Of a stretch of 64,000 nucleotides of DNA, positions 1-64,000 are shown piece after piece. The notes under the pieces are model-generated. The model was not told where the DNA came from. It made no database searches and was given only the letters and a program-made list of their open reading frames with translations. The number at the start of each line of letters is the position of its first letter. Within the stretch, counting starts at the first letter, position 1. This DNA comes from Nitrospirota bacterium (GTDB lineage: Bacteria > Nitrospirota > Nitrospiria > SBBL01 > JAADHI01), in the NCBI GenBank assembly GCA_029261195.1, contig JAJDBU010000025.1, positions 1 to 64,000 of the forward strand, read 5' to 3'. Position numbers and translations under genes: made by a program.

Positions 1-65
1 TATAGGACAAAAGATGCCGCTTATGTGCTTCCGAGTGACATGAGTGAAGGATCAGATCAGAAAAA

Positions 66-85
66 CGTGAGAAATTTTTCTCACG
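66..85. repeat. 9-bp inverted repeat in gene-free left edge
   Basis: Arms 66-74 (CGTGAGAAA) and 77-85 are perfect reverse complements with a 2-base centre. A second, bulged hairpin lies at 116-139 (GGGC/GCCC outer arms, CTGA/TCAG inner arms). The first 228 bases hold no open reading frame that looks real. The role of these structures is unknown. Confidence 0.3.
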
Positions 86-228
86 AAATCGCTGTGCTCC
101 TTCTGAGGGGTAAGCGGGCCTGATTTTTTCAGCAAGCCCTACTTACGATTGGTACTAATATTGGGAGCTTTACACGACCTCCTGGTAATCTTGGCCGGAA
201 CAGGTGGTAAGTTTGACCGAAATACGCA

Positions 229-261
229 CTTTGAGAGCATTATTGCTGAATGCTCTCAAAG
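229..261 (-). terminator. Hairpin downstream of the bactofilin gene
   Basis: A perfect 12-bp stem (229-240 with 250-261) and a 9-base loop sit 11 bases past the bactofilin stop codon. No T-run follows on the minus strand, so this is not a classical intrinsic terminator. It could be a factor-assisted terminator or a 3'-end stabiliser. Confidence 0.45.
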
Positions 262-272
262 CAAAAACTGAA

Positions 273-713
273 TTATGAGGCTGCCTGGAGCGCTGGTTGG
301 AGCGTTCCTTTTTTTTCGTAAACCGGCAGGGCTTCAAAGGGGTCACTCTTTTCCATCTTAGCACTGCCGTTAAATTGTGCCCCGTCTTCTATGATGAGGG
401 TCGGAGTTGTCAATTCGCAGTTGACTCTGGATGATTTTAAGAGTTGTATTTTCTGATGCGCTACCATTTTTCCCTTGACCTTCCCACCGACAATGACGAT
501 GTCGGCATCAATTTCTGAGGTAATATCGGCGTCGTTGCCCAGGGTTAGACTCCCTTTCAAGGAGATCTTTCCAGTGATTTTTCCATTAATGCGACCACTC
601 CCTTCAAAGTGCAGGTCACCTTTGATTTCGACGCCTTTCTCCATGAAGATCACCATCTCATCGGACCCTTCCTTTACATTTACATTTTCTTTTTCATCCC
701 ATCCAAATCCCAT
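273..713 (-). CDS. Bactofilin (cytoskeletal polymer protein)
   Basis: This 146-residue protein has the bactofilin (DUF583) fold signature: a short charged N-terminus, then regular beta-helix repeats of hydrophobic residues and glycines from about residue 28 to 118 (for example VEIKGDLHFEGSGRINGKI), and a short disordered tail. Bactofilins polymerise without nucleotide into filaments or membrane-associated patches and act in cell shape, polar localisation, stalks or polysaccharide secretion. The start is supported by AGGAGG a few bases upstream of the ATG. It is the last minus-strand gene after the polysaccharide locus, 146 bases beyond the ligase-like gene, and may help position the export machinery; that role is inference. 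Confidence 0.9.
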   Translation of the reverse strand: MGFGWDEKENVNVKEGSDEMVIFMEKGVEIKGDLHFEGSGRINGKITGKISLKGSLTLGNDADITSEIDADIVIVGGKVKGKMVAHQKIQLLKSSRVNCELTTPTLIIEDGAQFNGSAKMEKSDPFEALPVYEKKGTLQPALQAAS

Positions 714-859
714 CTTGATTTCCTCCTAATTCATGCGAAGAGTAGTGAAGCCAGCCCTGTTTCCATGCACAAAAGTATACATGAAACAGCACGTGATTGG
801 GTAATCTACCTCAGGAATTTCACTTATGCGACTGTCTCTTTTTCGGGGTACACTTCTGT

Positions 860-2200
860 CTACACGGGCGACTTTAGCTGGTAAGTCATTGAGTTTTTTT
901 TAATGGCTTCATTTGTGAATGATGATGCAATAGTAATAATCGCAATCTGCCACCAAAAAAATTCATAATAGACTCTCGAATTAAACAAACCACCAAACAA
1001 GGTCGAAAAAAAACCAATATTTAACGCAAATAAATTATATTTGAGAAAAACATTGTCTAGATTTGATCGTTTTAATTTATTAAAACTTTTAAAAAGAGAC
1101 CATACAATTTGTATACACATGGTCAACCAGATCAACAAACCCAAATACCCCTGATCAACCAACACACCTAGATACGAGTTATGGGCTGATCGAACACCAT
1201 AGGGGAGGTCAAGCCCATAAGTTAAAACTTCGTCTGGCATATAAAATCGGGCTAAATGCTTAAACGCATTTGGCCCGGCACCCAATGGATAATCCTGGAC
1301 CATATTGACGCCGTACCCCCATATTTCCGTTCTCCCGCTAGACAATTGATTGATTTGCGCTTCATTTTCCATCGCCTCAGATGTCATAAGTAAAGAGGAT
1401 AATCTTTGAACAAACTGGTCATCTGTGAGGTAAACAAACATAGGAACACCCAGGAGTAAGAGAACGACCATATTTTTTTTTATTTTCATATCCGAAGAAA
1501 GGGTTAAGGACACAAGTCCCGCAAGAAGTACTGCGACGACGGCTCCGCGGCTATTACAGAGAATAAATGCATTGAGTAGGAGTGGCATACAGGCAATACA
1601 GCTCCATCGCTCGATTTTAGTCCCATTTTTGATAAATGGAATGGCTAAAGGTATGATTGCAGCGAGTAGTAAAGCAAACTCATTTGATCCTGTGGCATCA
1701 GTCGGTCCGATATTTTCCAAGCGCCCGTGGATTCGTTTACCATAGAGATGCGCATTCAAGGAAAGCTGTCCCGCCATGATGATGATCGTCATTAGAAATA
1801 TTTTATACTGTTTTAATGTTTTGACGCCTCTGACAATACAATAGATCGTGATCATAAATGTGAACAACTTATAGGCATGATTCTGAGCATCTTCAGGGAA
1901 AACGGCAACGGTATATGAAATAAGCAAGGTAAGGGAACAAAAAATAAATGCAGTAGTAACCCCTCTGAATTTGTGGCGTGATAGCTTATCCCGGTGTAAA
2001 ATCAATGATACGACTAATATGGCCGATGTAAGTAGACTCCACCGAGAAAAGGGTAGATAAATCGCCCACCAATTATAATAAGGATCCGGGGCATTAAAAT
2101 AAATATTTGCATAGGCCAACAGACACCAAAAAGGACCTTTCGTCAGGGAAAAGATATATGCAATACAAGTGATAGAAATAAAAGCGATTGCTGTTAGCAT
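860..2200 (-). CDS. O-antigen ligase-like / Wzy_C family membrane protein
   Basis: This 446-residue protein has about ten to twelve predicted hydrophobic segments and one large periplasmic loop around residues 260-340. Key ligase/polymerase residues are visible: the SRGA motif near residue 217, GRTEIW near 289, and AHNSYL with histidine about 340. In the family these enzymes join or polymerise lipid-linked glycans at the periplasmic face of the inner membrane. The N-terminal part resembles the exosortase-A-associated O-glycosylation ligase subfamily, which fits its neighbours. It lies 19 bases downstream of the kinase-fusion gene and is the last gene of the polysaccharide cluster. Whether it acts as polymerase (Wzy) or ligase cannot be told from sequence; no other Wzy candidate is obvious in the locus. 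Confidence 0.8.
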   Translation of the reverse strand: MLTAIAFISITCIAYIFSLTKGPFWCLLAYANIYFNAPDPYYNWWAIYLPFSRWSLLTSAILVVSLILHRDKLSRHKFRGVTTAFIFCSLTLLISYTVAVFPEDAQNHAYKLFTFMITIYCIVRGVKTLKQYKIFLMTIIIMAGQLSLNAHLYGKRIHGRLENIGPTDATGSNEFALLLAAIIPLAIPFIKNGTKIERWSCIACMPLLLNAFILCNSRGAVVAVLLAGLVSLTLSSDMKIKKNMVVLLLLGVPMFVYLTDDQFVQRLSSLLMTSEAMENEAQINQLSSGRTEIWGYGVNMVQDYPLGAGPNAFKHLARFYMPDEVLTYGLDLPYGVRSAHNSYLGVLVDQGYLGLLIWLTMCIQIVWSLFKSFNKLKRSNLDNVFLKYNLFALNIGFFSTLFGGLFNSRVYYEFFWWQIAIITIASSFTNEAIKKNSMTYQLKSPV

Positions 2201-2219
2201 CTGTCGGCCCTTGTAATAC

Positions 2220-3647
2220 TCAAAGAAGCGCCCATATTTCCCTTTTTATGTCTAATTGTACATCGGCATACGCTTTATTCGCGCTAATCAGAACGACTCC
2301 GTCCCTCCTTTTGACAGCATTGACTGCATCCGCTTTTTCCCGGTGTGTCTGAATATCCAGATCTGTTTTCCGTTTCCTCAACTCATCGATATCCACCTGC
2401 AGAACCAAAATACAATCAGGCATTTTTATCTCATCGTAATGGTAAGCTTCCCGTTTGGAAAAATAGGCATTGATTCCCCTGGTGTATTGCTTCAGGCGAG
2501 GGCCATCCATAGGTTCTTTCATTGTATGAAAATCCATCATTGGAAAACGATCAGTCAAAATCGTGATCCCCTGCTCTATTTGCTTTCTCGAACGTTTTGA
2601 AATGCCATGCCGATTTTTTGCGACATATGCCCAATAATAACATTCAAATAAACGAGCAAAAAATGTGAGCTTGAACTTATTAAAACCACGGATGACATAT
2701 GAAATAAAATGTAGATATCTCGTTTTTGGGATACCGTAATAATAGGTCTTAAGTGACAGTTTCCAGGAAAGCCATTCCTGCAAGTCTTTTTTAAGTGTTG
2801 ATTTTCCAGATCCATCTGCACCGACAAGAGAAAAAATTTTCCCAGTATACGGTAGTATTTTCCTCTTTTCTTTTAATACTTTATTGATTAGAGGCAAGGC
2901 CCTCACATAAAAAGAAAAATAGTCCCAATAGACCAACACGCTTTTATTCCGCCTGTAACGTTCTAATCCTTTTGTGATCTGCCACTTGTTTTTTAAAATA
3001 CTAAAAGGTGATATTTTTTTCTCAGAAAACTGTTTAAAAAAGTCAAAAAACAATTGATCTGAAATCGGAAACCCACATTTTTTTAAAAGAAGGCCTAGTT
3101 TTTTATCATCACTGTTTTGAATTAAATCTAAAAACTCACGCTCAATGTCTGTGGGGAATGGCGTGTAAAATCGGCCCATGCAGTATTTTATGCCGTGTTT
3201 CACCAGCGAGATGGCATCAACCTTCATATGCGCACGTATAACGAGCAAGAGTAATTCCATCTCACAAATCGGGATATAGACATTTTGTTTTTGAGTTAAA
3301 TGATCAAAGACAATTTCTTCTATCGGCAGATGATGATTTTTTATATATTTTTCCCCTAAAACCAATAAATAGTGAACATGGAGATGAATGAGTTCACCCG
3401 TGTTGTTGTCAAAACCAAGGTAGTCTTCCATCCCGGGGAATTGTTTTTCCGGAGGAGACATGATTTTTTTTAGATCAAATTTTCGACAGGCCAGTTCAAA
3501 CTTGTCTTTGTCTGCGCGATGGATGAGCACATCTAAATCTGTTTTACCCTGCAGAGCTTTATCCAAATGAACATTGCTTTTCCAATGACAGTATCTGATT
3601 TTATTTGAATTAAAGTACTCAAAAAGTTTTTTACAAATATCTAGCAT
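2220..3647 (-). CDS. Nucleotidyltransferase-like domain fused to a thymidylate-kinase-like P-loop domain
   Basis: The 475-residue protein has two recognisable halves. Residues about 1-130 carry a nucleotidyltransferase-like motif (GKTDLDVLI, acidic pair at 37 and 39). Residues about 268-475 are a P-loop kinase with Walker A GADGSGKST at 276-284 and a DRF motif at 366-368, resembling thymidylate kinases. The middle (about 140-265) is helical and unassigned. Proteins of this arrangement occur in polysaccharide loci but their substrate is not established, so a role in making or phosphorylating a sugar or nucleotide precursor is only inferred. A housekeeping Tmk is unlikely because of the length and context. 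It is cotranscribed with the ligase gene 19 bases downstream. Confidence 0.65.
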   Translation of the reverse strand: MLDICKKLFEYFNSNKIRYCHWKSNVHLDKALQGKTDLDVLIHRADKDKFELACRKFDLKKIMSPPEKQFPGMEDYLGFDNNTGELIHLHVHYLLVLGEKYIKNHHLPIEEIVFDHLTQKQNVYIPICEMELLLLVIRAHMKVDAISLVKHGIKYCMGRFYTPFPTDIEREFLDLIQNSDDKKLGLLLKKCGFPISDQLFFDFFKQFSEKKISPFSILKNKWQITKGLERYRRNKSVLVYWDYFSFYVRALPLINKVLKEKRKILPYTGKIFSLVGADGSGKSTLKKDLQEWLSWKLSLKTYYYGIPKTRYLHFISYVIRGFNKFKLTFFARLFECYYWAYVAKNRHGISKRSRKQIEQGITILTDRFPMMDFHTMKEPMDGPRLKQYTRGINAYFSKREAYHYDEIKMPDCILVLQVDIDELRKRKTDLDIQTHREKADAVNAVKRRDGVVLISANKAYADVQLDIKREIWALL

Positions 3648-3716
3648 ATTGAACTTAAGTCTAAGGTGAACTTTGTATTGTCGGGTAAAGTGAATCGAAT
3701 GTTAAGGAAGCTCTGA

Positions 3717-4523
3717 TTAAGATAAAATCTTTTTTGCCAGCGGTCGGATGATATTCATCACAGGAACAACCGTCTTGCAGTACAAACGTTTTTCCCAGCC
3801 AAAAGGATAGAAATGGCGGAGTGGATCTTTGAAATGCATGATTTTTATATTAGGATTTAAGCCATCCTTAAAATAATAGAAGTTATACTGTTTACAGGGA
3901 AAAAACTTAATCCGAAATCCATTAACAAGATGAATACTGTGGGGTTCGGGATAGTCTTCGGGGCAGCTTAATTGATTCAATGCTTTTTGGTCATTACCCA
4001 CCTCGTCTGTTAATATCCTCCATCGCTCAAGAAAATCCTTTGTCGCCTTTGTATTATTAAAAAAAATAACACCCGCATTAAGGTACTTTACAATTTCAAA
4101 ATGTTCCGTATGCCATTCATTTTCCATTTCGGATGCATCACGTAATGTAACCCCAATATCGTAATCCTGACTCTCTACCTCATCAATATTGCCCAGTAGC
4201 TGAGCATCTCCATCAAGGTAAACGACAAAATCCTTGTATTGATTCATACAATATTGAACCATCGCCGGTTTGAAGAGTGATTTAGATTTGTAGGCACCTT
4301 GCACATCCCTGTCATAATAACCTTTTTTTGCAAATGACTCATCTTGCACTGTAAAAGGCTCTCCAATTCCAAGTGCTCCAAGGTCATACACCACGGCTTG
4401 ATAACCAAACTCTTTTGCCTTTTTCATTGTATTTTGTATAACACCTCTAAAGCTGAAATTTTTATGAATATTGCCAAAATCATCTTTTGAGCTGTCGCTG
4501 TTTGCACCTGTTAGAATAATCAT
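3717..4523 (-). CDS. Glycosyltransferase, GT8/nucleotide-diphospho-sugar transferase type
   Basis: This 268-residue soluble protein carries YLDGDAQ with a DxD motif at residues 104-106, the metal and nucleotide-sugar binding signature of GT-A enzymes. A later NAGVIFFNN stretch and a C-terminal IMHFKDPLRHFYPF segment resemble the closing part of GT8-like or DUF-type nucleotide-diphospho-sugar transferases. It probably adds one sugar to the lipid-linked repeat unit on the cytoplasmic side. Donor and acceptor cannot be predicted. It lies between a GT2 enzyme and the kinase fusion, all in one direction. Confidence 0.7.
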   Translation of the reverse strand: MIILTGANSDSSKDDFGNIHKNFSFRGVIQNTMKKAKEFGYQAVVYDLGALGIGEPFTVQDESFAKKGYYDRDVQGAYKSKSLFKPAMVQYCMNQYKDFVVYLDGDAQLLGNIDEVESQDYDIGVTLRDASEMENEWHTEHFEIVKYLNAGVIFFNNTKATKDFLERWRILTDEVGNDQKALNQLSCPEDYPEPHSIHLVNGFRIKFFPCKQYNFYYFKDGLNPNIKIMHFKDPLRHFYPFGWEKRLYCKTVVPVMNIIRPLAKKILS

Positions 4524-4576
4524 TTGTCAAATCCTGCCATTCTGTTTGGATGATGTTGATCATTGATACGAATCAT

Positions 4577-5386
4577 CTAAGTGTAAAATATAGGTCTTCT
4601 GAAAAAATATCGATGTTTGATGAAAAAATAGAACAGTCCTTTTATATGTTCAATCATCGCCTTGTTTATTTTAAAGCCTCGAGAAATCTCCTGTGCATGG
4701 TGTGTGGCAGATACCTCAGGGACATATAAAATTTCGTATCCCTTTTTCCATAATCTCAGACAATAGTCTACGTCTTCGGGAGCATAAAAAATTTTTTCAT
4801 CAAGAAATCCGACATCGGATAAAATCTCTCTCCGAAATAGCCAGAAAGCTGAAATGGCATAATCAACTTTTTTAATGTTGTCCATCTCTGGTATTTTACC
4901 GTCCCGACTCTCCATTTGCTTCAGAAAAAAATAACGCACTAATTTCCGATAAAAAGTCGGAAAGACATCCGTCGATTTTTGGAGTGAACCGTTCCCGTAT
5001 ACCAGCTTGGGGACAACCATTCCCGCACGATCATTATTTTCTAAAACATTGATTAATCTTCCTAGAATATCATCATTCAGTTCAATATCTGAATCCAGTA
5101 TCACGATATACTTGCCTTCAGCCTGCTTCAATGCGAGGTTGCGAGAATAGGTCGTCCCTGCATTTTTGCCTAGAAAAACAGGCTTTATGATACGTTTGTC
5201 GTTTCTATGGTAGTTTTCAAGGAGTTCGACTGAACCGTCGTTCGAACCGTTATCGACAACAAATATTTCAGAGGACAATTTCGATTTATCGAGGACACCC
5301 AAGAGGGAAGACAGACATCTATCGAGATGACACTTTGAATTCCATGACAAGATTACAATGGAAGTTTGAATGTTTTTTTTCACCAT
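4577..5386 (-). CDS. Family 2 glycosyltransferase
   Basis: The 269-residue protein begins with a GT-A fold: VDNGSNDG at about 44-51 for the nucleotide, and LDSDIELNDD with the DxD-type DSD at 98-100. The segment FYAPEDVDYCLRL has the ED acid pair typical of rhamnosyltransferase-like GT2 enzymes. No membrane anchor is evident apart from a hydrophobic C-terminus (about 250-265). It most likely extends the exopolysaccharide repeat unit in the cytoplasm. The ATG start is 28 bases downstream of the FemAB-like gene, consistent with an operon. Specificity is unknown. Confidence 0.85.
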   Translation of the reverse strand: MVKKNIQTSIVILSWNSKCHLDRCLSSLLGVLDKSKLSSEIFVVDNGSNDGSVELLENYHRNDKRIIKPVFLGKNAGTTYSRNLALKQAEGKYIVILDSDIELNDDILGRLINVLENNDRAGMVVPKLVYGNGSLQKSTDVFPTFYRKLVRYFFLKQMESRDGKIPEMDNIKKVDYAISAFWLFRREILSDVGFLDEKIFYAPEDVDYCLRLWKKGYEILYVPEVSATHHAQEISRGFKINKAMIEHIKGLFYFFIKHRYFFRRPIFYT

Positions 5387-5414
5387 AAGTTTACAGACAA
5401 TATCTTTCAGATTT

Positions 5415-6470
5415 TTACAGGCTGATGTATTTCCTTACGTGAGGGCCTATTCTATTTGCAACAGGTAGTGGGATTTTTTGCCAAATACCGGCAAATGTCC
5501 TTTTCATCGCGTTACCGGAATTCAATTCCCGCTTCGCATTATCCAGCGGAATAGAATACCAATTTAATGGCGAGGGGAGCGCCCCCCATTGCCTCTTGAA
5601 TTTATATGTCCCTTCATTTTCTGTAGATCGTCCCAAGTCAAATTCTTTATATCCTGAATCAGAGGCAAATTTTAAAAAATTCCAATAAAGAAGCATATTA
5701 GGAGCCAGTCGATTAAACTCCCTTAATGTAGATGCCCAAGGGATGGAAACAAGCGACCCGCAACACAGAATGAGTCCGACACCCACAACTTTTGGACCAT
5801 AGTAGACGAGTCCCATTTTTGCGTTTTCTCCATAACCTGACATGATTGATTTAATCCACTTTTTGGAATGTACCGGAGAACCCAACTCTCGCATATTTCG
5901 GGCAAAAACATCGTAGAAATCATCAATATGATTAAGGCCACCCCAGGAAAAGGTAAGGCCATTTTTTTCGGCCTTCCGAATCTGGCTACGCAGTTTAGAC
6001 TTAAAACTGCTCCATAACTCAGGAGAAGAGGGAGGGAGATCCAAGAGCATACTGACTTTATTCTCCTGGATTTTCAGGTAAGATTGATCTTTTTCAATAG
6101 AGGGTACTATTTTTCTCGTTCTTAAGTGAATTGACTTGGCACTGAGTTCCTTTCCTAGAGATAAAGCCTTCTCAAGCAGTCGTTTTTGAATGACTTCATT
6201 GTTGGTCAGGAAGCTCCCTACGTCACAAAATGGCAACGAAACAAGTTGTCCTCTGCATAATGGCGCTTTAAAATAAACCAGTGGCAGGATGTCCAATACG
6301 GTTCCACCTTCCTCTGCAATGAGATAATAGCATTTATGCCGGTATGCCTCTTCTATCCCTCCTTTCCATGCAAATAGGTGATATGGGGAACTATTTGGAC
6401 TTTTTATGACAAATGAATCCCATTTTTCTCTATCCTGGTTTCCAGCTAATATGATCTTAATGGGTGGCAT
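5415..6470 (-). CDS. FemAB-like GNAT-fold protein, exosortase-locus type
   Basis: This 351-residue protein matches the FemAB-like family recurrent in exosortase/PEP-CTERM polysaccharide loci. Features seen are an N-terminal SSPYHLFAWKGGIEEAY segment, a central RSQIRKAEKNGL helix, and a late EFDLGRSTENEGTYKFKRQW motif typical of these acyl/aminoacyl transferases. FemAB proteins transfer amino acids from aminoacyl-tRNA to a cell-wall precursor; in this subfamily the substrate is unknown and may be a polysaccharide intermediate. It is soluble and probably membrane-peripheral. It lies between a GT39-like membrane protein and a GT2 enzyme. Confidence 0.82.
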   Translation of the reverse strand: MPPIKIILAGNQDREKWDSFVIKSPNSSPYHLFAWKGGIEEAYRHKCYYLIAEEGGTVLDILPLVYFKAPLCRGQLVSLPFCDVGSFLTNNEVIQKRLLEKALSLGKELSAKSIHLRTRKIVPSIEKDQSYLKIQENKVSMLLDLPPSSPELWSSFKSKLRSQIRKAEKNGLTFSWGGLNHIDDFYDVFARNMRELGSPVHSKKWIKSIMSGYGENAKMGLVYYGPKVVGVGLILCCGSLVSIPWASTLREFNRLAPNMLLYWNFLKFASDSGYKEFDLGRSTENEGTYKFKRQWGALPSPLNWYSIPLDNAKRELNSGNAMKRTFAGIWQKIPLPVANRIGPHVRKYISL

Positions 6471-6567
6471 AAATTAACCTTAAAAAAGAACTCTCAGTAT
6501 AGCCCTTTCCTGAAAACGAGAACGAAAGCACTCTTTGCTTAAAAATGATGAAATACCTCTTCATAGA

Positions 6568-8127
6568 TTAAAGCGTTATTTTTAATATACTGCCCCCCTC
6601 CGAGGGACGACAAAGGTGTTTTTCAAATAATTCTCTGAAAAACTGCAAGTGACAAATTTTTCTAGTTTTCCCTCTGTTGATTGCAATTTCTTTCAAATTC
6701 ACTTTATCGAACATTATATCCTTCACCCGGTAGATGTCAGGATTATTAATAAAGATATAAGAACCGTCATTTTCCCCTAAAAAATTATCATCAGTTAGCA
6801 CAGGCAAAAATTTTCCTGTTTGTATTACGGTTAAATTGTCGAATTGATTATATTTATTTAATAAATGTAAACCTTGGTATGTCGAACTGTCTGTTATGTA
6901 TCTGACATTCTGGTTTTGTTTCATAAAAGAATAGAAAAATTTACTTTGGTGAAATCCTTGACCTAATGAACCTCCTTGTATTGCGACGCAAAAAAGACTG
7001 ATTAAAACATAACTCAAAATAATGAAATAGCGCACTGGACTTTTATTGATCCCCTTTGCTATGCCATAACCGACCATAATGGCGACAGGAATCATGTAAG
7101 AATAGGAATATCTCGGTAATCTTCTGAGGGGGCTGAAGTTAAGCGGATTGGGAGAACCATAGCTGTAGTATAAAAAAAGAGGCCAGAATAATAGACTCAT
7201 TAATATTGCCTTTTTATCTTTCTTTATTAAAAAATAAATATTAACGGAGAAGAATAGATAATACAAAATCGAATTGACCGGATTTACAAGCAATTGCCTA
7301 AAGGGTTCAATGGCCCACGAGTCTCCAAAATAAGAGCCTGTGAATGGATTCTCAATTGTCTTTAACTCTTTTTTTGTTTCCTGGGCCGACAGATCCCCCG
7401 AACGAAAGTGAGCGCGTGTAATAATTCTTTGCCTGTGAAGCCATTCCCCCGTCATATTATGGTACAACACATTTTCACAGGCAAAGATGAGGAAGGCTCC
7501 CAAAAAAATGTACAGAATCCTCCTATTCAGTTTTTTGTATAAAAGTGAATACAAACCGATGATTAAAAAGACATATATTCCCGTGCTGTGAAAGAGGTAT
7601 GAGGTGCCAATCAATAGCCCACAAAGTAAATAGTAGACAATGCTATTAGTTCTTTGAGCAAGAAGAAAGAAATAGACCGCCAAAAACATAAAGAAGGCTA
7701 GGCCTTGGGCATAATCCAGTGTCGAGCCCAGATAAATGCTTAAAGGGGAAAAAATAAAGACAATCGCAGAAAAACCAAATACTTGTAGTGTGAATTTTTT
7801 ACCTAAAATTTCTCTTGAGAGCAAATAAATCAATACAATATTGAAAAATTCAAATATTGTAGATGTGATATATGTTGAAAATTCATTGACCCCGAAAACT
7901 GAATAAGCTAATGAAACCGGAAGAATTGCCCCTAATCGCGTCCTCCAGTGATTATGAGGAATTGGGAATTCTCCATGGTAGATTTCAAGGGCAGATTGAG
8001 CATAGTTATCCAAGTCGGCGACTAAATAATAACCTGTCTTGAAATATGTATTTAAAACAATACAAAGAAAAAACAAAAAAACACTTAAAACAAAGAGCCT
8101 CTTATTGTCCATTAATTGTGTATACAT
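6568..8127 (-). CDS. Polytopic membrane glycosyltransferase (GT39/ArnT-like)
   Basis: This 519-residue protein has some ten to twelve hydrophobic segments followed by a soluble C-terminal part (about 420-519). The first periplasmic loop contains acidic residues in VADLDNYAQ, then RLGAILPVSLAYSVFG, the arrangement seen in GT-C enzymes that use polyprenyl-phosphate sugars. It would therefore modify glycan or lipid on the outer face of the inner membrane, for example by adding a side-chain sugar. Two starts are possible (8127 or 8112) and neither has a clear ribosome binding site. The gene is noticeably AT-rich. A Wzy-like role is an alternative. Confidence 0.65.
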   Translation of the reverse strand: MYTQLMDNKRLFVLSVFLFFLCIVLNTYFKTGYYLVADLDNYAQSALEIYHGEFPIPHNHWRTRLGAILPVSLAYSVFGVNEFSTYITSTIFEFFNIVLIYLLSREILGKKFTLQVFGFSAIVFIFSPLSIYLGSTLDYAQGLAFFMFLAVYFFLLAQRTNSIVYYLLCGLLIGTSYLFHSTGIYVFLIIGLYSLLYKKLNRRILYIFLGAFLIFACENVLYHNMTGEWLHRQRIITRAHFRSGDLSAQETKKELKTIENPFTGSYFGDSWAIEPFRQLLVNPVNSILYYLFFSVNIYFLIKKDKKAILMSLLFWPLFLYYSYGSPNPLNFSPLRRLPRYSYSYMIPVAIMVGYGIAKGINKSPVRYFIILSYVLISLFCVAIQGGSLGQGFHQSKFFYSFMKQNQNVRYITDSSTYQGLHLLNKYNQFDNLTVIQTGKFLPVLTDDNFLGENDGSYIFINNPDIYRVKDIMFDKVNLKEIAINRGKTRKICHLQFFRELFEKHLCRPSEGGSILKITL

Positions 8128-8296
8128 AAATGATGGTGGTATCGCGAAAAACAGAGATCGCTTAGATTAGATCATGAGATATCTTGCAGATAACTCATCC
8201 CCCTTCGGACTATGCAGGATTCAAACTGCTATACATATCCTCTTCAGAGCTTTGAGAAAGCTTTTGCCTGAAAAATCCCCTGAAGTAAGCTGCTTA

Positions 8297-9436
8297 TTAA
8301 CCCAGCAGTATTCCTTTAATTACTTTAAAAAGGGAAGGGAAGTCACATAATATATTAGAATACGACTGATTTGCGAGAGGGCAGTGACATTTTTCATCTT
8401 TAATATATTGTCTCACCTCATTTGCCTGTTCTGAATGGAAAATTCGTTGAAAATCATAATCCAGGTTTCTTATATTTCCCATTGGCTTGTCATAACCCAA
8501 CACACAACAAGGCCATAGTTCTCCATTGTAATTAAGGTGAACATTAGATATTCCTCCGTAACAGGGTATGACCTGTCTTTTTTCCTTCAGAATAGCGCTA
8601 ACAAGATCATAATAAACCAATCGAAAAGATTCGGTGATTCTGGCAAGCCTTCTTTTAGATTTGAGATTATCTTTTACTTTCTGTTTAAAAGATTTCATTA
8701 GATTTTCATACTTCTCGCCGGTAGGCGTAATGGGCTCTCCGACGTTGTAGAACTCTTCTCTTTGTTCTGCGACTTCATTTCGATAGCTTTCTACTCCTAA
8801 GCTATGGACATAATCTTCTATCTCTTCCAGATGATCGATATTAAAATTAGAAATCACCGTTCCCAATTCCAGATGGAAATTGGGGTATATTTGTTGAACG
8901 GCTTTTAATCGAACAATCGTTTCTTCTAATCTTTTGAAGTTTCCTTTATATCCGCGCACTTCGTCATGCTTATCTCCCACCCCGTCAATTGACGGTTTAA
9001 CAGTAAATGGCACATTAGGATCGTATGCTTTAATAATTTGTAAGATCTCAATTGTCATTTTCTCAATACGCTTTGGTAGTATCGCATTGGTCGGAGTGTG
9101 GATAATCTTGGGTGTTAAATATTTACAGGCCAGTTCTATAATTTGAGGAAGGTCCTTCCTTAAAAAAGGTTCCCCGCCACTGATATTCAAAAAGTATACA
9201 GGCCCAAGACTCTTAAAAATCTTTTCAATCTCTTCAAGACTCAAGTCTGCGTTTGACATTTCAGGGTTTTCAAGCCACAAGTCACCGATATGACATGTTT
9301 TACACCTTGATTGACAGGCTGCCGTGACAGAAAATGTCAAAGTAATCGGATTGGCCGGTTTGACCAATCCCTTCATCGCTAGTTTGTAGGCAAGCGTTTT
9401 TGGAAATAAATATTGTACATAGTCCTTTGCATTCAT
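8297..9436 (-). CDS. Radical SAM protein with C-terminal cysteine-rich (SPASM-like) region
   Basis: The 379-residue protein has the radical SAM cluster motif CQSRCKTC (cysteines 41, 45, 48) and the SAM-binding motif ISGGEPF at about 85-91. The C-terminal third adds cysteines in CYGG, WPCC and KCHCPL, consistent with a SPASM or twitch domain holding an extra iron-sulfur cluster. Enzymes of this kind modify peptides, sugars or other small substrates by radical chemistry. In polysaccharide loci they often accompany unusual sugar or lipid modification, but the substrate here cannot be named. The preceding HAD-like gene and this one are 143 bases apart. Confidence 0.85.
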   Translation of the reverse strand: MNAKDYVQYLFPKTLAYKLAMKGLVKPANPITLTFSVTAACQSRCKTCHIGDLWLENPEMSNADLSLEEIEKIFKSLGPVYFLNISGGEPFLRKDLPQIIELACKYLTPKIIHTPTNAILPKRIEKMTIEILQIIKAYDPNVPFTVKPSIDGVGDKHDEVRGYKGNFKRLEETIVRLKAVQQIYPNFHLELGTVISNFNIDHLEEIEDYVHSLGVESYRNEVAEQREEFYNVGEPITPTGEKYENLMKSFKQKVKDNLKSKRRLARITESFRLVYYDLVSAILKEKRQVIPCYGGISNVHLNYNGELWPCCVLGYDKPMGNIRNLDYDFQRIFHSEQANEVRQYIKDEKCHCPLANQSYSNILCDFPSLFKVIKGILLG

Positions 9437-9579
9437 TTTAACCCCCTACATCAGTCTGTTTTATATAATACCTTAATATATGACAAACCTGCATTTCTCG
9501 TCCAGCGCACGCTTAACTTTAAGATCACAGTAGAAGCTGGACAAAGAGGCCTCAGGCATCTTGATATTCCATACAAAGA

Positions 9580-11721
9580 TTATCCTCCTCGTACAATGCT
9601 CAACAACCGGGAACATCTTTTGAGACTGATCCAAGCTTCATTGTATATCGGGATTAAAATATCCAAGCCACTCCAAGTGAGATTCGCCGGAATCCAGACA
9701 GAGCGATTTCCCTCATTAAAGACTCTTAAAGACAATCCCCGTAAACTCTGAATATGGTTACCACCCCCGTTTTGTTCATAGGGCATTGTCAAGAAAGCCC
9801 CGGCATCTTCGAAGTGTGGAAATGTTAATAGGTCATAAAGTATTTTTTTGCTCAGAGTCTTTCTTTTTAAAAATTCACCTTCCCCACTGCAGTCAGAAGG
9901 CACCCACAACTTGAATCCTTCCCTTAGGCCTTCGTTAAATAAATTGAAACAATCTAGTTGCTTCTCCGTCATGCCTTCCATTTCCCGCAATGAAGGGCCA
10001 AAAACAGGTTTAATCGTTTCTTCCCCATTCGAGAACTCCTGATCATACCCCATGACAGTCCCATGATCTGGGCGGCAGCAATTCTCCAATAGGCGAGTGA
10101 CGCCGCCGGAATGTGTATTGCTTAAGCGATCGAACGGAGACTCATTGGAAAGAAAATAAAACCCTTGATGTGTTTTTAAGGTATCCCGCTTCTCTTTTTT
10201 ACTCTCTTTAGACTCGTTACCCATATAACCAAAATATTGAAAATGTACTTTTGGATAATCTTCTTTAGATCCAAAAATCGTCTGCAAATGATTTTGAAGG
10301 GTGCCATGCCAGCCGATATCAACAAATAATACCCTCGCAGATTCAAAAAAACCGATCTGTTTCAAATATGAGTCAAGAAAATGAGTTTGTTTCTTTTTCT
10401 CAATATTAATGAGTGCCCCTAATTCCTCATCTTCAGCCAAAGCTCGAATCGGTTTCGGCAACGTTTTCAGTGTTTTCGAGTATGCTATTTTTTGATTCGG
10501 GACAATTTTATTTTTCTGGCAATAATATTCAATATCTTTTTTTGAAATACCAAAACCCTTAAGAAAAGCTTCCACCCCCCCTAAGTTTAATTTCCATCCA
10601 TCATTCTTTAAACCGTCCTTCCAAATATCACTCGTATGAGGCAGGTTTGTCGCAACACGCGAGAAAAAGCTGTACTCTGCTTTTGCAGCTAATTCCTCCT
10701 CTTTCCATTCAGCACACAGAGCTTTGTAGTATGTATAAAAATTAAAACCATCACGAGAAACAAAATAAACCCGGTCTATTTTTTGGGATTTGACGATTCT
10801 GAAAATATGCTCGGCAAAAGCCAAAAACACCGGCGCAATGATAAACTTTGCCGCATCGTAGTAAATGATATCGAAATTTTTGACAACTTCTTGTTGGTGC
10901 ACCTCACTTCTAAATAAGTTATAGGCCATGCGGGCATATTTTAAGAAAAAAGGAGATGAAAATAACCGCTTCTGAGTAACGACTTTTTGTCTTGTATTCA
11001 AAAAAAGAAAAGAATGAGCACCTTCTTTTCTGGGATTACGGAAATCGCTAATAGCATGGTCACCGATATGAACAAGGTCATTAGGCCTGATATTCAGGAC
11101 TTGGCAGACCTCCTTATAAATTTTACCGGACCTTTTCGTTTTGAGAAATTCAGACGACGTAAACCCATAGCTAAAATATTGTTCAAGAGAAAAATACTTC
11201 AGGAGTTCTATAATGTCGTTTGAAGAAAGATACATGTCAGAAATAAATATGATTTTTTTATTATTAGAAAGAATAAAAGACAAATAATCCGCTATGCCCG
11301 GAGCAGGCTTTAAATAAGATTTTTCAATGTCAAGTTCTGCCGTAAGAAGGCGATGAGATGTTTCTACCTTACATGCCTCATATCTAGAATTTAGAAAGCG
11401 ATGACAGATTGCGTCAATCATGTCTGCTATTCTATATTCAGGATCTTTCCCCTTATACCTGCTGAGTAATTTCAAACTCTTTATTATTTTTCGTCTAAAC
11501 TCATAGATAGAAAACCAGTCTACAGGTGAGTGCCCCTCTGATAATATCTCAGAAAACCGTTTGGAAGATTCTATGAGCATACTTTCAGGAGATTTTTTTC
11601 TGAATAGTACGGTGTCAAAAATATCGAAAGAGACATACTGACTTTGAAGATAAGATGCGTTCTTTGTCAGGTGGCAATCTCTGAAATGATGTATAATCGG
11701 ATAGAAACTATATGTTTTCAT
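9580..11721 (-). CDS. Large HAD-superfamily protein of polysaccharide loci (COG5610-like)
   Basis: The 713-residue protein begins with a HAD phosphatase core: FDIFDT (nucleophile Asp33, second Asp36) and VHIGDHAISD about residue 216 for the metal-binding acids. The remaining 450 residues hold a segment YFVSRDGFNFY and VLFVDIGWHGTLQNHL, which recur in the long HAD proteins found in LPS and capsule clusters. A phosphatase or phospho-sugar hydrolase activity is likely for the N-terminal domain; the larger C-terminal part is of unknown function. Length (over 700) is typical of that family. It stands 295 bases from the next upstream gene, so it may have its own promoter. Confidence 0.75.
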   Translation of the reverse strand: MKTYSFYPIIHHFRDCHLTKNASYLQSQYVSFDIFDTVLFRKKSPESMLIESSKRFSEILSEGHSPVDWFSIYEFRRKIIKSLKLLSRYKGKDPEYRIADMIDAICHRFLNSRYEACKVETSHRLLTAELDIEKSYLKPAPGIADYLSFILSNNKKIIFISDMYLSSNDIIELLKYFSLEQYFSYGFTSSEFLKTKRSGKIYKEVCQVLNIRPNDLVHIGDHAISDFRNPRKEGAHSFLFLNTRQKVVTQKRLFSSPFFLKYARMAYNLFRSEVHQQEVVKNFDIIYYDAAKFIIAPVFLAFAEHIFRIVKSQKIDRVYFVSRDGFNFYTYYKALCAEWKEEELAAKAEYSFFSRVATNLPHTSDIWKDGLKNDGWKLNLGGVEAFLKGFGISKKDIEYYCQKNKIVPNQKIAYSKTLKTLPKPIRALAEDEELGALINIEKKKQTHFLDSYLKQIGFFESARVLFVDIGWHGTLQNHLQTIFGSKEDYPKVHFQYFGYMGNESKESKKEKRDTLKTHQGFYFLSNESPFDRLSNTHSGGVTRLLENCCRPDHGTVMGYDQEFSNGEETIKPVFGPSLREMEGMTEKQLDCFNLFNEGLREGFKLWVPSDCSGEGEFLKRKTLSKKILYDLLTFPHFEDAGAFLTMPYEQNGGGNHIQSLRGLSLRVFNEGNRSVWIPANLTWSGLDILIPIYNEAWISLKRCSRLLSIVRGG

Positions 11722-11806
11722 TCGTCATTTCTTGTTTCTCTCAGCTTACTGTACTTTTGTAATCAAGCAGTGTTGTCATACGGTAATTTGCAGATAGAGA
11801 GTTCTA

Positions 11807-11852
11807 TAAACGACATCCTCTAGTCGGTCATTTCAATAGAGGATGTCGTTTA
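11807..11852. repeat. Perfect 16-bp inverted repeat in intergenic region
   Basis: Arms 11807-11822 (TAAACGACATCCTCTA) and 11837-11852 are exact reverse complements around a 14-base loop. It sits in the 295-base gap between the methyltransferase and HAD genes, both on the minus strand. There is no T-run on either side, so it is not a standard intrinsic terminator. It could be an operator, an attenuator-like leader structure of the HAD gene, or a small mobile repeat. Nothing else clear is seen in this gap. Confidence 0.7.
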
Positions 11853-12016
11853 AGAAACGTCACATATTCGAATAGTGCCTAGCCAGTACGATACCTAATG
11901 GAAATAATGATAATCCCATTGGGGGTAAAGTGGGCGGGCAAGACATAAACGATGTTATAGGCATCTCTTACTCAAATGCGATAAGGCTGAGATCAACTTA
12001 TACCTACAACTCAACT

Positions 12017-12730
12017 TTATTTTTGAGAGCACACCATCATGGAGCCACCGAAAACAAGTTTGAAAACTGGGATTTTCCCAAATAATTCATCAAAGGGCGC
12101 TAAGGCATTAATAAAATCAAAATTAATCATTTTTCTGCCTGCTATTTTGAGCTTCGCTTTTTTCAGTTCTTGCTCAAACTTAACGACTCCAAATGGATTT
12201 TCGTTATCTCCGATGAGATTTATCCTTTTACTCCTCGGAGAGTGGTGCCAATAATATACATATGGATTCCAGCCATTCGTTTCTAAACTGAGAAGAAGCC
12301 CCCCCGGTTTTAAAACCCGATAGACTTCGTTCAATACAATGCTTCTATCAAAAAAGTGATGAAGCACCTGATTGTGTACAATTAAATCAAAAGAATTCTC
12401 TTTAAATGGAAGGTATTCGATGTCTCCCCCTGTGAGCGGAATATCCGGGGTTCGATTTTTTGATACTCTTCTCAGTAACTCAACAACAATATCTATTCCA
12501 ATCACATTAAATGAAGGCCTTTTAGCCAGTTCTCCACCTAAAGTCATCCCGCCACAGCCTAAATCTAATACGGTATGATTCCCTTTATCGAAATCGATAT
12601 AGTCCCGGAGAAAATTAAATACTCTATTCATCTTTTTTTCACCCCAGCCGGTGCTGCGATAATTTTCTTTTTCTCTCGCCAACTGCGCAAGATTGATTCT
12701 TACTTCTTCCCCTTTGTCCTGAGTAAACAT
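12017..12730 (-). CDS. Class I SAM-dependent methyltransferase
   Basis: This protein of 237 residues has the Rossmann methyltransferase core: VLDLGCGG (motif I, about 55-62), VIGIDIV (motif post I), GDIEYLPFKENSFDLIV (motifs II-III) and EVYRVLKPGGLLL. It belongs to the Methyltransf_11 type. The start at the ATG at 12730 is preferred over the GTG six bases upstream because AGGTG sits five bases before it. It probably methylates a sugar or lipid intermediate in the cytoplasm. It is 40 bases downstream of the flippase-like gene and likely cotranscribed. The exact acceptor is unknown. Confidence 0.85.
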   Translation of the reverse strand: MFTQDKGEEVRINLAQLAREKENYRSTGWGEKKMNRVFNFLRDYIDFDKGNHTVLDLGCGGMTLGGELAKRPSFNVIGIDIVVELLRRVSKNRTPDIPLTGGDIEYLPFKENSFDLIVHNQVLHHFFDRSIVLNEVYRVLKPGGLLLSLETNGWNPYVYYWHHSPRSKRINLIGDNENPFGVVKFEQELKKAKLKIAGRKMINFDFINALAPFDELFGKIPVFKLVFGGSMMVCSQK

Positions 12731-12770
12731 TTTCACCTCATTTTATTTTGTAAATAGCCAATATTTGAAT

Positions 12771-13691
12771 TTATGCCAACGCTTGTTTTACAAGCTTTTC
12801 TTCTCTGGCAATTGATACCGCCGAGATCAGCGCACAACTGAAATCAACCAGCACCATCACCATACGTAAAGTGACCACCACCATAATTGCAATCTCTAGT
12901 GAAATGACTTGAGAAAGAATGGCAGCACTAATACCTTCACTCACACCAATTCCCGCCGGAGCAAAAATGGCCAGCATGCCGACAATAAGTGAAGAGGATG
13001 CGGCACCGACCATTATTGGGAGCGCCGTCAAATCAACCGATGTAAAAGAAAGAGTACCAAAATACAATCCAAACCCCAGTACAGCGTATGCGATGAAGTA
13101 CAGCATACTAATTTTAAATAAAAATGCATACCGGTAGTCTTTGCCGTTCTTCTTTCCGATAACAGGTCGAATGAGTATCTTAAAGATCTTCGGATGAATC
13201 AGAATCATCATCATAAAAGGAAAGATCATCAAGAGATTTTGCATCTGCGGACTAAATAAATTGATGATGGGTAAGGAGCATAGACCTCCGACGAGAAACA
13301 ATAAGACATTCAAAATAATAAAATTTTTTGCTATTTTGTCTGAATCAATATCCATTTTTTTAGAAAACAGATAATAGTTTGTAGCGAACCAAACCCGACC
13401 CGGGAGATAATTACCTATACGGGAAAGATGGAATATTCGAAAGGCTTGCCAAAACGAAACGGTGCTGCCGATTTCTTTATACGCAATACTGTGTAAGTAT
13501 GGATTAATAACCCCGACAACAATGACATGTGTTACCAGTACAAAAAATATCATATGAAGCTTGGCAGTCCGAATGATATTGATAAAATTCTCCCCTTCTG
13601 AAAATAAAAAGTATGATATCCATATAACAAAAACAAGCATATAGACCCTCGTGAACCAGGGATTTTTTAAAATAGCAATAAATTTTTTCAC
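12771..13691 (-). CDS. Lysylphosphatidylglycerol synthase TM-domain (flippase-like) protein
   Basis: The 306-residue protein is an integral membrane protein with about eight hydrophobic segments and the family motif APAGIGVSEG near residue 245-254, as in the LPG_synthase_TM/UPF0104 family. The soluble aminoacyl transferase domain of MprF is absent, as in AglD-like proteins. Members are suspected lipid or lipid-glycan translocators; a role in moving a lipid-linked glycan is possible here because no Wzx flippase is recognised in the window. It begins with GTG directly after the stop codon of the acetyltransferase (TAA then GTG), indicating tight coupling. Confidence 0.8.
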   Translation of the reverse strand: MKKFIAILKNPWFTRVYMLVFVIWISYFLFSEGENFINIIRTAKLHMIFFVLVTHVIVVGVINPYLHSIAYKEIGSTVSFWQAFRIFHLSRIGNYLPGRVWFATNYYLFSKKMDIDSDKIAKNFIILNVLLFLVGGLCSLPIINLFSPQMQNLLMIFPFMMMILIHPKIFKILIRPVIGKKNGKDYRYAFLFKISMLYFIAYAVLGFGLYFGTLSFTSVDLTALPIMVGAASSSLIVGMLAIFAPAGIGVSEGISAAILSQVISLEIAIMVVVTLRMVMVLVDFSCALISAVSIAREEKLVKQALA

Positions 13692-14501
13692 TTACTTCTC
13701 CTCAGGCTTTCCACCCCGGGTGCCAATAACTTTTGCGGGCACCCCTAATGCAATCCCGTTTACGGGGATATCTTTTGTTACGACAGCTCCCGAGCCAATG
13801 ACAGCCCCGGAGCCAATTGTGACACCAGGCATCACACAAACATTCGCCCCTAACCAGACATCATCTCCAAGGGAAATCTTTGCCTTTTCTCCCCCTTGAA
13901 GTCGAATGGGAACATCCAATTGATCAAAATTATGGTTTCCGCTGATAAAGACGACATTTGGGCCAATCATCGTATCTTTTCCTATTTCCACACCGCCCAC
14001 ACCGTTGATATAGGTATTTCTGCTAACATGGACGTGATCTCCGAGTACAATTTCCCCGCCTTGTCCTGCCAAGGTACAACGGTGAGCTATAAAGACACTC
14101 TCTCCAAAGATGATTTTCCCTTCACTGGAACCTGCGCTTATCCAGGCATTTTCGCCAAGAACTACCCGTTTGTTTAGAAAGATATTTAAAGGAACTTCAA
14201 GTCGGACATTTTGCTCAATCAGGCAGCCCCCTCCAACTTTGCCCAATACACATTTATAAATTAAGGGACGAATATATGTCCCTAAAATAGTTGGAAAGTT
14301 CTTAAAGACTAGAAAGATGAGCCCTTGCCATATAAATCGAAATATCTTCTTTCCCCCCGTTACATGTTCAACATAACGAAGTGCCTTATTTTTCAACCCC
14401 GTTTCAGGAATTGCATCACCTGTAACACGCCTTGCCAATGTCTCTTTTCCTCCTCTTTTCAAAAATGATTCTACGTTCTGCCATTTATTGAAAACTTTCA
14501 A
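13692..14501 (-). CDS. Hexapeptide-repeat acyltransferase
   Basis: The C-terminal 170 of 269 residues form a left-handed beta-helix of hexapeptide repeats (for example IGKDTMIGPNVVFISGNH, then GVTIGSGAVIGSGAVV and a closing GVPAKVIG), as in WbbJ/maltose O-acetyltransferase-type enzymes. The GNHNF segment holds the conserved catalytic histidine. The enzyme likely O-acetylates a sugar of the exopolysaccharide using acetyl-CoA. The N-terminal 100 residues contain a hydrophobic stretch (about 55-75) that may anchor it. The apparent start is TTG inside the preceding glycosyltransferase gene (17-base overlap), with GAG just upstream; a later start cannot be excluded. Confidence 0.85.
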   Translation of the reverse strand: MKVFNKWQNVESFLKRGGKETLARRVTGDAIPETGLKNKALRYVEHVTGGKKIFRFIWQGLIFLVFKNFPTILGTYIRPLIYKCVLGKVGGGCLIEQNVRLEVPLNIFLNKRVVLGENAWISAGSSEGKIIFGESVFIAHRCTLAGQGGEIVLGDHVHVSRNTYINGVGGVEIGKDTMIGPNVVFISGNHNFDQLDVPIRLQGGEKAKISLGDDVWLGANVCVMPGVTIGSGAVIGSGAVVTKDIPVNGIALGVPAKVIGTRGGKPEEK

Positions 14502-15603
14502 TAAGCTCTACCATTTTCCCCCATGAAAATCGGTCCTTTTCAGCCATTACATTTTTCACAAGTTCATCCTCCCATTCGTCTTGATAAAAAGAAACCACCG
14601 TATCGGCAATCTCTTTTGGCGCTTTTGGATTTACGATGAAACCTGTTTTTTTATGCTCAATAACCTCTGGGAGAGATCCTACGTTTGTTGAAATAACCGG
14701 TTTATTACAACCAAAAGCGACCTGCACAATCCCGCTACCCGTTGCAGAAACATAAGGCAGAATAACAACGTCAGAAGCAGAAAAATAAACACCAACCTGT
14801 TCATTAGGAACATATTGGACCACAAGCCTTACATGAGGCTCAAGACCTAAATCCTTAATTTGGCTTCTATATATTTCCTCTCCTTCCCAGAATTCTCCAA
14901 CAACGAGAAGTGTGACTTCAAGCTCTTGAATAATCATCGGGAGCGCCGCGATTAAATATTGCAGGCCCTTATAGGGTCTGACAAAACCAAAAAAGAGAAT
15001 GACTTTACCAGTGAGGTCCAATTTCTTTTTGGCCTCCTCTTTAGTGATCATTCCTGACTGAAAAACTTCGTAGGTAGGGTGAAACCCTTGTTTAATATTT
15101 GCATCAGGCAGGATTTGCTTTAAGTTTCGAAAGTCCTCTCCGGAATGAACAACAAAGTAATTTCCTTTACTTAAAACCCATCGTGTACAGATTTTGTCAA
15201 CCTTTTTTGATTCATGTTCTACAACGTTATGACAGATAAAAAGGAGTTTTGCCGGCGTAAATAATTTTATCAAAGTGGCAATCGTCCAAAACTGTGGAGC
15301 CCAGAAAGAAACCCACCAAGGGAAAATAACGAGATCAGGACGATCCTTTCTGATTCTGAGAAAAACGATCAACCAGGTAAAGGGGTTTAAGGAATCAAGT
15401 AGGTTTTCTGTTCCTTTCTCTTTTATCGACTTGTTACTACTGTCTTTATCCGTTTCTCCAGGGAAAAGCCATCCAGGATATTGCCGTTTAAAAGCGTAAA
15501 ATATGACTTGATGTTTTTTCTTTAAATGCCGACACAGCAAGGTTGTATAGTGAGAAATTCCACCCCGGAATGGATATGAGGGACCTATCATGCAAATTTT
15601 CAT
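14485..15603 (-). CDS. Family 4 (GT-B) glycosyltransferase
   Basis: This 372-residue protein shows the GT-B layout: an N-terminal acceptor domain starting MKICMIGPSYPFRGGISHYT (glycine-rich loop), and a C-terminal donor domain with VILFFGFVRPYKGL and the nucleotide-binding stretch GSGIVQVAFGCNKPVI followed by the GSLPEVIEHKKTGF E-x7-E motif. It is a retaining transferase that adds a hexose-type sugar to the growing lipid-linked unit in the cytoplasm. Overlap with the acetyltransferase and a 20-base gap to the upstream GT2 gene indicate one transcript. Confidence 0.88.
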   Translation of the reverse strand: MKICMIGPSYPFRGGISHYTTLLCRHLKKKHQVIFYAFKRQYPGWLFPGETDKDSSNKSIKEKGTENLLDSLNPFTWLIVFLRIRKDRPDLVIFPWWVSFWAPQFWTIATLIKLFTPAKLLFICHNVVEHESKKVDKICTRWVLSKGNYFVVHSGEDFRNLKQILPDANIKQGFHPTYEVFQSGMITKEEAKKKLDLTGKVILFFGFVRPYKGLQYLIAALPMIIQELEVTLLVVGEFWEGEEIYRSQIKDLGLEPHVRLVVQYVPNEQVGVYFSASDVVILPYVSATGSGIVQVAFGCNKPVISTNVGSLPEVIEHKKTGFIVNPKAPKEIADTVVSFYQDEWEDELVKNVMAEKDRFSWGKMVELIESFQ

Positions 15604-15623
15604 ATAAGATCAATCCGAAAGGC

Positions 15624-16661
15624 TCAGTGCTGGAAGTGCTCCGACTCAGAACGAGAAGTTGTTAGACGACTATCTCCCTTTTTCCCTGTCACTGCACTGA
15701 TTTTCACCGATTCTGATGAAAATACGAGTTCCATTTTTCTAACCCGATAGAGAACATCTTCAATCAAGCGGCGGTTGAACGAAATAATATCCGCAACAAG
15801 TCCAATCATTAACAGCATAAAACCCATCATAAGGGAAACCCCGGAAAGGATGAGTGACTGAATATGGCCGGCAGCACCCGAGGAAACAACATAGAGATAC
15901 AAAAATCTGAAAATACCTAAAGAACCTACGAGTAGAAAGATCGCTCCAAAACAGAAGAAAATTCTCAGGGGTTGAAACATTGCGTACATTCTGACAATCG
16001 TAACGACCGACCGTCGAATATAGGAAGGGATACTCTTAAATAGTCTGGATTTACGTAGGGGTTTATTGGTTCGAATTGGCACGTGAACAATTGTCATATG
16101 CTTTTTACCCGCCTGTATAATTGATTCAAGCGTATATGTGAAAGGAGAGACGATATTCAACATTAATGCAGCGTCCTTACTGTACGCTCGAAACCCACTT
16201 GTCGTATCCGTCACACTGGTCTCTGAGATTTGCCTCACCACCCAACTGCCAAATTTTTGCAATATTTTTTTTATAAAAGAAAAATGTGGAATACTATCCA
16301 CTTGACGATCACCTACAACGATCTCAGCCTTGCCCTCCATGATCGGCTTGATTAAATTTGGAATATCCTCGCCCTTGTATTGATTATCTGCATCAGTATT
16401 CACAATAATATCTGCACCATATTGAACAGATGCATCAAGACCTGCAGTAAATGCCTTGGCCAAGCCTTTGTTGTGTCGGAATCGGACGATATAGTCAACA
16501 TTGAGTTCCTCCGCAATCTTGACTGTTTGATCCGTACTCCCGTCATCTATCACTAGGATTTCAATTTTATCAATGCCATCAATCGTTCGAGGAATATCCT
16601 TGACTGTTTGAGCCAGTGTTTTTTCTTCATTTAAACAAGGGATCTGAACAATGAGTTTCAT
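15624..16661 (-). CDS. Membrane-anchored GT2 (DPM1/GtrB-like) glycosyltransferase
   Basis: The N-terminal 230 of 345 residues form a GT2 domain with PCLNEEKTL, VIDDGSTDQT and VNTDADNQY (DxD at about 94-96). Two hydrophobic segments follow (about 233-258 and 268-290), as in dolichol/undecaprenyl-phosphate sugar synthases. Such enzymes transfer a sugar to polyprenyl phosphate, which could supply the GT39-like protein encoded at 6568-8127; this pairing is inference. The C-terminal 55 residues are hydrophilic and poorly conserved. The gene starts with ATG, 106 bases downstream of the deacetylase gene. Confidence 0.85.
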   Translation of the reverse strand: MKLIVQIPCLNEEKTLAQTVKDIPRTIDGIDKIEILVIDDGSTDQTVKIAEELNVDYIVRFRHNKGLAKAFTAGLDASVQYGADIIVNTDADNQYKGEDIPNLIKPIMEGKAEIVVGDRQVDSIPHFSFIKKILQKFGSWVVRQISETSVTDTTSGFRAYSKDAALMLNIVSPFTYTLESIIQAGKKHMTIVHVPIRTNKPLRKSRLFKSIPSYIRRSVVTIVRMYAMFQPLRIFFCFGAIFLLVGSLGIFRFLYLYVVSSGAAGHIQSLILSGVSLMMGFMLLMIGLVADIISFNRRLIEDVLYRVRKMELVFSSESVKISAVTGKKGDSRLTTSRSESEHFQH

Positions 16662-16767
16662 TTCGTAACCTCGATATTTGACATTACTGCTTCAACTTCT
16701 TTTCCTGAAAATATATCCCATCGAGATATCATGCTTAGTATTTTCCCTGACATGAAGAGATCTAATT

Positions 16768-17637
16768 TCAATCGTTTCCTTCGTATGAGATCACATCTGA
16801 AATTGAGAGAAAGGATGGATTTAAATCTCGAATCGGAGCAAATTGAAAGTCATGAAGCAAACTTATTAATGTCGACTCCATTTTGTCCAGATTTACATAG
16901 TGCCGAAATTTCGAGAAGGCGCTCCCCTTGATGCGGGGTTGTTCCGGATCAACCTCCCAGGGATGGAAATATACGATCGACATCTGTTTTTCCTTATGAT
17001 TTAAGCGCTTTATCGCCCATTTTGTCACAAAAGGAGGAAATAATCGCAAATACCCTCCTCCTCCGAATGGAGCCGTCATTCCACATAACTTTATTGTGGA
17101 AAGGGGATACTCGCGAATGGAGCCGCCGTTCCGCCTGATAATGTAGGGAAATCGGCTGGAATTGGGAATTCCATATAGGTCATGCCAGACCGGAAAGATG
17201 CTGGAATCATATAAGAACCCCTCTTCAATCAAAGTATCCAAGGCCCAGAGGCTTTTTTTCGTAATTGAATAACTGGCTGCCCGGTAGCCGACAACCTTTT
17301 CTCCAATGAGGTCTTCAAGAATCTGTTTTGACTGTTTTGTCTCTTCCCTGAACTGTTCTGGAGTCTGCGTATAGATTCGCCTATGGGAATAGCCATGCGA
17401 AGCAACTTCATGGCCCATTTTATGAATCGTTTTAACCAGTGTTGGGTGGCGTTCCGCAACCCAGCCTAAGACAAAGAAGGTTGCTTTGACTTGACAGGCT
17501 TCAAGAAAATCCAGAATACGTTGGGTGTTTTTTTCAACACGACTTTCGTACTGACTCCACTTCGCACGATTAACTACGGACTCAAATGCCGAGACCTGGT
17601 AATAATCCTCCACGTCAATGGTAAGGGCATTTACCAT
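16768..17637 (-). CDS. Exosortase-A-system polysaccharide deacetylase (DUF3473 subfamily)
   Basis: The 289-residue protein matches the PEP-CTERM-locus polysaccharide deacetylase subfamily. TIDVEDYYQ near the N-terminus supplies the catalytic and metal aspartates, HEVASHGYSHRR near residue 80 supplies the metal histidines, and the C-terminal YFHPWEVDPEQPR segment is the hallmark of the DUF3473 part. It likely removes N-acetyl groups from the polymer or an intermediate. There is no signal peptide, so it acts in the cytoplasm or is exported by other means. The family is nearly always found in exosortase-associated EPS loci, which identifies the locus type. Confidence 0.92.
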   Translation of the reverse strand: MVNALTIDVEDYYQVSAFESVVNRAKWSQYESRVEKNTQRILDFLEACQVKATFFVLGWVAERHPTLVKTIHKMGHEVASHGYSHRRIYTQTPEQFREETKQSKQILEDLIGEKVVGYRAASYSITKKSLWALDTLIEEGFLYDSSIFPVWHDLYGIPNSSRFPYIIRRNGGSIREYPLSTIKLCGMTAPFGGGGYLRLFPPFVTKWAIKRLNHKEKQMSIVYFHPWEVDPEQPRIKGSAFSKFRHYVNLDKMESTLISLLHDFQFAPIRDLNPSFLSISDVISYEGND

Positions 17638-17764
17638 ATAAATCCACCTACTCTATTCTGTCTATTAAATATGTTGTCAATCAGCATAGAAAAAAACGCC
17701 GCAAATGTTCAATAAAATATCGATCATGGAAGCCACTTCAGCGGGTATAATTTCCTGATCAAAC

Positions 17765-19048
17765 TCACTTAATCATCCGCCAGGAAGGCCCAATCGCCTT
17801 CAATGAAAAGCTAACAACATTTCTTTCCCCATCTCTCCCTTGCTCTCCTTTAGAGCGTTGGTTAAGATAGGTATAGCTTAGAGTCCCGTCGAGCCATGAG
17901 AAAAAACGCACTATTAAACTAGCTTCCGCTGTATAAGTAGCAACATCGACTTCATTGCCTTCAAAAGATTTGTTACTCGCATAGCCCACCTGAACGGATG
18001 ACTCAATCCTTTCCTCCAATACATGGCTAGCATTTCCAATAAGACTTTGGCGACGCGTTAGTCCTCGGATCACGCCCAGTCCGGTCACAAGGTTTCTGTC
18101 ATACTGAAGATTGAACCTTCCTCTTTTATAGCGTTTTGAGATTCCAGCAGCCACGTTTGCCCCTGGAGATGCACCTTTTACAAATAAAGCCCCAGTATTT
18201 CCATTAACAGCGATCAACTGAGTAAGTCGATCGAACCCGGGAAATCCATCCTCTACAGACGAGAGGCCGGCATTCCCGGTCACAGTGACAAGAGCGCTGA
18301 GTCGATGAACGACCCCCGTATTGATTTGATGAATCATTTCGCGGCCTTCACCAAAAGTCGCTACTGACAGACCATAATTGCTGGTCCACACTGTACGTGA
18401 AGAGACGTGGTAGTCATATCTCGCTCCCGCAGTACTGCTATGCACAGTAGTATCTTCCAGTTCATCCCCCGAATAACGGGTAATCACATTGGTATACGAA
18501 CTTGATGTGCTGAAATGTTTTGTCCAGAAATAGCGCAATGAAATACCCGCAAGGTTTCGAAAGGTATCGACGCGCCCCGGCTGTTGTACACCCTCCCCCT
18601 CAAGCAGAACCTGGTTGAAGTTTTCATCAATATCAGTGCCTGTTCCTCCACTCCCGAATGAAAATCCAGGAAGCTCCGGTGAATAGGAAATTTCTTCAGT
18701 TACCTTGACCTCTAGTCCTCTGATCTGACGATTTAGAATCGGGAGATCAATATCAAACGAGAGGGATTGGAAATAACCATCTGCCTCAGTATGTTGTGAG
18801 TGGAATTGGGCTGAGCCATGGTATCCGATCGTAAGTGTCGCATTTTTACTTGTAACGGCCATACTTAATGAAGGAGATAGCACTGTCGCAAAATCTGCCT
18901 GTTTGTCCTGATCCGAAAAAAAGAGATTGTCGTTGTATTGCTCTGCAAGAGAGAAAGAAGGTGTGAATATCACTGCCCCTTGGACCTCTGTCTCAAAACT
19001 TAAGGCAAAAAAAAACAAAGCCAGACCTACACTTAGAACTATTCTCAC
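17765..19048 (-). CDS. Outer-membrane beta-barrel protein of exosortase-type EPS loci
   Basis: A GTG start at 19048 with AGGA five bases before it gives a 427-residue protein with a clear signal peptide (VRIVLSVGLALFFFALSF, cleavage near VQGA). The longer frame back to 19177 would overlap the upstream gene and bury the signal, so it was not used. The mature part shows alternating beta strands ending in aromatic residues, with a SPSLSMAV segment near the start and RYKRGRFNLQYDRN later. This resembles the outer-membrane family (TIGR03016 type) that accompanies PEP-CTERM/EPS clusters. It may be the outer-membrane channel for the polymer. Function of the family is not proven. Confidence 0.72.
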   Translation of the reverse strand: MRIVLSVGLALFFFALSFETEVQGAVIFTPSFSLAEQYNDNLFFSDQDKQADFATVLSPSLSMAVTSKNATLTIGYHGSAQFHSQHTEADGYFQSLSFDIDLPILNRQIRGLEVKVTEEISYSPELPGFSFGSGGTGTDIDENFNQVLLEGEGVQQPGRVDTFRNLAGISLRYFWTKHFSTSSSYTNVITRYSGDELEDTTVHSSTAGARYDYHVSSRTVWTSNYGLSVATFGEGREMIHQINTGVVHRLSALVTVTGNAGLSSVEDGFPGFDRLTQLIAVNGNTGALFVKGASPGANVAAGISKRYKRGRFNLQYDRNLVTGLGVIRGLTRRQSLIGNASHVLEERIESSVQVGYASNKSFEGNEVDVATYTAEASLIVRFFSWLDGTLSYTYLNQRSKGEQGRDGERNVVSFSLKAIGPSWRMIK

Positions 19049-19115
19049 TGTAGTCCTATTGTAATGACATATTTGAATCAAATTTTCATCCCTACATTGA
19101 AGACAAGCTACATTT

Positions 19116-20453
19116 TTACCGTGCCCCTTTACCCAAGAGCACCACTCGGATCGTATCCACGACAATAGTAAAATCAAATAAAAGAGAAAGGTGTTTGATA
19201 TAGTAAAGGTCGTATTGTAACTTTTCTAAAGCATCCTGTTCGGTTGCCCCGTATTGATACTTCACCTGAGCCCAGCCTGTCAGACCTGGTTTAACAGTAA
19301 AGCGAAGATCATAATACGGTATTTTTTTTCGGAGTTGATCTACAAATAGGCGTCTCTCCGGTCTAGGTCCGACGAAGCTCATCTCACCTTTCAAAACATT
19401 CAGCATTTGAGGCACTTCATCAAGACGGAGCATACGCATAACCTTTCCCAGGGGGGTCACCCTGGGGTCGTCTTCCTGGGCCCAGACGGGACCGGTAAGC
19501 GTTTCCGCATCTTGACGCATTGACCTGAACTTCATCACCATAAAAGGTCGTCCCTTCTCACCAACACGTTCCTGTCGGTAGAACACAGGTCCCTTGGAAC
19601 TTATTTTGATCAGAATTGGAAGAATCAGGAAGATCGGCAAAGCCAACGCAATGCCAATAACCGAGAAGAGAATATCTGAAATCCTTTTACTGATTCGAAT
19701 GCCATTGAGCCGGTTAAAGCCGTCGCTAAAAATTAATGTACTCGGCTTCATCCAATCCACACAAAATTTCCCCGCCACTCTTTCATAAAAGGACACAGCT
19801 TCCACGATTTCAATCCCTTGCACGCGGAGCTGTAAAAGTGACTTGACCGGGAGCTGACCTCGGCGATCATGTAAAGCAACGACAACCTGCTTGATTTTTT
19901 GCCGTTTGACAAAATCAGTGAGATTCTCCATCTGGTCATCCACTTTGTTGGGTGAAGCCAAATCCCATTGAAAATGAAATACACGGTAACCCCAACTCCC
20001 TTCCTGAGCGAGGAAGGATTTTAGCGCTGTTGCCACGGTGCCCGATCCAAGAATAAGGATGGGTGTATCCAGTTGGCGTGATGTAACCAAGGCCTGATAA
20101 GCGAGTCGGAGCGCTATCAGGATGAGGGGGAAGAAGGCTAGACGCCACCATAAATGATCTAGACCTGTGACCGGAGGGGGAATGACCAAATAAAGCATTA
20201 CAAGAATGCCTGCTGCACACAACATCGATTGCAGATGTTTAAGCCAGAACTCCTTGACCGAAAACCGGGAAAAGGGAGGGAACAACTCATTGTAATAGAG
20301 ACAAATCTGACACACGACCGGTGCCAGAATCAGATTAATCCATTCCTCTCCGACAATTGTACCCCACATTAAAAACAAGAGAATTAATATGTTTTCAAAG
20401 GCGAAATAAAAGGTATGACGAACAGAATAATATCTATTGAAAAACCTAAACAT
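19116..20453 (-). CDS. Initiating sugar-phosphate transferase (EpsB/WcaJ-like, exosortase-locus subfamily)
   Basis: This 445-residue protein has four N-terminal transmembrane segments, a Rossmann-like middle region (ILILGSGTVATAL at about 132-144), a fifth membrane segment (about 262-285) and a C-terminal bacterial sugar transferase domain. Signature motifs are KRISDILFSVIGIALALP, FYRQERVGEKGRPF, LRLDEVPQMLNVLKG and FVGPRPE. It transfers hexose-1-phosphate from UDP-hexose to undecaprenyl phosphate and so starts each repeat unit. It is closest to the PEP-CTERM-associated sugar transferase subfamily. It is the first glycan-assembly gene after the export genes. Confidence 0.93.
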   Translation of the reverse strand: MFRFFNRYYSVRHTFYFAFENILILLFLMWGTIVGEEWINLILAPVVCQICLYYNELFPPFSRFSVKEFWLKHLQSMLCAAGILVMLYLVIPPPVTGLDHLWWRLAFFPLILIALRLAYQALVTSRQLDTPILILGSGTVATALKSFLAQEGSWGYRVFHFQWDLASPNKVDDQMENLTDFVKRQKIKQVVVALHDRRGQLPVKSLLQLRVQGIEIVEAVSFYERVAGKFCVDWMKPSTLIFSDGFNRLNGIRISKRISDILFSVIGIALALPIFLILPILIKISSKGPVFYRQERVGEKGRPFMVMKFRSMRQDAETLTGPVWAQEDDPRVTPLGKVMRMLRLDEVPQMLNVLKGEMSFVGPRPERRLFVDQLRKKIPYYDLRFTVKPGLTGWAQVKYQYGATEQDALEKLQYDLYYIKHLSLLFDFTIVVDTIRVVLLGKGAR

Positions 20454-20563
20454 AACTATATATAACCAAACACGAACCCAGACAGTTTAAGGAGAACCGT
20501 TCTAAAACTTATTAGTTAATCGACACGACAGGAAAAAAATTAACCACCGAAAGGCATTTGCAT

Positions 20564-21274
20564 TTAATAGTACCCATAATCCTGATAGCGCGACCCCAGC
20601 TTTTTCTTCGATCTATTCAGTACGCTCCCGATGACCTTGTTCGAAGCGAGGACCTTGACCGCTTGAGAGAGTACTGCCTCTGAGGTTTCTCCCACCCTGA
20701 TCACCATCAGTATACCATCGACCGTTTCCGAGATAACGCTCATATCAAAAAGGGGAAGAATAGGGGGTGCATCTATCCAGATGTAATCGTAATGACCTTG
20801 AACATCAGCCAGCACCTCTTTCATACCATTACTGGTCCAGATATGCCCCTCTTCCCGCTGGAAGGTATTTTTCTGAGGCGAAAGTTTTCCCATCGTTAAA
20901 ATAGTCAAGCCCGGCACAGGGCCTTCCGTTGCTGCATCGTCTATTAGGCATTCTTTTGCAATGACGTTCACTAGACCAATTGACTGACCCACTCCAAATG
21001 ATTTTGCCACGGAAGGGTTTTTAAAATCACCGTCAATAAGAAGGACACGTTTTCCAAAATCTCTAGCAGAAACAACCGCAAGATTAGAACTTGTTGTTGT
21101 TTTACCCTCACCTTTAAGAGCGCTTGTAATCGCTATGATTTTTTTTCCTTCTTTCCGACTGATCAAGTCTATTTTTGCAAATAAGAGACGATAACGGTCG
21201 GTGACAAGCGTATCCAATTCGTCCAGAACGATAAGCCCAGGGGAAGGTTTGTGTTCAAGAGTCTGCTTCGTCAT
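20564..21274 (-). CDS. Bacterial tyrosine autokinase (CpsD/Wzc cytoplasmic domain, exosortase-locus type)
   Basis: The 236-residue protein has the BY-kinase motifs: Walker A SALKGEGKTTT at 51-61, Walker A' VLLIDGDFKNPS at about 77-88 and Walker B YIWIDAPPI. The C-terminus ends in YQDYGYY, a tyrosine cluster that is the usual autophosphorylation site. It is separate from the membrane part, so it works with the chain-length protein encoded just upstream (4-base ATGA overlap) to control polymer length and export by phosphorylation cycles. Length and context match the XrtA-associated autokinases. Confidence 0.92.
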   Translation of the reverse strand: MTKQTLEHKPSPGLIVLDELDTLVTDRYRLLFAKIDLISRKEGKKIIAITSALKGEGKTTTSSNLAVVSARDFGKRVLLIDGDFKNPSVAKSFGVGQSIGLVNVIAKECLIDDAATEGPVPGLTILTMGKLSPQKNTFQREEGHIWTSNGMKEVLADVQGHYDYIWIDAPPILPLFDMSVISETVDGILMVIRVGETSEAVLSQAVKVLASNKVIGSVLNRSKKKLGSRYQDYGYY

Positions 21275-22968
21275 CCCTTCATTCCCTGGCGTCGAAGCTG
21301 TTTTTTTCGATCCGAAAAGGCCTCAAGGTCAACAACTTTTTTGCTTTTAATCGATAATTCTGAAAAGTCGGGAATCTCGGCCAAAACAAGAACGGAGGTA
21401 ATTCTCTCGACCTCTTCCGGATCGCGAATTGAATTATCAAACATATCACTGATGAAAACCAATCCAATTCCAACACCAAGACCACCAAGAATACCCAGGA
21501 AAGCAATAACAAGCGTATTTGGACTGACAGGCAACTCGGGAAGGTTCGCAAAGTCGATGATTCTAAATTGCTCTCCTTTTTGTCTTTTTTCCAGGTTTTC
21601 CGATATCTGAGCGTTCATTTTTTTGTTCAAAAGGGAGTTATAATTTGCTTGCGTGTTTCCATAATCTCGGCTCATGATCACCATTTCCTGTTCCCGCTTT
21701 GGTGTGTTTTCAACCCGACGTTCGTAGAGCCGAATCTGCCTTCGGAGATCCATTTCCCTTTTCACCAAATCGCTGAATTCCTCACCTGCCTGGTCAATCT
21801 GCCGCTGCAGCGCCATCACTGCTTCAGCTCGCATATCCACTTCTGTATAGTCTTCATCTAATTTTTCCGGCAAATCACTTGAGGCTTCTATTTCGTCTCC
21901 CAGAGGTAGCACGCCCCGATCTATCTTCTCTTGTGCCACCTGTTTTTTTAACTGGCGGATATTACGCTTTAAGGCGCCAACATCAGGATAATCTTCACTA
22001 TATTCTGCCAACATCTTGGATAATTCTTGCCGACGAACCAATAATCTCTGCATCAACGGAGAGGGCGGAGGCGGGAACTGCACGTCCTTCTTCTTAACAG
22101 GCGCATTGACTTTACTGGCAGAATCCGCCTGACTCAGCTGAGTCAGCTCGCGTTTGGCTAAAACTAACATTCTTTCTAAATCAACAGCTCGGTCCTGGCT
22201 TGTCTTTTTTGAAATTTGTATCGAATCCAGGTTCGCTTGGAAGCGATCAAGCGCCCGGAGGTTAGCAGCAAGTTGACCCGGTAATTCTCCAATATGTCTT
22301 CTCTTGTAATCACCAATCTGTGTTTCTTGCTTTTCTAACTCAATTTTTATTTGCCCTAACTCAGAAACAAGAAAATCTGTAGCGCCCTCAACAAAGGCTT
22401 CCCTAATCTTCAGATTTTGTTCAATCACAGCTGATGCTAATTCATTAGTTACATCCATAACCGTCTCAGGGTTCTCTCCTGAATACGATATTTCAAAACT
22501 ATTAAGGCGCATCCTTCCACTCGTCGTGACGAGAATATTTTCACGTATTTTTTCCAGCTTACCTTCCATGCCAGAGGTTTCCGAATCAAGAGTTTCTGTT
22601 TCCAGACTGACACCAAAACGGTCTGCAATGCGCTTCAGAAGGGACGGTCTGGGATGTTGATATAATTCGAACTTCTCAATAATCCTTTGGAGAAACGACC
22701 GGCTGAGAATCTGCTGTTGTATCGTTGTTAGACGGTCTTGGGCACTTCCCGATACGGCTGATTTCACAATGGAATCAGGCACCTTTTGGCCTTCCACTAT
22801 AATGAGTGTACTCGACTGATAGATTTTTGGAAGTGTTTTAATCAGATACACTGAAATACAAGCCCCGATGATGACGGGGAAAACAATAAGAAACTTCCGG
22901 CGCCATGCGATTCCAAGAACATCCCAGAACCCCTGTTGGTAATCTACTTTTTCTGTTATTTCATCCAT
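21271..22968 (-). CDS. Polysaccharide chain-length determinant (Wzz/GNVR family, exosortase-locus type)
   Basis: This 565-residue protein has a short cytoplasmic N-terminus, a transmembrane segment (about 30-48), a long periplasmic region rich in coiled coil (about 185-270 and 310-450), and a second membrane segment (about 485-506, LVIAFLGILGGLGVGIGLVF). A VENTPKREQEMVIMSRDY segment corresponds to the GNVR region. Together with the autokinase it makes a split Wzc. It controls chain length and links inner-membrane polymerisation to the Wza-type channel. The gene begins with ATG, 43 bases after the export lipoprotein gene. Confidence 0.9.
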   Translation of the reverse strand: MDEITEKVDYQQGFWDVLGIAWRRKFLIVFPVIIGACISVYLIKTLPKIYQSSTLIIVEGQKVPDSIVKSAVSGSAQDRLTTIQQQILSRSFLQRIIEKFELYQHPRPSLLKRIADRFGVSLETETLDSETSGMEGKLEKIRENILVTTSGRMRLNSFEISYSGENPETVMDVTNELASAVIEQNLKIREAFVEGATDFLVSELGQIKIELEKQETQIGDYKRRHIGELPGQLAANLRALDRFQANLDSIQISKKTSQDRAVDLERMLVLAKRELTQLSQADSASKVNAPVKKKDVQFPPPPSPLMQRLLVRRQELSKMLAEYSEDYPDVGALKRNIRQLKKQVAQEKIDRGVLPLGDEIEASSDLPEKLDEDYTEVDMRAEAVMALQRQIDQAGEEFSDLVKREMDLRRQIRLYERRVENTPKREQEMVIMSRDYGNTQANYNSLLNKKMNAQISENLEKRQKGEQFRIIDFANLPELPVSPNTLVIAFLGILGGLGVGIGLVFISDMFDNSIRDPEEVERITSVLVLAEIPDFSELSIKSKKVVDLEAFSDRKKQLRRQGMKG

Positions 22969-23011
22969 GTATTACTGTTCCTTCGTCGATCCATCGTTTT
23001 TAAGTCATCGT

Positions 23012-23686
23012 TCATGGCACTAGTATCGTATCTCCGCGTCTTAGAATGACATTTCCTTCCGGTTTTTTTCCATTCAAGATATCGTTGTAGTTGATCTTAA
23101 ACCGCCTTTCCCGCCCGTTTTCCTTTCTCAACAGGACAATTTTTTTCCTGTCGGCAAACTCTGTAAATCCGCCGGCCAAGGTAATTGCCTGGAGAAGCGT
23201 TGTTTCACTCCTGAGATTGATCTTCCCGGGCTTCGCAAGCTCTCCGACCAGAAAAACGGACAGGCTGTTAATCTCTTGCACAATGACAGAAACTTCCGGT
23301 TTTTTTTTGTACCTTCTCAGAAGCACTTTTATTGAATTCCTCAACTCACTCGGAGTCAATCCCGCAGCCTGCACATCCCCTATTAACGGGAGCGAAATCT
23401 TACCGTCAGGACGAACAAAGATGGTTCTGGAGAGTTCCGCATTCTTCCAAACCAACACCTCAATAAGATCCTCCGCCCCAAAAACATAATCGTTCCCACC
23501 AAATCCCATTGACGAGGGAGGAACCGACGGTGAAATAGAGACAACCATTTTAGGGTTTTCCAGGTTAGACGACTCAGATACCGCAGCGCCGTTCTGGGAT
23601 TTTGGAACAACACGAATGATGCCACATGCGCTCACAAAAAAAGTCAAGATGAGATACCCCGACAATAGCGCTTTATTTCTCCTCAC
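23012..23686 (-). CDS. Wza-type polysaccharide export lipoprotein
   Basis: This 224-residue lipoprotein starts with GTG (GGGAG a few bases upstream) and has a signal with lipobox VSAC, lipid-modified Cys21. Residues about 65-145 form the polysaccharide export domain (FGAEDLIEVLVWKN, FVRPDGKISLPLIGDVQAAG) and the rest is a SLBB domain (VFLVGELAKPGKINL). It is the outer-membrane or periplasmic channel part of the export apparatus. It is shorter than Wza, lacking the C-terminal outer-membrane helix, as is usual in exosortase-type loci; the neighbouring beta-barrel protein may complete the channel. It is the first gene of the export/assembly block. Confidence 0.92.
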   Translation of the reverse strand: MRRNKALLSGYLILTFFVSACGIIRVVPKSQNGAAVSESSNLENPKMVVSISPSVPPSSMGFGGNDYVFGAEDLIEVLVWKNAELSRTIFVRPDGKISLPLIGDVQAAGLTPSELRNSIKVLLRRYKKKPEVSVIVQEINSLSVFLVGELAKPGKINLRSETTLLQAITLAGGFTEFADRKKIVLLRKENGRERRFKINYNDILNGKKPEGNVILRRGDTILVP

Positions 23687-23702
23687 TAAATCTCCCTTCT
23701 CT

Positions 23703-23727
23703 GGGGGGACACTTCCCCCCTTTTTTT
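23703..23727 (+). terminator. GC hairpin plus T-run (plus-strand terminator shape) in the leader of the export operon
   Basis: GGGGGG at 23703-23708 pairs with CCCCCC at 23715-23720, followed on the plus strand by seven T residues. This is the textbook form of an intrinsic terminator for plus-strand transcripts, yet no plus-strand gene precedes it. On the minus strand the same bases form a hairpin directly before the ribosome binding site of the export lipoprotein gene. Confidence 0.55.
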
Positions 23728-23761
23728 ACATTGTATAATTGTTGCTTACACTTTGATTAGT

Positions 23762-23789
23762 CACGATGACTATACCACACGGCATCGTG
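23762..23789. promoter_or_regulatory. 7-bp inverted repeat, possible operator
   Basis: CACGATG (23762-23768) and CATCGTG (23783-23789) are inverted around 14 bases, in the leader between the regulator gene and the export operon. The spacing would suit a dimeric regulator, and the LuxR-type protein next door is a candidate. Seven bases is short, so chance is possible. Confidence 0.25.
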
Positions 23790-23902
23790 TTCACTTAATT
23801 TTCTACGGAATTAGCAACTTAAATTCACAAATTCAGGTAAAGATTTAAGATAAAGAAAAACATAAGAAAATAGTAATTTTATAATGAAATACGAATGATT
23901 CT

Positions 23903-23931
23903 ACTTTAAGACAAGAATTCTAATTCGTCAA
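23903..23931 (-). promoter_or_regulatory. Candidate sigma-70 promoter for the export operon
   Basis: On the minus strand TTGACG (23931-23926) and TAAAGT (23908-23903) are spaced by 17 bases. It would start a transcript with a leader of about 200 bases before the export lipoprotein gene, including the GC hairpin. The -10 matches the consensus at only four of six bases. Confidence 0.35.
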
Positions 23932-23955
23932 GCCCCTCAAATGGGGGGTGTAATC

Positions 23956-25230
23956 TCAGGCGGGAAAATGGGACTGAAGAACCTTGGCGACAATGCCAGC
24001 CCGCGTCGTAACCTCCAACTTCTTCATGATCCGCTTAATATGATCTTTGACGGTATATTCTCCAATCTCTATACAAACCGCAACCTCTTTGTTTGTCTTC
24101 CCTTCCAATAGTAGCTGCACGACCTCACCTTCCCTGGGTGTCAGTTTCGTTGTTTCTCCTATGTGATCCACTCGAACGCCTTGAGAGACCCGCTCAACCA
24201 GGATCATAATGTCAGCGTGCCCTGCTCCCCTTCCATGCTGACGAAGCTTCAAGGCTCGAAGGAGATAAACAATACCTCCCTGAATACAGATTCGGTTGAC
24301 AGTTGGCATCGCTTCCTCAGCCTCGTTTTCGCTTAAAATACCTGAACTTGCAAAATAGTCGTACAGTTCATAAACAATATCAGGAAGTGGAAGCATATCG
24401 CAGGTGACATTCTTCCCTTGGTTCTTCTCTGCGCCACTCTGCACCTCCTCTAAAGAATCAGACCGTTTCAAGGATTCCGGTTTTTGTGACAATCGTTCCA
24501 AAAAACACCTTGCATCATGGTTGGAATACAGCATCTCCCCTTCCGGGTTTAGAATGAGAATGCCGGGTTGAGCTCTTCTCCTGATTAACGAATAAAGCTC
24601 TTCCTCATTAATCCCGACAACCTTCTGGATCGGCTTGAACAATTGAGCGGGCGGTCTACTTGTCGGGCTTTTCTTATCAAAAAACTTCGGGTCCTGAACA
24701 ATATTTTTCAAATGACTACCGATGACCGGCAACAAATCGGATAACAGTGAAAATTCCGCATCATCAAACGGTCCTTTTTCTTTTGCCCGCCAAAAAATGA
24801 AATAACCAATGCATCGTCTGTGATTATCCAGGAGAAGCCCGACAAATGAGTAGAAAAGGTTGTCATCCTTCAAAAATTTCCAATATAGAGGATGGTGCAT
24901 CAATTGCGAAGTACTCCACCACGTCTCCCCTCGGAGAGAGGTCACCTCTTTTTCAAGAAGGTCATGCACACTCGGAAAGCAACGATCATCAAGTAAGATT
25001 CGTTCTACTTCAAAGCGAAGGGGGGAATCGTTCCAGATTTGAAAACTGTTTAGCTTCCGTTGTCCTGAGAGAGAGTCAACGGGAAAATACCAGCAAGATT
25101 GAAACTCGATTTTTCCCTGAAGTATGGAGAAGATTTTCAGAAAAAACTGATCAAGGGCCAGGCCGGAAAGATCCAGTCTTTTAATCTCCCTAAGGTATTT
25201 TTTTCTATTTGATTGGATTCGATCATTCAA
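23956..25230 (-). CDS. LuxR-type transcriptional regulator with GAF/PAS-like sensor region
   Basis: This 424-residue protein ends in a LuxR helix-turn-helix: LTPREGEVVQLLLEGKTNKE followed by the recognition helix TVKDHIKRIMKKL (about 360-415). The N-terminal 180 residues look like a GAF-type sensor (for example GPFDDAEFSLLSDLLP), and a PAS-like segment begins at about 215 (ILNPEGEMLYSNHDA). No receiver domain is seen, so control is probably by ligand or partner rather than phosphorylation. The start appears to be TTG with a weak ribosome binding site. Its position between prsT-like and export genes makes it the likely local regulator of the polysaccharide locus; this is inference. Confidence 0.82.
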   Translation of the reverse strand: MNDRIQSNRKKYLREIKRLDLSGLALDQFFLKIFSILQGKIEFQSCWYFPVDSLSGQRKLNSFQIWNDSPLRFEVERILLDDRCFPSVHDLLEKEVTSLRGETWWSTSQLMHHPLYWKFLKDDNLFYSFVGLLLDNHRRCIGYFIFWRAKEKGPFDDAEFSLLSDLLPVIGSHLKNIVQDPKFFDKKSPTSRPPAQLFKPIQKVVGINEEELYSLIRRRAQPGILILNPEGEMLYSNHDARCFLERLSQKPESLKRSDSLEEVQSGAEKNQGKNVTCDMLPLPDIVYELYDYFASSGILSENEAEEAMPTVNRICIQGGIVYLLRALKLRQHGRGAGHADIMILVERVSQGVRVDHIGETTKLTPREGEVVQLLLEGKTNKEVAVCIEIGEYTVKDHIKRIMKKLEVTTRAGIVAKVLQSHFPA

Positions 25231-25294
25231 CTTACGATACCGGGTAAAAGACTATGGATCACGACTCTTAATTAAAAACTGCGCCCAGAAGCGA

Positions 25295-27574
25295 TCAGAG
25301 CATTTCCAAGGTTTTTTTTGCAAGCTCAGCCCCCGGGAACTGCGCATTCAATTGAAGCGATGCCTCCAGTTCCTCCTTTGCCAAACCTTTCTTCCCCTCT
25401 TTCGCATAGGCCATACCGAGATGGTAGCGGACAATAGGATTATTCGGAAGCTTTTCCGCACTCTCCTTTAACAAGGAGATTGCCTTCAAAAAAACATTTT
25501 TTTTGAAATAAATCCATCCGAGGGTATCTGCAACGGAAGGATTATCAGGATATTTTTCTTTGGCAAGCTGGGCCAGAGAGAGCGCCTTGTCAATATTACC
25601 ACCCTGTTCCGCATAAATCCAAGCAAGATTATTGGCGGCAGGCGCAAAATTCGAGTCAATTTTCAAGGACCGTTCATATGCAGCCTGCGCTTTTTTATAA
25701 TCCCCTTGGGCATCATAAATCACGCCTTTCAGCATGTACACCTGCACAACCTTCGCATTGACATTAATCGCCTCATCCAATTCCCTTAGGGCTTGTCTAT
25801 ATTGTTTTGTTCGACCGTAAAATTGGCCCAGATTGAGATAAGCAGACAAGTCGCTAGGATCCAGAGCAATCGCCTTTTTGTAATCAGCTTCCGCTTTTTT
25901 GTTCTCTTTTTTTGAGGCGTACAAACCTGCCCGAAGACGATAAAACTCCCCGTTGTTCGGGACGACAGCAATCTGTTTTTCAACACGCTTTAATGCCGAA
26001 TCCAGACGTTTTTTGGAGAGTTCAATGGAAACAATTTGGGACAGGGCATCCACAAAACCGGGATTATAGGACAATGCCTTTTCAAACAGGCTTTTTGCCT
26101 CCCCTTCCTTTTTTTCTGTCCTTTTCAAAAGACCCAGTCTGAAATAGGAAATCGGATTTTCCGGGGCAAGTTTCATGGCCTTTTTATAGCTCAGCTCCGC
26201 CTTCCTGATATCCCGCAATGCGAGTGCAGCATCGCCCTCCAGAATCTGAGCTTCAAGGTTTGAGGGCTCAGCCTCAAGCACCTGTTCCACCTCCTCCATC
26301 GCCAAGCCATAAGTCCGGGATTTAAGATGGAGTTTGGCTAAGGAAAGTCGCGCCCGGTAATCCTGTGGTTGTCGATTCACTGCTTCGGAAAATGAAGACT
26401 TCGCCTGTTGCTCATCTCCTCCCAGGAGATGAGCAAGCGCCAAGTAATAGTGAATCTCAGGATAAGCCGGATTCAACTGTGCCACGCGACGAAAGAGGTC
26501 ACTCCCTTCGTCCCTTTTTCCCTCCATAAAAAGAAGACGCCCTTTATAAAAAAGACCGTCGGGATCTTTCGGAGCTGTTTCGAGAATCTCATCCACCATT
26601 GATCGGCCCTGCTCGGTCTTCCCCTGCCCGAGGTAAAGTTTTACAAGCTTCTTCCGGGCGCCTAGTTTTTTAAGGTCAAGGCTTCTGGCCTCAAGATATA
26701 CACTTTCAGCCTGCTTATAGTTCCCCTGCATGTCATACAGCCTACCTAAAGCCACAAAGGGTTCCGGATCCCTTAAATCGATTTTTGTCGCTCGCAGCAG
26801 TGTTGCCTCCGCACCCTTCTGCCGTTTTACTGAAAGGAAGAATTGTGCAAGTGAAAAGTAAAGGACTTTGTTGTCAGGAGACAATGCAATTGCTTTTTTA
26901 TAATAATTTTCCGCTGCTTTTTCCTGCTTTGTCAGTTGATAAAAACGGGCGAGGGCGATATGAGAAGCAAGAGATTTCGGGTCAACTGAAAGCCCTTTTT
27001 TCAAAAAGGCCTCTGCAGATTCCGGCGACTTTTTCCTCAAGTAAAGTCCGGACAACTCCTGGTAAAGCATGACCTCCTCGGGATAGAGTGACAGAAGATT
27101 TTTGTAGACCTTCTCTGCCTGATCCAGCTCGCCGGTTTTAAGCTTAACTCTCGCCTGAATTAATTGGGCCTCTTTGTTATCAGACTCTTTTTCAAGGACA
27201 AGATCGGCCTTTTCCTGGGCCTTCTTGAGATCATTCGAAAGGAGGTAAAACCCACCCAGCTTGACCTGTGCATCCAGAAAATCCGGATCTAACTCAACCA
27301 CATCACTAAAGGATTTAAAGGCAGTACGAAGATTCGCCAGTCCGCCTTTTTTCATGTAGACCAGACCCAGCTGGTATTTTGCATTGACATGACCCGGGTC
27401 GAGTTGGAGTACATTACGAAATTCAATAATGGCCTCCTCGTATTTTTTTTTCTCCGAATAATCGAGTCCCCGATCATAATGTTGAACCTTGTTCTCCTCG
27501 GCAGAGGCACAAGAAAACATCAGGGCAAAAAAAACCAGGATGAAGAATGCCCCAAAGTTCCGAGAGATTGTCAC
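25295..27574 (-). CDS. TPR-repeat lipoprotein, PrsT type
   Basis: The 759-residue protein has a lipoprotein signal (lipobox MFSC, Cys22) and then about 20 tetratricopeptide repeats through to the C-terminus (for example AKYQLGLVYMKKGG, YFRLGLLKRTEKKEGEAK). Length and architecture match the PEP-CTERM-system TPR lipoprotein PrsT. It is expected to be anchored in the outer membrane, facing the periplasm, and to scaffold polysaccharide assembly or export. It starts with GTG overlapping the ugd stop codon (GTGA), so the two are translationally coupled. Confidence 0.87.
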   Translation of the reverse strand: MTISRNFGAFFILVFFALMFSCASAEENKVQHYDRGLDYSEKKKYEEAIIEFRNVLQLDPGHVNAKYQLGLVYMKKGGLANLRTAFKSFSDVVELDPDFLDAQVKLGGFYLLSNDLKKAQEKADLVLEKESDNKEAQLIQARVKLKTGELDQAEKVYKNLLSLYPEEVMLYQELSGLYLRKKSPESAEAFLKKGLSVDPKSLASHIALARFYQLTKQEKAAENYYKKAIALSPDNKVLYFSLAQFFLSVKRQKGAEATLLRATKIDLRDPEPFVALGRLYDMQGNYKQAESVYLEARSLDLKKLGARKKLVKLYLGQGKTEQGRSMVDEILETAPKDPDGLFYKGRLLFMEGKRDEGSDLFRRVAQLNPAYPEIHYYLALAHLLGGDEQQAKSSFSEAVNRQPQDYRARLSLAKLHLKSRTYGLAMEEVEQVLEAEPSNLEAQILEGDAALALRDIRKAELSYKKAMKLAPENPISYFRLGLLKRTEKKEGEAKSLFEKALSYNPGFVDALSQIVSIELSKKRLDSALKRVEKQIAVVPNNGEFYRLRAGLYASKKENKKAEADYKKAIALDPSDLSAYLNLGQFYGRTKQYRQALRELDEAINVNAKVVQVYMLKGVIYDAQGDYKKAQAAYERSLKIDSNFAPAANNLAWIYAEQGGNIDKALSLAQLAKEKYPDNPSVADTLGWIYFKKNVFLKAISLLKESAEKLPNNPIVRYHLGMAYAKEGKKGLAKEELEASLQLNAQFPGAELAKKTLEML

Positions 27575-28899
27575 CCCGCCGACTCCAGATCCATTTCACC
27601 GGGACGACCGACACTTGTGTACTTAAAGCCGTACTCCTCCATTCTCTTCGGCTCATAGACGTTCCTCAAGTCAATGAAAATGGGTTCTTTCATGCTTTTC
27701 TTCACTCGATCAAGGTCTAAACTCCGGTAAGGGTTCCACTCGGTCATCAGGATCAAAGCATCTGCGCCATCGATCGCAGCATATGGATCATCGACAAAGG
27801 TCAGGCCTTCCATGACCTTCTTAGCTTCTTCAATCGCGGCAGGGTCGCAGGCTACGATCTCCGCCCCCGATTTTTGAAGCGCCTCGGCAATAACAATGGA
27901 GGGGGCATCCCGCATATCGTCGGTATTCGGTTTAAATGCAAGCCCCAGTAGGGCGATACGCTTACCCTGGAGATCTCCAATGGCCTCTTGGATTTTCGTC
28001 ACCATGCGTTCCTTCTGGTTTTTGTTAACCTTCATGACCGACTCAATAATGTCAAACTGGTAGCCGCTATTCCTTGAAATCTGGGCCAGAGCGGAAACAT
28101 CCTTCGGAAAACAAGAGCCGCCATATCCCGGACCTGCGTGTAAAAACTTGGAACCGATCCGACGGTCAAGCCCCATGCCTTTGGCGACCTGTTGGACATC
28201 GGCGCCGACCTTTTCACAGACATTGGCCACCTCATTGATAAAGGAAATCTTGGTAGCCAAAAAAGCGTTTGAGGCATACTTCACCATCTCGGCTGTTGGG
28301 ATATCTGTAATCAGCATCGGGGTTTCGATCAAATAGAGTGGCCGATAGAGGTCCCGCATAATCGCGGCCGCCTGCTGGCTTCTCGCCCCGATGACAACAC
28401 GGTTCGGATGAAGGAAGTCTTCAATTGCGGAACCTTCCCGTAGAAATTCCGGGTTTGAAACAATATCGAAATCAAAATGTTCTTTCAGACGGCTACCGAT
28501 GATCTTTCGAAGCCTTGCACCCGTCCCGACCGGCACAGTGCTTTTTGTCACAATCACCTTGTATCCGTTCATCTTTTCGGCAATCGTTTCCGCTACCGCT
28601 TCAACATGGGAAAGATCGGCAAAGCCATCTCCTCTCGGCGGTGTTCCGACCGCAATAAAGATAACCAAAGCTTCCTGAATGGCCTGGCCTAAATCGCTTG
28701 TAAAAGAAAGCCGACCGGCCTTTGTATTCTTTTTGACCAGTTCTTCAAGACCCGGTTCATAGATCGGAATGCCTCCCTTCTGTAATTTGTCGATTTTGTC
28801 TTCATCTTTATCGACACAGGTCACCGTCACACCCAACTCAGCAAAACAGGCCCCTGTCACTAAACCGACATAACCACTTCCAATAACAGCAATATTCAT
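27571..28899 (-). CDS. ugd: UDP-glucose 6-dehydrogenase
   Basis: The product oxidises UDP-glucose to UDP-glucuronate in two NAD-dependent steps, supplying uronic acid for the polymer. Visible motifs are the NAD loop IGSGYVGLVTG at the N-terminus, GTPPRGDG, the central dimerisation region with FINEVANVCEKVGAD, the catalytic cysteine in GYGGSCFPKDV, and GLAFKPNTDDMRDAPS. The start at 28899 (442 residues) is preferred over the ATG 12 bases upstream because GGAGGA lies between them at the right distance. It heads the minus-strand polysaccharide region and overlaps the TPR lipoprotein gene by four bases. Confidence 0.96.
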   Translation of the reverse strand: MNIAVIGSGYVGLVTGACFAELGVTVTCVDKDEDKIDKLQKGGIPIYEPGLEELVKKNTKAGRLSFTSDLGQAIQEALVIFIAVGTPPRGDGFADLSHVEAVAETIAEKMNGYKVIVTKSTVPVGTGARLRKIIGSRLKEHFDFDIVSNPEFLREGSAIEDFLHPNRVVIGARSQQAAAIMRDLYRPLYLIETPMLITDIPTAEMVKYASNAFLATKISFINEVANVCEKVGADVQQVAKGMGLDRRIGSKFLHAGPGYGGSCFPKDVSALAQISRNSGYQFDIIESVMKVNKNQKERMVTKIQEAIGDLQGKRIALLGLAFKPNTDDMRDAPSIVIAEALQKSGAEIVACDPAAIEEAKKVMEGLTFVDDPYAAIDGADALILMTEWNPYRSLDLDRVKKSMKEPIFIDLRNVYEPKRMEEYGFKYTSVGRPGEMDLESAG

Positions 28900-28928
28900 G
28901 AGTTCCTCCAAATTTTTGACAATCCGAA

Positions 28929-28957
28929 ATTATATATATCTTATATGGCTTTATCAA
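28929..28957 (-). promoter_or_regulatory. Near-consensus sigma-70 promoter for ugd
   Basis: On the minus strand TTGATA (28957-28952) and TATAAT (28934-28929) are separated by exactly 17 bases, eleven of twelve consensus bases. Transcription would begin about 20 bases before the ugd start. It is the strongest sigma-70 match noticed in the window. Confidence 0.75.
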
Positions 28958-29069
28958 GCTGATGAGAGTCTTGAATGGAGTCAAAATGGGCTTGATTTTT
29001 TCTGATTCTGGAAAGGGGAGGGAATAGGACAAACACACCATTAGCCCCCTACATCACTCTTAAAACGTA

Positions 29070-29098
29070 TTGCCTTTCACTCTTTTTCCCGATATATT
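29070..29098 (+). promoter_or_regulatory. Candidate sigma-70 promoter for gph
   Basis: TTGCCT (29070-29075) and TATATT (29093-29098) have a 17-base spacer and lie 25 bases before the gph ATG. It would drive gph and the two M16 genes, divergent from the ugd promoter. Confidence 0.5.
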
Positions 29099-29122
29099 CC
29101 ATCGCTATCATGTGGGGCAAAT

Positions 29123-29764
29123 ATGAGCAAAATTAAACTTCTTATTTTCGATCTTGACGGAACTTTGATCGATTCAAAAAAAGATATCGCCCATTCGGTG
29201 AACCTGACCTTTCGTGATGTCGGACTCCCGGAAAAACCGCATGAGGTGATTTATGGTTATGTCGGGAACGGCGTCAGACAATTGATCACGGATGCAGTTG
29301 CTTCCGACGACCCGACGCTGATTGACCAGGCCCTTCAAATCTTTGAGCGACATTATCTCAAGCACCTACTTGATGAGACCCGTCTTTTTCCGGGGATGGA
29401 AGAGGTACTCCACCACTACAGCGGCAGGAAGATGGCCCTTGTCACAAACAAGCCGGTCAACTACACAGACAAAATCATCAAAGGGCTCAAACTCGATCAA
29501 CACTTCGATTTCATCATTGCGGCACAGCCGACGATCCGACTTAAACCTGAACCCGACATGCTCATAAAAACACTTGCTGCCTTGAACATCGCCCCCGCTG
29601 AGGCCGTCATGATCGGTGACTCCCTAAATGATATTAACGCCGCCCGTTCTGCAAAGGTGCGATCCTGTGGGGTGGCCTACGGTTTTGGACAAAGGGAGAC
29701 CTTACAATCTGCATATCCCGACTATTTCGCAGAGTCCTGTGATGAACTGCTCAATCTTTTTTAG
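29123..29764 (+). CDS. gph: Phosphoglycolate phosphatase-like HAD hydrolase
   Basis: The 213-residue protein has the HAD motifs in order: IFDLDGTLIDS (nucleophile Asp), ALVTNKPVNYT (motif II), K-P in LKPEPDM (motif III) and MIGDSLNDINAA (motif IV). A helical cap domain (about 20-85) matches the Gph/PGP group. It likely dephosphorylates 2-phosphoglycolate formed during DNA repair or oxygenation, but related phosphatases for other small phosphates share these motifs. It is soluble and 24 bases upstream of the M16 genes. Confidence 0.85.
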   Translation: MSKIKLLIFDLDGTLIDSKKDIAHSVNLTFRDVGLPEKPHEVIYGYVGNGVRQLITDAVASDDPTLIDQALQIFERHYLKHLLDETRLFPGMEEVLHHYSGRKMALVTNKPVNYTDKIIKGLKLDQHFDFIIAAQPTIRLKPEPDMLIKTLAALNIAPAEAVMIGDSLNDINAARSAKVRSCGVAYGFGQRETLQSAYPDYFAESCDELLNLF

Positions 29765-29788
29765 TTTTTTTTTGTATAAGGAGTCTTC

Positions 29789-31318
29789 ATGAAAAAATTG
29801 CTCGTAAGCCTTGTGTCCCTGTTCTTGATTCCGATCAGTGCCGGCGCTCAAACACTTGCCGACCGTGTCATCGAACATACACTTTCCAACGGATTAAAGG
29901 TGCTGATGGTCGAACGACACCAGGTCCCGACGATCTCCTTTCGCATCGCTTACAAGGTGGGCGGCGCCAATGAAGTCAACGGCATTACTGGTATCGCCCA
30001 TCTTTATGAGCATATGGCCTTCAAAGGCACCACAACGATTGGTACGACAAATTACGCCGAAGAAAAAAAACTGCTGGACCAAATCGAGGTCGTGAATGAG
30101 TTGTTGATACAGGAAAAGCGAAAGGGAATGGCCGCCGATCAAGCACGTCTGTCTGAATTAGCCACTCAATTTGAGGCCTTACAAAAAGAGGCCAGACAGT
30201 ACGTCATTCCAAATGAGCTGGCCGAGATCTACGACCGGAACGGATCAGTCGGCTTCAACGCCTCAACGGGTAAGGATGTCACTAACTACATCGTCAGTTT
30301 TCCGGCAAACCGCCTCCCCCTGTGGATCGCAGTGGAATCGGAACGGATGGCAAGGCCGGTGATGCGTGAATTTTATAAAGAGCGAAATGTTGTGCTTGAA
30401 GAACGCCGACGTAGCGTCGAAACCAGTCCCGGCGGCAAACTCTATGAGGCTTTTTTAGCAACCGCCTTTGCCGCCCATCCCTACGGAAATCCAACCCTCG
30501 GATGGCCTTCGGATGTCGACAACCTTTCTGCAACCGAAACCAGCCGATTTTTCAAGACCTATTACGGACCGAGTAATACCATCATTGCCCTGGTCGGTGA
30601 TTTTAAAGCAGATAAAGTGATCCCCATGTTAGAGGCCGCCTTCGGAAGCATTCCGACGGCCCCTCCGCCCCCGCGTGTCGTCACGGTTGAACCCCCTCAG
30701 AGAGGCGAACGACGGGTTGAAGTGGAAGAAGAAGCCAATCCTCAACTCCTGCTCGGATATCACAAACCCAACCTGCACCACGCGGATGACGCCGTCTTTG
30801 ATGTGATCAACGCCTTGCTTTCAATGGGACGGACTTCCAGGCTTTATAAAAGTTTAGTCGTCGAACAAAAAATTGCCGTCTCCGCTTCTGCAGGCAGCAG
30901 CACCCCCGGTGCGCGATATACAAACCTGTTCACACTCTCGGCAACCCCCCGCGCGCCCCATACCACTGAGGAGCTTGAAACGGCGCTTTACGCTGAACTG
31001 GAAAAGCTCAAAGAAGGAGGCCCCACTCAGAAAGAACTCGACAAGGTGGTCACGAATATCGATGCCTCGAAGATCCGGGCGCTTCGTTCCAACGGCGGAC
31101 TGGCAGGTCAGCTTGCCTATTTTGAGGCCGTTGCAGACGACTGGAAATATATCATGCGGAATCGGGACGCCATCGCCAGGGTCACGGCAGAGGATGTCAA
31201 ACGAGTGGCCAAGGCCTATTTTGTCAAGAAGAACCGAACGGTTGCGACCTTGGTCAAACAGCAAGCGGCGCATCCCGACACGAAAAATATGACAGATGCA
31301 AAGGAGGACGGACGATGA
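29789..31318 (+). CDS. M16 family zinc metallopeptidase (catalytic subunit)
   Basis: This 509-residue secreted protein has a signal peptide (LLVSLVSLFLIPISAGAQT) and the inverted zinc motif HLYEH (HxxEH) around residue 74, with the distal glutamate in NVVLEERRRS. A helical insertion rich in charged residues (about 88-135) lies between them. It should act as an endopeptidase in the periplasm. The partner gene directly after it encodes the non-catalytic half; such pairs form heterodimers like mitochondrial processing peptidase. AAGGAG precedes the ATG. Confidence 0.92.
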   Translation: MKKLLVSLVSLFLIPISAGAQTLADRVIEHTLSNGLKVLMVERHQVPTISFRIAYKVGGANEVNGITGIAHLYEHMAFKGTTTIGTTNYAEEKKLLDQIEVVNELLIQEKRKGMAADQARLSELATQFEALQKEARQYVIPNELAEIYDRNGSVGFNASTGKDVTNYIVSFPANRLPLWIAVESERMARPVMREFYKERNVVLEERRRSVETSPGGKLYEAFLATAFAAHPYGNPTLGWPSDVDNLSATETSRFFKTYYGPSNTIIALVGDFKADKVIPMLEAAFGSIPTAPPPPRVVTVEPPQRGERRVEVEEEANPQLLLGYHKPNLHHADDAVFDVINALLSMGRTSRLYKSLVVEQKIAVSASAGSSTPGARYTNLFTLSATPRAPHTTEELETALYAELEKLKEGGPTQKELDKVVTNIDASKIRALRSNGGLAGQLAYFEAVADDWKYIMRNRDAIARVTAEDVKRVAKAYFVKKNRTVATLVKQQAAHPDTKNMTDAKEDGR

Positions 31319-32760
31319 ATCGCCCTGGAATTGGAACAATCCTAATTGGTTTTATCCTGCTCTTTTTCCCCGTTCTGACAATCACAGAACAGGCCAGCGC
31401 CGGAGAGACAAAGAGCGATCCGAGGACCATGACCTTCGATCCCATTGTCTTCCAGCCGCCCAAGGCCGAGCCGGTCGTCCTATCAAACGGTATGGTCCTT
31501 TATCTTCTGGAAGACCATGAACTTCCTCTGATTTCTCTTCAGGCCATGATTCGCACAGGGGACATTTATGAACCCGCTGACAAGATCGGCCTGGCGGGCA
31601 TGACCGGTAGCGTCATGCGCTCGGGCGGCACTCAGAACCGTAAGAGTGATGAAATCGACGAAAGCCTTGACCGGATTGCCGCCCATCTCTCCGTCGGCAT
31701 CGGTACATTATCTGGCAGTGCTTCGCTTGATACCTTGAAAAAAGATTTCGATTTCGGGCTTGAACTTTTGGCTGACATATTGATGCACCCGGCCTTTGAA
31801 GAAGAAAAACTGACCATCGCAAAAAACAGTGCCTTGGAAGGCATCCGACGCCGGAATGACCGTGCCTCATCCATTGCAACGAGAGCCTTCTGGAAACAGC
31901 TCTACGGCAAGGACAATCCCTATGGTCGTGACGCATCACTGGAAACAATCAACTCTATCAGTCGGGACGACCTCATCTCTTTTCACAAACACTACTTTGC
32001 GCCAAACAACATGATTCTGGGTGTGACGGGTGATTTCAAAAAAGAGGAGATGATCGAAAAGATCGAAAAGGCCTTCGCCGGATGGCCGATGAAAGACGTC
32101 CTCACATATCCAGAGGTGGCCCCGGTTGTTGAAAGAAACTTAGGGGCGATTTACAAAATTATCAAAGCCATCCCGCAAACACAGGTACGTATCGGGCATT
32201 TGGGCATCCGGCAGAAGAATCCCGATTTTTATGCCCTCTCGATTATGAACGATATCTTAGGAGGTGGAGGATTAACAAACCGCCTCTTCCAGGATGTCCG
32301 GACGCGGCAGGGCTTGGCCTATTCGGTCGGCAGTGTCTTTCGTCCCGGAAAGTTAGAAAGGGGATTTTTCTTAGCCTATGGGGCAACCCGGGCCGATGCC
32401 ACTCATCAGGCCATCTCGACGATGATCTCACACATCAGCAAAATCAGGGAAGAAGCGGTTTCGGATCTTGAATTGAAACGGGCAAAGGATGCCTTTCTCA
32501 ACTCCTTCATCTTTTCCTTTTCAAGCCCCGCACAGATCGTCGACAGACAAATGTCTCTGGCCTACTTTGACCTCCCTCCCGATTATCTGGAGCAATACCG
32601 GGCCAATGTCGAAAAGGTCACAAAAGCGGACATCTTACGCGTCGCCAAAAAATACTTGCATCCCGACCGACTCATTATCATCGCCGTAGGAGACGAAGCG
32701 CACTTCGATAAACCTCTGTCGGTTTTGGGAGAGGTAAAGGAATTGAGCATAGAGCCCTAG
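31315..32760 (+). CDS. M16 family peptidase, zinc motif absent (regulatory subunit)
   Basis: The 481-residue protein has an N-terminal hydrophobic export signal (IGTILIGFILLFFPVLTI) and two M16 folds, but where HxxEH should be it reads GMTGSVMRSGG. It therefore lacks the zinc ligands and is probably the structural partner of the upstream enzyme. The C-terminal half keeps family features such as GLAYSVGSVFRPGK. It overlaps the upstream gene by four bases (ATGA), indicating equimolar synthesis. Confidence 0.9.
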   Translation: MNRPGIGTILIGFILLFFPVLTITEQASAGETKSDPRTMTFDPIVFQPPKAEPVVLSNGMVLYLLEDHELPLISLQAMIRTGDIYEPADKIGLAGMTGSVMRSGGTQNRKSDEIDESLDRIAAHLSVGIGTLSGSASLDTLKKDFDFGLELLADILMHPAFEEEKLTIAKNSALEGIRRRNDRASSIATRAFWKQLYGKDNPYGRDASLETINSISRDDLISFHKHYFAPNNMILGVTGDFKKEEMIEKIEKAFAGWPMKDVLTYPEVAPVVERNLGAIYKIIKAIPQTQVRIGHLGIRQKNPDFYALSIMNDILGGGGLTNRLFQDVRTRQGLAYSVGSVFRPGKLERGFFLAYGATRADATHQAISTMISHISKIREEAVSDLELKRAKDAFLNSFIFSFSSPAQIVDRQMSLAYFDLPPDYLEQYRANVEKVTKADILRVAKKYLHPDRLIIIAVGDEAHFDKPLSVLGEVKELSIEP

Positions 32761-32811
32761 GGGGAGAAATCATAATGCTTTCAGTACGGGCCCCATTGTC
32801 CCAATCACAGA

Positions 32812-33753
32812 CTATTTTACCAATCGAAAGTCATCTATTCGGATGACTTTCGATGCTTTCATTTCCATCACAAACAGTTGAAATTCCACAATGTCACTTA
32901 GATCCATCTCTCTAGTCGCTGGCGCTTGAATCACCTCAGCAAGATCAAGACTGATGTGATTCAAGCCAGGTGACAGCAGAAATATTGTATTAAATCGATC
33001 ATTGTAGCGTTTTTTAGACCTTGAGTGCTGACGATCATGAATCCGGAAGAGTATTTTAAACGTTTCTGAAGTCGTGTTATCGATGCTAAATCTTAGTTCA
33101 CGATAACCCTGCCAGTTATTCGGGAAAAATTTCAAAGAAAGCCCTGAATACTTTGAAGTCCCCAACGTGACTTTTAAGGAAGATTCTCCGCTGACCGGGG
33201 AGTCCTTGTCGATTTCAAACCTGGCGCTCCCAGTCCATCTGGAAACTTCAATTGAACTTTCAAAATCAGCAAGTACTGGAAACGCTCGTGCAGCAATGAC
33301 TTCGTCAGTCAGTGACACGGCAAGGGGGAAAAGTTCAATCAATACAAGTAAAATTATGATGTACTGTACTATCCTTAAATTTAATTTTGTGGGCGCTTTT
33401 TTTGTCGGATTGAAAAAGAAAAGACCCATGAGGGATCCAATGAGATTTCTCCAAAGATCACCGAAATCCGGCATTCGATTAAACCCGTATTGGACAAGCT
33501 CAATAACAATTCCGAGTACCAGGGTGAAAATAATAATCCGGCGCAATTGAGCCAATAAAGACTTCTTCGAAAATTGATTATTTCTGGAGATAAACAGGTG
33601 AGTCAAAATCGCAAAAAATAATATATGCCCCATGTTCCAGGCATGGTTAAAAGAACGACCGGAGTCGTAACCTGGGCCTCCAACAAAAAAGAAAACAAAT
33701 AAAACCGAAGCAAACGGAAATAAGACCCATTTTATTTTGTTATGCCCTGCCAT
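32812..33753 (-). CDS. VanZ-like membrane protein with C-terminal beta-sandwich domain
   Basis: The N-terminal half of this 313-residue protein has about four transmembrane segments with the VanZ-like features NHAWNMGHILFFAILTH and the acidic IELVQ and FGDLWRNLIGSLMG motifs. From about residue 155 it continues as a soluble domain with beta strands (FESSIEVSRWTGSARFEID, then SLKFFPNNWQGYRELRFSID) that resembles carbohydrate-binding jelly-roll modules. VanZ relatives affect glycopeptide resistance or cell-envelope lipids, but the family role is poorly known. The fused domain would sit outside the cytoplasm and might bind glycan. It stands alone between two plus-strand operons. Confidence 0.75.
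   Translation of the reverse strand: MAGHNKIKWVLFPFASVLFVFFFVGGPGYDSGRSFNHAWNMGHILFFAILTHLFISRNNQFSKKSLLAQLRRIIIFTLVLGIVIELVQYGFNRMPDFGDLWRNLIGSLMGLFFFNPTKKAPTKLNLRIVQYIIILLVLIELFPLAVSLTDEVIAARAFPVLADFESSIEVSRWTGSARFEIDKDSPVSGESSLKVTLGTSKYSGLSLKFFPNNWQGYRELRFSIDNTTSETFKILFRIHDRQHSRSKKRYNDRFNTIFLLSPGLNHISLDLAEVIQAPATREMDLSDIVEFQLFVMEMKASKVIRIDDFRLVK
32824..32853. terminator. 12-bp perfect hairpin inside the 3' end of the VanZ-like gene
   Basis: TCGAAAGTCATC (32824-32835) and its exact complement (32842-32853) flank a 6-base loop. It lies 64 bases past the stop codon of the plus-strand M16 operon and within the last codons of the convergent VanZ-like gene. It is a candidate shared terminator; the downstream plus-strand sequence is T-rich but has no long T-run. 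Confidence 0.45.
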
Positions 33754-33825
33754 GGAGCATATATAACATCAAGGCAGTTCATTTGCGGAATGAATCAGGG
33801 TTTCCTTAAAATAAAGAGGAATCTA

Positions 33826-33854
33826 TTTACAAAACACCTCACAAGAAGTATCTT
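33826..33854 (+). promoter_or_regulatory. Candidate sigma-70 promoter for the MlaA operon
   Basis: TTTACA (33826-33831) and TATCTT (33849-33854) are 17 bases apart, about 70 bases before the first gene of the plus-strand operon. A 6-bp inverted repeat (ACAAGA/TCTTGT, 33841-33856) overlaps the -10. Moderate match only. Confidence 0.3.
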
Positions 33855-33925
33855 GTCTGCTCCGTTAATGTATGAGTCGCGTTCGCTAAAAAAGAATAAT
33901 CATACAAGGCACTTAAGACAAGTAC

Positions 33926-34876
33926 ATGATGTTACACCGACTAAAACTGAAGGTGATTTACGGTGATCCGCTCCAACAGGACAAAGCCGCTAAACGACTC
34001 AAATTACGGGTGATCCTGATCGCCGGATTTGCTGTTTTTGTGCCTTTTCTTGCTGTCACTTATCTCTTGTGGGCTGAAAACCGGGTGATGAAGCTGCTCT
34101 TTATCGGCTTCCTCTCGGCGCTTGCCTGTGTCCCTGTCGTGCTCTATGCCTATTCACAAGGTTTCGGAAAGCCGCTCAAAGCACTGTGGAAAGAACGGCC
34201 TGAAGAATTGAAGTGGCTTTCCCTGAAGATCGGTTTTCTGTATGGATTTGCGCTCTATTGGATGATTTTAGGGATTGTCGAATTCCTCTTTGGGTACCAG
34301 TCCTTCCGCGCCGCCCTCATCAGTTTTGTCGCTTCCGCCGCTGCACGAGACGGTTTTGAGATCGGCTACCTCCGGGGTTTGAAAAATGCGAAACCTTCTC
34401 TTATAAAGATCTTTCCCGACAACCGGAGATTAAGTGAAATGTTTCCGGTCTCGGGGCAGAAGCTAATGCTTCTCCTTTCCTCAGCCCTGATTGGGGGCGT
34501 AGTGATTGGCTCATTTTTAGGACCGCTCCTGGTCAAACCACAACATCAAGTACTTGTAGCCGGTTTAATCATCGGAGGTCTCACAACCTTCTCATACGCC
34601 TGGACGATGAAAACAGCCCCAACGATTCGAGCCCTGATAAAGTATTTTATCTGGCCGGGTTTTACGATGTCCGTGACCTATTTTTTGATCCTGGCCTACC
34701 TGCTTCGGATCATCTTTCAGCTTAAGCTAAGCCCTGCTGTCGATTTCGCTATCTTGTTATCTGCAAGCGCTGCATGGCTCACCCTTGAATCCGTCTTTAT
34801 GGCTTATCTTCAACAGGGGAAAACCCCTCTCATCGCCCCTCTGACAATAAATAAGGAATTGAACGCGACCTCTTAG
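33926..34876 (+). CDS. Unknown multi-pass membrane protein at the head of the MlaA-MlaC-RND operon
   Basis: I do not recognise the family. The 316-residue product has about seven to eight hydrophobic segments (near residues 30-50, 55-75, 100-125, 180-200, 210-228, 240-265, 275-295), with a basic N-terminus (MMLHRLKLKVIYG) suggesting that it faces the cytoplasm. Charged patches such as FEIGYLRGLKNAKP lie between segments. There are no obvious catalytic motifs. It is 28 bases upstream of mlaA and apparently cotranscribed, so it is a candidate inner-membrane partner of the lipid-transport proteins; that role is inference. The second ATG (33929) is an equally good start. Confidence 0.7.
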   Translation: MMLHRLKLKVIYGDPLQQDKAAKRLKLRVILIAGFAVFVPFLAVTYLLWAENRVMKLLFIGFLSALACVPVVLYAYSQGFGKPLKALWKERPEELKWLSLKIGFLYGFALYWMILGIVEFLFGYQSFRAALISFVASAAARDGFEIGYLRGLKNAKPSLIKIFPDNRRLSEMFPVSGQKLMLLLSSALIGGVVIGSFLGPLLVKPQHQVLVAGLIIGGLTTFSYAWTMKTAPTIRALIKYFIWPGFTMSVTYFLILAYLLRIIFQLKLSPAVDFAILLSASAAWLTLESVFMAYLQQGKTPLIAPLTINKELNATS

Positions 34877-34904
34877 CACACCTGAATAGGGCCTTAATTT
34901 TATC

Positions 34905-35750
34905 TTGATCAGCCGATCCCCTCTCATCTTACTTAGCCTCTTCTCACTCTTCATGATTTCGTGCGCGGGAGTCGATCAGTCCCGCGTCACAGAAGGGACA
35001 GAAGGTAACCTTGAGGCAGAATCGCTCCCTCCTGCCGATCAAGACCCCGTTTCAGATCAAGATCACTTTTCAAATCAAAATCCCGTTTCCAATAAAGAAG
35101 ACGAGTTCGGAGAATTAGAAGACGAGTTTGCAGCGGTCGAAGCCGAACCGGTTTTTGACCCCCTTTCAGGCTATAACAGGGGCATGACACAATTTAATGA
35201 CGGTTTTTTTGACTGGGTTGTTTACCCGGTGTCAGAGGGATATAAATTGATACTTCCGAAGGGAGGTCGAATTGCCATCAACCGTTTTTTTAAAAATCTC
35301 TTTTTCCCCATTCGTTTTGCAAACAATGTCTTACAGCTCAAATACGACAAGGCCGCCATCGAAACAGGCCGTTTTATTGTCAACAGCACGGTCGGCCTGC
35401 TCGGTTTTTTTGATCCGGCGGAATCATGGCTTCAACTGAAACCGCATCCGGAAGATTTCGGACAGACCCTCGGATTTTACGGGGTCGGCAGCGGTTTTCA
35501 CATCGTCCTCCCCTTCCTCGGGCCGTCCAACTTAAGAGATTTAGTCGGTAAAGTACCCGACATCTATGCCACCCCGCTGACCTATCTGGATCCTGTAGAA
35601 GCCGCTTATGCAGCAGAAACGCATCGCAGGCTCAACGACGCATCAATTCGCCTGGGTGAATATCAGAGCCTGCGAAAAGACGCACTTGATCTCTATACCT
35701 TTTTACGCGATGCTTATGAACGCAATCGTAAAGCAGAAATAGAGGAGTAA
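34905..35750 (+). CDS. mlaA: MlaA (VacJ) outer-membrane lipoprotein
   Basis: The 281-residue protein starts with TTG and has a lipoprotein signal ending in MISC (Cys20). Residues about 85-275 form the MlaA domain, with DPLSGYNRGMTQFNDGFFDW, RFFKNLFFPIRFANNVLQ and PHPEDFGQTLGFYGVGSGF as characteristic stretches. MlaA forms a ring in the outer membrane that removes misplaced phospholipids from the outer leaflet. Between the lipid anchor and the domain is a long acidic linker (about 21-85) with imperfect repeats of DQDPVS/DQDHFS/NQNPVS and a DEFGELEDEF motif at 66-75. Its partner mlaC follows after three bases. Confidence 0.93.
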   Translation: MISRSPLILLSLFSLFMISCAGVDQSRVTEGTEGNLEAESLPPADQDPVSDQDHFSNQNPVSNKEDEFGELEDEFAAVEAEPVFDPLSGYNRGMTQFNDGFFDWVVYPVSEGYKLILPKGGRIAINRFFKNLFFPIRFANNVLQLKYDKAAIETGRFIVNSTVGLLGFFDPAESWLQLKPHPEDFGQTLGFYGVGSGFHIVLPFLGPSNLRDLVGKVPDIYATPLTYLDPVEAAYAAETHRRLNDASIRLGEYQSLRKDALDLYTFLRDAYERNRKAEIEE

Positions 35751-35753
35751 CCG

Positions 35754-36338
35754 ATGAAAACCTGGATATTGATTTTCTTAAGCCTCAGCTTGTTCTCAAG
35801 CACGGTCTTCGCAGACGAGCTCTCTGAGGTCGATCACTTTATGAAGGAAAAACTCAGCACCGTCATGAAGGTACTCGAAAACAAATCCCTTTCAAAAGAA
35901 CAGCGGGATGCAGCCGTGCTGGTACAAATTAATGCGGCTTTTGATTTTAACAAAATGGCAAAGCTGACCCTCGGCAGAAAATATTGGCCCGGGCTTTCTA
36001 CAACGGAACAAACACGCTTTACAAGCCTCTTCATCCAACGCATGCAAGCCTCCTATCTGGAAAAACTCGACCTCTACACCGATGAACAGATCGCCTACAA
36101 TCCCCCAATCCGTGTCAATAAAAATGTCCATATGCTGACCGAACTGGTCTCTGGGGACAATCACATTTCAATGCGCTACAAACTTTACAAATCAAAAGAA
36201 TCGGGCTGGCGCGTTTATGATATCGAACTCGAAGGCGTTAGCATCATCACCACCTATCGTTCTCAGTTTTATGAAGTGCTGGACAAGGGAACGATAAACG
36301 ACCTACTCAACAAGCTGGAACAAGCGGACGGGATGTAG
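35754..36338 (+). CDS. mlaC: MlaC/Ttg2D-type periplasmic phospholipid carrier
   Basis: The 194-residue protein has a signal peptide (ILIFLSLSLFSSTVFA) and the MlaC fold: AFDFNKMAKLTLGRKYW, LSTTEQTRFTSLFIQRMQ and GWRVYDIELEGVSIITTYRS near the C-terminus. MlaC carries phospholipid between outer-membrane MlaA and an inner-membrane complex. Here the usual MlaFEDB transporter genes are absent and an RND protein follows 26 bases downstream. The same family also includes HpnM, which is encoded beside the RND protein HpnN in hopanoid loci, so a hopanoid-related role is an alternative. Confidence 0.9.
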   Translation: MKTWILIFLSLSLFSSTVFADELSEVDHFMKEKLSTVMKVLENKSLSKEQRDAAVLVQINAAFDFNKMAKLTLGRKYWPGLSTTEQTRFTSLFIQRMQASYLEKLDLYTDEQIAYNPPIRVNKNVHMLTELVSGDNHISMRYKLYKSKESGWRVYDIELEGVSIITTYRSQFYEVLDKGTINDLLNKLEQADGM

Positions 36339-36364
36339 CCAGCCCATCCTTACCTGCATGCCGA

Positions 36365-38908
36365 ATGAAAACCTCCCGATCCTACAGCGCAAATCTGTTT
36401 GACAAAGTCGTCCTCGGACGACCCCGGCTCATTTTATTTCTTATCCTCATTGCGGTCTCGTTTCTGGGAACTCAGGCGAAGAAATTCAAGCTTGACGCCT
36501 CGGCAGACACCTTAATTCTGGAAGATGATGAAGACCTTCAAAATACCCGGACAGTCGTCAGTCGCTACGGGGAACAGGACTTTGTGGTGGTCACCTATCA
36601 TCCGAAGTCCGACCTTTTTGACAAAGTCACTCTTGAGCATATCGACAATCTTCAGTCTGATTTAGCCGAAATTCGCAGTATTGAACGTGTGACTTCTTTG
36701 CTCGATATGCCTCTGCTTGAAAGCCCGAAGATTCCAATCAAACAACTCGCCACCAAAGTCATCACCCTCAGATCATCTGAAGTCGATAAAAAACTCGCCC
36801 GGATTGAGTTTAAAAATAGCCCGATCTATCACAATCTGGTCGTCAGCCCCGATCTGAGTACAACAGCAATCCAAGTTGTTTTCCCCGCCGACACGAAAGG
36901 AAACGACCTGCTCAAACGCCGAATCCAATTTAGAAAAAAGGAGCGGGAAGGCACGCTGAGTCCATCCGAAAAAATCGAGTATGCCGGGGTTCGCGCCGCA
37001 CTGAGCCAACATAATGAAACAATGAAGCAGCTTCGCCATGAAAATATCGCCGCAATCAGGGCGGTCATGGATCGCTATCGTTCTGATGCAGAACTTTTCT
37101 TAGGGGGCGTCAGTATGGTGACCGATGACCTCATTACCTTTATCAAAAGCGACCTCAAACTTTTCGGAATCGGCGTTCTTTTTTTTCTAATTATTACACT
37201 CAAACTGATTTTCAAAAACCTGCGCTGGATTGTCATCCCGCTAAGCTGCTGTTTCCTGGCAACACTCGCCATGGTGGGTTTCCTGGGATTTTTCGGATGG
37301 GAAGTCACTGTGATCTCCTCGAATTTCATTTCCCTGCAATTAATTATTACCATGGCAATCACCATCCACCTGATTGTCCGTTACCTGGAACTTGCGGAGG
37401 CGAACCCTAAGGCCTCCAACCGGGAAATCATACTGGAAACTGTCGCTTCGATGTTCAAACCCTGTCTCTACGCCGCTCTCACAACCATTGCCGGTTTTGC
37501 TTCTCTGGTGCTTTCCAACATCCTGCCCGTCATCAATTTCGGTTGGATGATGATTGCAGGCATTTCCGTCTCCCTATTGCTTACATTTTTGATTTTTCCC
37601 ATCGCCCTGAGTTTTTTCGAAAAAGTCGAGAAACAAAAATCGAGTCACAAGGTCTTTCCCTTGACTTCGATCCTGGCCCGATTTACAGAACATCGCGGTC
37701 CCTTGATCATCGTCATCAGCATCGGAGCCCTTGTCTTTGGTCTCACTGGCATCATGCGCCTGGTCGTTGAAAACAGTTTTATTGATTATTTCAAAAAATC
37801 CACTGAGATTTATCAAGGCATGAAACTCATTGACCAAACGCTTGGCGGGACCACACCGCTCGATGTGACGATTGACTTTGGAGAGCCGAAAGAAAACAAA
37901 ACCGATTCAGTTGAGACAGCGGGATCATCAGACGAAGCAGACACATTCGATGAAGGAGACGAATTCGGTGACTTTGACGAATTTGAAGAAGAGGGAGATG
38001 CCGATAAATATTGGTTTACAAGTGACAAAATGGCCCGAATCAAAGCCATCAACGACTATCTAGATGCCATCCCTGAAACAGGCAAAGTACTCTCCTTAGG
38101 GACAATGCTGAAGGTCGCCGAAAAATTGAACGATGGCAAACCGCTCGATAACTTTAAGCTCGCCTTACTCTACAGTGAACTACCGGCAGACATGAGAACC
38201 CTCGTTCTCGACCCCTATGTTTCCGTTGAGCACGATCAGGCTCGTTTTTCGATCCGGGTGAGAGACTCCGAAAAGACCCTCAAACGAGACGAGCTCTTAA
38301 AAAAAATTCGTTACGATTTGATCAATCAATTTGGATTCAAAGAAGAACATGTCCATTTAACCGGTATGCTCGTTTTGTACAACAACATGCTGCAAAGCCT
38401 TTTTGATTCTCAGATCAAAACTTTGGGGCTGGCCGTGGCCGCCCTCATCTTTATGTTCCTCATTCTTTTTAGGTCCTTCAAACTAAGTCTCATTGCAATT
38501 ACGCCCAACCTGCTTTCCATCGGTATCGTACTCGGGGTCATGGGTTGGGCAGGGATTCCCCTCGACATGATGACAATCACCATTGCCGCCATCAGCGTCG
38601 GGATCGCCGTCGATGATACGATCCACTACATCCATCGATTTAAACATGAATTTGAGGTGGACAGGAATTACATGGCGGCAATGCATCGCTGCCACGAGAG
38701 CATCGGACAGGCGATGTACTACACCTCGGTCACGATCATTATCGGTTTTTCCATCCTGTGCCTCTCCAACTTTATCCCGAGCATCTACTTCGGTTTATTG
38801 ACCGGCCTGGCTATGTTCATCGCCCTGATCGCCGCCATGACCCTCTTGCCGCAATTGATTATCCTGATCAAACCGCTGGGACCGGAAGTAGAGTTAAAAC
38901 AGAAGTAG
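36365..38908 (+). CDS. RND/MMPL-superfamily lipid transporter-like protein (HpnN-like)
   Basis: The 847-residue protein has the RND layout: one TM at about 22-38, a periplasmic domain (40-260), a six-TM block (264-420, including the sterol-sensing-like stretch), a TM at about 445-465, a second periplasmic domain (470-685) and a final TM block (690-840) with VGIAVDDTIHYIHRFKHEF. Total is the 12 TMs expected. It is single-subunit with no nearby membrane-fusion or TolC partner, which points to lipid transport rather than drug efflux. An acidic insert at 521-548 contains DEFGDFDEF. With mlaA and mlaC upstream it may replace the Mla ABC transporter; inference. Confidence 0.85.
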   Translation: MKTSRSYSANLFDKVVLGRPRLILFLILIAVSFLGTQAKKFKLDASADTLILEDDEDLQNTRTVVSRYGEQDFVVVTYHPKSDLFDKVTLEHIDNLQSDLAEIRSIERVTSLLDMPLLESPKIPIKQLATKVITLRSSEVDKKLARIEFKNSPIYHNLVVSPDLSTTAIQVVFPADTKGNDLLKRRIQFRKKEREGTLSPSEKIEYAGVRAALSQHNETMKQLRHENIAAIRAVMDRYRSDAELFLGGVSMVTDDLITFIKSDLKLFGIGVLFFLIITLKLIFKNLRWIVIPLSCCFLATLAMVGFLGFFGWEVTVISSNFISLQLIITMAITIHLIVRYLELAEANPKASNREIILETVASMFKPCLYAALTTIAGFASLVLSNILPVINFGWMMIAGISVSLLLTFLIFPIALSFFEKVEKQKSSHKVFPLTSILARFTEHRGPLIIVISIGALVFGLTGIMRLVVENSFIDYFKKSTEIYQGMKLIDQTLGGTTPLDVTIDFGEPKENKTDSVETAGSSDEADTFDEGDEFGDFDEFEEEGDADKYWFTSDKMARIKAINDYLDAIPETGKVLSLGTMLKVAEKLNDGKPLDNFKLALLYSELPADMRTLVLDPYVSVEHDQARFSIRVRDSEKTLKRDELLKKIRYDLINQFGFKEEHVHLTGMLVLYNNMLQSLFDSQIKTLGLAVAALIFMFLILFRSFKLSLIAITPNLLSIGIVLGVMGWAGIPLDMMTITIAAISVGIAVDDTIHYIHRFKHEFEVDRNYMAAMHRCHESIGQAMYYTSVTIIIGFSILCLSNFIPSIYFGLLTGLAMFIALIAAMTLLPQLIILIKPLGPEVELKQK

Positions 38909-38930
38909 AGTTAAAATAATGGGAGTCACC

Positions 38931-39515
38931 ATGACAACAGAGAACACTGACAGAAACAGATTACTCGCACTGCTTATAAAAAAGTCCTTTCGCTACAGCG
39001 CGGAGGAGGCCTTTCAACTCACCTCCGGCAAAAAAACCGCTTATTACATCGATTGCAAAAAAGTTTCGCTAGACCCTGAAGGGGCCTATCTCATCGGAAA
39101 AGAAATTTTTGAGCGGATAGCTCATCTGCATGCAGAGGGTGTCGGTGGCATGACACTCGGCGCCGACCCTATCGCAACATCCGTTTCGCTCGTCAGTTTT
39201 TTAAATAAAAAATCAATCCCCGCCTTCATCGTCAGGAAAGAAGCCAAAGCACACGGAAGCCGCCAGCAGGTTGAAGGATCTTTAAAAACAGGGGCGAAGG
39301 TGGTGGTTGTCGAAGATGTCGTGACGACCGGGGGATCAACACTCCGAACGATAGAAGCCCTACAACGGGAGGGTTATGGCATTTTGAAAGTGATTGCCTT
39401 AGTTGATCGGAAGGAAGGCGGTGCGGAGCGGATTCTCAAAACCGGTGCGCCTTTTGAGAGTTTGTTTTGTATTGAGGATTTTATGCGACAAAGAGCAAAA
39501 ACGACCTCGGATTAA
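38931..39515 (+). CDS. pyrE: Orotate phosphoribosyltransferase
   Basis: The 194-residue product has SGKKTAYYIDCKKVSL near the N-terminus, the flexible-loop KEAKAHG with catalytic lysine, and the PRPP-binding motif VVVVEDVVTTGGST at about 125-138. It converts orotate and PRPP to OMP in pyrimidine synthesis. The ATG at 38931 is chosen over one at 38919 because GGGAG lies five bases before it. It follows the RND gene by 22 bases, and its TAA stop shares bases with that of convergent fliT (TTAA at 39512-39515). Confidence 0.93.
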   Translation: MTTENTDRNRLLALLIKKSFRYSAEEAFQLTSGKKTAYYIDCKKVSLDPEGAYLIGKEIFERIAHLHAEGVGGMTLGADPIATSVSLVSFLNKKSIPAFIVRKEAKAHGSRQQVEGSLKTGAKVVVVEDVVTTGGSTLRTIEALQREGYGILKVIALVDRKEGGAERILKTGAPFESLFCIEDFMRQRAKTTSD

Positions 39516-39838
39516 ACCGTTTGAGCACCATAAGCCTGCATGATTTTCCGCTCTTCCGCACCGCCCTTTTGAAGTTTATCTATCCGTTGTTTTATTAAAG
39601 CCTGTGTTCGCCTACTTACCCTCAGAATTCGATTGATTAGCTCCGCTTTGCGGTCCGAGGATTTTGCCGCAAGAGGCTGCCGGTCATTCATCTCCTTTAA
39701 GCAGAAATACATCTCATAATGTTGCTGCTCAAGTGCGACAACATTCTCCCACTCCTCATCTTCGGCCTCTTTGAGCATCTTTTCAGAAACAGCACAGAGC
39801 GATTCATAAAGACTCATCTCATCTAGCATCTCACTCAA
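39512..39838 (-). CDS. fliT: FliT-like flagellar export chaperone
   Basis: This small (108 residues) all-helical charged protein lies directly downstream of fliS and fliD. FliT chaperones FliD and in enterobacteria also inhibits FlhDC. Sequence similarity is weak, as usual for FliT; the call relies on size, helical pattern (MSLYESLCAVSEKMLKEAED, then IKQRIDKLQ) and position. It ends the filament operon and converges on pyrE. Confidence 0.65.
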   Translation of the reverse strand: MSEMLDEMSLYESLCAVSEKMLKEAEDEEWENVVALEQQHYEMYFCLKEMNDRQPLAAKSSDRKAELINRILRVSRRTQALIKQRIDKLQKGGAEERKIMQAYGAQTV

Positions 39839-39855
39839 TTCCTTTATCCCTCCTC

Positions 39856-40293
39856 TTAAACCGCCTTTGCGATTGCGCCCGCCATTGATCGACGACCCGG
39901 ATGATTTTCCGAAATTACTGAGATCTCTGTCCAGGCATCCCTTAAACCAGTGAGAAGATTTTCAATCTCCTCCAATCCTTCCTGGCTATTTTCTACATTC
40001 GCTTGAAGCAAGCTTCTAGTCATATAATCATAGAGCGCTTCGAGATTCCTCGAAATTTCGCCACCGACTTCATGGTTGAGACTTCCTGATAGCTCGCCAA
40101 GAATCGCAAGGGCCTTAGAGATGGACTGGCCCTTTTCAGCAATATTCTGCATCCGGGTATGTTCCTGGGCTGCCCAAATGGCCTTGAGTGCGCCATCGTA
40201 TAACATTCGGACCAAGTTCTCCGGCGTGGCAGTCGCGACCTTACTTGAAAGATCAACCTGGGCATAGGTACTATAACTTCCGATCTGAACCAT
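39856..40293 (-). CDS. fliS: Flagellin export chaperone FliS
   Basis: The 145-residue protein shows the FliS pattern: an N-terminal YSTYAQVDLSSKVATATPENL, VRMLYDGALKAI, and the helix containing LEALYDYMTRSLLQANVEN. It binds the C-terminus of flagellin and prevents early assembly in the cytoplasm. The ATG at 40293 is preferred over an upstream ATG at 40335 because GGGGGAG precedes it at the right distance and family members start with this segment. It lies 57 bases downstream of fliD. Confidence 0.93.
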   Translation of the reverse strand: MVQIGSYSTYAQVDLSSKVATATPENLVRMLYDGALKAIWAAQEHTRMQNIAEKGQSISKALAILGELSGSLNHEVGGEISRNLEALYDYMTRSLLQANVENSQEGLEEIENLLTGLRDAWTEISVISENHPGRRSMAGAIAKAV

Positions 40294-40350
40294 GAGTTCT
40301 CCCCCTCCAAAGTGCTTAATATTTTGAAATCGCAATGAAGCCTTGTTTTG

Positions 40351-42372
40351 CTAACTCCCCAGTCCGGAGTTAGCAAGTTTATTTAAATTAGCCAGTTGTG
40401 TGGTCAGAAAAGTACTGGTCGTCTGCATCCCGCTCAAAAGGACATCCAGTGCGGTAAATTGTTTGCGGAAACGCGCTTCGATATCAAGGAGACGTTTATT
40501 CAATACGTCACGCTGATCATCCAAATCGTCAATACGACGATCCAAACCGTCTGTGCGACTGGTAATCGGACCGGTAGCCCCGAGAAACTCATCGGCCAAC
40601 TTGTTTAACTGAAAAGCATAGCCTTGAGAATAGTCGACTGTCCCCCGGCTGCCTGTCACTCCTCCGATGATCTGAACCTTGATGCCTTCCGCACCGCTCC
40701 CTGTCACACCGGTCAGAAACTGCCCCGATCCAGTGGCACTCACATTGTTGATCGTTCCGACCACATCGACCCCGTCGGTCTTTGTCGCACTTGCCCCTAA
40801 TAGGTTTGTCTTTCCGTTTCCTCCGCTCACATCCACTTTTGAAACCGAGCCATAGGTTTTTGAGCTGAGCGTGAAAATACCAGATGCCTGTGACACTGCC
40901 ACAGAAATACCTTTTGTAGATAAGGTGTTTAGGCCGTTGATCTTCGATAGTACCTCTGCCACAAGGGCATCGGAATCGGCATAGGTCCCTGCCGCAAGGG
41001 TAATCGCAACACTCTCCCCGTCTATCGTAAGATTCAGTGTGTCGTTCGTCCCCGTTGTAATCGTCAACCCTGCCGCTGCGCTGCCGACCGTTTTCCCCTG
41101 CGTTGCCAGAGTAGTGACTGATACCGCATAGCTGCCCGGCTTGGATTTGCTGGTGGCGCTGTTAAATTTCACCAGGCTGTCGGAAGGTTTGCCCATGTCG
41201 GCAAAAAGGCCGGCGATGTCATTAAAGTTATTGTCAATCGCCGTCTGAAGTTTGCTCGAATCAAGGGCCAGCCTGCCATCTTTTTGAAAGGCAACACCGA
41301 TATCGGACAATTTTGTCAATGCACCGCCCAAGGACGAAATGGAACCCCCGACAGTCCGCCGTAGCCGGTTTTGTATCAAATTTGTGGAGCTATCGCCCTG
41401 TAGTAGACCTGAAATTTTCGTTGTGGCATCGAAGGCGGTCAAATTATCCATGACCTTGTTGACCTCGTTATAGGCGCTCACAAAGGCAGAGACAGACTGA
41501 CTCACAGCTGCACTGTCTTTTGTAACCGTCAGGGTTGCCGGACTGCCGCTATTGGTTTTAAGCAAATTCAGGGTGATCCCTTGAATGGCATCGGTGACGG
41601 TATTGCTTGACTTGTTGATAGAAATACCATCGACTTTAAATGCGGCATCCTGTGCGGTCACGGTCTGAGAGAGGTTCTGAGTACCGGCCGGATCATGTGC
41701 GATCAGGTTTGACAATGCGGTATCGCCACTGACCGTAATCTTCATGCTGTTTTTCAGACCTGTATTGTCAGAGCTTAAAGAGAGACGGTTCGGGCTAGCA
41801 CTGCCATCATTCACAATAGAGGCAGTGATCCCGATTTTTGCTGTGTTGATCGCATCGCGAATGCCTGTCAGCGAGTTATTGCTGCTGTCGATGGTCACTG
41901 TTTTACTGCCGAAGGCGTTGCCGGTAAAGGTCGACCCAGTATATTTCCCTGTTCCCGAATCAAAGCTTCCGCCGCTGACCGTTCCGAAGTCGAAGGTAAG
42001 TGTGCCGTTTCCGATAGCGCTGGTCGTATTCAACTGGCCTACGGCGGCTAGTTTTTGGGCTTGTGCGAGCTGAGTCACTTCCAGGGAATAGCTCCCTGCA
42101 TGTGCTGTCGATACGGCTGAGGCGGTGAAGATCGTTTTATCGGAGGGCGTTGCAACCAGACTCTGAAATTTCGAGAGGCTACTGAGACTCTTCACCGATG
42201 TCTGGAATGAAGAAACAGCCCCTTTCAGGCTGCCATAGGCGCTCAGCCTAGCCTGAAAGGCCGCCTCTTTTCCATTCAATAAAGTTAAGGGCCGACTCTC
42301 AAACTCCATCAATGAGGTGATGATCCCATTAACGTCGAGGTTCGATCCGATTCCTGATGCAGCGAGTCCCAT
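40351..42372 (-). CDS. fliD: Flagellar filament cap protein FliD (HAP2)
   Basis: This 673-residue protein starts GLAASGIGSNLDVNGIITSL, the conserved FliD N-terminus, and ends in the coiled-coil C-terminal domain (DGLDRRIDDLDDQRDVL through TQLANLNKLAN). The middle (about 100-600) is variable, threonine- and serine-rich and includes two flagellin-hook-IN-like repeats. It forms the cap at the filament tip that folds incoming flagellin. It is longer than the common 450-500 residues because of the enlarged middle domains. It lies between flaG and fliS. Confidence 0.95.
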   Translation of the reverse strand: MGLAASGIGSNLDVNGIITSLMEFESRPLTLLNGKEAAFQARLSAYGSLKGAVSSFQTSVKSLSSLSKFQSLVATPSDKTIFTASAVSTAHAGSYSLEVTQLAQAQKLAAVGQLNTTSAIGNGTLTFDFGTVSGGSFDSGTGKYTGSTFTGNAFGSKTVTIDSSNNSLTGIRDAINTAKIGITASIVNDGSASPNRLSLSSDNTGLKNSMKITVSGDTALSNLIAHDPAGTQNLSQTVTAQDAAFKVDGISINKSSNTVTDAIQGITLNLLKTNSGSPATLTVTKDSAAVSQSVSAFVSAYNEVNKVMDNLTAFDATTKISGLLQGDSSTNLIQNRLRRTVGGSISSLGGALTKLSDIGVAFQKDGRLALDSSKLQTAIDNNFNDIAGLFADMGKPSDSLVKFNSATSKSKPGSYAVSVTTLATQGKTVGSAAAGLTITTGTNDTLNLTIDGESVAITLAAGTYADSDALVAEVLSKINGLNTLSTKGISVAVSQASGIFTLSSKTYGSVSKVDVSGGNGKTNLLGASATKTDGVDVVGTINNVSATGSGQFLTGVTGSGAEGIKVQIIGGVTGSRGTVDYSQGYAFQLNKLADEFLGATGPITSRTDGLDRRIDDLDDQRDVLNKRLLDIEARFRKQFTALDVLLSGMQTTSTFLTTQLANLNKLANSGLGS

Positions 42373-42400
42373 ATGACCTCATTCTAATGATTTGTACATT

Positions 42401-42457
42401 TCCCTTCGACTTCGCTCAGTGAACCGGACCTCTGCCACCTGAGCGAAGTCGAAGGGA
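42401..42457. repeat. 19-bp perfect inverted repeat between flaG and fliD
   Basis: Arms 42401-42419 and 42439-42457 are exact reverse complements (core CTTCGACTTCGCTCAG) with a 19-base loop. This sequence type, with the GAGCGAAGTCGAAG core, is a palindrome known from intergenic regions of many unrelated bacterial genomes. On the plus strand it is followed after about 12 bases by seven T residues. It could stop or stabilise transcripts in the filament operon. Confidence 0.8.
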
Positions 42458-42528
42458 CGCTTCAGGCTTTTTTTACGCTTGAACCCTGAACTATTTCACT
42501 AACGTCGTATTAAGCAATTTCAATGCCC

Positions 42529-42906
42529 TTAGGCCAGAACGCTCAGGATCGCGCTCATTTGACTTTCTAAATTGCGTGCAAGTGAAAGCACTTCTTCAGT
42601 GGGGATCTGACGGACCACCTCATCGGTGTCTGTGTTAATCACCCTGATTACGGTACGATTTGATGCTTCATCCACACTAAAATTCAGGCTACGCTGATAG
42701 CTCGTGGCAAATTCATTCAATTTTTTGACCGTCTGCTTAAGCGCTTCGCTGGTTACCGGAAGTGTTTCCCGTTGTTGCTCAACAGGTGGCATTTTTTGCC
42801 CTTCAAGCGACGAACCGGGCAAATTTTTCAGGCCTTCGTTCGGCGGTCTGGCAGCTGAACTGCTCACCACAGCAGTGGACTGAGGGATTGCATTGATCGG
42901 AGTCAT
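42529..42906 (-). CDS. flaG: FlaG family protein
   Basis: The 125-residue protein has the FlaG C-terminal domain: NFSVDEASNRTVIRVINTDT followed by VRQIPTEEVLSLARNLESQM. The first 55 residues are disordered and proline-rich. FlaG affects filament length in several bacteria and is commonly placed between flagellin and fliD, as here. GGGAGG precedes the ATG. Confidence 0.9.
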   Translation of the reverse strand: MTPINAIPQSTAVVSSSAARPPNEGLKNLPGSSLEGQKMPPVEQQRETLPVTSEALKQTVKKLNEFATSYQRSLNFSVDEASNRTVIRVINTDTDEVVRQIPTEEVLSLARNLESQMSAILSVLA

Positions 42907-42916
42907 TTTCTACCTC

Positions 42917-42933
42917 CCATTTCAATGAAATGG
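42917..42933 (-). promoter_or_regulatory. Small palindrome abutting the flaG ribosome binding site
   Basis: CCATTTC/GAAATGG with a 3-base centre lies immediately before the flaG ribosome binding site and just after the GC-rich hairpin. Pairing could affect access of ribosomes to GGGAGG. Short and unproven. Confidence 0.25.
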
Positions 42934-42963
42934 CGCACGGGGGAGCTTGTCCCCCGGTGCGCC
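42932..42963 (-). terminator. GC-rich hairpin after flagellin gene
   Basis: A stem of about 13 bp with one bulged base (42932-42944 with 42950-42963) and a 5-base loop lies 33 bases downstream of the flagellin stop. It probably ends or attenuates the abundant flagellin transcript before flaG. There is no T-run beyond ATTTCATT on the minus strand. Confidence 0.6.
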
Positions 42964-42995
42964 TTCATTCTTACATTATCCTGAATGACTTTCCC

Positions 42996-44459
42996 TTACT
43001 GGAGAAGCGACAGGATGGACTGCGGCAAAGAATTAGCCTGTGACAACATCGCAATACCCGCCTGTTGCAGGATCTGTCCACGCGTCAAAGCTGCCGTTTC
43101 TTTGGCAAAATCGGCGTCCTGAATCCGGCTTCTTGATGCCGAGAGATTTTCCGTACTCGTCTGAATGCTGGCAACCGTGGATGAAAAACGGTTCTGAATC
43201 GCTCCCAGGCTCCCCCGGATACTGTTCACGGTCGACAAGGCCGCGTCAAGCACAGCAATCGCGCTTTGAGCCCCGGTATCTGTAGAGATATCCATACTCG
43301 ATACGGACGAGAGCGTACTCGTATTGGTTCCGGCGGATGCGAAAACGTCCGCTCCCGCGTTCGCGGTGGTGATCTGCCCCTGGGTACTGGAAAGCTTCAC
43401 TGTACCGGCTTTGATTGAGGAGTCAACAACACCGCCACCCGTCACAGTCACACCGGAGAAAGCGACAGTTTTGGTGGTTCCGGCATGGGTAAAGTCCAAT
43501 AGATCGATATCTCGCCCATCTGAGGTAGTCAGGGTGAGCGAGTCTTTTGCGGTACTGGAAGTGAAGCTCGCGGTAATTCCGGTGGCCCCGGTCACGCCAT
43601 TGATTGCCGATAGCACTGTCGAGAGATCCCCGGTATTCGCTATTGTCGCCGCGACCGCAGAGCCATTGAGGGTCATGGTGATCGCACCCGTGGAAACCAC
43701 GCCGCTCAGTGTCGCGGTGTTTGTTGCAGTGGCGGTGATGCCAATGCCACCTGCAGCCGTGTTGATGGCGCTGGCGATAGCATCAGCGCCTGCATCCGCC
43801 GCGTAAGAGATGGCAGTTGTCGTGCCACCATCAACCGTCGTGAGCGTCAGGTCGGCTTCGATAACAACGTTATTTCCAGCGCTTACATCGGCTGCCGCTG
43901 CTGAGGTACTCCCGAGTATCGTTCCGTCCAAGGTCATATCATGGCTGCCAAGCGCCGTGGAACGGGCGTCGCTGATCTGAGAGATTGAGATGGTCTGATT
44001 GGCATCGGCTCCAACCTGGAATTTCTGGGTTGCAAAGGTCCCGTCCAGCAGGGTAATGCCGTTAAATGCCGTCTGGTCGCCGACACGGGTGATTTCCGCG
44101 ACCAACTCCGTGACCTCTGCCTGTAGTGAGGCACGGTCCGAGGCGCTGTTCGTTGCGTTGGCTGACTGAACCGAAAGTTCACGAAGCCGCTGCAAGTTAT
44201 TCACTGTTTCTTCCAAGGCTCCCTCTGCGGTCTGGGCGAGGGAGATGCCATCGTTGGCATTTCGGGCAGCCTGATTCAAGCCCCGGATCTGAGAGGTAAA
44301 ACGCGTGGCGATAGCTATTCCCGCCGCATCATCCCTCGCACTGTTCAGCCTCAAACCAGAGGATAGACGTTGCAGGGACTGCGCCAGAGCGCCGCCAGAT
44401 TTATTGAGGTTTCTTTGTGCATTCAAAGATGGAAGGTTTACATTAATTGATAGTGCCAT
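42996..44459 (-). CDS. fliC: Flagellin
   Basis: The 487-residue protein has the canonical D0/D1 ends: SINVNLPSLNAQRNLNKSGG and LSSGLRLNSARDDAAGIAIA at the N-terminus, and SRIQDADFAKETAALTRGQI with SLPQSILSLLQ at the C-terminus. Between about 175 and 395 lies a variable exposed D2/D3 region rich in alanine, threonine and glycine. It is exported and polymerised into the filament. The ATG at 44459 is used because GGAGGA precedes it; the longer frame from 44504 has no support. It is driven by a sigma-28 promoter and followed by a strong hairpin. Confidence 0.97.
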   Translation of the reverse strand: MALSINVNLPSLNAQRNLNKSGGALAQSLQRLSSGLRLNSARDDAAGIAIATRFTSQIRGLNQAARNANDGISLAQTAEGALEETVNNLQRLRELSVQSANATNSASDRASLQAEVTELVAEITRVGDQTAFNGITLLDGTFATQKFQVGADANQTISISQISDARSTALGSHDMTLDGTILGSTSAAAADVSAGNNVVIEADLTLTTVDGGTTTAISYAADAGADAIASAINTAAGGIGITATATNTATLSGVVSTGAITMTLNGSAVAATIANTGDLSTVLSAINGVTGATGITASFTSSTAKDSLTLTTSDGRDIDLLDFTHAGTTKTVAFSGVTVTGGGVVDSSIKAGTVKLSSTQGQITTANAGADVFASAGTNTSTLSSVSSMDISTDTGAQSAIAVLDAALSTVNSIRGSLGAIQNRFSSTVASIQTSTENLSASRSRIQDADFAKETAALTRGQILQQAGIAMLSQANSLPQSILSLLQ

Positions 44460-44500
44460 GATTCTTTTCCTCCGTGATGTAGGTTTAGAGCATCCGTGCC

Positions 44501-44540
44501 CCATTGTTGTGAGCGCTTTGTTCGCTCATGCTTACAATGG
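44501..44540 (-). promoter_or_regulatory. Stem-loop in the flagellin 5' leader
   Basis: Outer arms 44501-44507/44534-44540 (7 bp) and inner arms 44510-44515/44523-44528 (6 bp) form an interrupted hairpin inside the leader between the sigma-28 promoter and the flagellin start. It could stabilise the message or be a regulatory binding site (for example CsrA); there is no direct evidence for either. Confidence 0.5.
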
Positions 44541-44542
44541 TC

Positions 44543-44569
44543 TTATCGGAGGATCTTGAAAAAACTTTA
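44543..44569 (-). promoter_or_regulatory. Sigma-28 (FliA) promoter of flagellin
   Basis: On the minus strand TAAAGTTT (44569-44562), 11 bases, TCCGATAA (44550-44543): fifteen of sixteen bases match the classical consensus TAAAGTTT-N11-GCCGATAA. The leader to the flagellin start is about 75 bases. Confidence 0.88.
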
Positions 44570-44656
44570 GGGCTTGGAAAAAAAGAGTTGAAAAAAATTG
44601 AGGCAAAGCGGGTGGAGGGGCAATACAATTTTCGACAATGACAAGGGTCTGAGGGC

Positions 44657-45049
44657 TTATTCCTCCAGCAAACCCTTCACATTCTTGACCAATTCATCCA
44701 GGTCGAAGGGTTTATAGATCACGGTGTCGGCCTGACTGAATGCTTCGAACATACCTTCGCGTTCCGGATCTTTGTCGAGCTTGCGGGCGGTCACGATGAT
44801 CACCGGTGTAGGTTTGATCCTGCCCGAGACGACATCTTCCTTGATCATTTTAGAAACGCGATAGCCATTTTCTTTCGGCATCATCACATCCAGGACGACA
44901 AGGTCGGGCTGAATCGCCCGGACCGCACCCAAGGCCTCCCATCCGTTTATCGCAGTACTTACTTCGTAGCCTTCCTGCTCTAGCTGGAATTGGCTTGTGA
45001 GCAGAATATCCGGTTCATCATCCACAATGAGAATTGTTTTCCTGGTCAT
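44657..45049 (-). CDS. Single-domain response regulator
   Basis: The 130-residue protein is a bare receiver domain: acidic pair in IVDDEPD, phospho-acceptor aspartate in VVLDVMMP (about 54), T in VTARK and lysine in IYKPF. It has no output domain, so it passes signals by protein contact. Its ATG overlaps the stop of the upstream kinase by four bases, so the kinase at 45046-46983 is its probable partner. Confidence 0.9.
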   Translation of the reverse strand: MTRKTILIVDDEPDILLTSQFQLEQEGYEVSTAINGWEALGAVRAIQPDLVVLDVMMPKENGYRVSKMIKEDVVSGRIKPTPVIIVTARKLDKDPEREGMFEAFSQADTVIYKPFDLDELVKNVKGLLEE

Positions 45050-46983
45050 TTCTCCCCCGCTTTTAGTTGACTTGATGAAATTGATGTAGCGCTGAAAATA
45101 AGCGCCTTTCCTGTCTCCCCTTCTGCCGGATAGACAACCGGTCCCATGATGTCGGGAAGCCCCTGTTTAGCAAAGACCTCATGACGAGACAAGCGTTGTG
45201 CTAATCGTTCAACAACCCGCATCGCAGAGCCTTTGTGGGTATCGGGCAGGAGACAAAGGACACGACTGAACAAAGGTTGAGCAATAATCAAGTCGGCATC
45301 TTCCCGAAGGATTTCTCTGATGCAATCGCCAGTTTGATTTATCACCGCCCGCTCTGATGAAGCCTCGTGATCGTATTTTTCCGGCTGAAGCGCCACGACG
45401 ATCAATGAAAAAACTGAGTCTCTCGGGAAAGCACGAATGATCTTTTCTAACAAAGCCATTTCAATCGCCTGTTTTGAAAAAACGGGAAGGGTGAAAAAAA
45501 ACCGGCAGCCCTCTCCGATTTCGCTCTGTACTCCCATGTCCCCCCCTTGTATCATCACCAGTTCCCTGGCAATTGCCAGTCCCAGGCCTGTCCCTTGAAT
45601 CGTCTGCCCGAGGGAATCCCCCACCTGATAAAACCGCTCAAAGACACGCTCTTGATCTTCCGGAGAAAGTCCGGGTCCCGTATCGCTTACACAGATCTTG
45701 ACCCATCCGGTCTCTTCATTGACGGAAAGACTAACCCGGCCTCCCCTGGGAGTAAATTTAAAGGCATTACTCAGCAGATTACAGAGCACTTGCTCTACCC
45801 GGTCCGCATCGGCATAAACCGCAGGAAGCTTCTGCCCTGCATCTGTCTCAAACTGAAGGCTTTTTTCCATTGCCTGATCCTGAAAAAGCGTAGTGACCTG
45901 CCCAATCAATTTGCTGAGCTTAAGCTCCGAGGGTCTATTTTCCACTTTGCCCGCTTCCAATTTTGATAAATCAAGCACATCATTTAATAGTGCCGCCAGA
46001 CGGTCGATATTCCTGGAGGCCATTTTTAGAAAACGGTCCTGTGTCTCATTGAGGGGGCCTGCTTTTCCCCCCGCTAAAATTGCGATGGCATTTTTTATTG
46101 AGGTGAGGGGCGTCCTGAGTTCGTGAGAGACATTCGAGACAAAATCAGATTTCATGAGATCCACTTTTTTCAGGGCTTCATTTCCTTTTTTCAGGGTCTC
46201 TTCCGCCTCTTTCTGACGGTTAATATCCGTCAGAAAAGCAAAAATCTGAAGGACTTTTCCCGAGCGACTCCGAATGCTTGTGGCGTTGAAAAGGGTGTGA
46301 AGGGATTTCCCGTCCTTTGCCTTCAGTACCGTTTCAAATACCTTATGACTCTCTGATAAAACACTGTTCATCGCACCCTTAAAAGGGATTTTCCGCTTCT
46401 TTTCGATGAGTTCATCGGGCTTCAGCCTCAGAATTTCTTCCCGGCTGTATCCCAGCATCCTACAAAGAGAGGCATTCAGATCAATTGTCTTTAAGTCGGG
46501 ATCGAAGGCCCAGTATCCTTCCGTCGTTGTATCGATAATCGTCCGGTACTTTTCTTCACTTCTCTTGAGGGCTTTTTCAGTTTCCTTTCGGCGGACTTCA
46601 GTTTGATACAGCTCCAGTGCATGACTCATCGTTTTAAAAACGATTTCAGGAGAAAGCTTTCTTTTTTGAAGATAATCGCTGGCGCCTTCCTTCATCGCAG
46701 CGACGGCAATGCCTTCATCCCCCTGTCCCGTCAGCAGAATCATGGGACATTTGAATCCGCGCGCTCGCATTGTTCGCATCACCTCAAGACCCGTATATTC
46801 ACCCAAGTGATAATCGAGGAACCAGAGGTCGTAGACCTGTTTCTCCGCCAGTGACTCCACTTCCGAAAGGGTCTGTGCGTGGTCGATGACCAGCGTCGCC
46901 TCCGGAAATCCTTTTTTGATACAACGTCGGGTCAAGAAAGCATCATCCGGATCGTCGTCTACAATGAGACACTTGATTTCCAT
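45046..46983 (-). CDS. REC-PAS-histidine kinase with extra C-terminal domain
   Basis: Domains of the 645-residue protein: receiver 1-125 (Asp57), linker coiled coil, PAS about 143-260, HisKA with FVSNVSHELRTPL (His287), HATPase to about 510 (GTGLGLAIARE), then an unusual C-terminal domain 515-645. The last part (SLIVVALQPEKYDHEAS, FSRVLCLLPDTHKGSA) has the spacing of a diguanylate cyclase fold but no GGDEF motif, so it may be a degenerate cyclase domain. No membrane segment: a cytoplasmic sensor that can itself be phosphorylated. It lies two bases from the membrane kinase upstream. Confidence 0.85.
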   Translation of the reverse strand: MEIKCLIVDDDPDDAFLTRRCIKKGFPEATLVIDHAQTLSEVESLAEKQVYDLWFLDYHLGEYTGLEVMRTMRARGFKCPMILLTGQGDEGIAVAAMKEGASDYLQKRKLSPEIVFKTMSHALELYQTEVRRKETEKALKRSEEKYRTIIDTTTEGYWAFDPDLKTIDLNASLCRMLGYSREEILRLKPDELIEKKRKIPFKGAMNSVLSESHKVFETVLKAKDGKSLHTLFNATSIRSRSGKVLQIFAFLTDINRQKEAEETLKKGNEALKKVDLMKSDFVSNVSHELRTPLTSIKNAIAILAGGKAGPLNETQDRFLKMASRNIDRLAALLNDVLDLSKLEAGKVENRPSELKLSKLIGQVTTLFQDQAMEKSLQFETDAGQKLPAVYADADRVEQVLCNLLSNAFKFTPRGGRVSLSVNEETGWVKICVSDTGPGLSPEDQERVFERFYQVGDSLGQTIQGTGLGLAIARELVMIQGGDMGVQSEIGEGCRFFFTLPVFSKQAIEMALLEKIIRAFPRDSVFSLIVVALQPEKYDHEASSERAVINQTGDCIREILREDADLIIAQPLFSRVLCLLPDTHKGSAMRVVERLAQRLSRHEVFAKQGLPDIMGPVVYPAEGETGKALIFSATSISSSQLKAGEK

Positions 46984-46984
46984 T

Positions 46985-48880
46985 TTAGCCCTCTAAAGAA
47001 TGCATAATTTTCTGCGGCTTTTTCCGGGATGGATGACGCGGCAGCTTGACGATAAATGTGGCGCCCTGTCCGGGAGAGGATTGCGCCGTCATCTCCCCTT
47101 CGTGCCGTCGGACAATCTTTTCACAGATGGCAAGCCCGATACCGCTTCCCTCATAGTCCTTCCGTCCGTGTAGTCTTTGGAAGGGTTTAAAGATACGATC
47201 CAGATACTTTTCGTCAAACCCGATGCCATTGTCCTTCACCCGAATCTCGACATTCCCGTTTTTGCCCGGTACATTTTCTACCGAGATCTCAGGGGCCTGA
47301 TTTTTTTGACGGTATTTCAGCCCGTTTCCGATCAAATTCTGAATCAAATGGTACATTTGCGTCCGATCTGCCTCGATTGTCGGCAAGTCTCCTATTTCGA
47401 CATGCCCGTTTGACCGGGAGATCAAGTCATCAATGTCATCAATGACTTCCTCGGCAACCTTTTTTAAATCGGTGGATTGAAAGGATTTTGCCTTTGTCGT
47501 CACTCGTGAAAGAGAAAGCAGGTCGTCGATCAGTCTTTTCATCCGGTCTGAAGAGTGTTGTATGCGATCCAGAAAGCCAAGTCCCTCTCCATCCAGTGAT
47601 CCGCTGTAATCTTCTTTCAGGATACTTGAAAAAGAACGCATCTTTCGTAAGGGTTCCTGAAGATCATGAGAAGCGATGGAGGTAAACTGTTCCAGGTCTT
47701 CATTCGATCGCGCCAGCTCATCCGCCCGTTTTTCCAGCTTAAGATTCAGGACCTTTAAATCGCCCACCATTTGATCAAAAGCCCTGGAGAGTTGACCGAC
47801 CTCATCCTTTGCATCGGTTCCGACCTTAAAGCTGAGGTCGCCGTTTCCAAGGGTCTCCACCCCCTGCTGCAAAACGCGAATCGGTCTGGCGATTGATCGG
47901 GCGGTTGCGCGGGCAACGAAGACCACTAAAAGGAGCGTCATCAAAGCGATTCCCAGAGTCAGCCTCCGCAAATCATCAACCGAGGCAAAGGCCTCCTTGA
48001 TATCAATTTTTGCCACCATGCCCCAATTCATCGAAGGGATGGCTCGCCAGACCGCAATGATCTCTTCCCCCCGATAGTCGATGGACCGGCCGGAGCCGTT
48101 CTGTCCTTCGACCGCCTTCTGGATGGGAATGGCCGTTTGACTTCCGATCGTGACCCTTCTCTTCAGTGCAGCATTTTGATCGTGACGAAGGGGATTCAAG
48201 AACAGGGCCTCATGCCCCACCCTAAGACCCACCAATGTTTCTCCTGTCTGACCCAAACCGGTGGTCTCCTGGATAAAGCGGTAGATCGAGTCCATCGCAA
48301 CTTCAAGGGCAATCATTCCGATGAGGCTGCCATCAAAATCATGAACGGGCGCTGTGACGAACATGCCAAAACGGTTCCCGTCAACCTTGTTGATAAAGAT
48401 ATCACTGAAGTAAATCCCCTTCTGCCCCTCTTCAAAGGTCTTATTATCCGGGTCAGGGAGCATGTTTCCCACATCAGCCGCCCGGTGTTGTTCATTCGTC
48501 ACATAAACGATCCGACCCTCAGGGGAAACCAGCAGCACATCCAGATAGCCATTCACCTTTTGAAAGGTTTGCAACTGGCCGTCCAGCATCTGCTTCGCCG
48601 AAATGTAATCAGGATGCGTCCGATGGTCTGCAAAGCGGGTCAGGACAGGGAGATTGGTCTTGATATTAAAATCGTCCTGCGCCGTTTTAATGTCGCCCGC
48701 CCGCTCATGAAAAAAGGCCTCAATCTTGTTGACCTTAAGGTCGGCAATGGACTCCAGGGAAGAAATTTGCGCCTGTTCCAAGGCCTTCCTGGCGCTCGAA
48801 AAGGGGATGAACCCGATCATAAAAATCGGGATGAGCGAAACCGCCAAAAAGCCAATCAGCAACCTTTGTTTGATGGTCAT
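46985..48880 (-). CDS. Membrane histidine kinase with dCache sensor and HAMP
   Basis: The 631-residue protein has TM1 at about 8-26, a large extracellular double-Cache-type sensor (about 30-300, with VLLVSPEGRIVYV and GMFVTAPVHDFDG), TM2 at about 305-325, HAMP (326-380), a HisKA with TSIASHDLQEPLRKM (His405) and a HATPase ending near 620 (GSGIGLAICEKI). The ASHDLQEPL dimerisation motif is the phytochrome-type HisKA seen with Rcp1-like regulators, and such a regulator is encoded 12 bases upstream. It probably senses a small molecule outside the cytoplasm. Confidence 0.92.
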   Translation of the reverse strand: MTIKQRLLIGFLAVSLIPIFMIGFIPFSSARKALEQAQISSLESIADLKVNKIEAFFHERAGDIKTAQDDFNIKTNLPVLTRFADHRTHPDYISAKQMLDGQLQTFQKVNGYLDVLLVSPEGRIVYVTNEQHRAADVGNMLPDPDNKTFEEGQKGIYFSDIFINKVDGNRFGMFVTAPVHDFDGSLIGMIALEVAMDSIYRFIQETTGLGQTGETLVGLRVGHEALFLNPLRHDQNAALKRRVTIGSQTAIPIQKAVEGQNGSGRSIDYRGEEIIAVWRAIPSMNWGMVAKIDIKEAFASVDDLRRLTLGIALMTLLLVVFVARATARSIARPIRVLQQGVETLGNGDLSFKVGTDAKDEVGQLSRAFDQMVGDLKVLNLKLEKRADELARSNEDLEQFTSIASHDLQEPLRKMRSFSSILKEDYSGSLDGEGLGFLDRIQHSSDRMKRLIDDLLSLSRVTTKAKSFQSTDLKKVAEEVIDDIDDLISRSNGHVEIGDLPTIEADRTQMYHLIQNLIGNGLKYRQKNQAPEISVENVPGKNGNVEIRVKDNGIGFDEKYLDRIFKPFQRLHGRKDYEGSGIGLAICEKIVRRHEGEMTAQSSPGQGATFIVKLPRHPSRKKPQKIMHSLEG

Positions 48881-48892
48881 GATTTGTATATC

Positions 48893-49348
48893 CTAATAGC
48901 CATTGGAATAGATCACGGTTCTCCAGAAATAGTTCAGTCCCTCAACGACCTCAAGAAAGTCGTTAAATTCGACCGGTTTTGCAAGATAGGCGCAGGCGCC
49001 ATTGTTGTAACATTTCACGACATCTTCCTCGTTTTTAGAGGAGGTCAGTACCATCACCCGCAAACGCTTTAAGTCCGGATGTGCGTCAAGTTGTTCCAAT
49101 ACCTCCAGCCCGTTCATTTTGGGCATGTTGATATCCAGTAGCAGCAGGTGCGGCGTCGGATACTTTTCTACATCCTGGTAAGGCTCTCTTCTGAGAAGAT
49201 AGTCGAGCGTCTCTTCCCCGTCCCGAACCACAAAGACCTCATTTTCCAGTCTTGATTTTTTAAAGGCCCTCAAGGCGATGGCGATATCATCCTCATCATC
49301 CTCGGCCAAAAGAATTTTGATGGCTTCGTCTTTGATTGTTTTGATCAT
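48893..49348 (-). CDS. Rcp1-like response regulator
   Basis: The 151-residue protein is a receiver of the Rcp1 group: LAEDDEDDIAIALRAFK, LLLLDINMPKMNG with the phospho-acceptor aspartate about 77, LTSSKNEEDV and YLAKPVEFNDF. It has the slightly longer C-terminal helix typical of this group and no output domain. It is the probable partner of the kinase gene 12 bases downstream, whose HisKA type normally pairs with such regulators. Confidence 0.9.
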   Translation of the reverse strand: MIKTIKDEAIKILLAEDDEDDIAIALRAFKKSRLENEVFVVRDGEETLDYLLRREPYQDVEKYPTPHLLLLDINMPKMNGLEVLEQLDAHPDLKRLRVMVLTSSKNEEDVVKCYNNGACAYLAKPVEFNDFLEVVEGLNYFWRTVIYSNGY

Positions 49349-49383
49349 TCTTCTCTCCTTAATAATTTAAAACCAAGGGTCCT

Positions 49384-49459
49384 GTAGGGGCGACCCTATG
49401 TGGTCGCCCAATCTTTTGTCTTGTCCCATAACAGGGCGACCACATAGGGTCGCCCCTAC
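49384..49459. repeat. 26-bp perfect inverted repeat, family A
   Basis: Arms 49384-49409 and 49434-49459 are exact reverse complements with a 24-base loop; each arm starts or ends with the core GTAGGGGCGACCC. The same family occurs at 60604-60677. It fills most of the gap between two signalling genes. Such palindromes recur in intergenic DNA of many bacteria; function unknown. Confidence 0.85.
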
Positions 49460-49474
49460 GATGTTAAAAATACC

Positions 49475-51469
49475 TCACCCTTCTTCGATTTTTTTGGGAA
49501 TCGTGAAATGAAAGGTCGCCCCTTCTCCCAATTTCGAGTCAATCCAGATCCGTCCTTTATGGTCGTCGATCACCCGTTTGACAATGCTTAAGCCCGCGCC
49601 TGTTCCCTCATATTCTCCACGTGTGTGAAGCCGTTGGAAAATACCGAAAATCCTTTCATGATATTTTGGGTCGATGCCGATACCGTTGTCCTTGACTGAA
49701 AAGTGGTAGTCGTCATTTTGTTCCTGGAAGCCGACTTCGACTTTCGGACCTCCCTCCGACACTGGAACTCCCGCCCGACCGGGGCCCCCGTTATTATTTT
49801 TTTGAGAAAATTTAATGGCGTTATTGATCAGGTTTAAAAAAACCTCACTGACTTTGATTCGATCACAGGAGATGACGGGCAGATGCTCCGGAATGACCAG
49901 CTTGACGCGAGAGGCCTCAAGGTCAAATTCGAGACGTTCCATTACAGAGCGAATCATCGTATCCACTTGGACCGCTTCATAGGGATGGTCTTGTCTTGAA
50001 ATCCTGGAAAGGGAAAGCAGGTCGTCAATCAGCTGGACCATGCGGCCCACACCCTTCCGAATCCGCCTTAAATGATCCCGGCCTTCGTCATCGAGTCGGT
50101 CTGCATAATCTTCTTCGAGAAACCTGGAAAAACTGGCGATGCCTCGAAGCGGCGCTCTTAAATCATGACTGGCCGTGTAGACAAAACTGTCGAGCTCCAG
50201 ATTGGCTTTTTTGAGGGCTTTTCGCTCTGCCTCAAGTTTTTCCTCTGCGGCCCGGCGCTCGGAAATATCGTTGACAACCGCCAGAACACGCGTTCCCTTC
50301 TCGGTTTGAAATGGACTCAAACCGATTTCGACTGGAAACTCAGTTCCATCCTTCCGCATTCCCAGAAGATTGTTCCCCGCCCGCGAGGCGCCCATTGCAG
50401 GAATCGGCTTGTCATGATAATGGGCGACATGTTCTGAATGCTGATTTCTGTATCGCAGGGGAATGAGCGCCTCTACCTGTTTTCCGATGAGTTCACTCCG
50501 TTGATATCCGAATGTTGTCTCAATCATGGAATTAACCAAAACAATCTTCCGATCCTGATCCGTCAGTATGATGCCATTCGGGGAAAATTCGATAACGGAT
50601 TCAAATTCTTTGTTACTCGCCTCAACCTGTTTCAAAACTTCTGAGAGATTGGCCTTGCTTTCTTCGGCCTGCTGAAAGCCTTGGAACATGGCAACAAAAA
50701 GTCCCTGCATCATGCAAAGGTAGCTGACTTTTTTGAGCATGTGGGCGATATCAAACATCGTGTCGAACAAACGAACAGAAAAGCTCATAAACATCACTTG
50801 TCCCATCAAGCCGACGATAAGTGAAATCACCACCCAGTCTTCAAAGGAATCCTCTTTCCAGTGTTCCCTCTTTAAGTAGCCCCCCAGGGCAAGCAGAAAG
50901 AATGCGGCAGGCACAAACTCTTCCGGTCGCCCGAAGAAGAGTTCGGGGTAATAGGCGCGTGGGAGAGGATAAAAGGCGAAGAAAAGAAAGCTAAACAGTG
51001 TCGCAGCGCCCACAGCGATAAAAACAAAGCGCTCGGAGATGTGGCCCTGCGCTTCTGTACTGCCGGACTGACTGCGACGGCTTGTCCACCAGCTCAAGGC
51101 CATCAAAACAGAAAGAAACATCCGGGAAGCCAGCCAGCTCCAGGGGCTGAGGGAAGGGAGAGGTGAAGGGAAATAGGCATCAAAGAAGGCAGAGGTGACG
51201 ACGGCATGATAGCCATCTAAAAACGCGGTGCCGAGAAAGCCCGCGCCGATGAGCAAAAAGACATTATTTTTTTTCGTGTAAAAACGGATCAGCGCCAGAA
51301 TACCGACCATCAAGGCCAGCGTGGTGGCGAGCACCTCCATGATCGTGTGAAGGGTTTTGTTGCCCTGCCACTCGATTTGTCCTGCGATCAGAAAGCCGAT
51401 CAAGAGGAAAACGGTCACAGAGATATAGCGGCTTATTTTGTATTGAACTGCTTTTCTGTCGTGTGTCAT
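49475..51469 (-). CDS. Histidine kinase with MASE3-like membrane sensor and PAS
   Basis: With the ATG at 51469 (GGAG upstream) the protein has 664 residues. The first 260 hold about eight TMs with MASE3-type motifs (FLGTAFLDGYHAVVTS, and AHMLKKVSYLCMM before the soluble part). A PAS domain follows (about 290-405, FSPNGIILTDQDRKIVL), then HisKA with YTASHDLRAPLRGI and a HATPase ending near 655 (GTGAGLSIVKRV). It likely senses a membrane-soluble or small ligand. It has the SHDL-type HisKA like its neighbour at 46985-48880. The response regulator just upstream is a probable partner. Confidence 0.88.
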   Translation of the reverse strand: MTHDRKAVQYKISRYISVTVFLLIGFLIAGQIEWQGNKTLHTIMEVLATTLALMVGILALIRFYTKKNNVFLLIGAGFLGTAFLDGYHAVVTSAFFDAYFPSPLPSLSPWSWLASRMFLSVLMALSWWTSRRSQSGSTEAQGHISERFVFIAVGAATLFSFLFFAFYPLPRAYYPELFFGRPEEFVPAAFFLLALGGYLKREHWKEDSFEDWVVISLIVGLMGQVMFMSFSVRLFDTMFDIAHMLKKVSYLCMMQGLFVAMFQGFQQAEESKANLSEVLKQVEASNKEFESVIEFSPNGIILTDQDRKIVLVNSMIETTFGYQRSELIGKQVEALIPLRYRNQHSEHVAHYHDKPIPAMGASRAGNNLLGMRKDGTEFPVEIGLSPFQTEKGTRVLAVVNDISERRAAEEKLEAERKALKKANLELDSFVYTASHDLRAPLRGIASFSRFLEEDYADRLDDEGRDHLRRIRKGVGRMVQLIDDLLSLSRISRQDHPYEAVQVDTMIRSVMERLEFDLEASRVKLVIPEHLPVISCDRIKVSEVFLNLINNAIKFSQKNNNGGPGRAGVPVSEGGPKVEVGFQEQNDDYHFSVKDNGIGIDPKYHERIFGIFQRLHTRGEYEGTGAGLSIVKRVIDDHKGRIWIDSKLGEGATFHFTIPKKIEEG

Positions 51470-51497
51470 TAAAACTCCGGATTGCATTTATTTTTAG

Positions 51498-51890
51498 TCA
51501 TCCATTTTTTGTCTTCGTCACTGCTTGTGCCGCCATCGCTTTTTGAACTGCCTCTGAGACACTTTCTGTTGACGGCGGTTTTTGAAGGATCATCAGCGCC
51601 CCTGCTTTCAGCACAAGTATTTCCGCCTGCTCCTGAACATCGGCCGTTGCCACAATGACCAGGGCATCGGGATCAAATTTCTTCATCTCATCCAGGGCTT
51701 CAAAACCGTCCATCACCGGCATGGTCAAGTCCAGAAAGGTTAGGTCGGGTCCGAGGGTTTTAAATTTTTCGAGCCCCTCCAGGCCATCCTTGGCCTCTGC
51801 GTATTCAAAATCAAAACGGTCTGTGAGGCATTTTTTCAGGACCATGCGCATAAACATTGAGTCATCAATAATCAGTACTGTTTTAATCAC
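51498..51890 (-). CDS. CheY-like single-domain response regulator
   Basis: The 130-residue receiver has LIIDDSMFMRM (acidic pair, then the CheY-like SMFMR), LTFLDLTMPVMDG with the phospho-acceptor aspartate about 54, and LQKPPS with the conserved lysine. The DDSMFMR start is typical of regulators linked to chemotaxis or motility. It has no output domain. It lies 28 bases upstream of the MASE3-type kinase and 59 bases downstream of the GGDEF-EAL gene. Confidence 0.9.
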   Translation of the reverse strand: MIKTVLIIDDSMFMRMVLKKCLTDRFDFEYAEAKDGLEGLEKFKTLGPDLTFLDLTMPVMDGFEALDEMKKFDPDALVIVATADVQEQAEILVLKAGALMILQKPPSTESVSEAVQKAMAAQAVTKTKNG

Positions 51891-51949
51891 CTTCCCTCCA
51901 ATCGTCTGTTTTTATTTCAGACTGCCTTGTAAAAATGTCATGCTGCGTT

Positions 51950-54103
51950 TTATCCCGAGCAAATCGGATTCACATCCGACAAACATCGTCCTTCCCTCAA
52001 AAGCGCCAGAAAATCCTCCGGCGGCACCGGCCTGCTAAAGAGATAACCCTGCATGGCGTCACATTGCCTGTCCTGAAGAAAAGCGAGCTGTTCTTCCGTT
52101 TCCACACCTTCGGCAACCACTTTTAAACCCAGGCTATGAGTCATCGCGATAATCGCGTCAACAATTGCGGTTCTGTTTCGTCCATTCTTCTGATGGCCTG
52201 AAATTTCATGGACAAAGGATCGGTCGATTTTGACGGTATCGATGGGAAAATGCCTCAAATAACTGAGGGAAGAATAGCCGGTGCCAAAATCATCAATAGA
52301 GATCTTGATCCCGATCTGACTCAATTCCTGAAGGGTTGATGTGCTTAAGGTAATATCCTGCATTGCCGAACCCTCCGTAAGTTCTATTCCAAATAAGTGA
52401 GAGGGGATATGAGTTGCTGTGAGGATTTTTTTGACCAACTTGGTCAAATTTTGATGGAGAAACTGACGTGCGCAGCAATTGAGATTGATATAGGAGAGTG
52501 AATATCCCGCATCTAACCAGGACTTGTATTGTACCCCGGCAGTCTGGAAAATCCATTCACTCAGGGGAAGGATTAAACCCGTTTCTTCCGCCAAAGGAAT
52601 AAATATGTCGGGAGGAATCAAGCCGCGTTCCGGATGATCCCAACGAATTAGCACCTCACAACCTTCGATCTGACCGCTGATCAAGGAGACGATCGGTTGA
52701 TAAACCAGGCGAAATTCTGAACGATCCATTGCTTTCCGAAGATCGCTTTCCATTTCCAGAGAGGCCATCGCACTTTGATGCATCTTCTGAGTGAAGGTCT
52801 CATGCCGTGCCCTACCCTGGGCTTTGGCACGATACATGGCATTATCCGAGTCTCGAAGCAGGTCTTCCGGTTTTTCATTATCCTTTGAACCCAGCTTAAT
52901 GCCGATGCTGGCCGAGATCACAATCTCCCGCTCCCCGATCATGAAGGGGGCGCACAGCACCTTTTGTATCCGGGCCGCTATGATGCTGGCTGTAGCGGCA
53001 CCGTCTAAATCTTCTACAATGATGCCGAACTCATCTCCGCCCAGGCGTGCAATGGTATCCGCTTCCCGCAAACAGCCTTCCAGGCGAGGCGCAACCTCTT
53101 TCAGAAGTTGATCTCCGATTAAATGTCCCAGGCTATCGTTAATCACCTTGAAACGATCCAGGTCGATAAAAAGGACAGCAAATTGATAGTTTTTGTGACG
53201 TTTGACGCGAATGGTCGAACGTCTCAACTGATCCATAAAAAGTTTCCGGTTCGCCAGGCCGGTTAAACTGTCATGCAAAACCCCATGGCGGAGCGTCATC
53301 TCGATGTTTTTACGATCAGTGATATCGGTCATGGAACCGGCCACACGGCTGGTCTGCCCGGCACTGTCCCGAATGGCCATGCCACGGCTCAGCATCCAGC
53401 GGTATTTTCCATCCTTGTGACGCATCCGGTGTTCACATTCAAAACAGGGGAGACGCCCTTTCATGTGGGCCTCCATGCTGTCTTCTAAAGTCTGGACTTC
53501 TTCCGGCGCGATACGGGTATGCCATTCAGCAAGACGATTCCCGATCTCATCTTCTTCATAACCCAGCATGGATTTCCATCGGGGTGAAAAATAGATTTCA
53601 TTGTTGAGCACATTCCAATCCCAAATCCCGTCATTTGCACCGCTGACAGCAAGTGCGTATCTCTCCTCACTTTCCCTTAAGATCCGCTCTGTCTCCTTCC
53701 GCTTCTGCTCTGACTGGTAAAGCTCCAATGAATGCCGAATGGCCTTGCTCAGCAAAGTAGGAGAAAGGGTTTCCTTTGCGAGGTAATCGCTGGCTCCTCT
53801 TTTCATGGCGGCAACTGCAATCGCTTCATCCCCCTGTCCGGTCAGGAGAATTACGGGAGTGGTGATTCCACCTGTCCGGATGTGTTTCATGAGTTCGAGA
53901 CCATTCAATTCACCCATGTAGTAATCGAAAATAAAGAGGTCGTAATCGCCTTTCTCAAGAAATAAGTTCACTTCTGAAAGTGACGCCGCATGATCAATCG
54001 ACAGCCCGATTCCGGCCAAACTTTTTTTGATATAACGTACGGCAATGAGCGCATCGTCCGGATCATCATCGACGATGAGTATCTTTAATTTTTTTGCTTC
54101 CAC
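51950..54103 (-). CDS. REC-PAS-GGDEF-EAL c-di-GMP protein
   Basis: Domains of the 717-residue protein: receiver 1-125 (Asp60), PAS about 145-262, GGDEF domain 270-440 with intact GGDEF at 355-359 and an I-site RxxD (346-349) five residues upstream, and EAL domain 455-705 with EVLIRW in place of EAL and an intact DDFGTGYSS. The cyclase motif is intact; the phosphodiesterase motif is the EVL variant, which is often active. It could make or break c-di-GMP under control of a kinase. Its receiver closely resembles that of the kinase at 45046-46983. It starts the signalling block. Confidence 0.92.
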   Translation of the reverse strand: MEAKKLKILIVDDDPDDALIAVRYIKKSLAGIGLSIDHAASLSEVNLFLEKGDYDLFIFDYYMGELNGLELMKHIRTGGITTPVILLTGQGDEAIAVAAMKRGASDYLAKETLSPTLLSKAIRHSLELYQSEQKRKETERILRESEERYALAVSGANDGIWDWNVLNNEIYFSPRWKSMLGYEEDEIGNRLAEWHTRIAPEEVQTLEDSMEAHMKGRLPCFECEHRMRHKDGKYRWMLSRGMAIRDSAGQTSRVAGSMTDITDRKNIEMTLRHGVLHDSLTGLANRKLFMDQLRRSTIRVKRHKNYQFAVLFIDLDRFKVINDSLGHLIGDQLLKEVAPRLEGCLREADTIARLGGDEFGIIVEDLDGAATASIIAARIQKVLCAPFMIGEREIVISASIGIKLGSKDNEKPEDLLRDSDNAMYRAKAQGRARHETFTQKMHQSAMASLEMESDLRKAMDRSEFRLVYQPIVSLISGQIEGCEVLIRWDHPERGLIPPDIFIPLAEETGLILPLSEWIFQTAGVQYKSWLDAGYSLSYINLNCCARQFLHQNLTKLVKKILTATHIPSHLFGIELTEGSAMQDITLSTSTLQELSQIGIKISIDDFGTGYSSLSYLRHFPIDTVKIDRSFVHEISGHQKNGRNRTAIVDAIIAMTHSLGLKVVAEGVETEEQLAFLQDRQCDAMQGYLFSRPVPPEDFLALLREGRCLSDVNPICSG

Positions 54104-54286
54104 TTCAGACCTCCGAGTCAGTTGAATTCGGCTTGGAGCGTATGCACATCATTGAAATACCCGGAGTAATGACCGGGCCATGACCAGCAAACCGACAATA
54201 TAACGCCCCTTAATCGTCATGATTTTGACTATTTTCCTTTAAATTTTGGCGAGTACGGCGAGTACAGGGAAAAAGATGAGGAACCC

Positions 54287-54327
54287 TGCCATGTATTCCG
54301 CCATATATTAAGCCGGAATACATGGCA
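54287..54327. repeat. 14-bp perfect inverted repeat
   Basis: TGCCATGTATTCCG (54287-54300) and its exact complement (54314-54327) flank 13 bases. It lies 180 bases before the start of the GGDEF-EAL gene on the minus strand. No T-run follows. Confidence 0.6.
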
Positions 54328-54467
54328 TTCAGGCTGAAATGCCCGGAAATATCACTTGCATCAAGATTCATATTTTGTTTTTTCAAAAACCAAGCCAAAA
54401 AAAAGAGTCTTGCGTTCATACCGGTGTTGTCTGGAATGAGCAAGAGCTGTGCCCTTGCACTTTGTTG

Positions 54468-54520
54468 TATTTTGAAGCCTTACAGCCTTAAGAGTTATAC
54501 GACATGAAGGCTTCAAAATA
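54468..54520. repeat. 14-bp perfect inverted repeat
   Basis: TATTTTGAAGCCTT (54468-54481) and its exact complement (54507-54520) flank 25 bases. It is the second strong inverted repeat in this gene-free region and differs in sequence from the first. Confidence 0.6.
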
Positions 54521-54590
54521 GGGTGCGGAAGCTTGGATTAATCGGGGGAGAATCAAAGCTCCCGCTTTCAGGCAAAACAACTCATGACTT

Positions 54591-54645
54591 GATCAGAACT
54601 TGCTCAGAACTTGCTCAGAACTTCCTCAGAACTTCCTCAGAACTT
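54591..54645. repeat. Five tandem copies of an 11-bp unit
   Basis: Units GATCAGAACTT, GCTCAGAACTT (twice) and CCTCAGAACTT (twice) follow one another without gaps, and a sixth begins CCTT. Near-identical units suggest recent slippage; the copy number may vary between strains. Confidence 0.85.
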
Positions 54646-54917
54646 CCTTAAGTCCAATCATCGGGGCATTTTACTCGAATGTCTTGGATGAACTGAGGGC
54701 AGAGATTTGTTTGACTGCCTAAAAGAAGTCGACTGTTTTTTTCATATTTAAGTATATTTTTTGAATGAAATTCAGACGAAAATATCACTGACAATATGGA
54801 GTTCATTAATGATTGCCTTTGAAAAAATGAGGGAAGTTCTTCCTTCAACAACGCGCCTCAATGCTTCCTCAGCGCGACCACTTGGGAATACCAGGGCAGA
54901 AACGAATATATTGGCGC

Positions 54918-54983
54918 AATAATAATCTCTTGGTCGTTTTCCAGCTTGATCTCGCTCTTAGAGCCTTTCAGGTCATAGCGTTG
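54918..54983 (-). pseudogene. 66-bp fragment of a diverged yajQ
   Basis: These 66 bases align without gaps to 55991-56056 inside the intact yajQ gene with five mismatches (about 92 percent). Translated on the minus strand they read QRYDLKGSKSEIKLENDQ and on to EIII, matching YajQ residues about 31-52; similarity stops sharply at both ends. It is too short to be functional protein. It lies 15 bases before the toxin-antitoxin promoter, and looks like a recombination scar from a related yajQ. Confidence 0.8.
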
Positions 54984-54997
54984 CTAGCAGCATTCAT

Positions 54998-55026
54998 TTG
55001 ACATTGTATTACGTTTACACTACATT
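54998..55026 (+). promoter_or_regulatory. Promoter of the toxin-antitoxin operon
   Basis: TTGACA (54998-55003, perfect) and TACATT (55021-55026) are 17 bases apart, with the antitoxin start 26 bases further on. RelB-type antitoxins usually repress their own promoter; no strong operator palindrome stands out beyond TGTA/TACA around 55006-55018. Confidence 0.65.
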
Positions 55027-55052
55027 TATTTCAGGTTGAGTGAGGTCGTATT

Positions 55053-55313
55053 TTGGAAAAGAAAACTGCAACTGCACAGGTAAGACTTCCCCCGAGTATC
55101 AAGAATCAGGCAGAAGGTATTTTAAACGCAATCGGTCTTTCGCCGTCATCGGCAATTGAAATGTTTTATCGTCAGATTATTGCTTTTAAAGGATTACCTT
55201 TTTCGCCAACACTTCCCAACGCAAAGACTTTAAAAGCCATGAACGAGGTTGAAGAAAGAAAAGGACAATCTTTCAAGACTGTAGATGCGCTTTTCGAGGA
55301 TCTTGAGCTTTGA
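55053..55313 (+). CDS. RelB/DinJ-family antitoxin
   Basis: The 86-residue protein begins with TTG (GAGG seven bases upstream). Its N-terminus (TATAQVRLPPSIKNQAEGIL) is a ribbon-helix-helix DNA-binding fold, followed by LGLSPSS-like and AIEMFYRQI segments typical of DinJ. The C-terminal half, including VEERKGQSFKTVDALFEDLE, should wrap the toxin. It neutralises the downstream YafQ-like toxin and represses its own promoter. Its stop overlaps the toxin start (TTGA). Confidence 0.88.
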   Translation: MEKKTATAQVRLPPSIKNQAEGILNAIGLSPSSAIEMFYRQIIAFKGLPFSPTLPNAKTLKAMNEVEERKGQSFKTVDALFEDLEL

Positions 55314-55582
55314 ACTTGGCACTTTTCAGGACAGCAAGTTTTAAGCGAGACTTCAAAAAAACAAGAAAACAAAATCACGACATTAACGCCCTCAAAAACG
55401 TCATTACGCTTTTGCAAACGGGCAGAGCGTTACCAGAAAAATATAGAGACCACAAGCTGACGGGTGACTATAGGCATTATCGGGAATGCCATATCGAGGG
55501 AGACTGGTTGTTGATGTATCGCATAGAAAACTATGTGCTGCAACTTGTTAGATTAGGTAGTCATTCAGAACTTTTCGGGTAG
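55310..55582 (+). CDS. YafQ-family mRNA interferase toxin
   Basis: The 90-residue basic protein matches YafQ of the RelE superfamily: RTASFKRDFKKTRKQNHDIN at the N-terminus, then DHKLTGDYRHYRECHIEGDW and LVRLGSHSELFG. The histidines at about 48, 61 and 85 and Asp65 correspond to the catalytic set described for YafQ. It would cleave mRNA at the ribosome when freed from its antitoxin. The start codon is TTG, coupled to the antitoxin stop. It appears intact. Confidence 0.9.
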   Translation: MNLALFRTASFKRDFKKTRKQNHDINALKNVITLLQTGRALPEKYRDHKLTGDYRHYRECHIEGDWLLMYRIENYVLQLVRLGSHSELFG

Positions 55583-55651
55583 ATCCAGGCAGACCCTTAT
55601 TAGCTATGTTCATAATAAACACCTCAAGACTATCCCCTTATCTCCTCCCCC

Positions 55652-56146
55652 TTATCTGTAGTTGGTAAACTGAAGATCAATCCCGAAATCTTCGGACTTG
55701 AGCAGCTGCATAATATCCTGCAGGATATCCCTGCTTTTGCTGGTGACCCGGAGTTGATCGCCCTGGATTTGGGCCGTCGCTTTGAGTTTGCTGTCCCGGA
55801 TGGCCTTGCTGACTTCTTTGGCTTTTTCGGAGGCGATACCTTGTTGCAGGGTAATGCGTTGCCGTGCTGTGCCGCCCAAGGCCTTCTCAATTTTCTGGTA
55901 GTCGAGCGCCTTTAACGAGATGCCCCGCTTGATCAACTTCGATTGCAGGATGTCGTTGACTGCCGTCAGTTTGTATTCATCATCAGATGAAATAATAATC
56001 TCTTTGTCGTCTTCAAGTTTGATCGCGCTCTTAGAGCCTTTCAGGTCATAGCGTTGGCGGACTTCTTTCGTTGCCGTTTCAATTGCATTTTTGACCTCTT
56101 GAATCTCGACATTGGACACAACATCAAATGAACAACTGGATGCCAT
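55652..56146 (-). CDS. yajQ: YajQ family nucleotide/c-di-GMP-binding protein
   Basis: The 164-residue protein is full length, starting SSCSFDVVSNVEIQEVKNAI and containing RYDLKGSKSAIKLEDDKEI, RGISLKALDYQKIEKALGG and the terminal FGIDLQFTNYR. YajQ proteins bind nucleotides, and some act as c-di-GMP receptors that control transcription. A good ribosome site (AAGGAG) precedes the ATG. It lies between the toxin-antitoxin pair (convergent) and msrAB (same strand). A diverged fragment of the same gene lies 0.7 kb to the left. Confidence 0.95.
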   Translation of the reverse strand: MASSCSFDVVSNVEIQEVKNAIETATKEVRQRYDLKGSKSAIKLEDDKEIIISSDDEYKLTAVNDILQSKLIKRGISLKALDYQKIEKALGGTARQRITLQQGIASEKAKEVSKAIRDSKLKATAQIQGDQLRVTSKSRDILQDIMQLLKSEDFGIDLQFTNYR

Positions 56147-56185
56147 TCTTGACTCCTTTCATAACAATGCAAGGTATATCAGCTT

Positions 56186-56204
56186 CCCCCTTTGCTTAAG
56201 GGGG
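56186..56204 (-). terminator. Hairpin after msrAB
   Basis: CCCCCTT/AAGGGGG (7 bp, loop of 5) lies 13 bases past the msrAB stop codon. The neighbouring CCCCCTCAGTCCCCC on the minus strand belongs to a common type of intergenic repeat. No clear T-run, so termination strength is uncertain. Confidence 0.4.
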
Positions 56205-56216
56205 ACTGAGGGGGAT

Positions 56217-57338
56217 TTATTTTGCAAACAGCTTTGAAAATGTCTCGTAACCTTCACTTCGCAGGGCTGTTTGGGGAATGAATCGTAGTGCCGCAGAATT
56301 GATGCAGTAGCGCAAGCCGGTCGGCTCCGGGCCATCATCAAAGAGATGGCCTAAGTGGGAATCACCCGCCTTGCTTCTGACTTCTATTCGCACCATAAAA
56401 AGGCTACGATCCTTCTTTTCAACGACCGCATCAGGGGCGATGGTTCTTGTAAAACTGGGCCATCCGGTTTTGGAGTCAAATTTATCCTGTGAACTGAAAA
56501 GCGCTTCGCCCGAAACAATATCGACATAAATCCCCTCCTCTTTATTGTCCCAGTAGGCGTTTGAAAAAGGCGGTTCAGTCCCGTCTTCCTGTGTCACTTT
56601 ATATTGAAGGGGCGTAAGCCGTTCTTTTAAGGAGGGTTTGTCATGATCGGAGTTCAGCATCGCTTTGTCCTCTTGATTTTTTTCATTCTGCCAGACTGTT
56701 TCCAGGTACTGATCCCGCCCGGAACCCGCCCTGTAAATCTTGTAGCGAATCGGACTCTTTTTATAATAGTCCTGGTGATATTCTTCCGCCGGGTAGAAAA
56801 CCTTTACTTGTTGAATCTCCGTGACCACAGGTTTGTCATAGCGTCCTGAGCGATCGAGCCCTTCTTTTGAGGCCGTGGCTTGTCGTTTTTGCTCTTCATC
56901 ATGAAAAAAGATAGCGCTTCGATAGTGCGGGCCTCTGTCCACAAAAGAACCCCCGGTATCCGTGGGGTCAATCTGCCTCCAGAAAAAATCGAGCAGATCT
57001 TTGTAGCTGAGCTGTTTCGGATCGTAATAGACTTCAATGGCCTCCAGATGTCCGGTTTGTCCGGAAGAGACCGCTTCATAGCCCGGATCTACTTCGTCAC
57101 CTCCCGTATAGCCTGAGATGACTGCGACGACACCGCTGAGTTTTTCAAAGGGCGCTTCCATACACCAGAAACAACCTCCGGCAAAGGTCGCGATTTTTAT
57201 CTTTCCATTTTGAACATCCATTTGAGTATCCACTCTACGTTTCTCCGCCAGTTTTTCTATGAGCACCCGATCTCCTGTATTTGTGCAAGCATTCAAAACA
57301 AGACACAAAAAAGGGATGATGAGAAAAATTCGTTTCAT
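56217..57338 (-). CDS. msrAB: MsrA-MsrB fusion lipoprotein (methionine sulfoxide reductase)
   Basis: With the ATG at 57338 this is a 373-residue lipoprotein (lipobox VLNAC). MsrA comes first, with the catalytic [12 protein letters not shown], and MsrB follows after a linker, with [10 protein letters not shown] and the catalytic cysteine in [12 protein letters not shown]. It repairs both S and R methionine sulfoxides of envelope proteins. The MsrB part lacks the four zinc-binding cysteines (the positions read YVDIVSG and VRSKAGDS). Upstream in-frame ATGs at 57356 and 57374 also exist because of a local duplication, so the start is not certain. Confidence 0.9.
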
Positions 57339-57366
57339 ATTTTTATTCGTCCTCATATTTTTATTC
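57335..57366. repeat. Direct repeat of 14 bp with 18-bp period at the msrAB start
   Basis: TCATATTTTTATTC occurs at 57335-57348 and 57353-57366. On the minus strand it creates two in-frame ATG codons 18 bases apart, giving two possible starts of the lipoprotein. Confidence 0.75.
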
Positions 57367-57495
57367 AACGTCATCGCAATCGACCCTGTCAAGGATATAA
57401 CGGTCACCGGGGAGTTTTTGCCGGTTTGAATCGGCAAGAATGACCATAAGGCCCCAAAAGAACCGTTTTAAGGCAGTTAATTTAAATATTTGACG

Positions 57496-57511
57496 TGGTA
57501 TGGAACTTGCT
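57496..57511 (+). promoter_or_regulatory. Sigma-54 promoter of the flgF operon
   Basis: TGGTATGGAACTTGCT has the GG (-24) and GC (-12) of the sigma-54 consensus with correct spacing (GG at 57497-57498, GC at 57509-57510). The flgF ATG is about 30 bases beyond the expected start site. Middle-class flagellar genes are often under sigma-54. Confidence 0.8.
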
Positions 57512-57552
57512 TTTTGTTAAGGGCAACATCTTATTAACTCAGGAACAGCAAC

Positions 57553-58308
57553 ATGGAATTGGCATATCCGGTTTTATCAGGCGCAATTGCACAACAAGCC
57601 AAGATGGAACTGATCACAAACAATCTGGCTAATGTGGGGACAACCGGATTTAAAAAGGATATTGCCGTTTTCAAGGGTATCCTGGCTGAACAGGACGAAA
57701 CATTGGGTGCGAGCGATCCTGTCATCGGACTACCCGCAACATTCGGCACTTTCAGCCATACCGTCACCGATTTTTCTCCCGGTGCAATTAAGGTGACGGG
57801 TGAAGCACTTGATATTGCGATTGAGGGAGAAGGCTTATTCGCAATTTCGACACCCCAAGGCACCCGATATACTCGCAACGGGCATTTTACGCTCAATCCG
57901 GATGGACTGCTCAGCCTGGGCGCATTCCCAGTGGAAGGCGTCAGCGGACCGATCACGCTACCTGCCGGTCAGGTTCTAATTGATTCGTCGGGTAAGATAT
58001 CAGTCAAAGGCGTCGAGGCGGGTTCGGAACCCATCGAAATAGATACGATTCCAGTTTATACCTTTTCAAAGCCGAATGACCTCAAAAAGGTTGGAGGGAA
58101 CCTTTTTGAGGTCGCCGGCGGCGGGGCGACGCCATCTCTTGAAGCAACTGTTCTACAGGGGGCGCTGGAAGCCTCTAATGTCAATCCGGTTGAAGAGATG
58201 GTTGCAATGATTGAGGTGATGCGTCTTTACGAGGCATCACAAAAAGCCATCCAAACAGCGGATGAGATTGCAGGCAAGGCGGCAAATGAATTGGGACGAC
58301 TCGCTTAG
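57553..58308 (+). CDS. flgF: Flagellar proximal rod protein FlgF
   Basis: The 251-residue protein has the rod-family N-terminal motif MELITNNLANVGTTGFKKDI, the central EALDIAIEGEGLFAI, and the C-terminal VNPVEEMVAMIEVMRLYEASQKA helix. Being paired with flgG and shorter in its middle fits FlgF rather than FlgG. It is exported by the type III apparatus and forms part of the rod. It is the first gene of the operon, behind the sigma-54 promoter. Confidence 0.92.
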   Translation: MELAYPVLSGAIAQQAKMELITNNLANVGTTGFKKDIAVFKGILAEQDETLGASDPVIGLPATFGTFSHTVTDFSPGAIKVTGEALDIAIEGEGLFAISTPQGTRYTRNGHFTLNPDGLLSLGAFPVEGVSGPITLPAGQVLIDSSGKISVKGVEAGSEPIEIDTIPVYTFSKPNDLKKVGGNLFEVAGGGATPSLEATVLQGALEASNVNPVEEMVAMIEVMRLYEASQKAIQTADEIAGKAANELGRLA

Positions 58309-58324
58309 ATTTGGAGGGCTACAA

Positions 58325-59110
58325 ATGATACGCGCATTATCGGTGGCAAGCACAGGCATGGCAGCACAGCAGTTGACCGTCGAGGTTATTGCGAACAACC
58401 TGGCCAATGTTTCAACAACCGGATTTAAAAAGAGCGCCTGGAACTTTCAGGACTTGCTCTACCACACGGTGAGGGCAGCGGGAACAACGACCGATGTCGG
58501 CACTACGCCCGTCGGCATCCAACTTGGATCGGGGGTCCGGGCCGTTTCCGTTCACCGCTCCTTTAAACAGGGTGATTTCAGGGAGACCGATAGCCCGCTT
58601 GACCTTGCCATTGAGGGAGAAGGTTTTTTTCAGGTGAGTCTTCCCGACGGAACAAGCGCTTATACGCGAACCGGTTCTTTTAAAATGGACAGTGAAGGCA
58701 ATGTGGTCACCTCTGAGGGTTATCCGATTCTACCCAACATTTCGGTCCCCGCAAACACACAAACCCTGACCGTGGGTGCAAGTGGAGATGTCAGCGCTTT
58801 AACAGCAGGCAGTACAACAGCGACGGTTGTCGGAACGATTGAATTAGCTAGATTTATCAATCCGGCAGGATTGAACAGTTTAGGGAAAAATCTTTATCAG
58901 GAGACGGCTGCTTCGAGTTCACCGACAACAGGTACGCCCGGACTGGACGGTTTAGGTACGCTATTACAAGGGGCGCTCGAAGGCTCCAATGTCAATATCG
59001 CCGAAGAAATGGTTAGCATGATTGTGGCTCAAAGAGCCTATGAACTCAATTCAAAAGCCATTCAGACCTCTGACGAAATGATGGGCATCGCCAATAATTT
59101 AAAACGGTAA
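58325..59110 (+). CDS. flgG: Flagellar distal rod protein FlgG
   Basis: The 261-residue protein starts at the ATG at 58325 with GGAGG upstream (an in-frame ATG at 58262 would overlap flgF). It has IRALSVASTGMAAQQLTVEV, ANNLANVSTTGFKKS, the central PLDLAIEGEGFFQV and the closing LEGSNVNIAEEMVSMIVAQR. It builds the distal rod. Length is exactly that of typical FlgG. Confidence 0.96.
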   Translation: MIRALSVASTGMAAQQLTVEVIANNLANVSTTGFKKSAWNFQDLLYHTVRAAGTTTDVGTTPVGIQLGSGVRAVSVHRSFKQGDFRETDSPLDLAIEGEGFFQVSLPDGTSAYTRTGSFKMDSEGNVVTSEGYPILPNISVPANTQTLTVGASGDVSALTAGSTTATVVGTIELARFINPAGLNSLGKNLYQETAASSSPTTGTPGLDGLGTLLQGALEGSNVNIAEEMVSMIVAQRAYELNSKAIQTSDEMMGIANNLKR

Positions 59111-59114
59111 AATT

Positions 59115-59837
59115 ATGAAAACAATTTTTATCATCATTTTTTTCTCCCTTTCCTTCTTCAATTTTATGGGGATAGCGACGGCGGGTGCGACCACGCCACA
59201 CGAAGTGATCTCGGCCCGTATCAATCGCTATGTCGCCAAAGCCCTTTCACTTCAAGCTTCTGATATTGAGATTGCAGAGTTGAAACCGGCAAGCGGGGCC
59301 AGACAACTCTTTCCAGGAAAAATCACGCATATCCGCCCGGCCAAGCCAGGAAAACTACTCGGGCGAGTCCTCTTTGCCGTGACGACGAAACAGGCGAGAC
59401 GAAATACCTTTGTGCAATGGGTGCTGGCCGACATTGCCCGGATTCAAGAAGTCGTTGTAGCGACACAGTCCTTAAAGCGGCATCACGTCATCACAAGGGG
59501 TGATTTGGGCATTCAAAAAATCCGAATTCAAAATCGAGCAATACCCTACGCCACCGATCCGAATCACCTGCTCGGCCTCAGGATGATGCGTTCGATCAGA
59601 ATGGGTCGGGCAATACGGACGGATCGTCTCGAAGAGGCCCCGGTCATTCTGCGAGGGGATCGCATCACACTCAGCTTACGTAGGGGGGGACTCTCTATTT
59701 CAACGACGGGGAAAGCGAAGGAAGACGGCCTTCAGGGCGCCTTGATCAAGGTCACCAATCTCGATTCAAGAAAAACGGTGATTGCAAAGGTCATCGGACC
59801 GGGCCATGTCCGTGTTGGCCCAATGAGGAGGGAGTAA
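59115..59837 (+). CDS. flgA: FlgA, P-ring assembly chaperone
   Basis: The 240-residue protein has a signal peptide (IIIFFSLSFFNFMGIATAGA) and the FlgA/SAF domain in its C-terminal half: LKRHHVITRGDLGIQKIRI, LLGLRMMRSIRMGRAIR and GLSISTTGKAKEDGLQGALI. It acts in the periplasm to help FlgI assemble. The first 110 residues are poorly conserved, as usual. It is four bases from flgG and three from flgH. Confidence 0.9.
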   Translation: MKTIFIIIFFSLSFFNFMGIATAGATTPHEVISARINRYVAKALSLQASDIEIAELKPASGARQLFPGKITHIRPAKPGKLLGRVLFAVTTKQARRNTFVQWVLADIARIQEVVVATQSLKRHHVITRGDLGIQKIRIQNRAIPYATDPNHLLGLRMMRSIRMGRAIRTDRLEEAPVILRGDRITLSLRRGGLSISTTGKAKEDGLQGALIKVTNLDSRKTVIAKVIGPGHVRVGPMRRE

Positions 59838-59840
59838 GGC

Positions 59841-60590
59841 ATGCGTCCTGATCAGAACCCAATACTCGGAGGAAGCCTGTTCTTTTTGACGGCACTGCTT
59901 TTCATGACACTGCTGATGTCTGGCTGTTATTCGAGGGCCATTCAGGTCGTCGATGAAGAATCCCTCAAGGCATCTGCCGAAGAAGAGGACGAGATAACCA
60001 TTGCGCTCTCACAGGCAAGAGAATTACAAAACAAACAGCAAGTTCAAAATACCGGTTCTCTTTGGCATGGAAATCAATCCAGAAGCTACTTTTTTCAGGA
60101 TGCAAAGGCTGGCTTTATCGGAGACATTGTCACCGTGAAAATTGTTGAAAATGCAAAGGGTTCAAAAGACGCCAAAACAAAAACAGGCCGCTCCTCCAGT
60201 CTTTCCACATCAACCACTTCCTTCTTTGACACACCGGCAAACACATTGGCCGGTCTCGGAGCCGGAACGACCTTTTCAAACCAATTCGATGGTGACGGCG
60301 CGACAAGTCGAAGCGGTAGTCTAAGCGCAGAAGTCACGGCGGTTGTCACAGCGGTCTACCCCAATGGCAATCTGGCGATTAAAGGCAGACGAGAGGTCCT
60401 GATTAACCATGAAAAGGAATATATCTCTGTTAAAGGCATTATCCGACCGGAAGATGTCGGGCCGGGGAATACCGTCTTATCCAATGTCATCGCAGATGCA
60501 AAGATAGAATATTCAGGTTTAGGCGCGATCAGCGACAAACAAAGGCCAGGATGGTTGATGCGAGTGGTCGACATGATCTGGCCGTTTTAG
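59841..60590 (+). CDS. flgH: Flagellar L-ring lipoprotein FlgH
   Basis: The 249-residue lipoprotein has a signal ending in MSGC and the FlgH domain from about residue 70: GSLWHGNQSRSYFFQDAKAG, GDIVTVKIVENAKGS, and AVYPNGNLAIKGRREVLINH near 165-185. It forms the L-ring in the outer membrane, which marks the organism as Gram-negative. A negatively charged stretch (EEEDE) follows the anchor. Confidence 0.95.
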   Translation: MRPDQNPILGGSLFFLTALLFMTLLMSGCYSRAIQVVDEESLKASAEEEDEITIALSQARELQNKQQVQNTGSLWHGNQSRSYFFQDAKAGFIGDIVTVKIVENAKGSKDAKTKTGRSSSLSTSTTSFFDTPANTLAGLGAGTTFSNQFDGDGATSRSGSLSAEVTAVVTAVYPNGNLAIKGRREVLINHEKEYISVKGIIRPEDVGPGNTVLSNVIADAKIEYSGLGAISDKQRPGWLMRVVDMIWPF

Positions 60591-60603
60591 GTCGAAATTT
60601 ATG

Positions 60604-60677
60604 GTAGGGGCGAACCTGTGTGTTCGCCCTATGTTTGCCTGTCTGAAATGCGGGCGAACACATCGGTTCGCCCCTAC
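60604..60677. repeat. 26-bp inverted repeat, family A, second copy
   Basis: Arms 60604-60629 and 60652-60677 pair at 24 of 26 positions around a 22-base loop, and share the GTAGGGGCGA and TTCGCCCCTAC ends with the family A palindrome at 49384-49459. A further 13-bp inverted copy of the inner part lies at 60693-60705. All are in the flgH-flgI gap. Confidence 0.85.
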
Positions 60678-60716
60678 ATTTAAAACAAATGAACATAGGG
60701 CGAACGGATTGATATT

Positions 60717-60736
60717 GGGCGTATTGCAATACGCCC
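60717..60736. repeat. 20-bp perfect palindrome
   Basis: GGGCGTATTGCAATACGCCC is identical to its own reverse complement, in the flgH-flgI gap next to the second family A repeat. Together these structures occupy most of the 165-base gap and interrupt an otherwise tightly packed operon. Confidence 0.85.
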
Positions 60737-60770
60737 CTGCCGTGATACGAAAAATATGAACAGGGAAAAT

Positions 60771-61928
60771 ATGAGACGACACGACAACGACAGACAACTC
60801 CCCCCCATCCCTTTGCTCCCCTTGATTTTCTTGTTATTTCTGGCCTGGGTGTTCTTCCCCACGAAGTCTGAAGGGGCGCGCATCAAGGATATCGCTTCCA
60901 TCGAAGGCGTACGGGATAACTCCCTGATTGGCTATGGTTTGATCATCGGCTTAAACGGCACCGGCGATAAATCGGGCACCCTTTTTACCGTTCAAACCCT
61001 TTCCAGCATGTTAAATAAAATGGGCATCACGGTGGACGCCAAGTCGGTCAAAGTAAAAAATATCGCTGCGGTAATGGTGACCACAAGACTTCCCCCCTTC
61101 ATCCGCTCCGGGAGCCGACTGGATGTCAATGTTTCATCACTGGGCGATGCGACAAGTCTTCAGGGCGGCACCTTACTGATGACACCGCTAAAAGGGGCTG
61201 ATCAAAATGTCTATGCCATCGCCCAGGGCCCGGTTTCGATCGGGGGTTTTATCGGTGGAGCGGGAGGAGATACGACTCAGAAAAACCACCCGACCGCCGG
61301 AAGAATTGCAGGGGGCGCTTTGGTTGAAAAGGAAGTGCCCTTCAGTTTTGCGGAGATGGACAAATTCAAGATCGTTCTGAGGCGTCACGATTTTACAACA
61401 GCCCTGCGTCTTTCCAAGGTCATCAATGCCGCACTTGAGGCCGACACGCCCGGGCTGATCGCAGCACGCCCAATCGACGCTGGAACCGTAGAGCTTCGAG
61501 TCAGCGAAGCCTATCAGGGTAGAGAGGTCTCCTTGATTGCCTTGATTGAAGGACTCGACGTTGCTGTTGACTATCCGGCAAAAGTGGTTGTCAATGAACG
61601 AACCGGCACGATTGTCATGGGAGATCAGGTCCGAATTGCCGATGTCGCAATCGCTCACGGGAATTTAACGATTCGGGTCAAAACGGATTTACAGGTTTCT
61701 CAACCTCCGCCGCTTGCACCGAAGGGCGCCAAAACTGTTGTCGTACCCCAGCAGGAGACGGACGTCATCGAAGAAGATTCTAAAATTGTCTTCATGAGGG
61801 GGGGCACGACCATTGGCGATTTGATCCGGGGTTTGAATGCGATTGGCGTTACCCCGCGTGATCTCATTTCAATCCTGCAGGCCATCAAGGCTGCGGGGGC
61901 GCTACATGCCGATTTGGAGATTCTATAA
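60771..61928 (+). CDS. flgI: Flagellar P-ring protein FlgI
   Basis: The 385-residue product (ATG at 60771, with AGGG five bases upstream; another ATG is at 60756) has a signal peptide (PLLPLIFLLFLAWVFFP) and the conserved ARIKDIASIEGVRDN, GYGLIIGLNGTGD, IAQGPVSIGGF and the C-terminal GTTIGDLIRGLNAIGVTPRD. It polymerises into the periplasmic P-ring. It follows flgH after a gap filled by palindromes. Confidence 0.97.
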   Translation: MRRHDNDRQLPPIPLLPLIFLLFLAWVFFPTKSEGARIKDIASIEGVRDNSLIGYGLIIGLNGTGDKSGTLFTVQTLSSMLNKMGITVDAKSVKVKNIAAVMVTTRLPPFIRSGSRLDVNVSSLGDATSLQGGTLLMTPLKGADQNVYAIAQGPVSIGGFIGGAGGDTTQKNHPTAGRIAGGALVEKEVPFSFAEMDKFKIVLRRHDFTTALRLSKVINAALEADTPGLIAARPIDAGTVELRVSEAYQGREVSLIALIEGLDVAVDYPAKVVVNERTGTIVMGDQVRIADVAIAHGNLTIRVKTDLQVSQPPPLAPKGAKTVVVPQQETDVIEEDSKIVFMRGGTTIGDLIRGLNAIGVTPRDLISILQAIKAAGALHADLEIL

Positions 61929-61930
61929 TC

Positions 61931-62233
61931 ATGGATGAATTCAGCTTGCTTGCGATTTCTCGACCGAGGCCGGAAATTAAAAAATCAGAAAGTCCAAAAC
62001 CCGGAAGTACAGAAAAAATAGATGACATCAACAAGGGCGCGAAGGCTTTTGAATCCTATTTTGTGCAGTCCCTCTTGAAAGAGATGAAAAAAGGGATTAA
62101 AAAAGAGGGAGGCTCAGGATATGGTGAGGGAATGTATCAGTCCATGTTTGATGAAGCCATTGCCAATAATATTGCAGAGCGTGGGGGCTTTGGTCTGGCA
62201 GATGTTCTCATTGAAAACTTATCAGATAAATAG
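61931..62233 (+). CDS. flgJ: FlgJ-type rod-binding protein (no muramidase domain)
   Basis: The 100-residue protein has only the rod-binding domain: KGAKAFESYFVQSLLKEMKK, then YQSMFDEAIANNIAERGG. The C-terminal glucosaminidase domain of enterobacterial FlgJ is absent, as in many other phyla. It probably caps the growing rod; a separate hydrolase must open the wall. It starts two bases after flgI. Confidence 0.9.
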   Translation: MDEFSLLAISRPRPEIKKSESPKPGSTEKIDDINKGAKAFESYFVQSLLKEMKKGIKKEGGSGYGEGMYQSMFDEAIANNIAERGGFGLADVLIENLSDK

Positions 62234-62278
62234 AAAGTATGCCGAATGAATCCCTCATTAAGGAGAGGGAGGGGCCAT

Positions 62279-62306
62279 TAAAGTTTTCAGACCAAGCGAC
62301 CGATAG
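62279..62306 (+). promoter_or_regulatory. Sigma-28 promoter of flgM-flgN-flgK
   Basis: TAAAGTTT (62279-62286), 12 bases, ACCGATAG (62299-62306). The -35 is perfect and the spacer is one base longer than usual. It lies 30 bases before flgM, so the anti-sigma factor is under its own target. Confidence 0.7.
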
Positions 62307-62335
62307 AGCAAGGGTATGATTCTTAGGAGAAAATT

Positions 62336-62656
62336 ATGAAGATACCAGATCAAGACATCGGAAGACATATGGAAAAGGCGCTGTCGGGCCTCAAGGGTCC
62401 GGCAAAGCCGCTTGAAGGAAAGAATGCTAAACCTGCTACAGAGCAAAGTCCCGCTCCCGCCACAGACCAGGTCCATATTTCAGGAAAAGCGAGGGATGTT
62501 CAGCGTTTAAATCAACTCGTGACCGAAGTGCCCGATGTCCGGGCAGGCAAGGTCGAGGCGCTTCAGAAACAGATTGCGGCGGGAACTTACGGCGCCGACG
62601 GCAGGGCCATTGCTGAAAAGATGGTCGAATCGACCCTTCTGGACAAGGTTTTATAA
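62336..62656 (+). CDS. flgM: FlgM, anti-sigma-28 factor
   Basis: The 106-residue protein has a disordered N-terminal half and the FlgM C-terminal signature: TDQVHISGKARDVQRLNQLV, VPDVRAGKVEALQKQIAAGT and AIAEKMVESTLLDKVL. It binds FliA until exported through the completed hook. GGAG precedes the ATG. It lies before flgN and flgK, the usual order. Confidence 0.92.
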   Translation: MKIPDQDIGRHMEKALSGLKGPAKPLEGKNAKPATEQSPAPATDQVHISGKARDVQRLNQLVTEVPDVRAGKVEALQKQIAAGTYGADGRAIAEKMVESTLLDKVL

Positions 62657-62659
62657 AAA

Positions 62660-63172
62660 ATGATCATTGCAGCAACAACAGGTATTGCTGAGACCGACAT
62701 GCTTGCACTTTGTACTATCCTTGAAGAAATGGTGAGTGCTTCCAAAAAATTGATCGTCCTGCTTCAGGATGAAAAGCGGCACATCATTGAAGGCGAAGTC
62801 GACCGCTTGCTGAAGTTAAGTAGTGAGAAAGAGACAGTAATTCAGTATCTGGCCAGACTGAATCAGGATCGAATCGCAGTGCTTCAGCTCAGCGACAGAA
62901 ACGACCCGCCTCCCACTCTCAGGGACCTGATTCCACTTTGCCCCGATATTTATCAAAACCGTCTCCGGACTGCGCATCTGCGGCTTGAGGCCTTGAGCGC
63001 CGGAATCAACGAGCTGAATCAGATGAACGGCCTTTTGACCGACCGGGTGCTCCGGCAGATTGCCGGCCTTCTGGGCGTTCTGGGCCATCTTAATACCGCA
63101 GGTTCCACCTATGCGCAGAGCGGAACAATGCAGACCCTGCCCACAGGCGGCAGGACGCTCGGAAAGGGCTAA
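62660..63172 (+). CDS. flgN: FlgN family export chaperone
   Basis: The 170-residue, mostly helical protein fits FlgN: LCTILEEMVSASKKLIVLLQ, EVDRLLKLSSEKETVIQYLA, then a helix near the end with LNQMNGLLTDRVLRQIAGLL. It protects FlgK (and FlgL) subunits in the cytoplasm. It is three bases after flgM and four before flgK, a classical order. Confidence 0.88.
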   Translation: MIIAATTGIAETDMLALCTILEEMVSASKKLIVLLQDEKRHIIEGEVDRLLKLSSEKETVIQYLARLNQDRIAVLQLSDRNDPPPTLRDLIPLCPDIYQNRLRTAHLRLEALSAGINELNQMNGLLTDRVLRQIAGLLGVLGHLNTAGSTYAQSGTMQTLPTGGRTLGKG

Positions 63173-63175
63173 ATA

Positions 63176-64000
63176 ATGGCGGGCATCTCAGGCATATTCA
63201 ATATTGGTCGCTCCTCCCTGTTTTCAAATAAAAAAGCGCTGGAAGTCACCTCCCACAATATTGCTAATATGAATACTCCCGGTTATGCCCGGCAAGAAGC
63301 CATTTTAACGACAAGCCCGCCTCGAAACAGCAGCCCCGGCCAGTTCGGAACCGGAGTGCAGGTCAAAGAGGTCAAACGCTATATCGACCGCTTTGTCGAA
63401 CAGCAGATCACCGCCGGTGAATCAAAGTTCGGTCGCTTTCAGGCAGAAGAGAAGCTCCTTCGTCGGATTGAAGCCACCTTGAGCGATGCCCAGGGCACCG
63501 GAATCAATCAGGCCTTCAATAATTTTTTCGCCGCATTAAACGATGTCGCCAACAACCCTGAGGATCATTCCGCTCGTGTTGCCCTGATTGAACAATCAAA
63601 AGGACTATCACAGCGTATTGCAACGACAGACCGGCAATTTCAGGAAATCCAAAGCGATATCAACGCCGAAGTCGTCTCTACCCTTGATGACGTCAATCTC
63701 CTGGTCAAACAGATTACCGCCTTGAATGTTGAGGTAAAACAAGCGCAGTTTTCCGGACAGAATGCCAATGATCTCCGCGATCAGCGGCAAGGTCTTGTCA
63801 ATGAATTGGCGTCAAAGATCGATATCCGTACCCTTGAAAACGACAAGGGCCAGATGACGATATTTGTCGGAGGCGGCAAGGCCATCGTGGAGGGAGAACT
63901 GAGTGGCAGTCTGCGCGGCATCTTCTCTGCGGACAATCAGGGTAAGGTCAATGTTTCCTTTGTCTCCTCCACGGGCACAGTCAGCGATATCAATTCAAAA
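63176..64000 (+). CDS. flgK: Hook-filament junction protein FlgK (partial, cut by window edge)
   Basis: The reading frame starts with ATG at 63176 and is open to the last base (275 codons). The N-terminus reads SGIFNIGRSSLFSNKKALEV and HNIANMNTPGYARQE, the conserved FlgK start, followed by GTGVQVKEVKRYIDRFVEQQ. It forms the first junction ring between hook and filament. The rest lies beyond the window. Confidence 0.95.
   Translation, partial: MAGISGIFNIGRSSLFSNKKALEVTSHNIANMNTPGYARQEAILTTSPPRNSSPGQFGTGVQVKEVKRYIDRFVEQQITAGESKFGRFQAEEKLLRRIEATLSDAQGTGINQAFNNFFAALNDVANNPEDHSARVALIEQSKGLSQRIATTDRQFQEIQSDINAEVVSTLDDVNLLVKQITALNVEVKQAQFSGQNANDLRDQRQGLVNELASKIDIRTLENDKGQMTIFVGGGKAIVEGELSGSLRGIFSADNQGKVNVSFVSSTGTVSDINSK

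Follow-up and report, generated by a model that had tools for sequence, protein, structure and literature searches.

The MlaA, MlaC and RND proteins encoded side by side in a Nitrospirota genome probably form a single inter-membrane lipid-transfer route, in which a proton-driven RND protein replaces MlaFEDB and docks with MlaC through a segment with the core F..F.EF; we hold this reading with moderate confidence. By the tests made, the unit works like HpnM-HpnN plus MlaA, yet it is neither a member of the HpnM-HpnN systems nor a complete Mla system. The proposed replacement of MlaFEDB is limited to lineages lacking MCE proteins; in other phyla the module often coexists with them. MlaA and MlaC are usually regarded as accessory to an MCE/ABC transporter.

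The window, a stretch of 64,000 nucleotides (positions 1 to 64,000 of contig JAJDBU010000025.1, here C18, of assembly GCA_029261195.1), belongs to a genome of 3.04 Mb in 77 contigs that is 99.07% complete. Its closest named relatives were Nitrospirota MAGs, such as OFTM211, OFTM308, and OFTM336, and a Candidatus Manganitrophaceae MAG.

Gene organization of the module

An earlier note on this DNA had described a unit of four closely spaced genes, encoding an uncharacterized membrane protein, MlaA, MlaC, and a 12-TM RND protein. All four ORFs were found on the plus strand between positions 33926 and 38908, and the identities of the last three were borne out by matches to Pfam models and by hydropathy. 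The mlaA gene (34905..35750, plus strand) has a TTG start and encodes an outer-membrane lipoprotein of 281 aa that matched PF04333 with an E value of 3.5e-65 (219.8 bits; cut-off 25); its signal sequence, read by eye, ends in a lipobox-like MISC|A. The mlaC gene (35754..36338, plus strand) encodes a periplasmic lipid-carrier protein of 194 aa matching PF05494 (E 5.7e-37; 127.5 bits, cut-off 26). The predicted structure of this protein (pLDDT 86) resembled E. coli MlaC (5uwa) with a TM score of 0.77, and lipid-bound homologs were also matched. The window genome has one MlaA and one MlaC. The third gene (36365..38908, plus strand) encodes an RND/MMPL inner-membrane protein of 847 aa with 12 hydrophobic segments and two periplasmic domains, which matched PF03176 (E 1.9e-31; 109.7 bits, cut-off 20.5). 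Only 3 bases separate mlaA from mlaC and 26 bases separate mlaC from the RND gene, and the unit contains no lipid-synthesis gene.

The window MlaA has a short C terminus without the tail of the E. coli protein. This was considered as a sign of altered docking and rejected, since the same C terminus is found in unlinked MlaA proteins of class members containing MCE proteins.

The grouping into a four-gene unit held for mlaA, mlaC, and the RND gene, which are tightly spaced and conserved, but not for the first gene (33926..34876, plus strand). Its product, a multi-pass membrane protein of 316 aa, belongs to no Pfam or NCBIfam family, and no known structure matched its all-helical model (pLDDT 68) significantly (best E 0.91). 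A profile of the protein matched 131 of 396 Nitrospirota genomes, and the matches included genomes of families f2, f3, and f4 in which MlaA, MlaC, and an ortholog of this RND protein are all absent. The gene adjoins an M16 peptidase gene in f2 and in relatives within the host family, and in the relative G030 it lies on contig C75, with MlaA on C38. Because of this class-wide distribution in Nitrospiria and its position beside M16 peptidase genes, the membrane protein was rejected as a member of the module. The linkage to M16 peptidase genes was observed in families f1 and f2. In the window genome, a VanZ-like gene (32812-33753, minus strand) lies between the peptidase gene and the membrane-protein gene, and it was not seen in the relatives examined. 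Downstream of the module are genes on the minus strand (39512-44504) whose translations, judged by eye, are FliS-, FliD-, FlaG-, and flagellin-like. Scans for promoters and terminators gave results close to those expected from shuffled sequence.

Remnants of the MCE transporter in the host

That no mlaD, mlaE or mlaF lies near the module, as the earlier note had stated, was confirmed. As assembled, the window genome encodes no MCE protein (PF02470), and its sole MlaE (PF02405), intact at 265 aa, is encoded on another contig (C57). At this locus (L003:7212-8885 in genome G000), mlaE is preceded by a gene for a STAS protein (mlaB) and followed by a truncated mlaF, whose product of 153 aa stops just past the signature ISGGM. 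The contig runs on beyond the end of mlaF through a YjeF_N gene and a Gcw_chp gene. A complete mlaFEDB set elsewhere, for which the earlier note had proposed a search, was not found in the genome; mlaB, mlaE, and half of mlaF were all that turned up, with no MCE protein.

The relative G030 carries a full operon (L089:7345-10968) with the order mlaB-mlaE-mlaF (280 aa)-mlaD (340 aa), together with a gene for an ABC_trans_aux-like lipoprotein; the operon has no mlaC. The next gene looks, by eye, like the transporter gene found after this region in the window genome, too. The window genome has thus lost mlaD as well as the second half of mlaF, barring an assembly error at this point. Among the eight members of the host family sampled, including the window genome, all had one MlaA, one MlaC, and the RND protein; MCE proteins were absent from six and MlaE from five, at 90–99% completeness, and the two with an MCE protein were G030 and G034. 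Since the module is present in every member and MCE and MlaE are missing from most, the proposed MCE replacement does not depend on the C57 locus.

Distribution and conservation

The order MlaA-MlaC-RND is kept within the host family, with identities of 53–58% for MlaC and 70–72% for the RND protein, and another genome of the class (G002) shares it. Among 117 sampled class members, an ortholog of the RND protein (E < 1e-200) was detected in 15 of the 18 genomes without MCE proteins versus 9 of the 99 containing them; because all 15 come from either the host family or a single genus of family f13 (which we take to be Leptospirillaceae), just two lineages are represented, and the association is suggestive but not proof. 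The f13 ortholog of the RND protein has no mlaC next to its gene.

The earlier note had suggested mapping the co-occurrence of the genes across phyla, and linkage of MlaC with the RND protein, often together with MlaA, was found to recur in Desulfobacteria, other 'Deltaproteobacteria', and Verrucomicrobiota. Two 'Deltaproteobacteria' MAGs have the order MlaC-RND-MlaA, and a verrucomicrobial MAG has MlaA-MlaC-RND. Of 192 genomes from the class to which a Desulfobacterales genome belongs, 65 had the RND protein (E < 1e-100). At 30 RND loci examined from Desulfobacteria, MlaC was encoded within 1.5 kb at 27 and MlaA at 20, lying upstream or downstream of the RND gene in varying orders. Such constant membership combined with varying order is good evidence for joint function. 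Solitary genes of this RND family, with no mlaA or mlaC nearby, were found at L085:6104-8611 (G008) and at the f13 loci L078, L080-L082, and L094-L097.

An MCE protein was present in five of the seven module hosts examined outside Nitrospirota, and strict exclusion of MCE proteins by the module was therefore ruled out. The Desulfobacterales genome G118 encodes an MCE-linked MlaC alongside one linked to the RND protein, indicating that the two systems can coexist. The proposal that an RND protein stands in place of the ABC transporter is thus supported by gene content and co-conservation, but for some lineages only, given the MCE proteins in these five hosts and in two of the eight family members. 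No description of an MlaA-MlaC-RND unit was found in the open literature searched; a fitness paper on Desulfovibrio concerns a conventional mla operon.

A separate MlaC clade and a candidate docking segment

RND-linked MlaC proteins, including that of the window, formed one clade, distinct from both HpnM and MCE-linked MlaC (support 96/88; 98% of bootstraps). In E. coli numbering, position 76 is Leu in 38/38 RND-linked proteins versus Arg in 13/13 MCE-linked ones, position 153 is Lys (38/38) versus Arg (12/13), and position 155 is Tyr (35/38) versus mostly Leu or Ile, a contrast in the docking face that is weakened by the MCE-linked set being mostly one family. Tyr105, Asp165, Gly170, and Ser172 are common to both sets. 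In E. coli, a single cleft of MlaC serves both the tail of MlaA and the acidic β6-β7 loop of MlaD, which is bound in this basic cleft with F118 and L123 (PMC10245069, PMC11289387).

The second periplasmic domain of the RND protein contains a variable, strongly acidic linker around a fixed F..F.EF core. Alignment placed this core in the window protein at residues 534–540 (FGDFDEF; 37964..37984, plus strand), the proposed MlaC docking segment. The core was present in 33 of 34 mlaC-adjacent RND proteins (two of the 34 being from one genome) versus 4 of 14 non-adjacent ones (Fisher p 1.5e-6), a correlation that reflects about two independent losses and, corrected for descent, amounts to approximately 4 independent comparisons with no power. 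Shuffled linkers would be expected to contain it in 0.28 of 34 cases. It was missing from all eight f13 RND proteins and from a second lineage (L151 and L152), both unlinked from mlaC. In f13, the linker core instead takes forms such as FDDPF, and the RND protein may have another partner there. By analogy with E. coli, the F..F.EF segment is proposed to play the part of the MlaD β6-β7 loop.

A candidate proton-coupling residue, Asp750 (codon at 38612..38614, plus strand), lies in a TM10-like helix (GIAVDDTIHY) and was invariant in 22/22 aligned RND proteins. No acidic residue occupies the equivalent place in the TM4-like helix of the N-terminal half. Proton coupling of the RND protein is suggested by one conserved Asp.

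Hopanoid transport as a precedent

The window RND protein scored 93.5 bits against the HpnN model (TIGR03480), with a cut-off of 751.85, and the window MlaC 74.7 bits against the HpnM model (TIGR03481), with a cut-off of 160.1. The RND protein was also far below the cut-off of the HAE3 model and did not match the BstA model (NF045600) at E 0.01. No squalene-hopene cyclase (PF13243) was detected in the window genome, and squalene-hopene and oxidosqualene cyclases were absent from the host family apart from one stray 25-bit match in G030. A hopanoid or sterol function in the host was therefore ruled out, and export of such lipids does not explain the module here. Export of hopanoids only by the RND protein, which in the earlier note would have spoken against its proposal, was likewise not borne out.

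In f13 genomes, mlaA lies beside genes for a true HpnN (918 bits) and for HpnM (203 bits), as identified with the HpnN and HpnM models at L100:2342-6502, L101:4639-8970, and L102:2807-7084. The MlaA at these loci has a longer acidic C-terminal tail, unlike RND-linked MlaA. In kind, the module has no closer relative than this trio: in HpnM-HpnN, too, a periplasmic protein of the MlaC family is encoded together with a similarly sized MMPL/RND protein, which provides a precedent for the pairing, and f13 adds MlaA. The window unit differs in that its proteins fall far below both cut-offs, that HpnN and the window-type RND form separate clades, and that the host has no hopanoid cyclase.

Proposed mechanism and alternative explanations

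In the reading that we favour, MlaA would be the outer-membrane station of the route and MlaC the lipid ferry across the periplasm. The RND protein would be the inner-membrane station, swapping lipid with MlaC and powered by the proton gradient rather than by ATP. Its acidic F..F.EF segment may dock in the basic MlaC cleft, a step modelled on the acidic MlaD loop of E. coli. Support for the RND protein as the MlaC partner comes from the cross-phylum linkage, the separate MlaC clade, and the motif tracking linkage to mlaC. The cargo may be glycerophospholipid moving in the retrograde direction, from the outer to the inner membrane, a slight lean over export that draws on the parallels of Mla and of NPC2, which hands over to the RND-fold protein NPC1.

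Export of a special lipid from the inner to the outer membrane, as by HpnM-HpnN for hopanoids, would differ from this reading mainly in cargo and direction. MlaA would then be the outer-membrane acceptor, and the cargo would be a non-phospholipid or a polycyclic lipid from another synthesis route. Characterized lipid-handling RND proteins with soluble partners, HpnN and BstA, are exporters (PMC10942540), and HpnN-HpnM beside MlaA in f13 makes the set of parts compatible with export. Nevertheless, we regard this explanation as rather unlikely in view of the missing cyclases in the host family, the low scores against the HpnN and HpnM models, and the lack of a lipid-synthesis gene in the unit.

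Linkage could also exist without partnership, MlaA and MlaC being a pair of their own or having an unrecognized partner, perhaps the leftover MlaE, and the RND protein having a separate role. The solitary occurrence of the RND family and the intact MlaE of the window genome would fit. We nevertheless consider it improbable: five family members have MlaA-MlaC-RND yet no MlaE, mlaC stays by the RND gene across differing orders and phyla, and the RND-linked MlaC proteins form one clade. Very improbable, in our judgement, is an ordinary Mla system with a neighbouring RND gene, its MCE machinery missed through assembly gaps. The window genome, a 77-contig assembly, does retain mlaB, mlaE, and part of mlaF, and G030 and G034 hold an MCE protein, but six family members lack MCE proteins and five lack MlaE in genomes of high completeness, and the window-genome contig continues through other genes past mlaF. 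In addition, the G030 operon includes a gene for an ABC_trans_aux-like lipoprotein but lacks mlaC, as would suit an MCE system of another type.

With the lipid-transfer route as the preferred reading, a broader proposal can be made tentatively: that one family of proton-driven RND proteins, spanning several phyla, replaced the MCE/ABC transporter as the inner-membrane partner of MlaC, keeping outer-membrane lipid asymmetry in MCE-less lineages such as the host family. If this is true, the MlaA-MlaC shuttle can run with a different motor, which would be relevant to the dispute over the direction of Mla transport, to outer-membrane upkeep in non-model diderms, and to lipid movement by RND proteins, and the docking motif would offer a compact target for mutation. 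The pairing in several phyla suggests a second, little-noticed inter-membrane lipid route.

Comparison with other lipid-transfer systems

The module shares with the Mla system (MlaA, MlaC, and MlaFEDB) the MlaA and MlaC families and the predicted MlaC fold. It differs in that the window genome has no MCE protein, a truncated MlaF, and MlaE elsewhere, and in that an RND protein is encoded instead. BstA-BstB-BstC is similar in that an inner-membrane RND protein has two partners, one in the periplasm and the other in the periplasm or the outer membrane (PMC10942540). However, BstB, which is listed in a phosphonate-binding family (PMC10942540), and BstC are unrelated to MlaC and MlaA, the window RND protein has no BstA match, and the host has no sterol cyclase. 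The minimal MlaEFD of Veillonella is a similar case of Mla parts being lost piecemeal outside model species, but as a mirror image: MCE and ABC components are kept there without MlaA and MlaC, whereas the window genome keeps MlaA and MlaC and has lost MCE (PMC10665443). In that study, MlaEFD is regarded as the ancestral core and MlaABC as later additions (PMC10665443).

In Nitrospira-type genomes such as G001 (family f6; L106:4901-10593), mlaE-mlaF-mlaD-mlaC adjoins a gene for squalene-hopene cyclase, placing an MCE-type Mla operon in a hopanoid neighbourhood.
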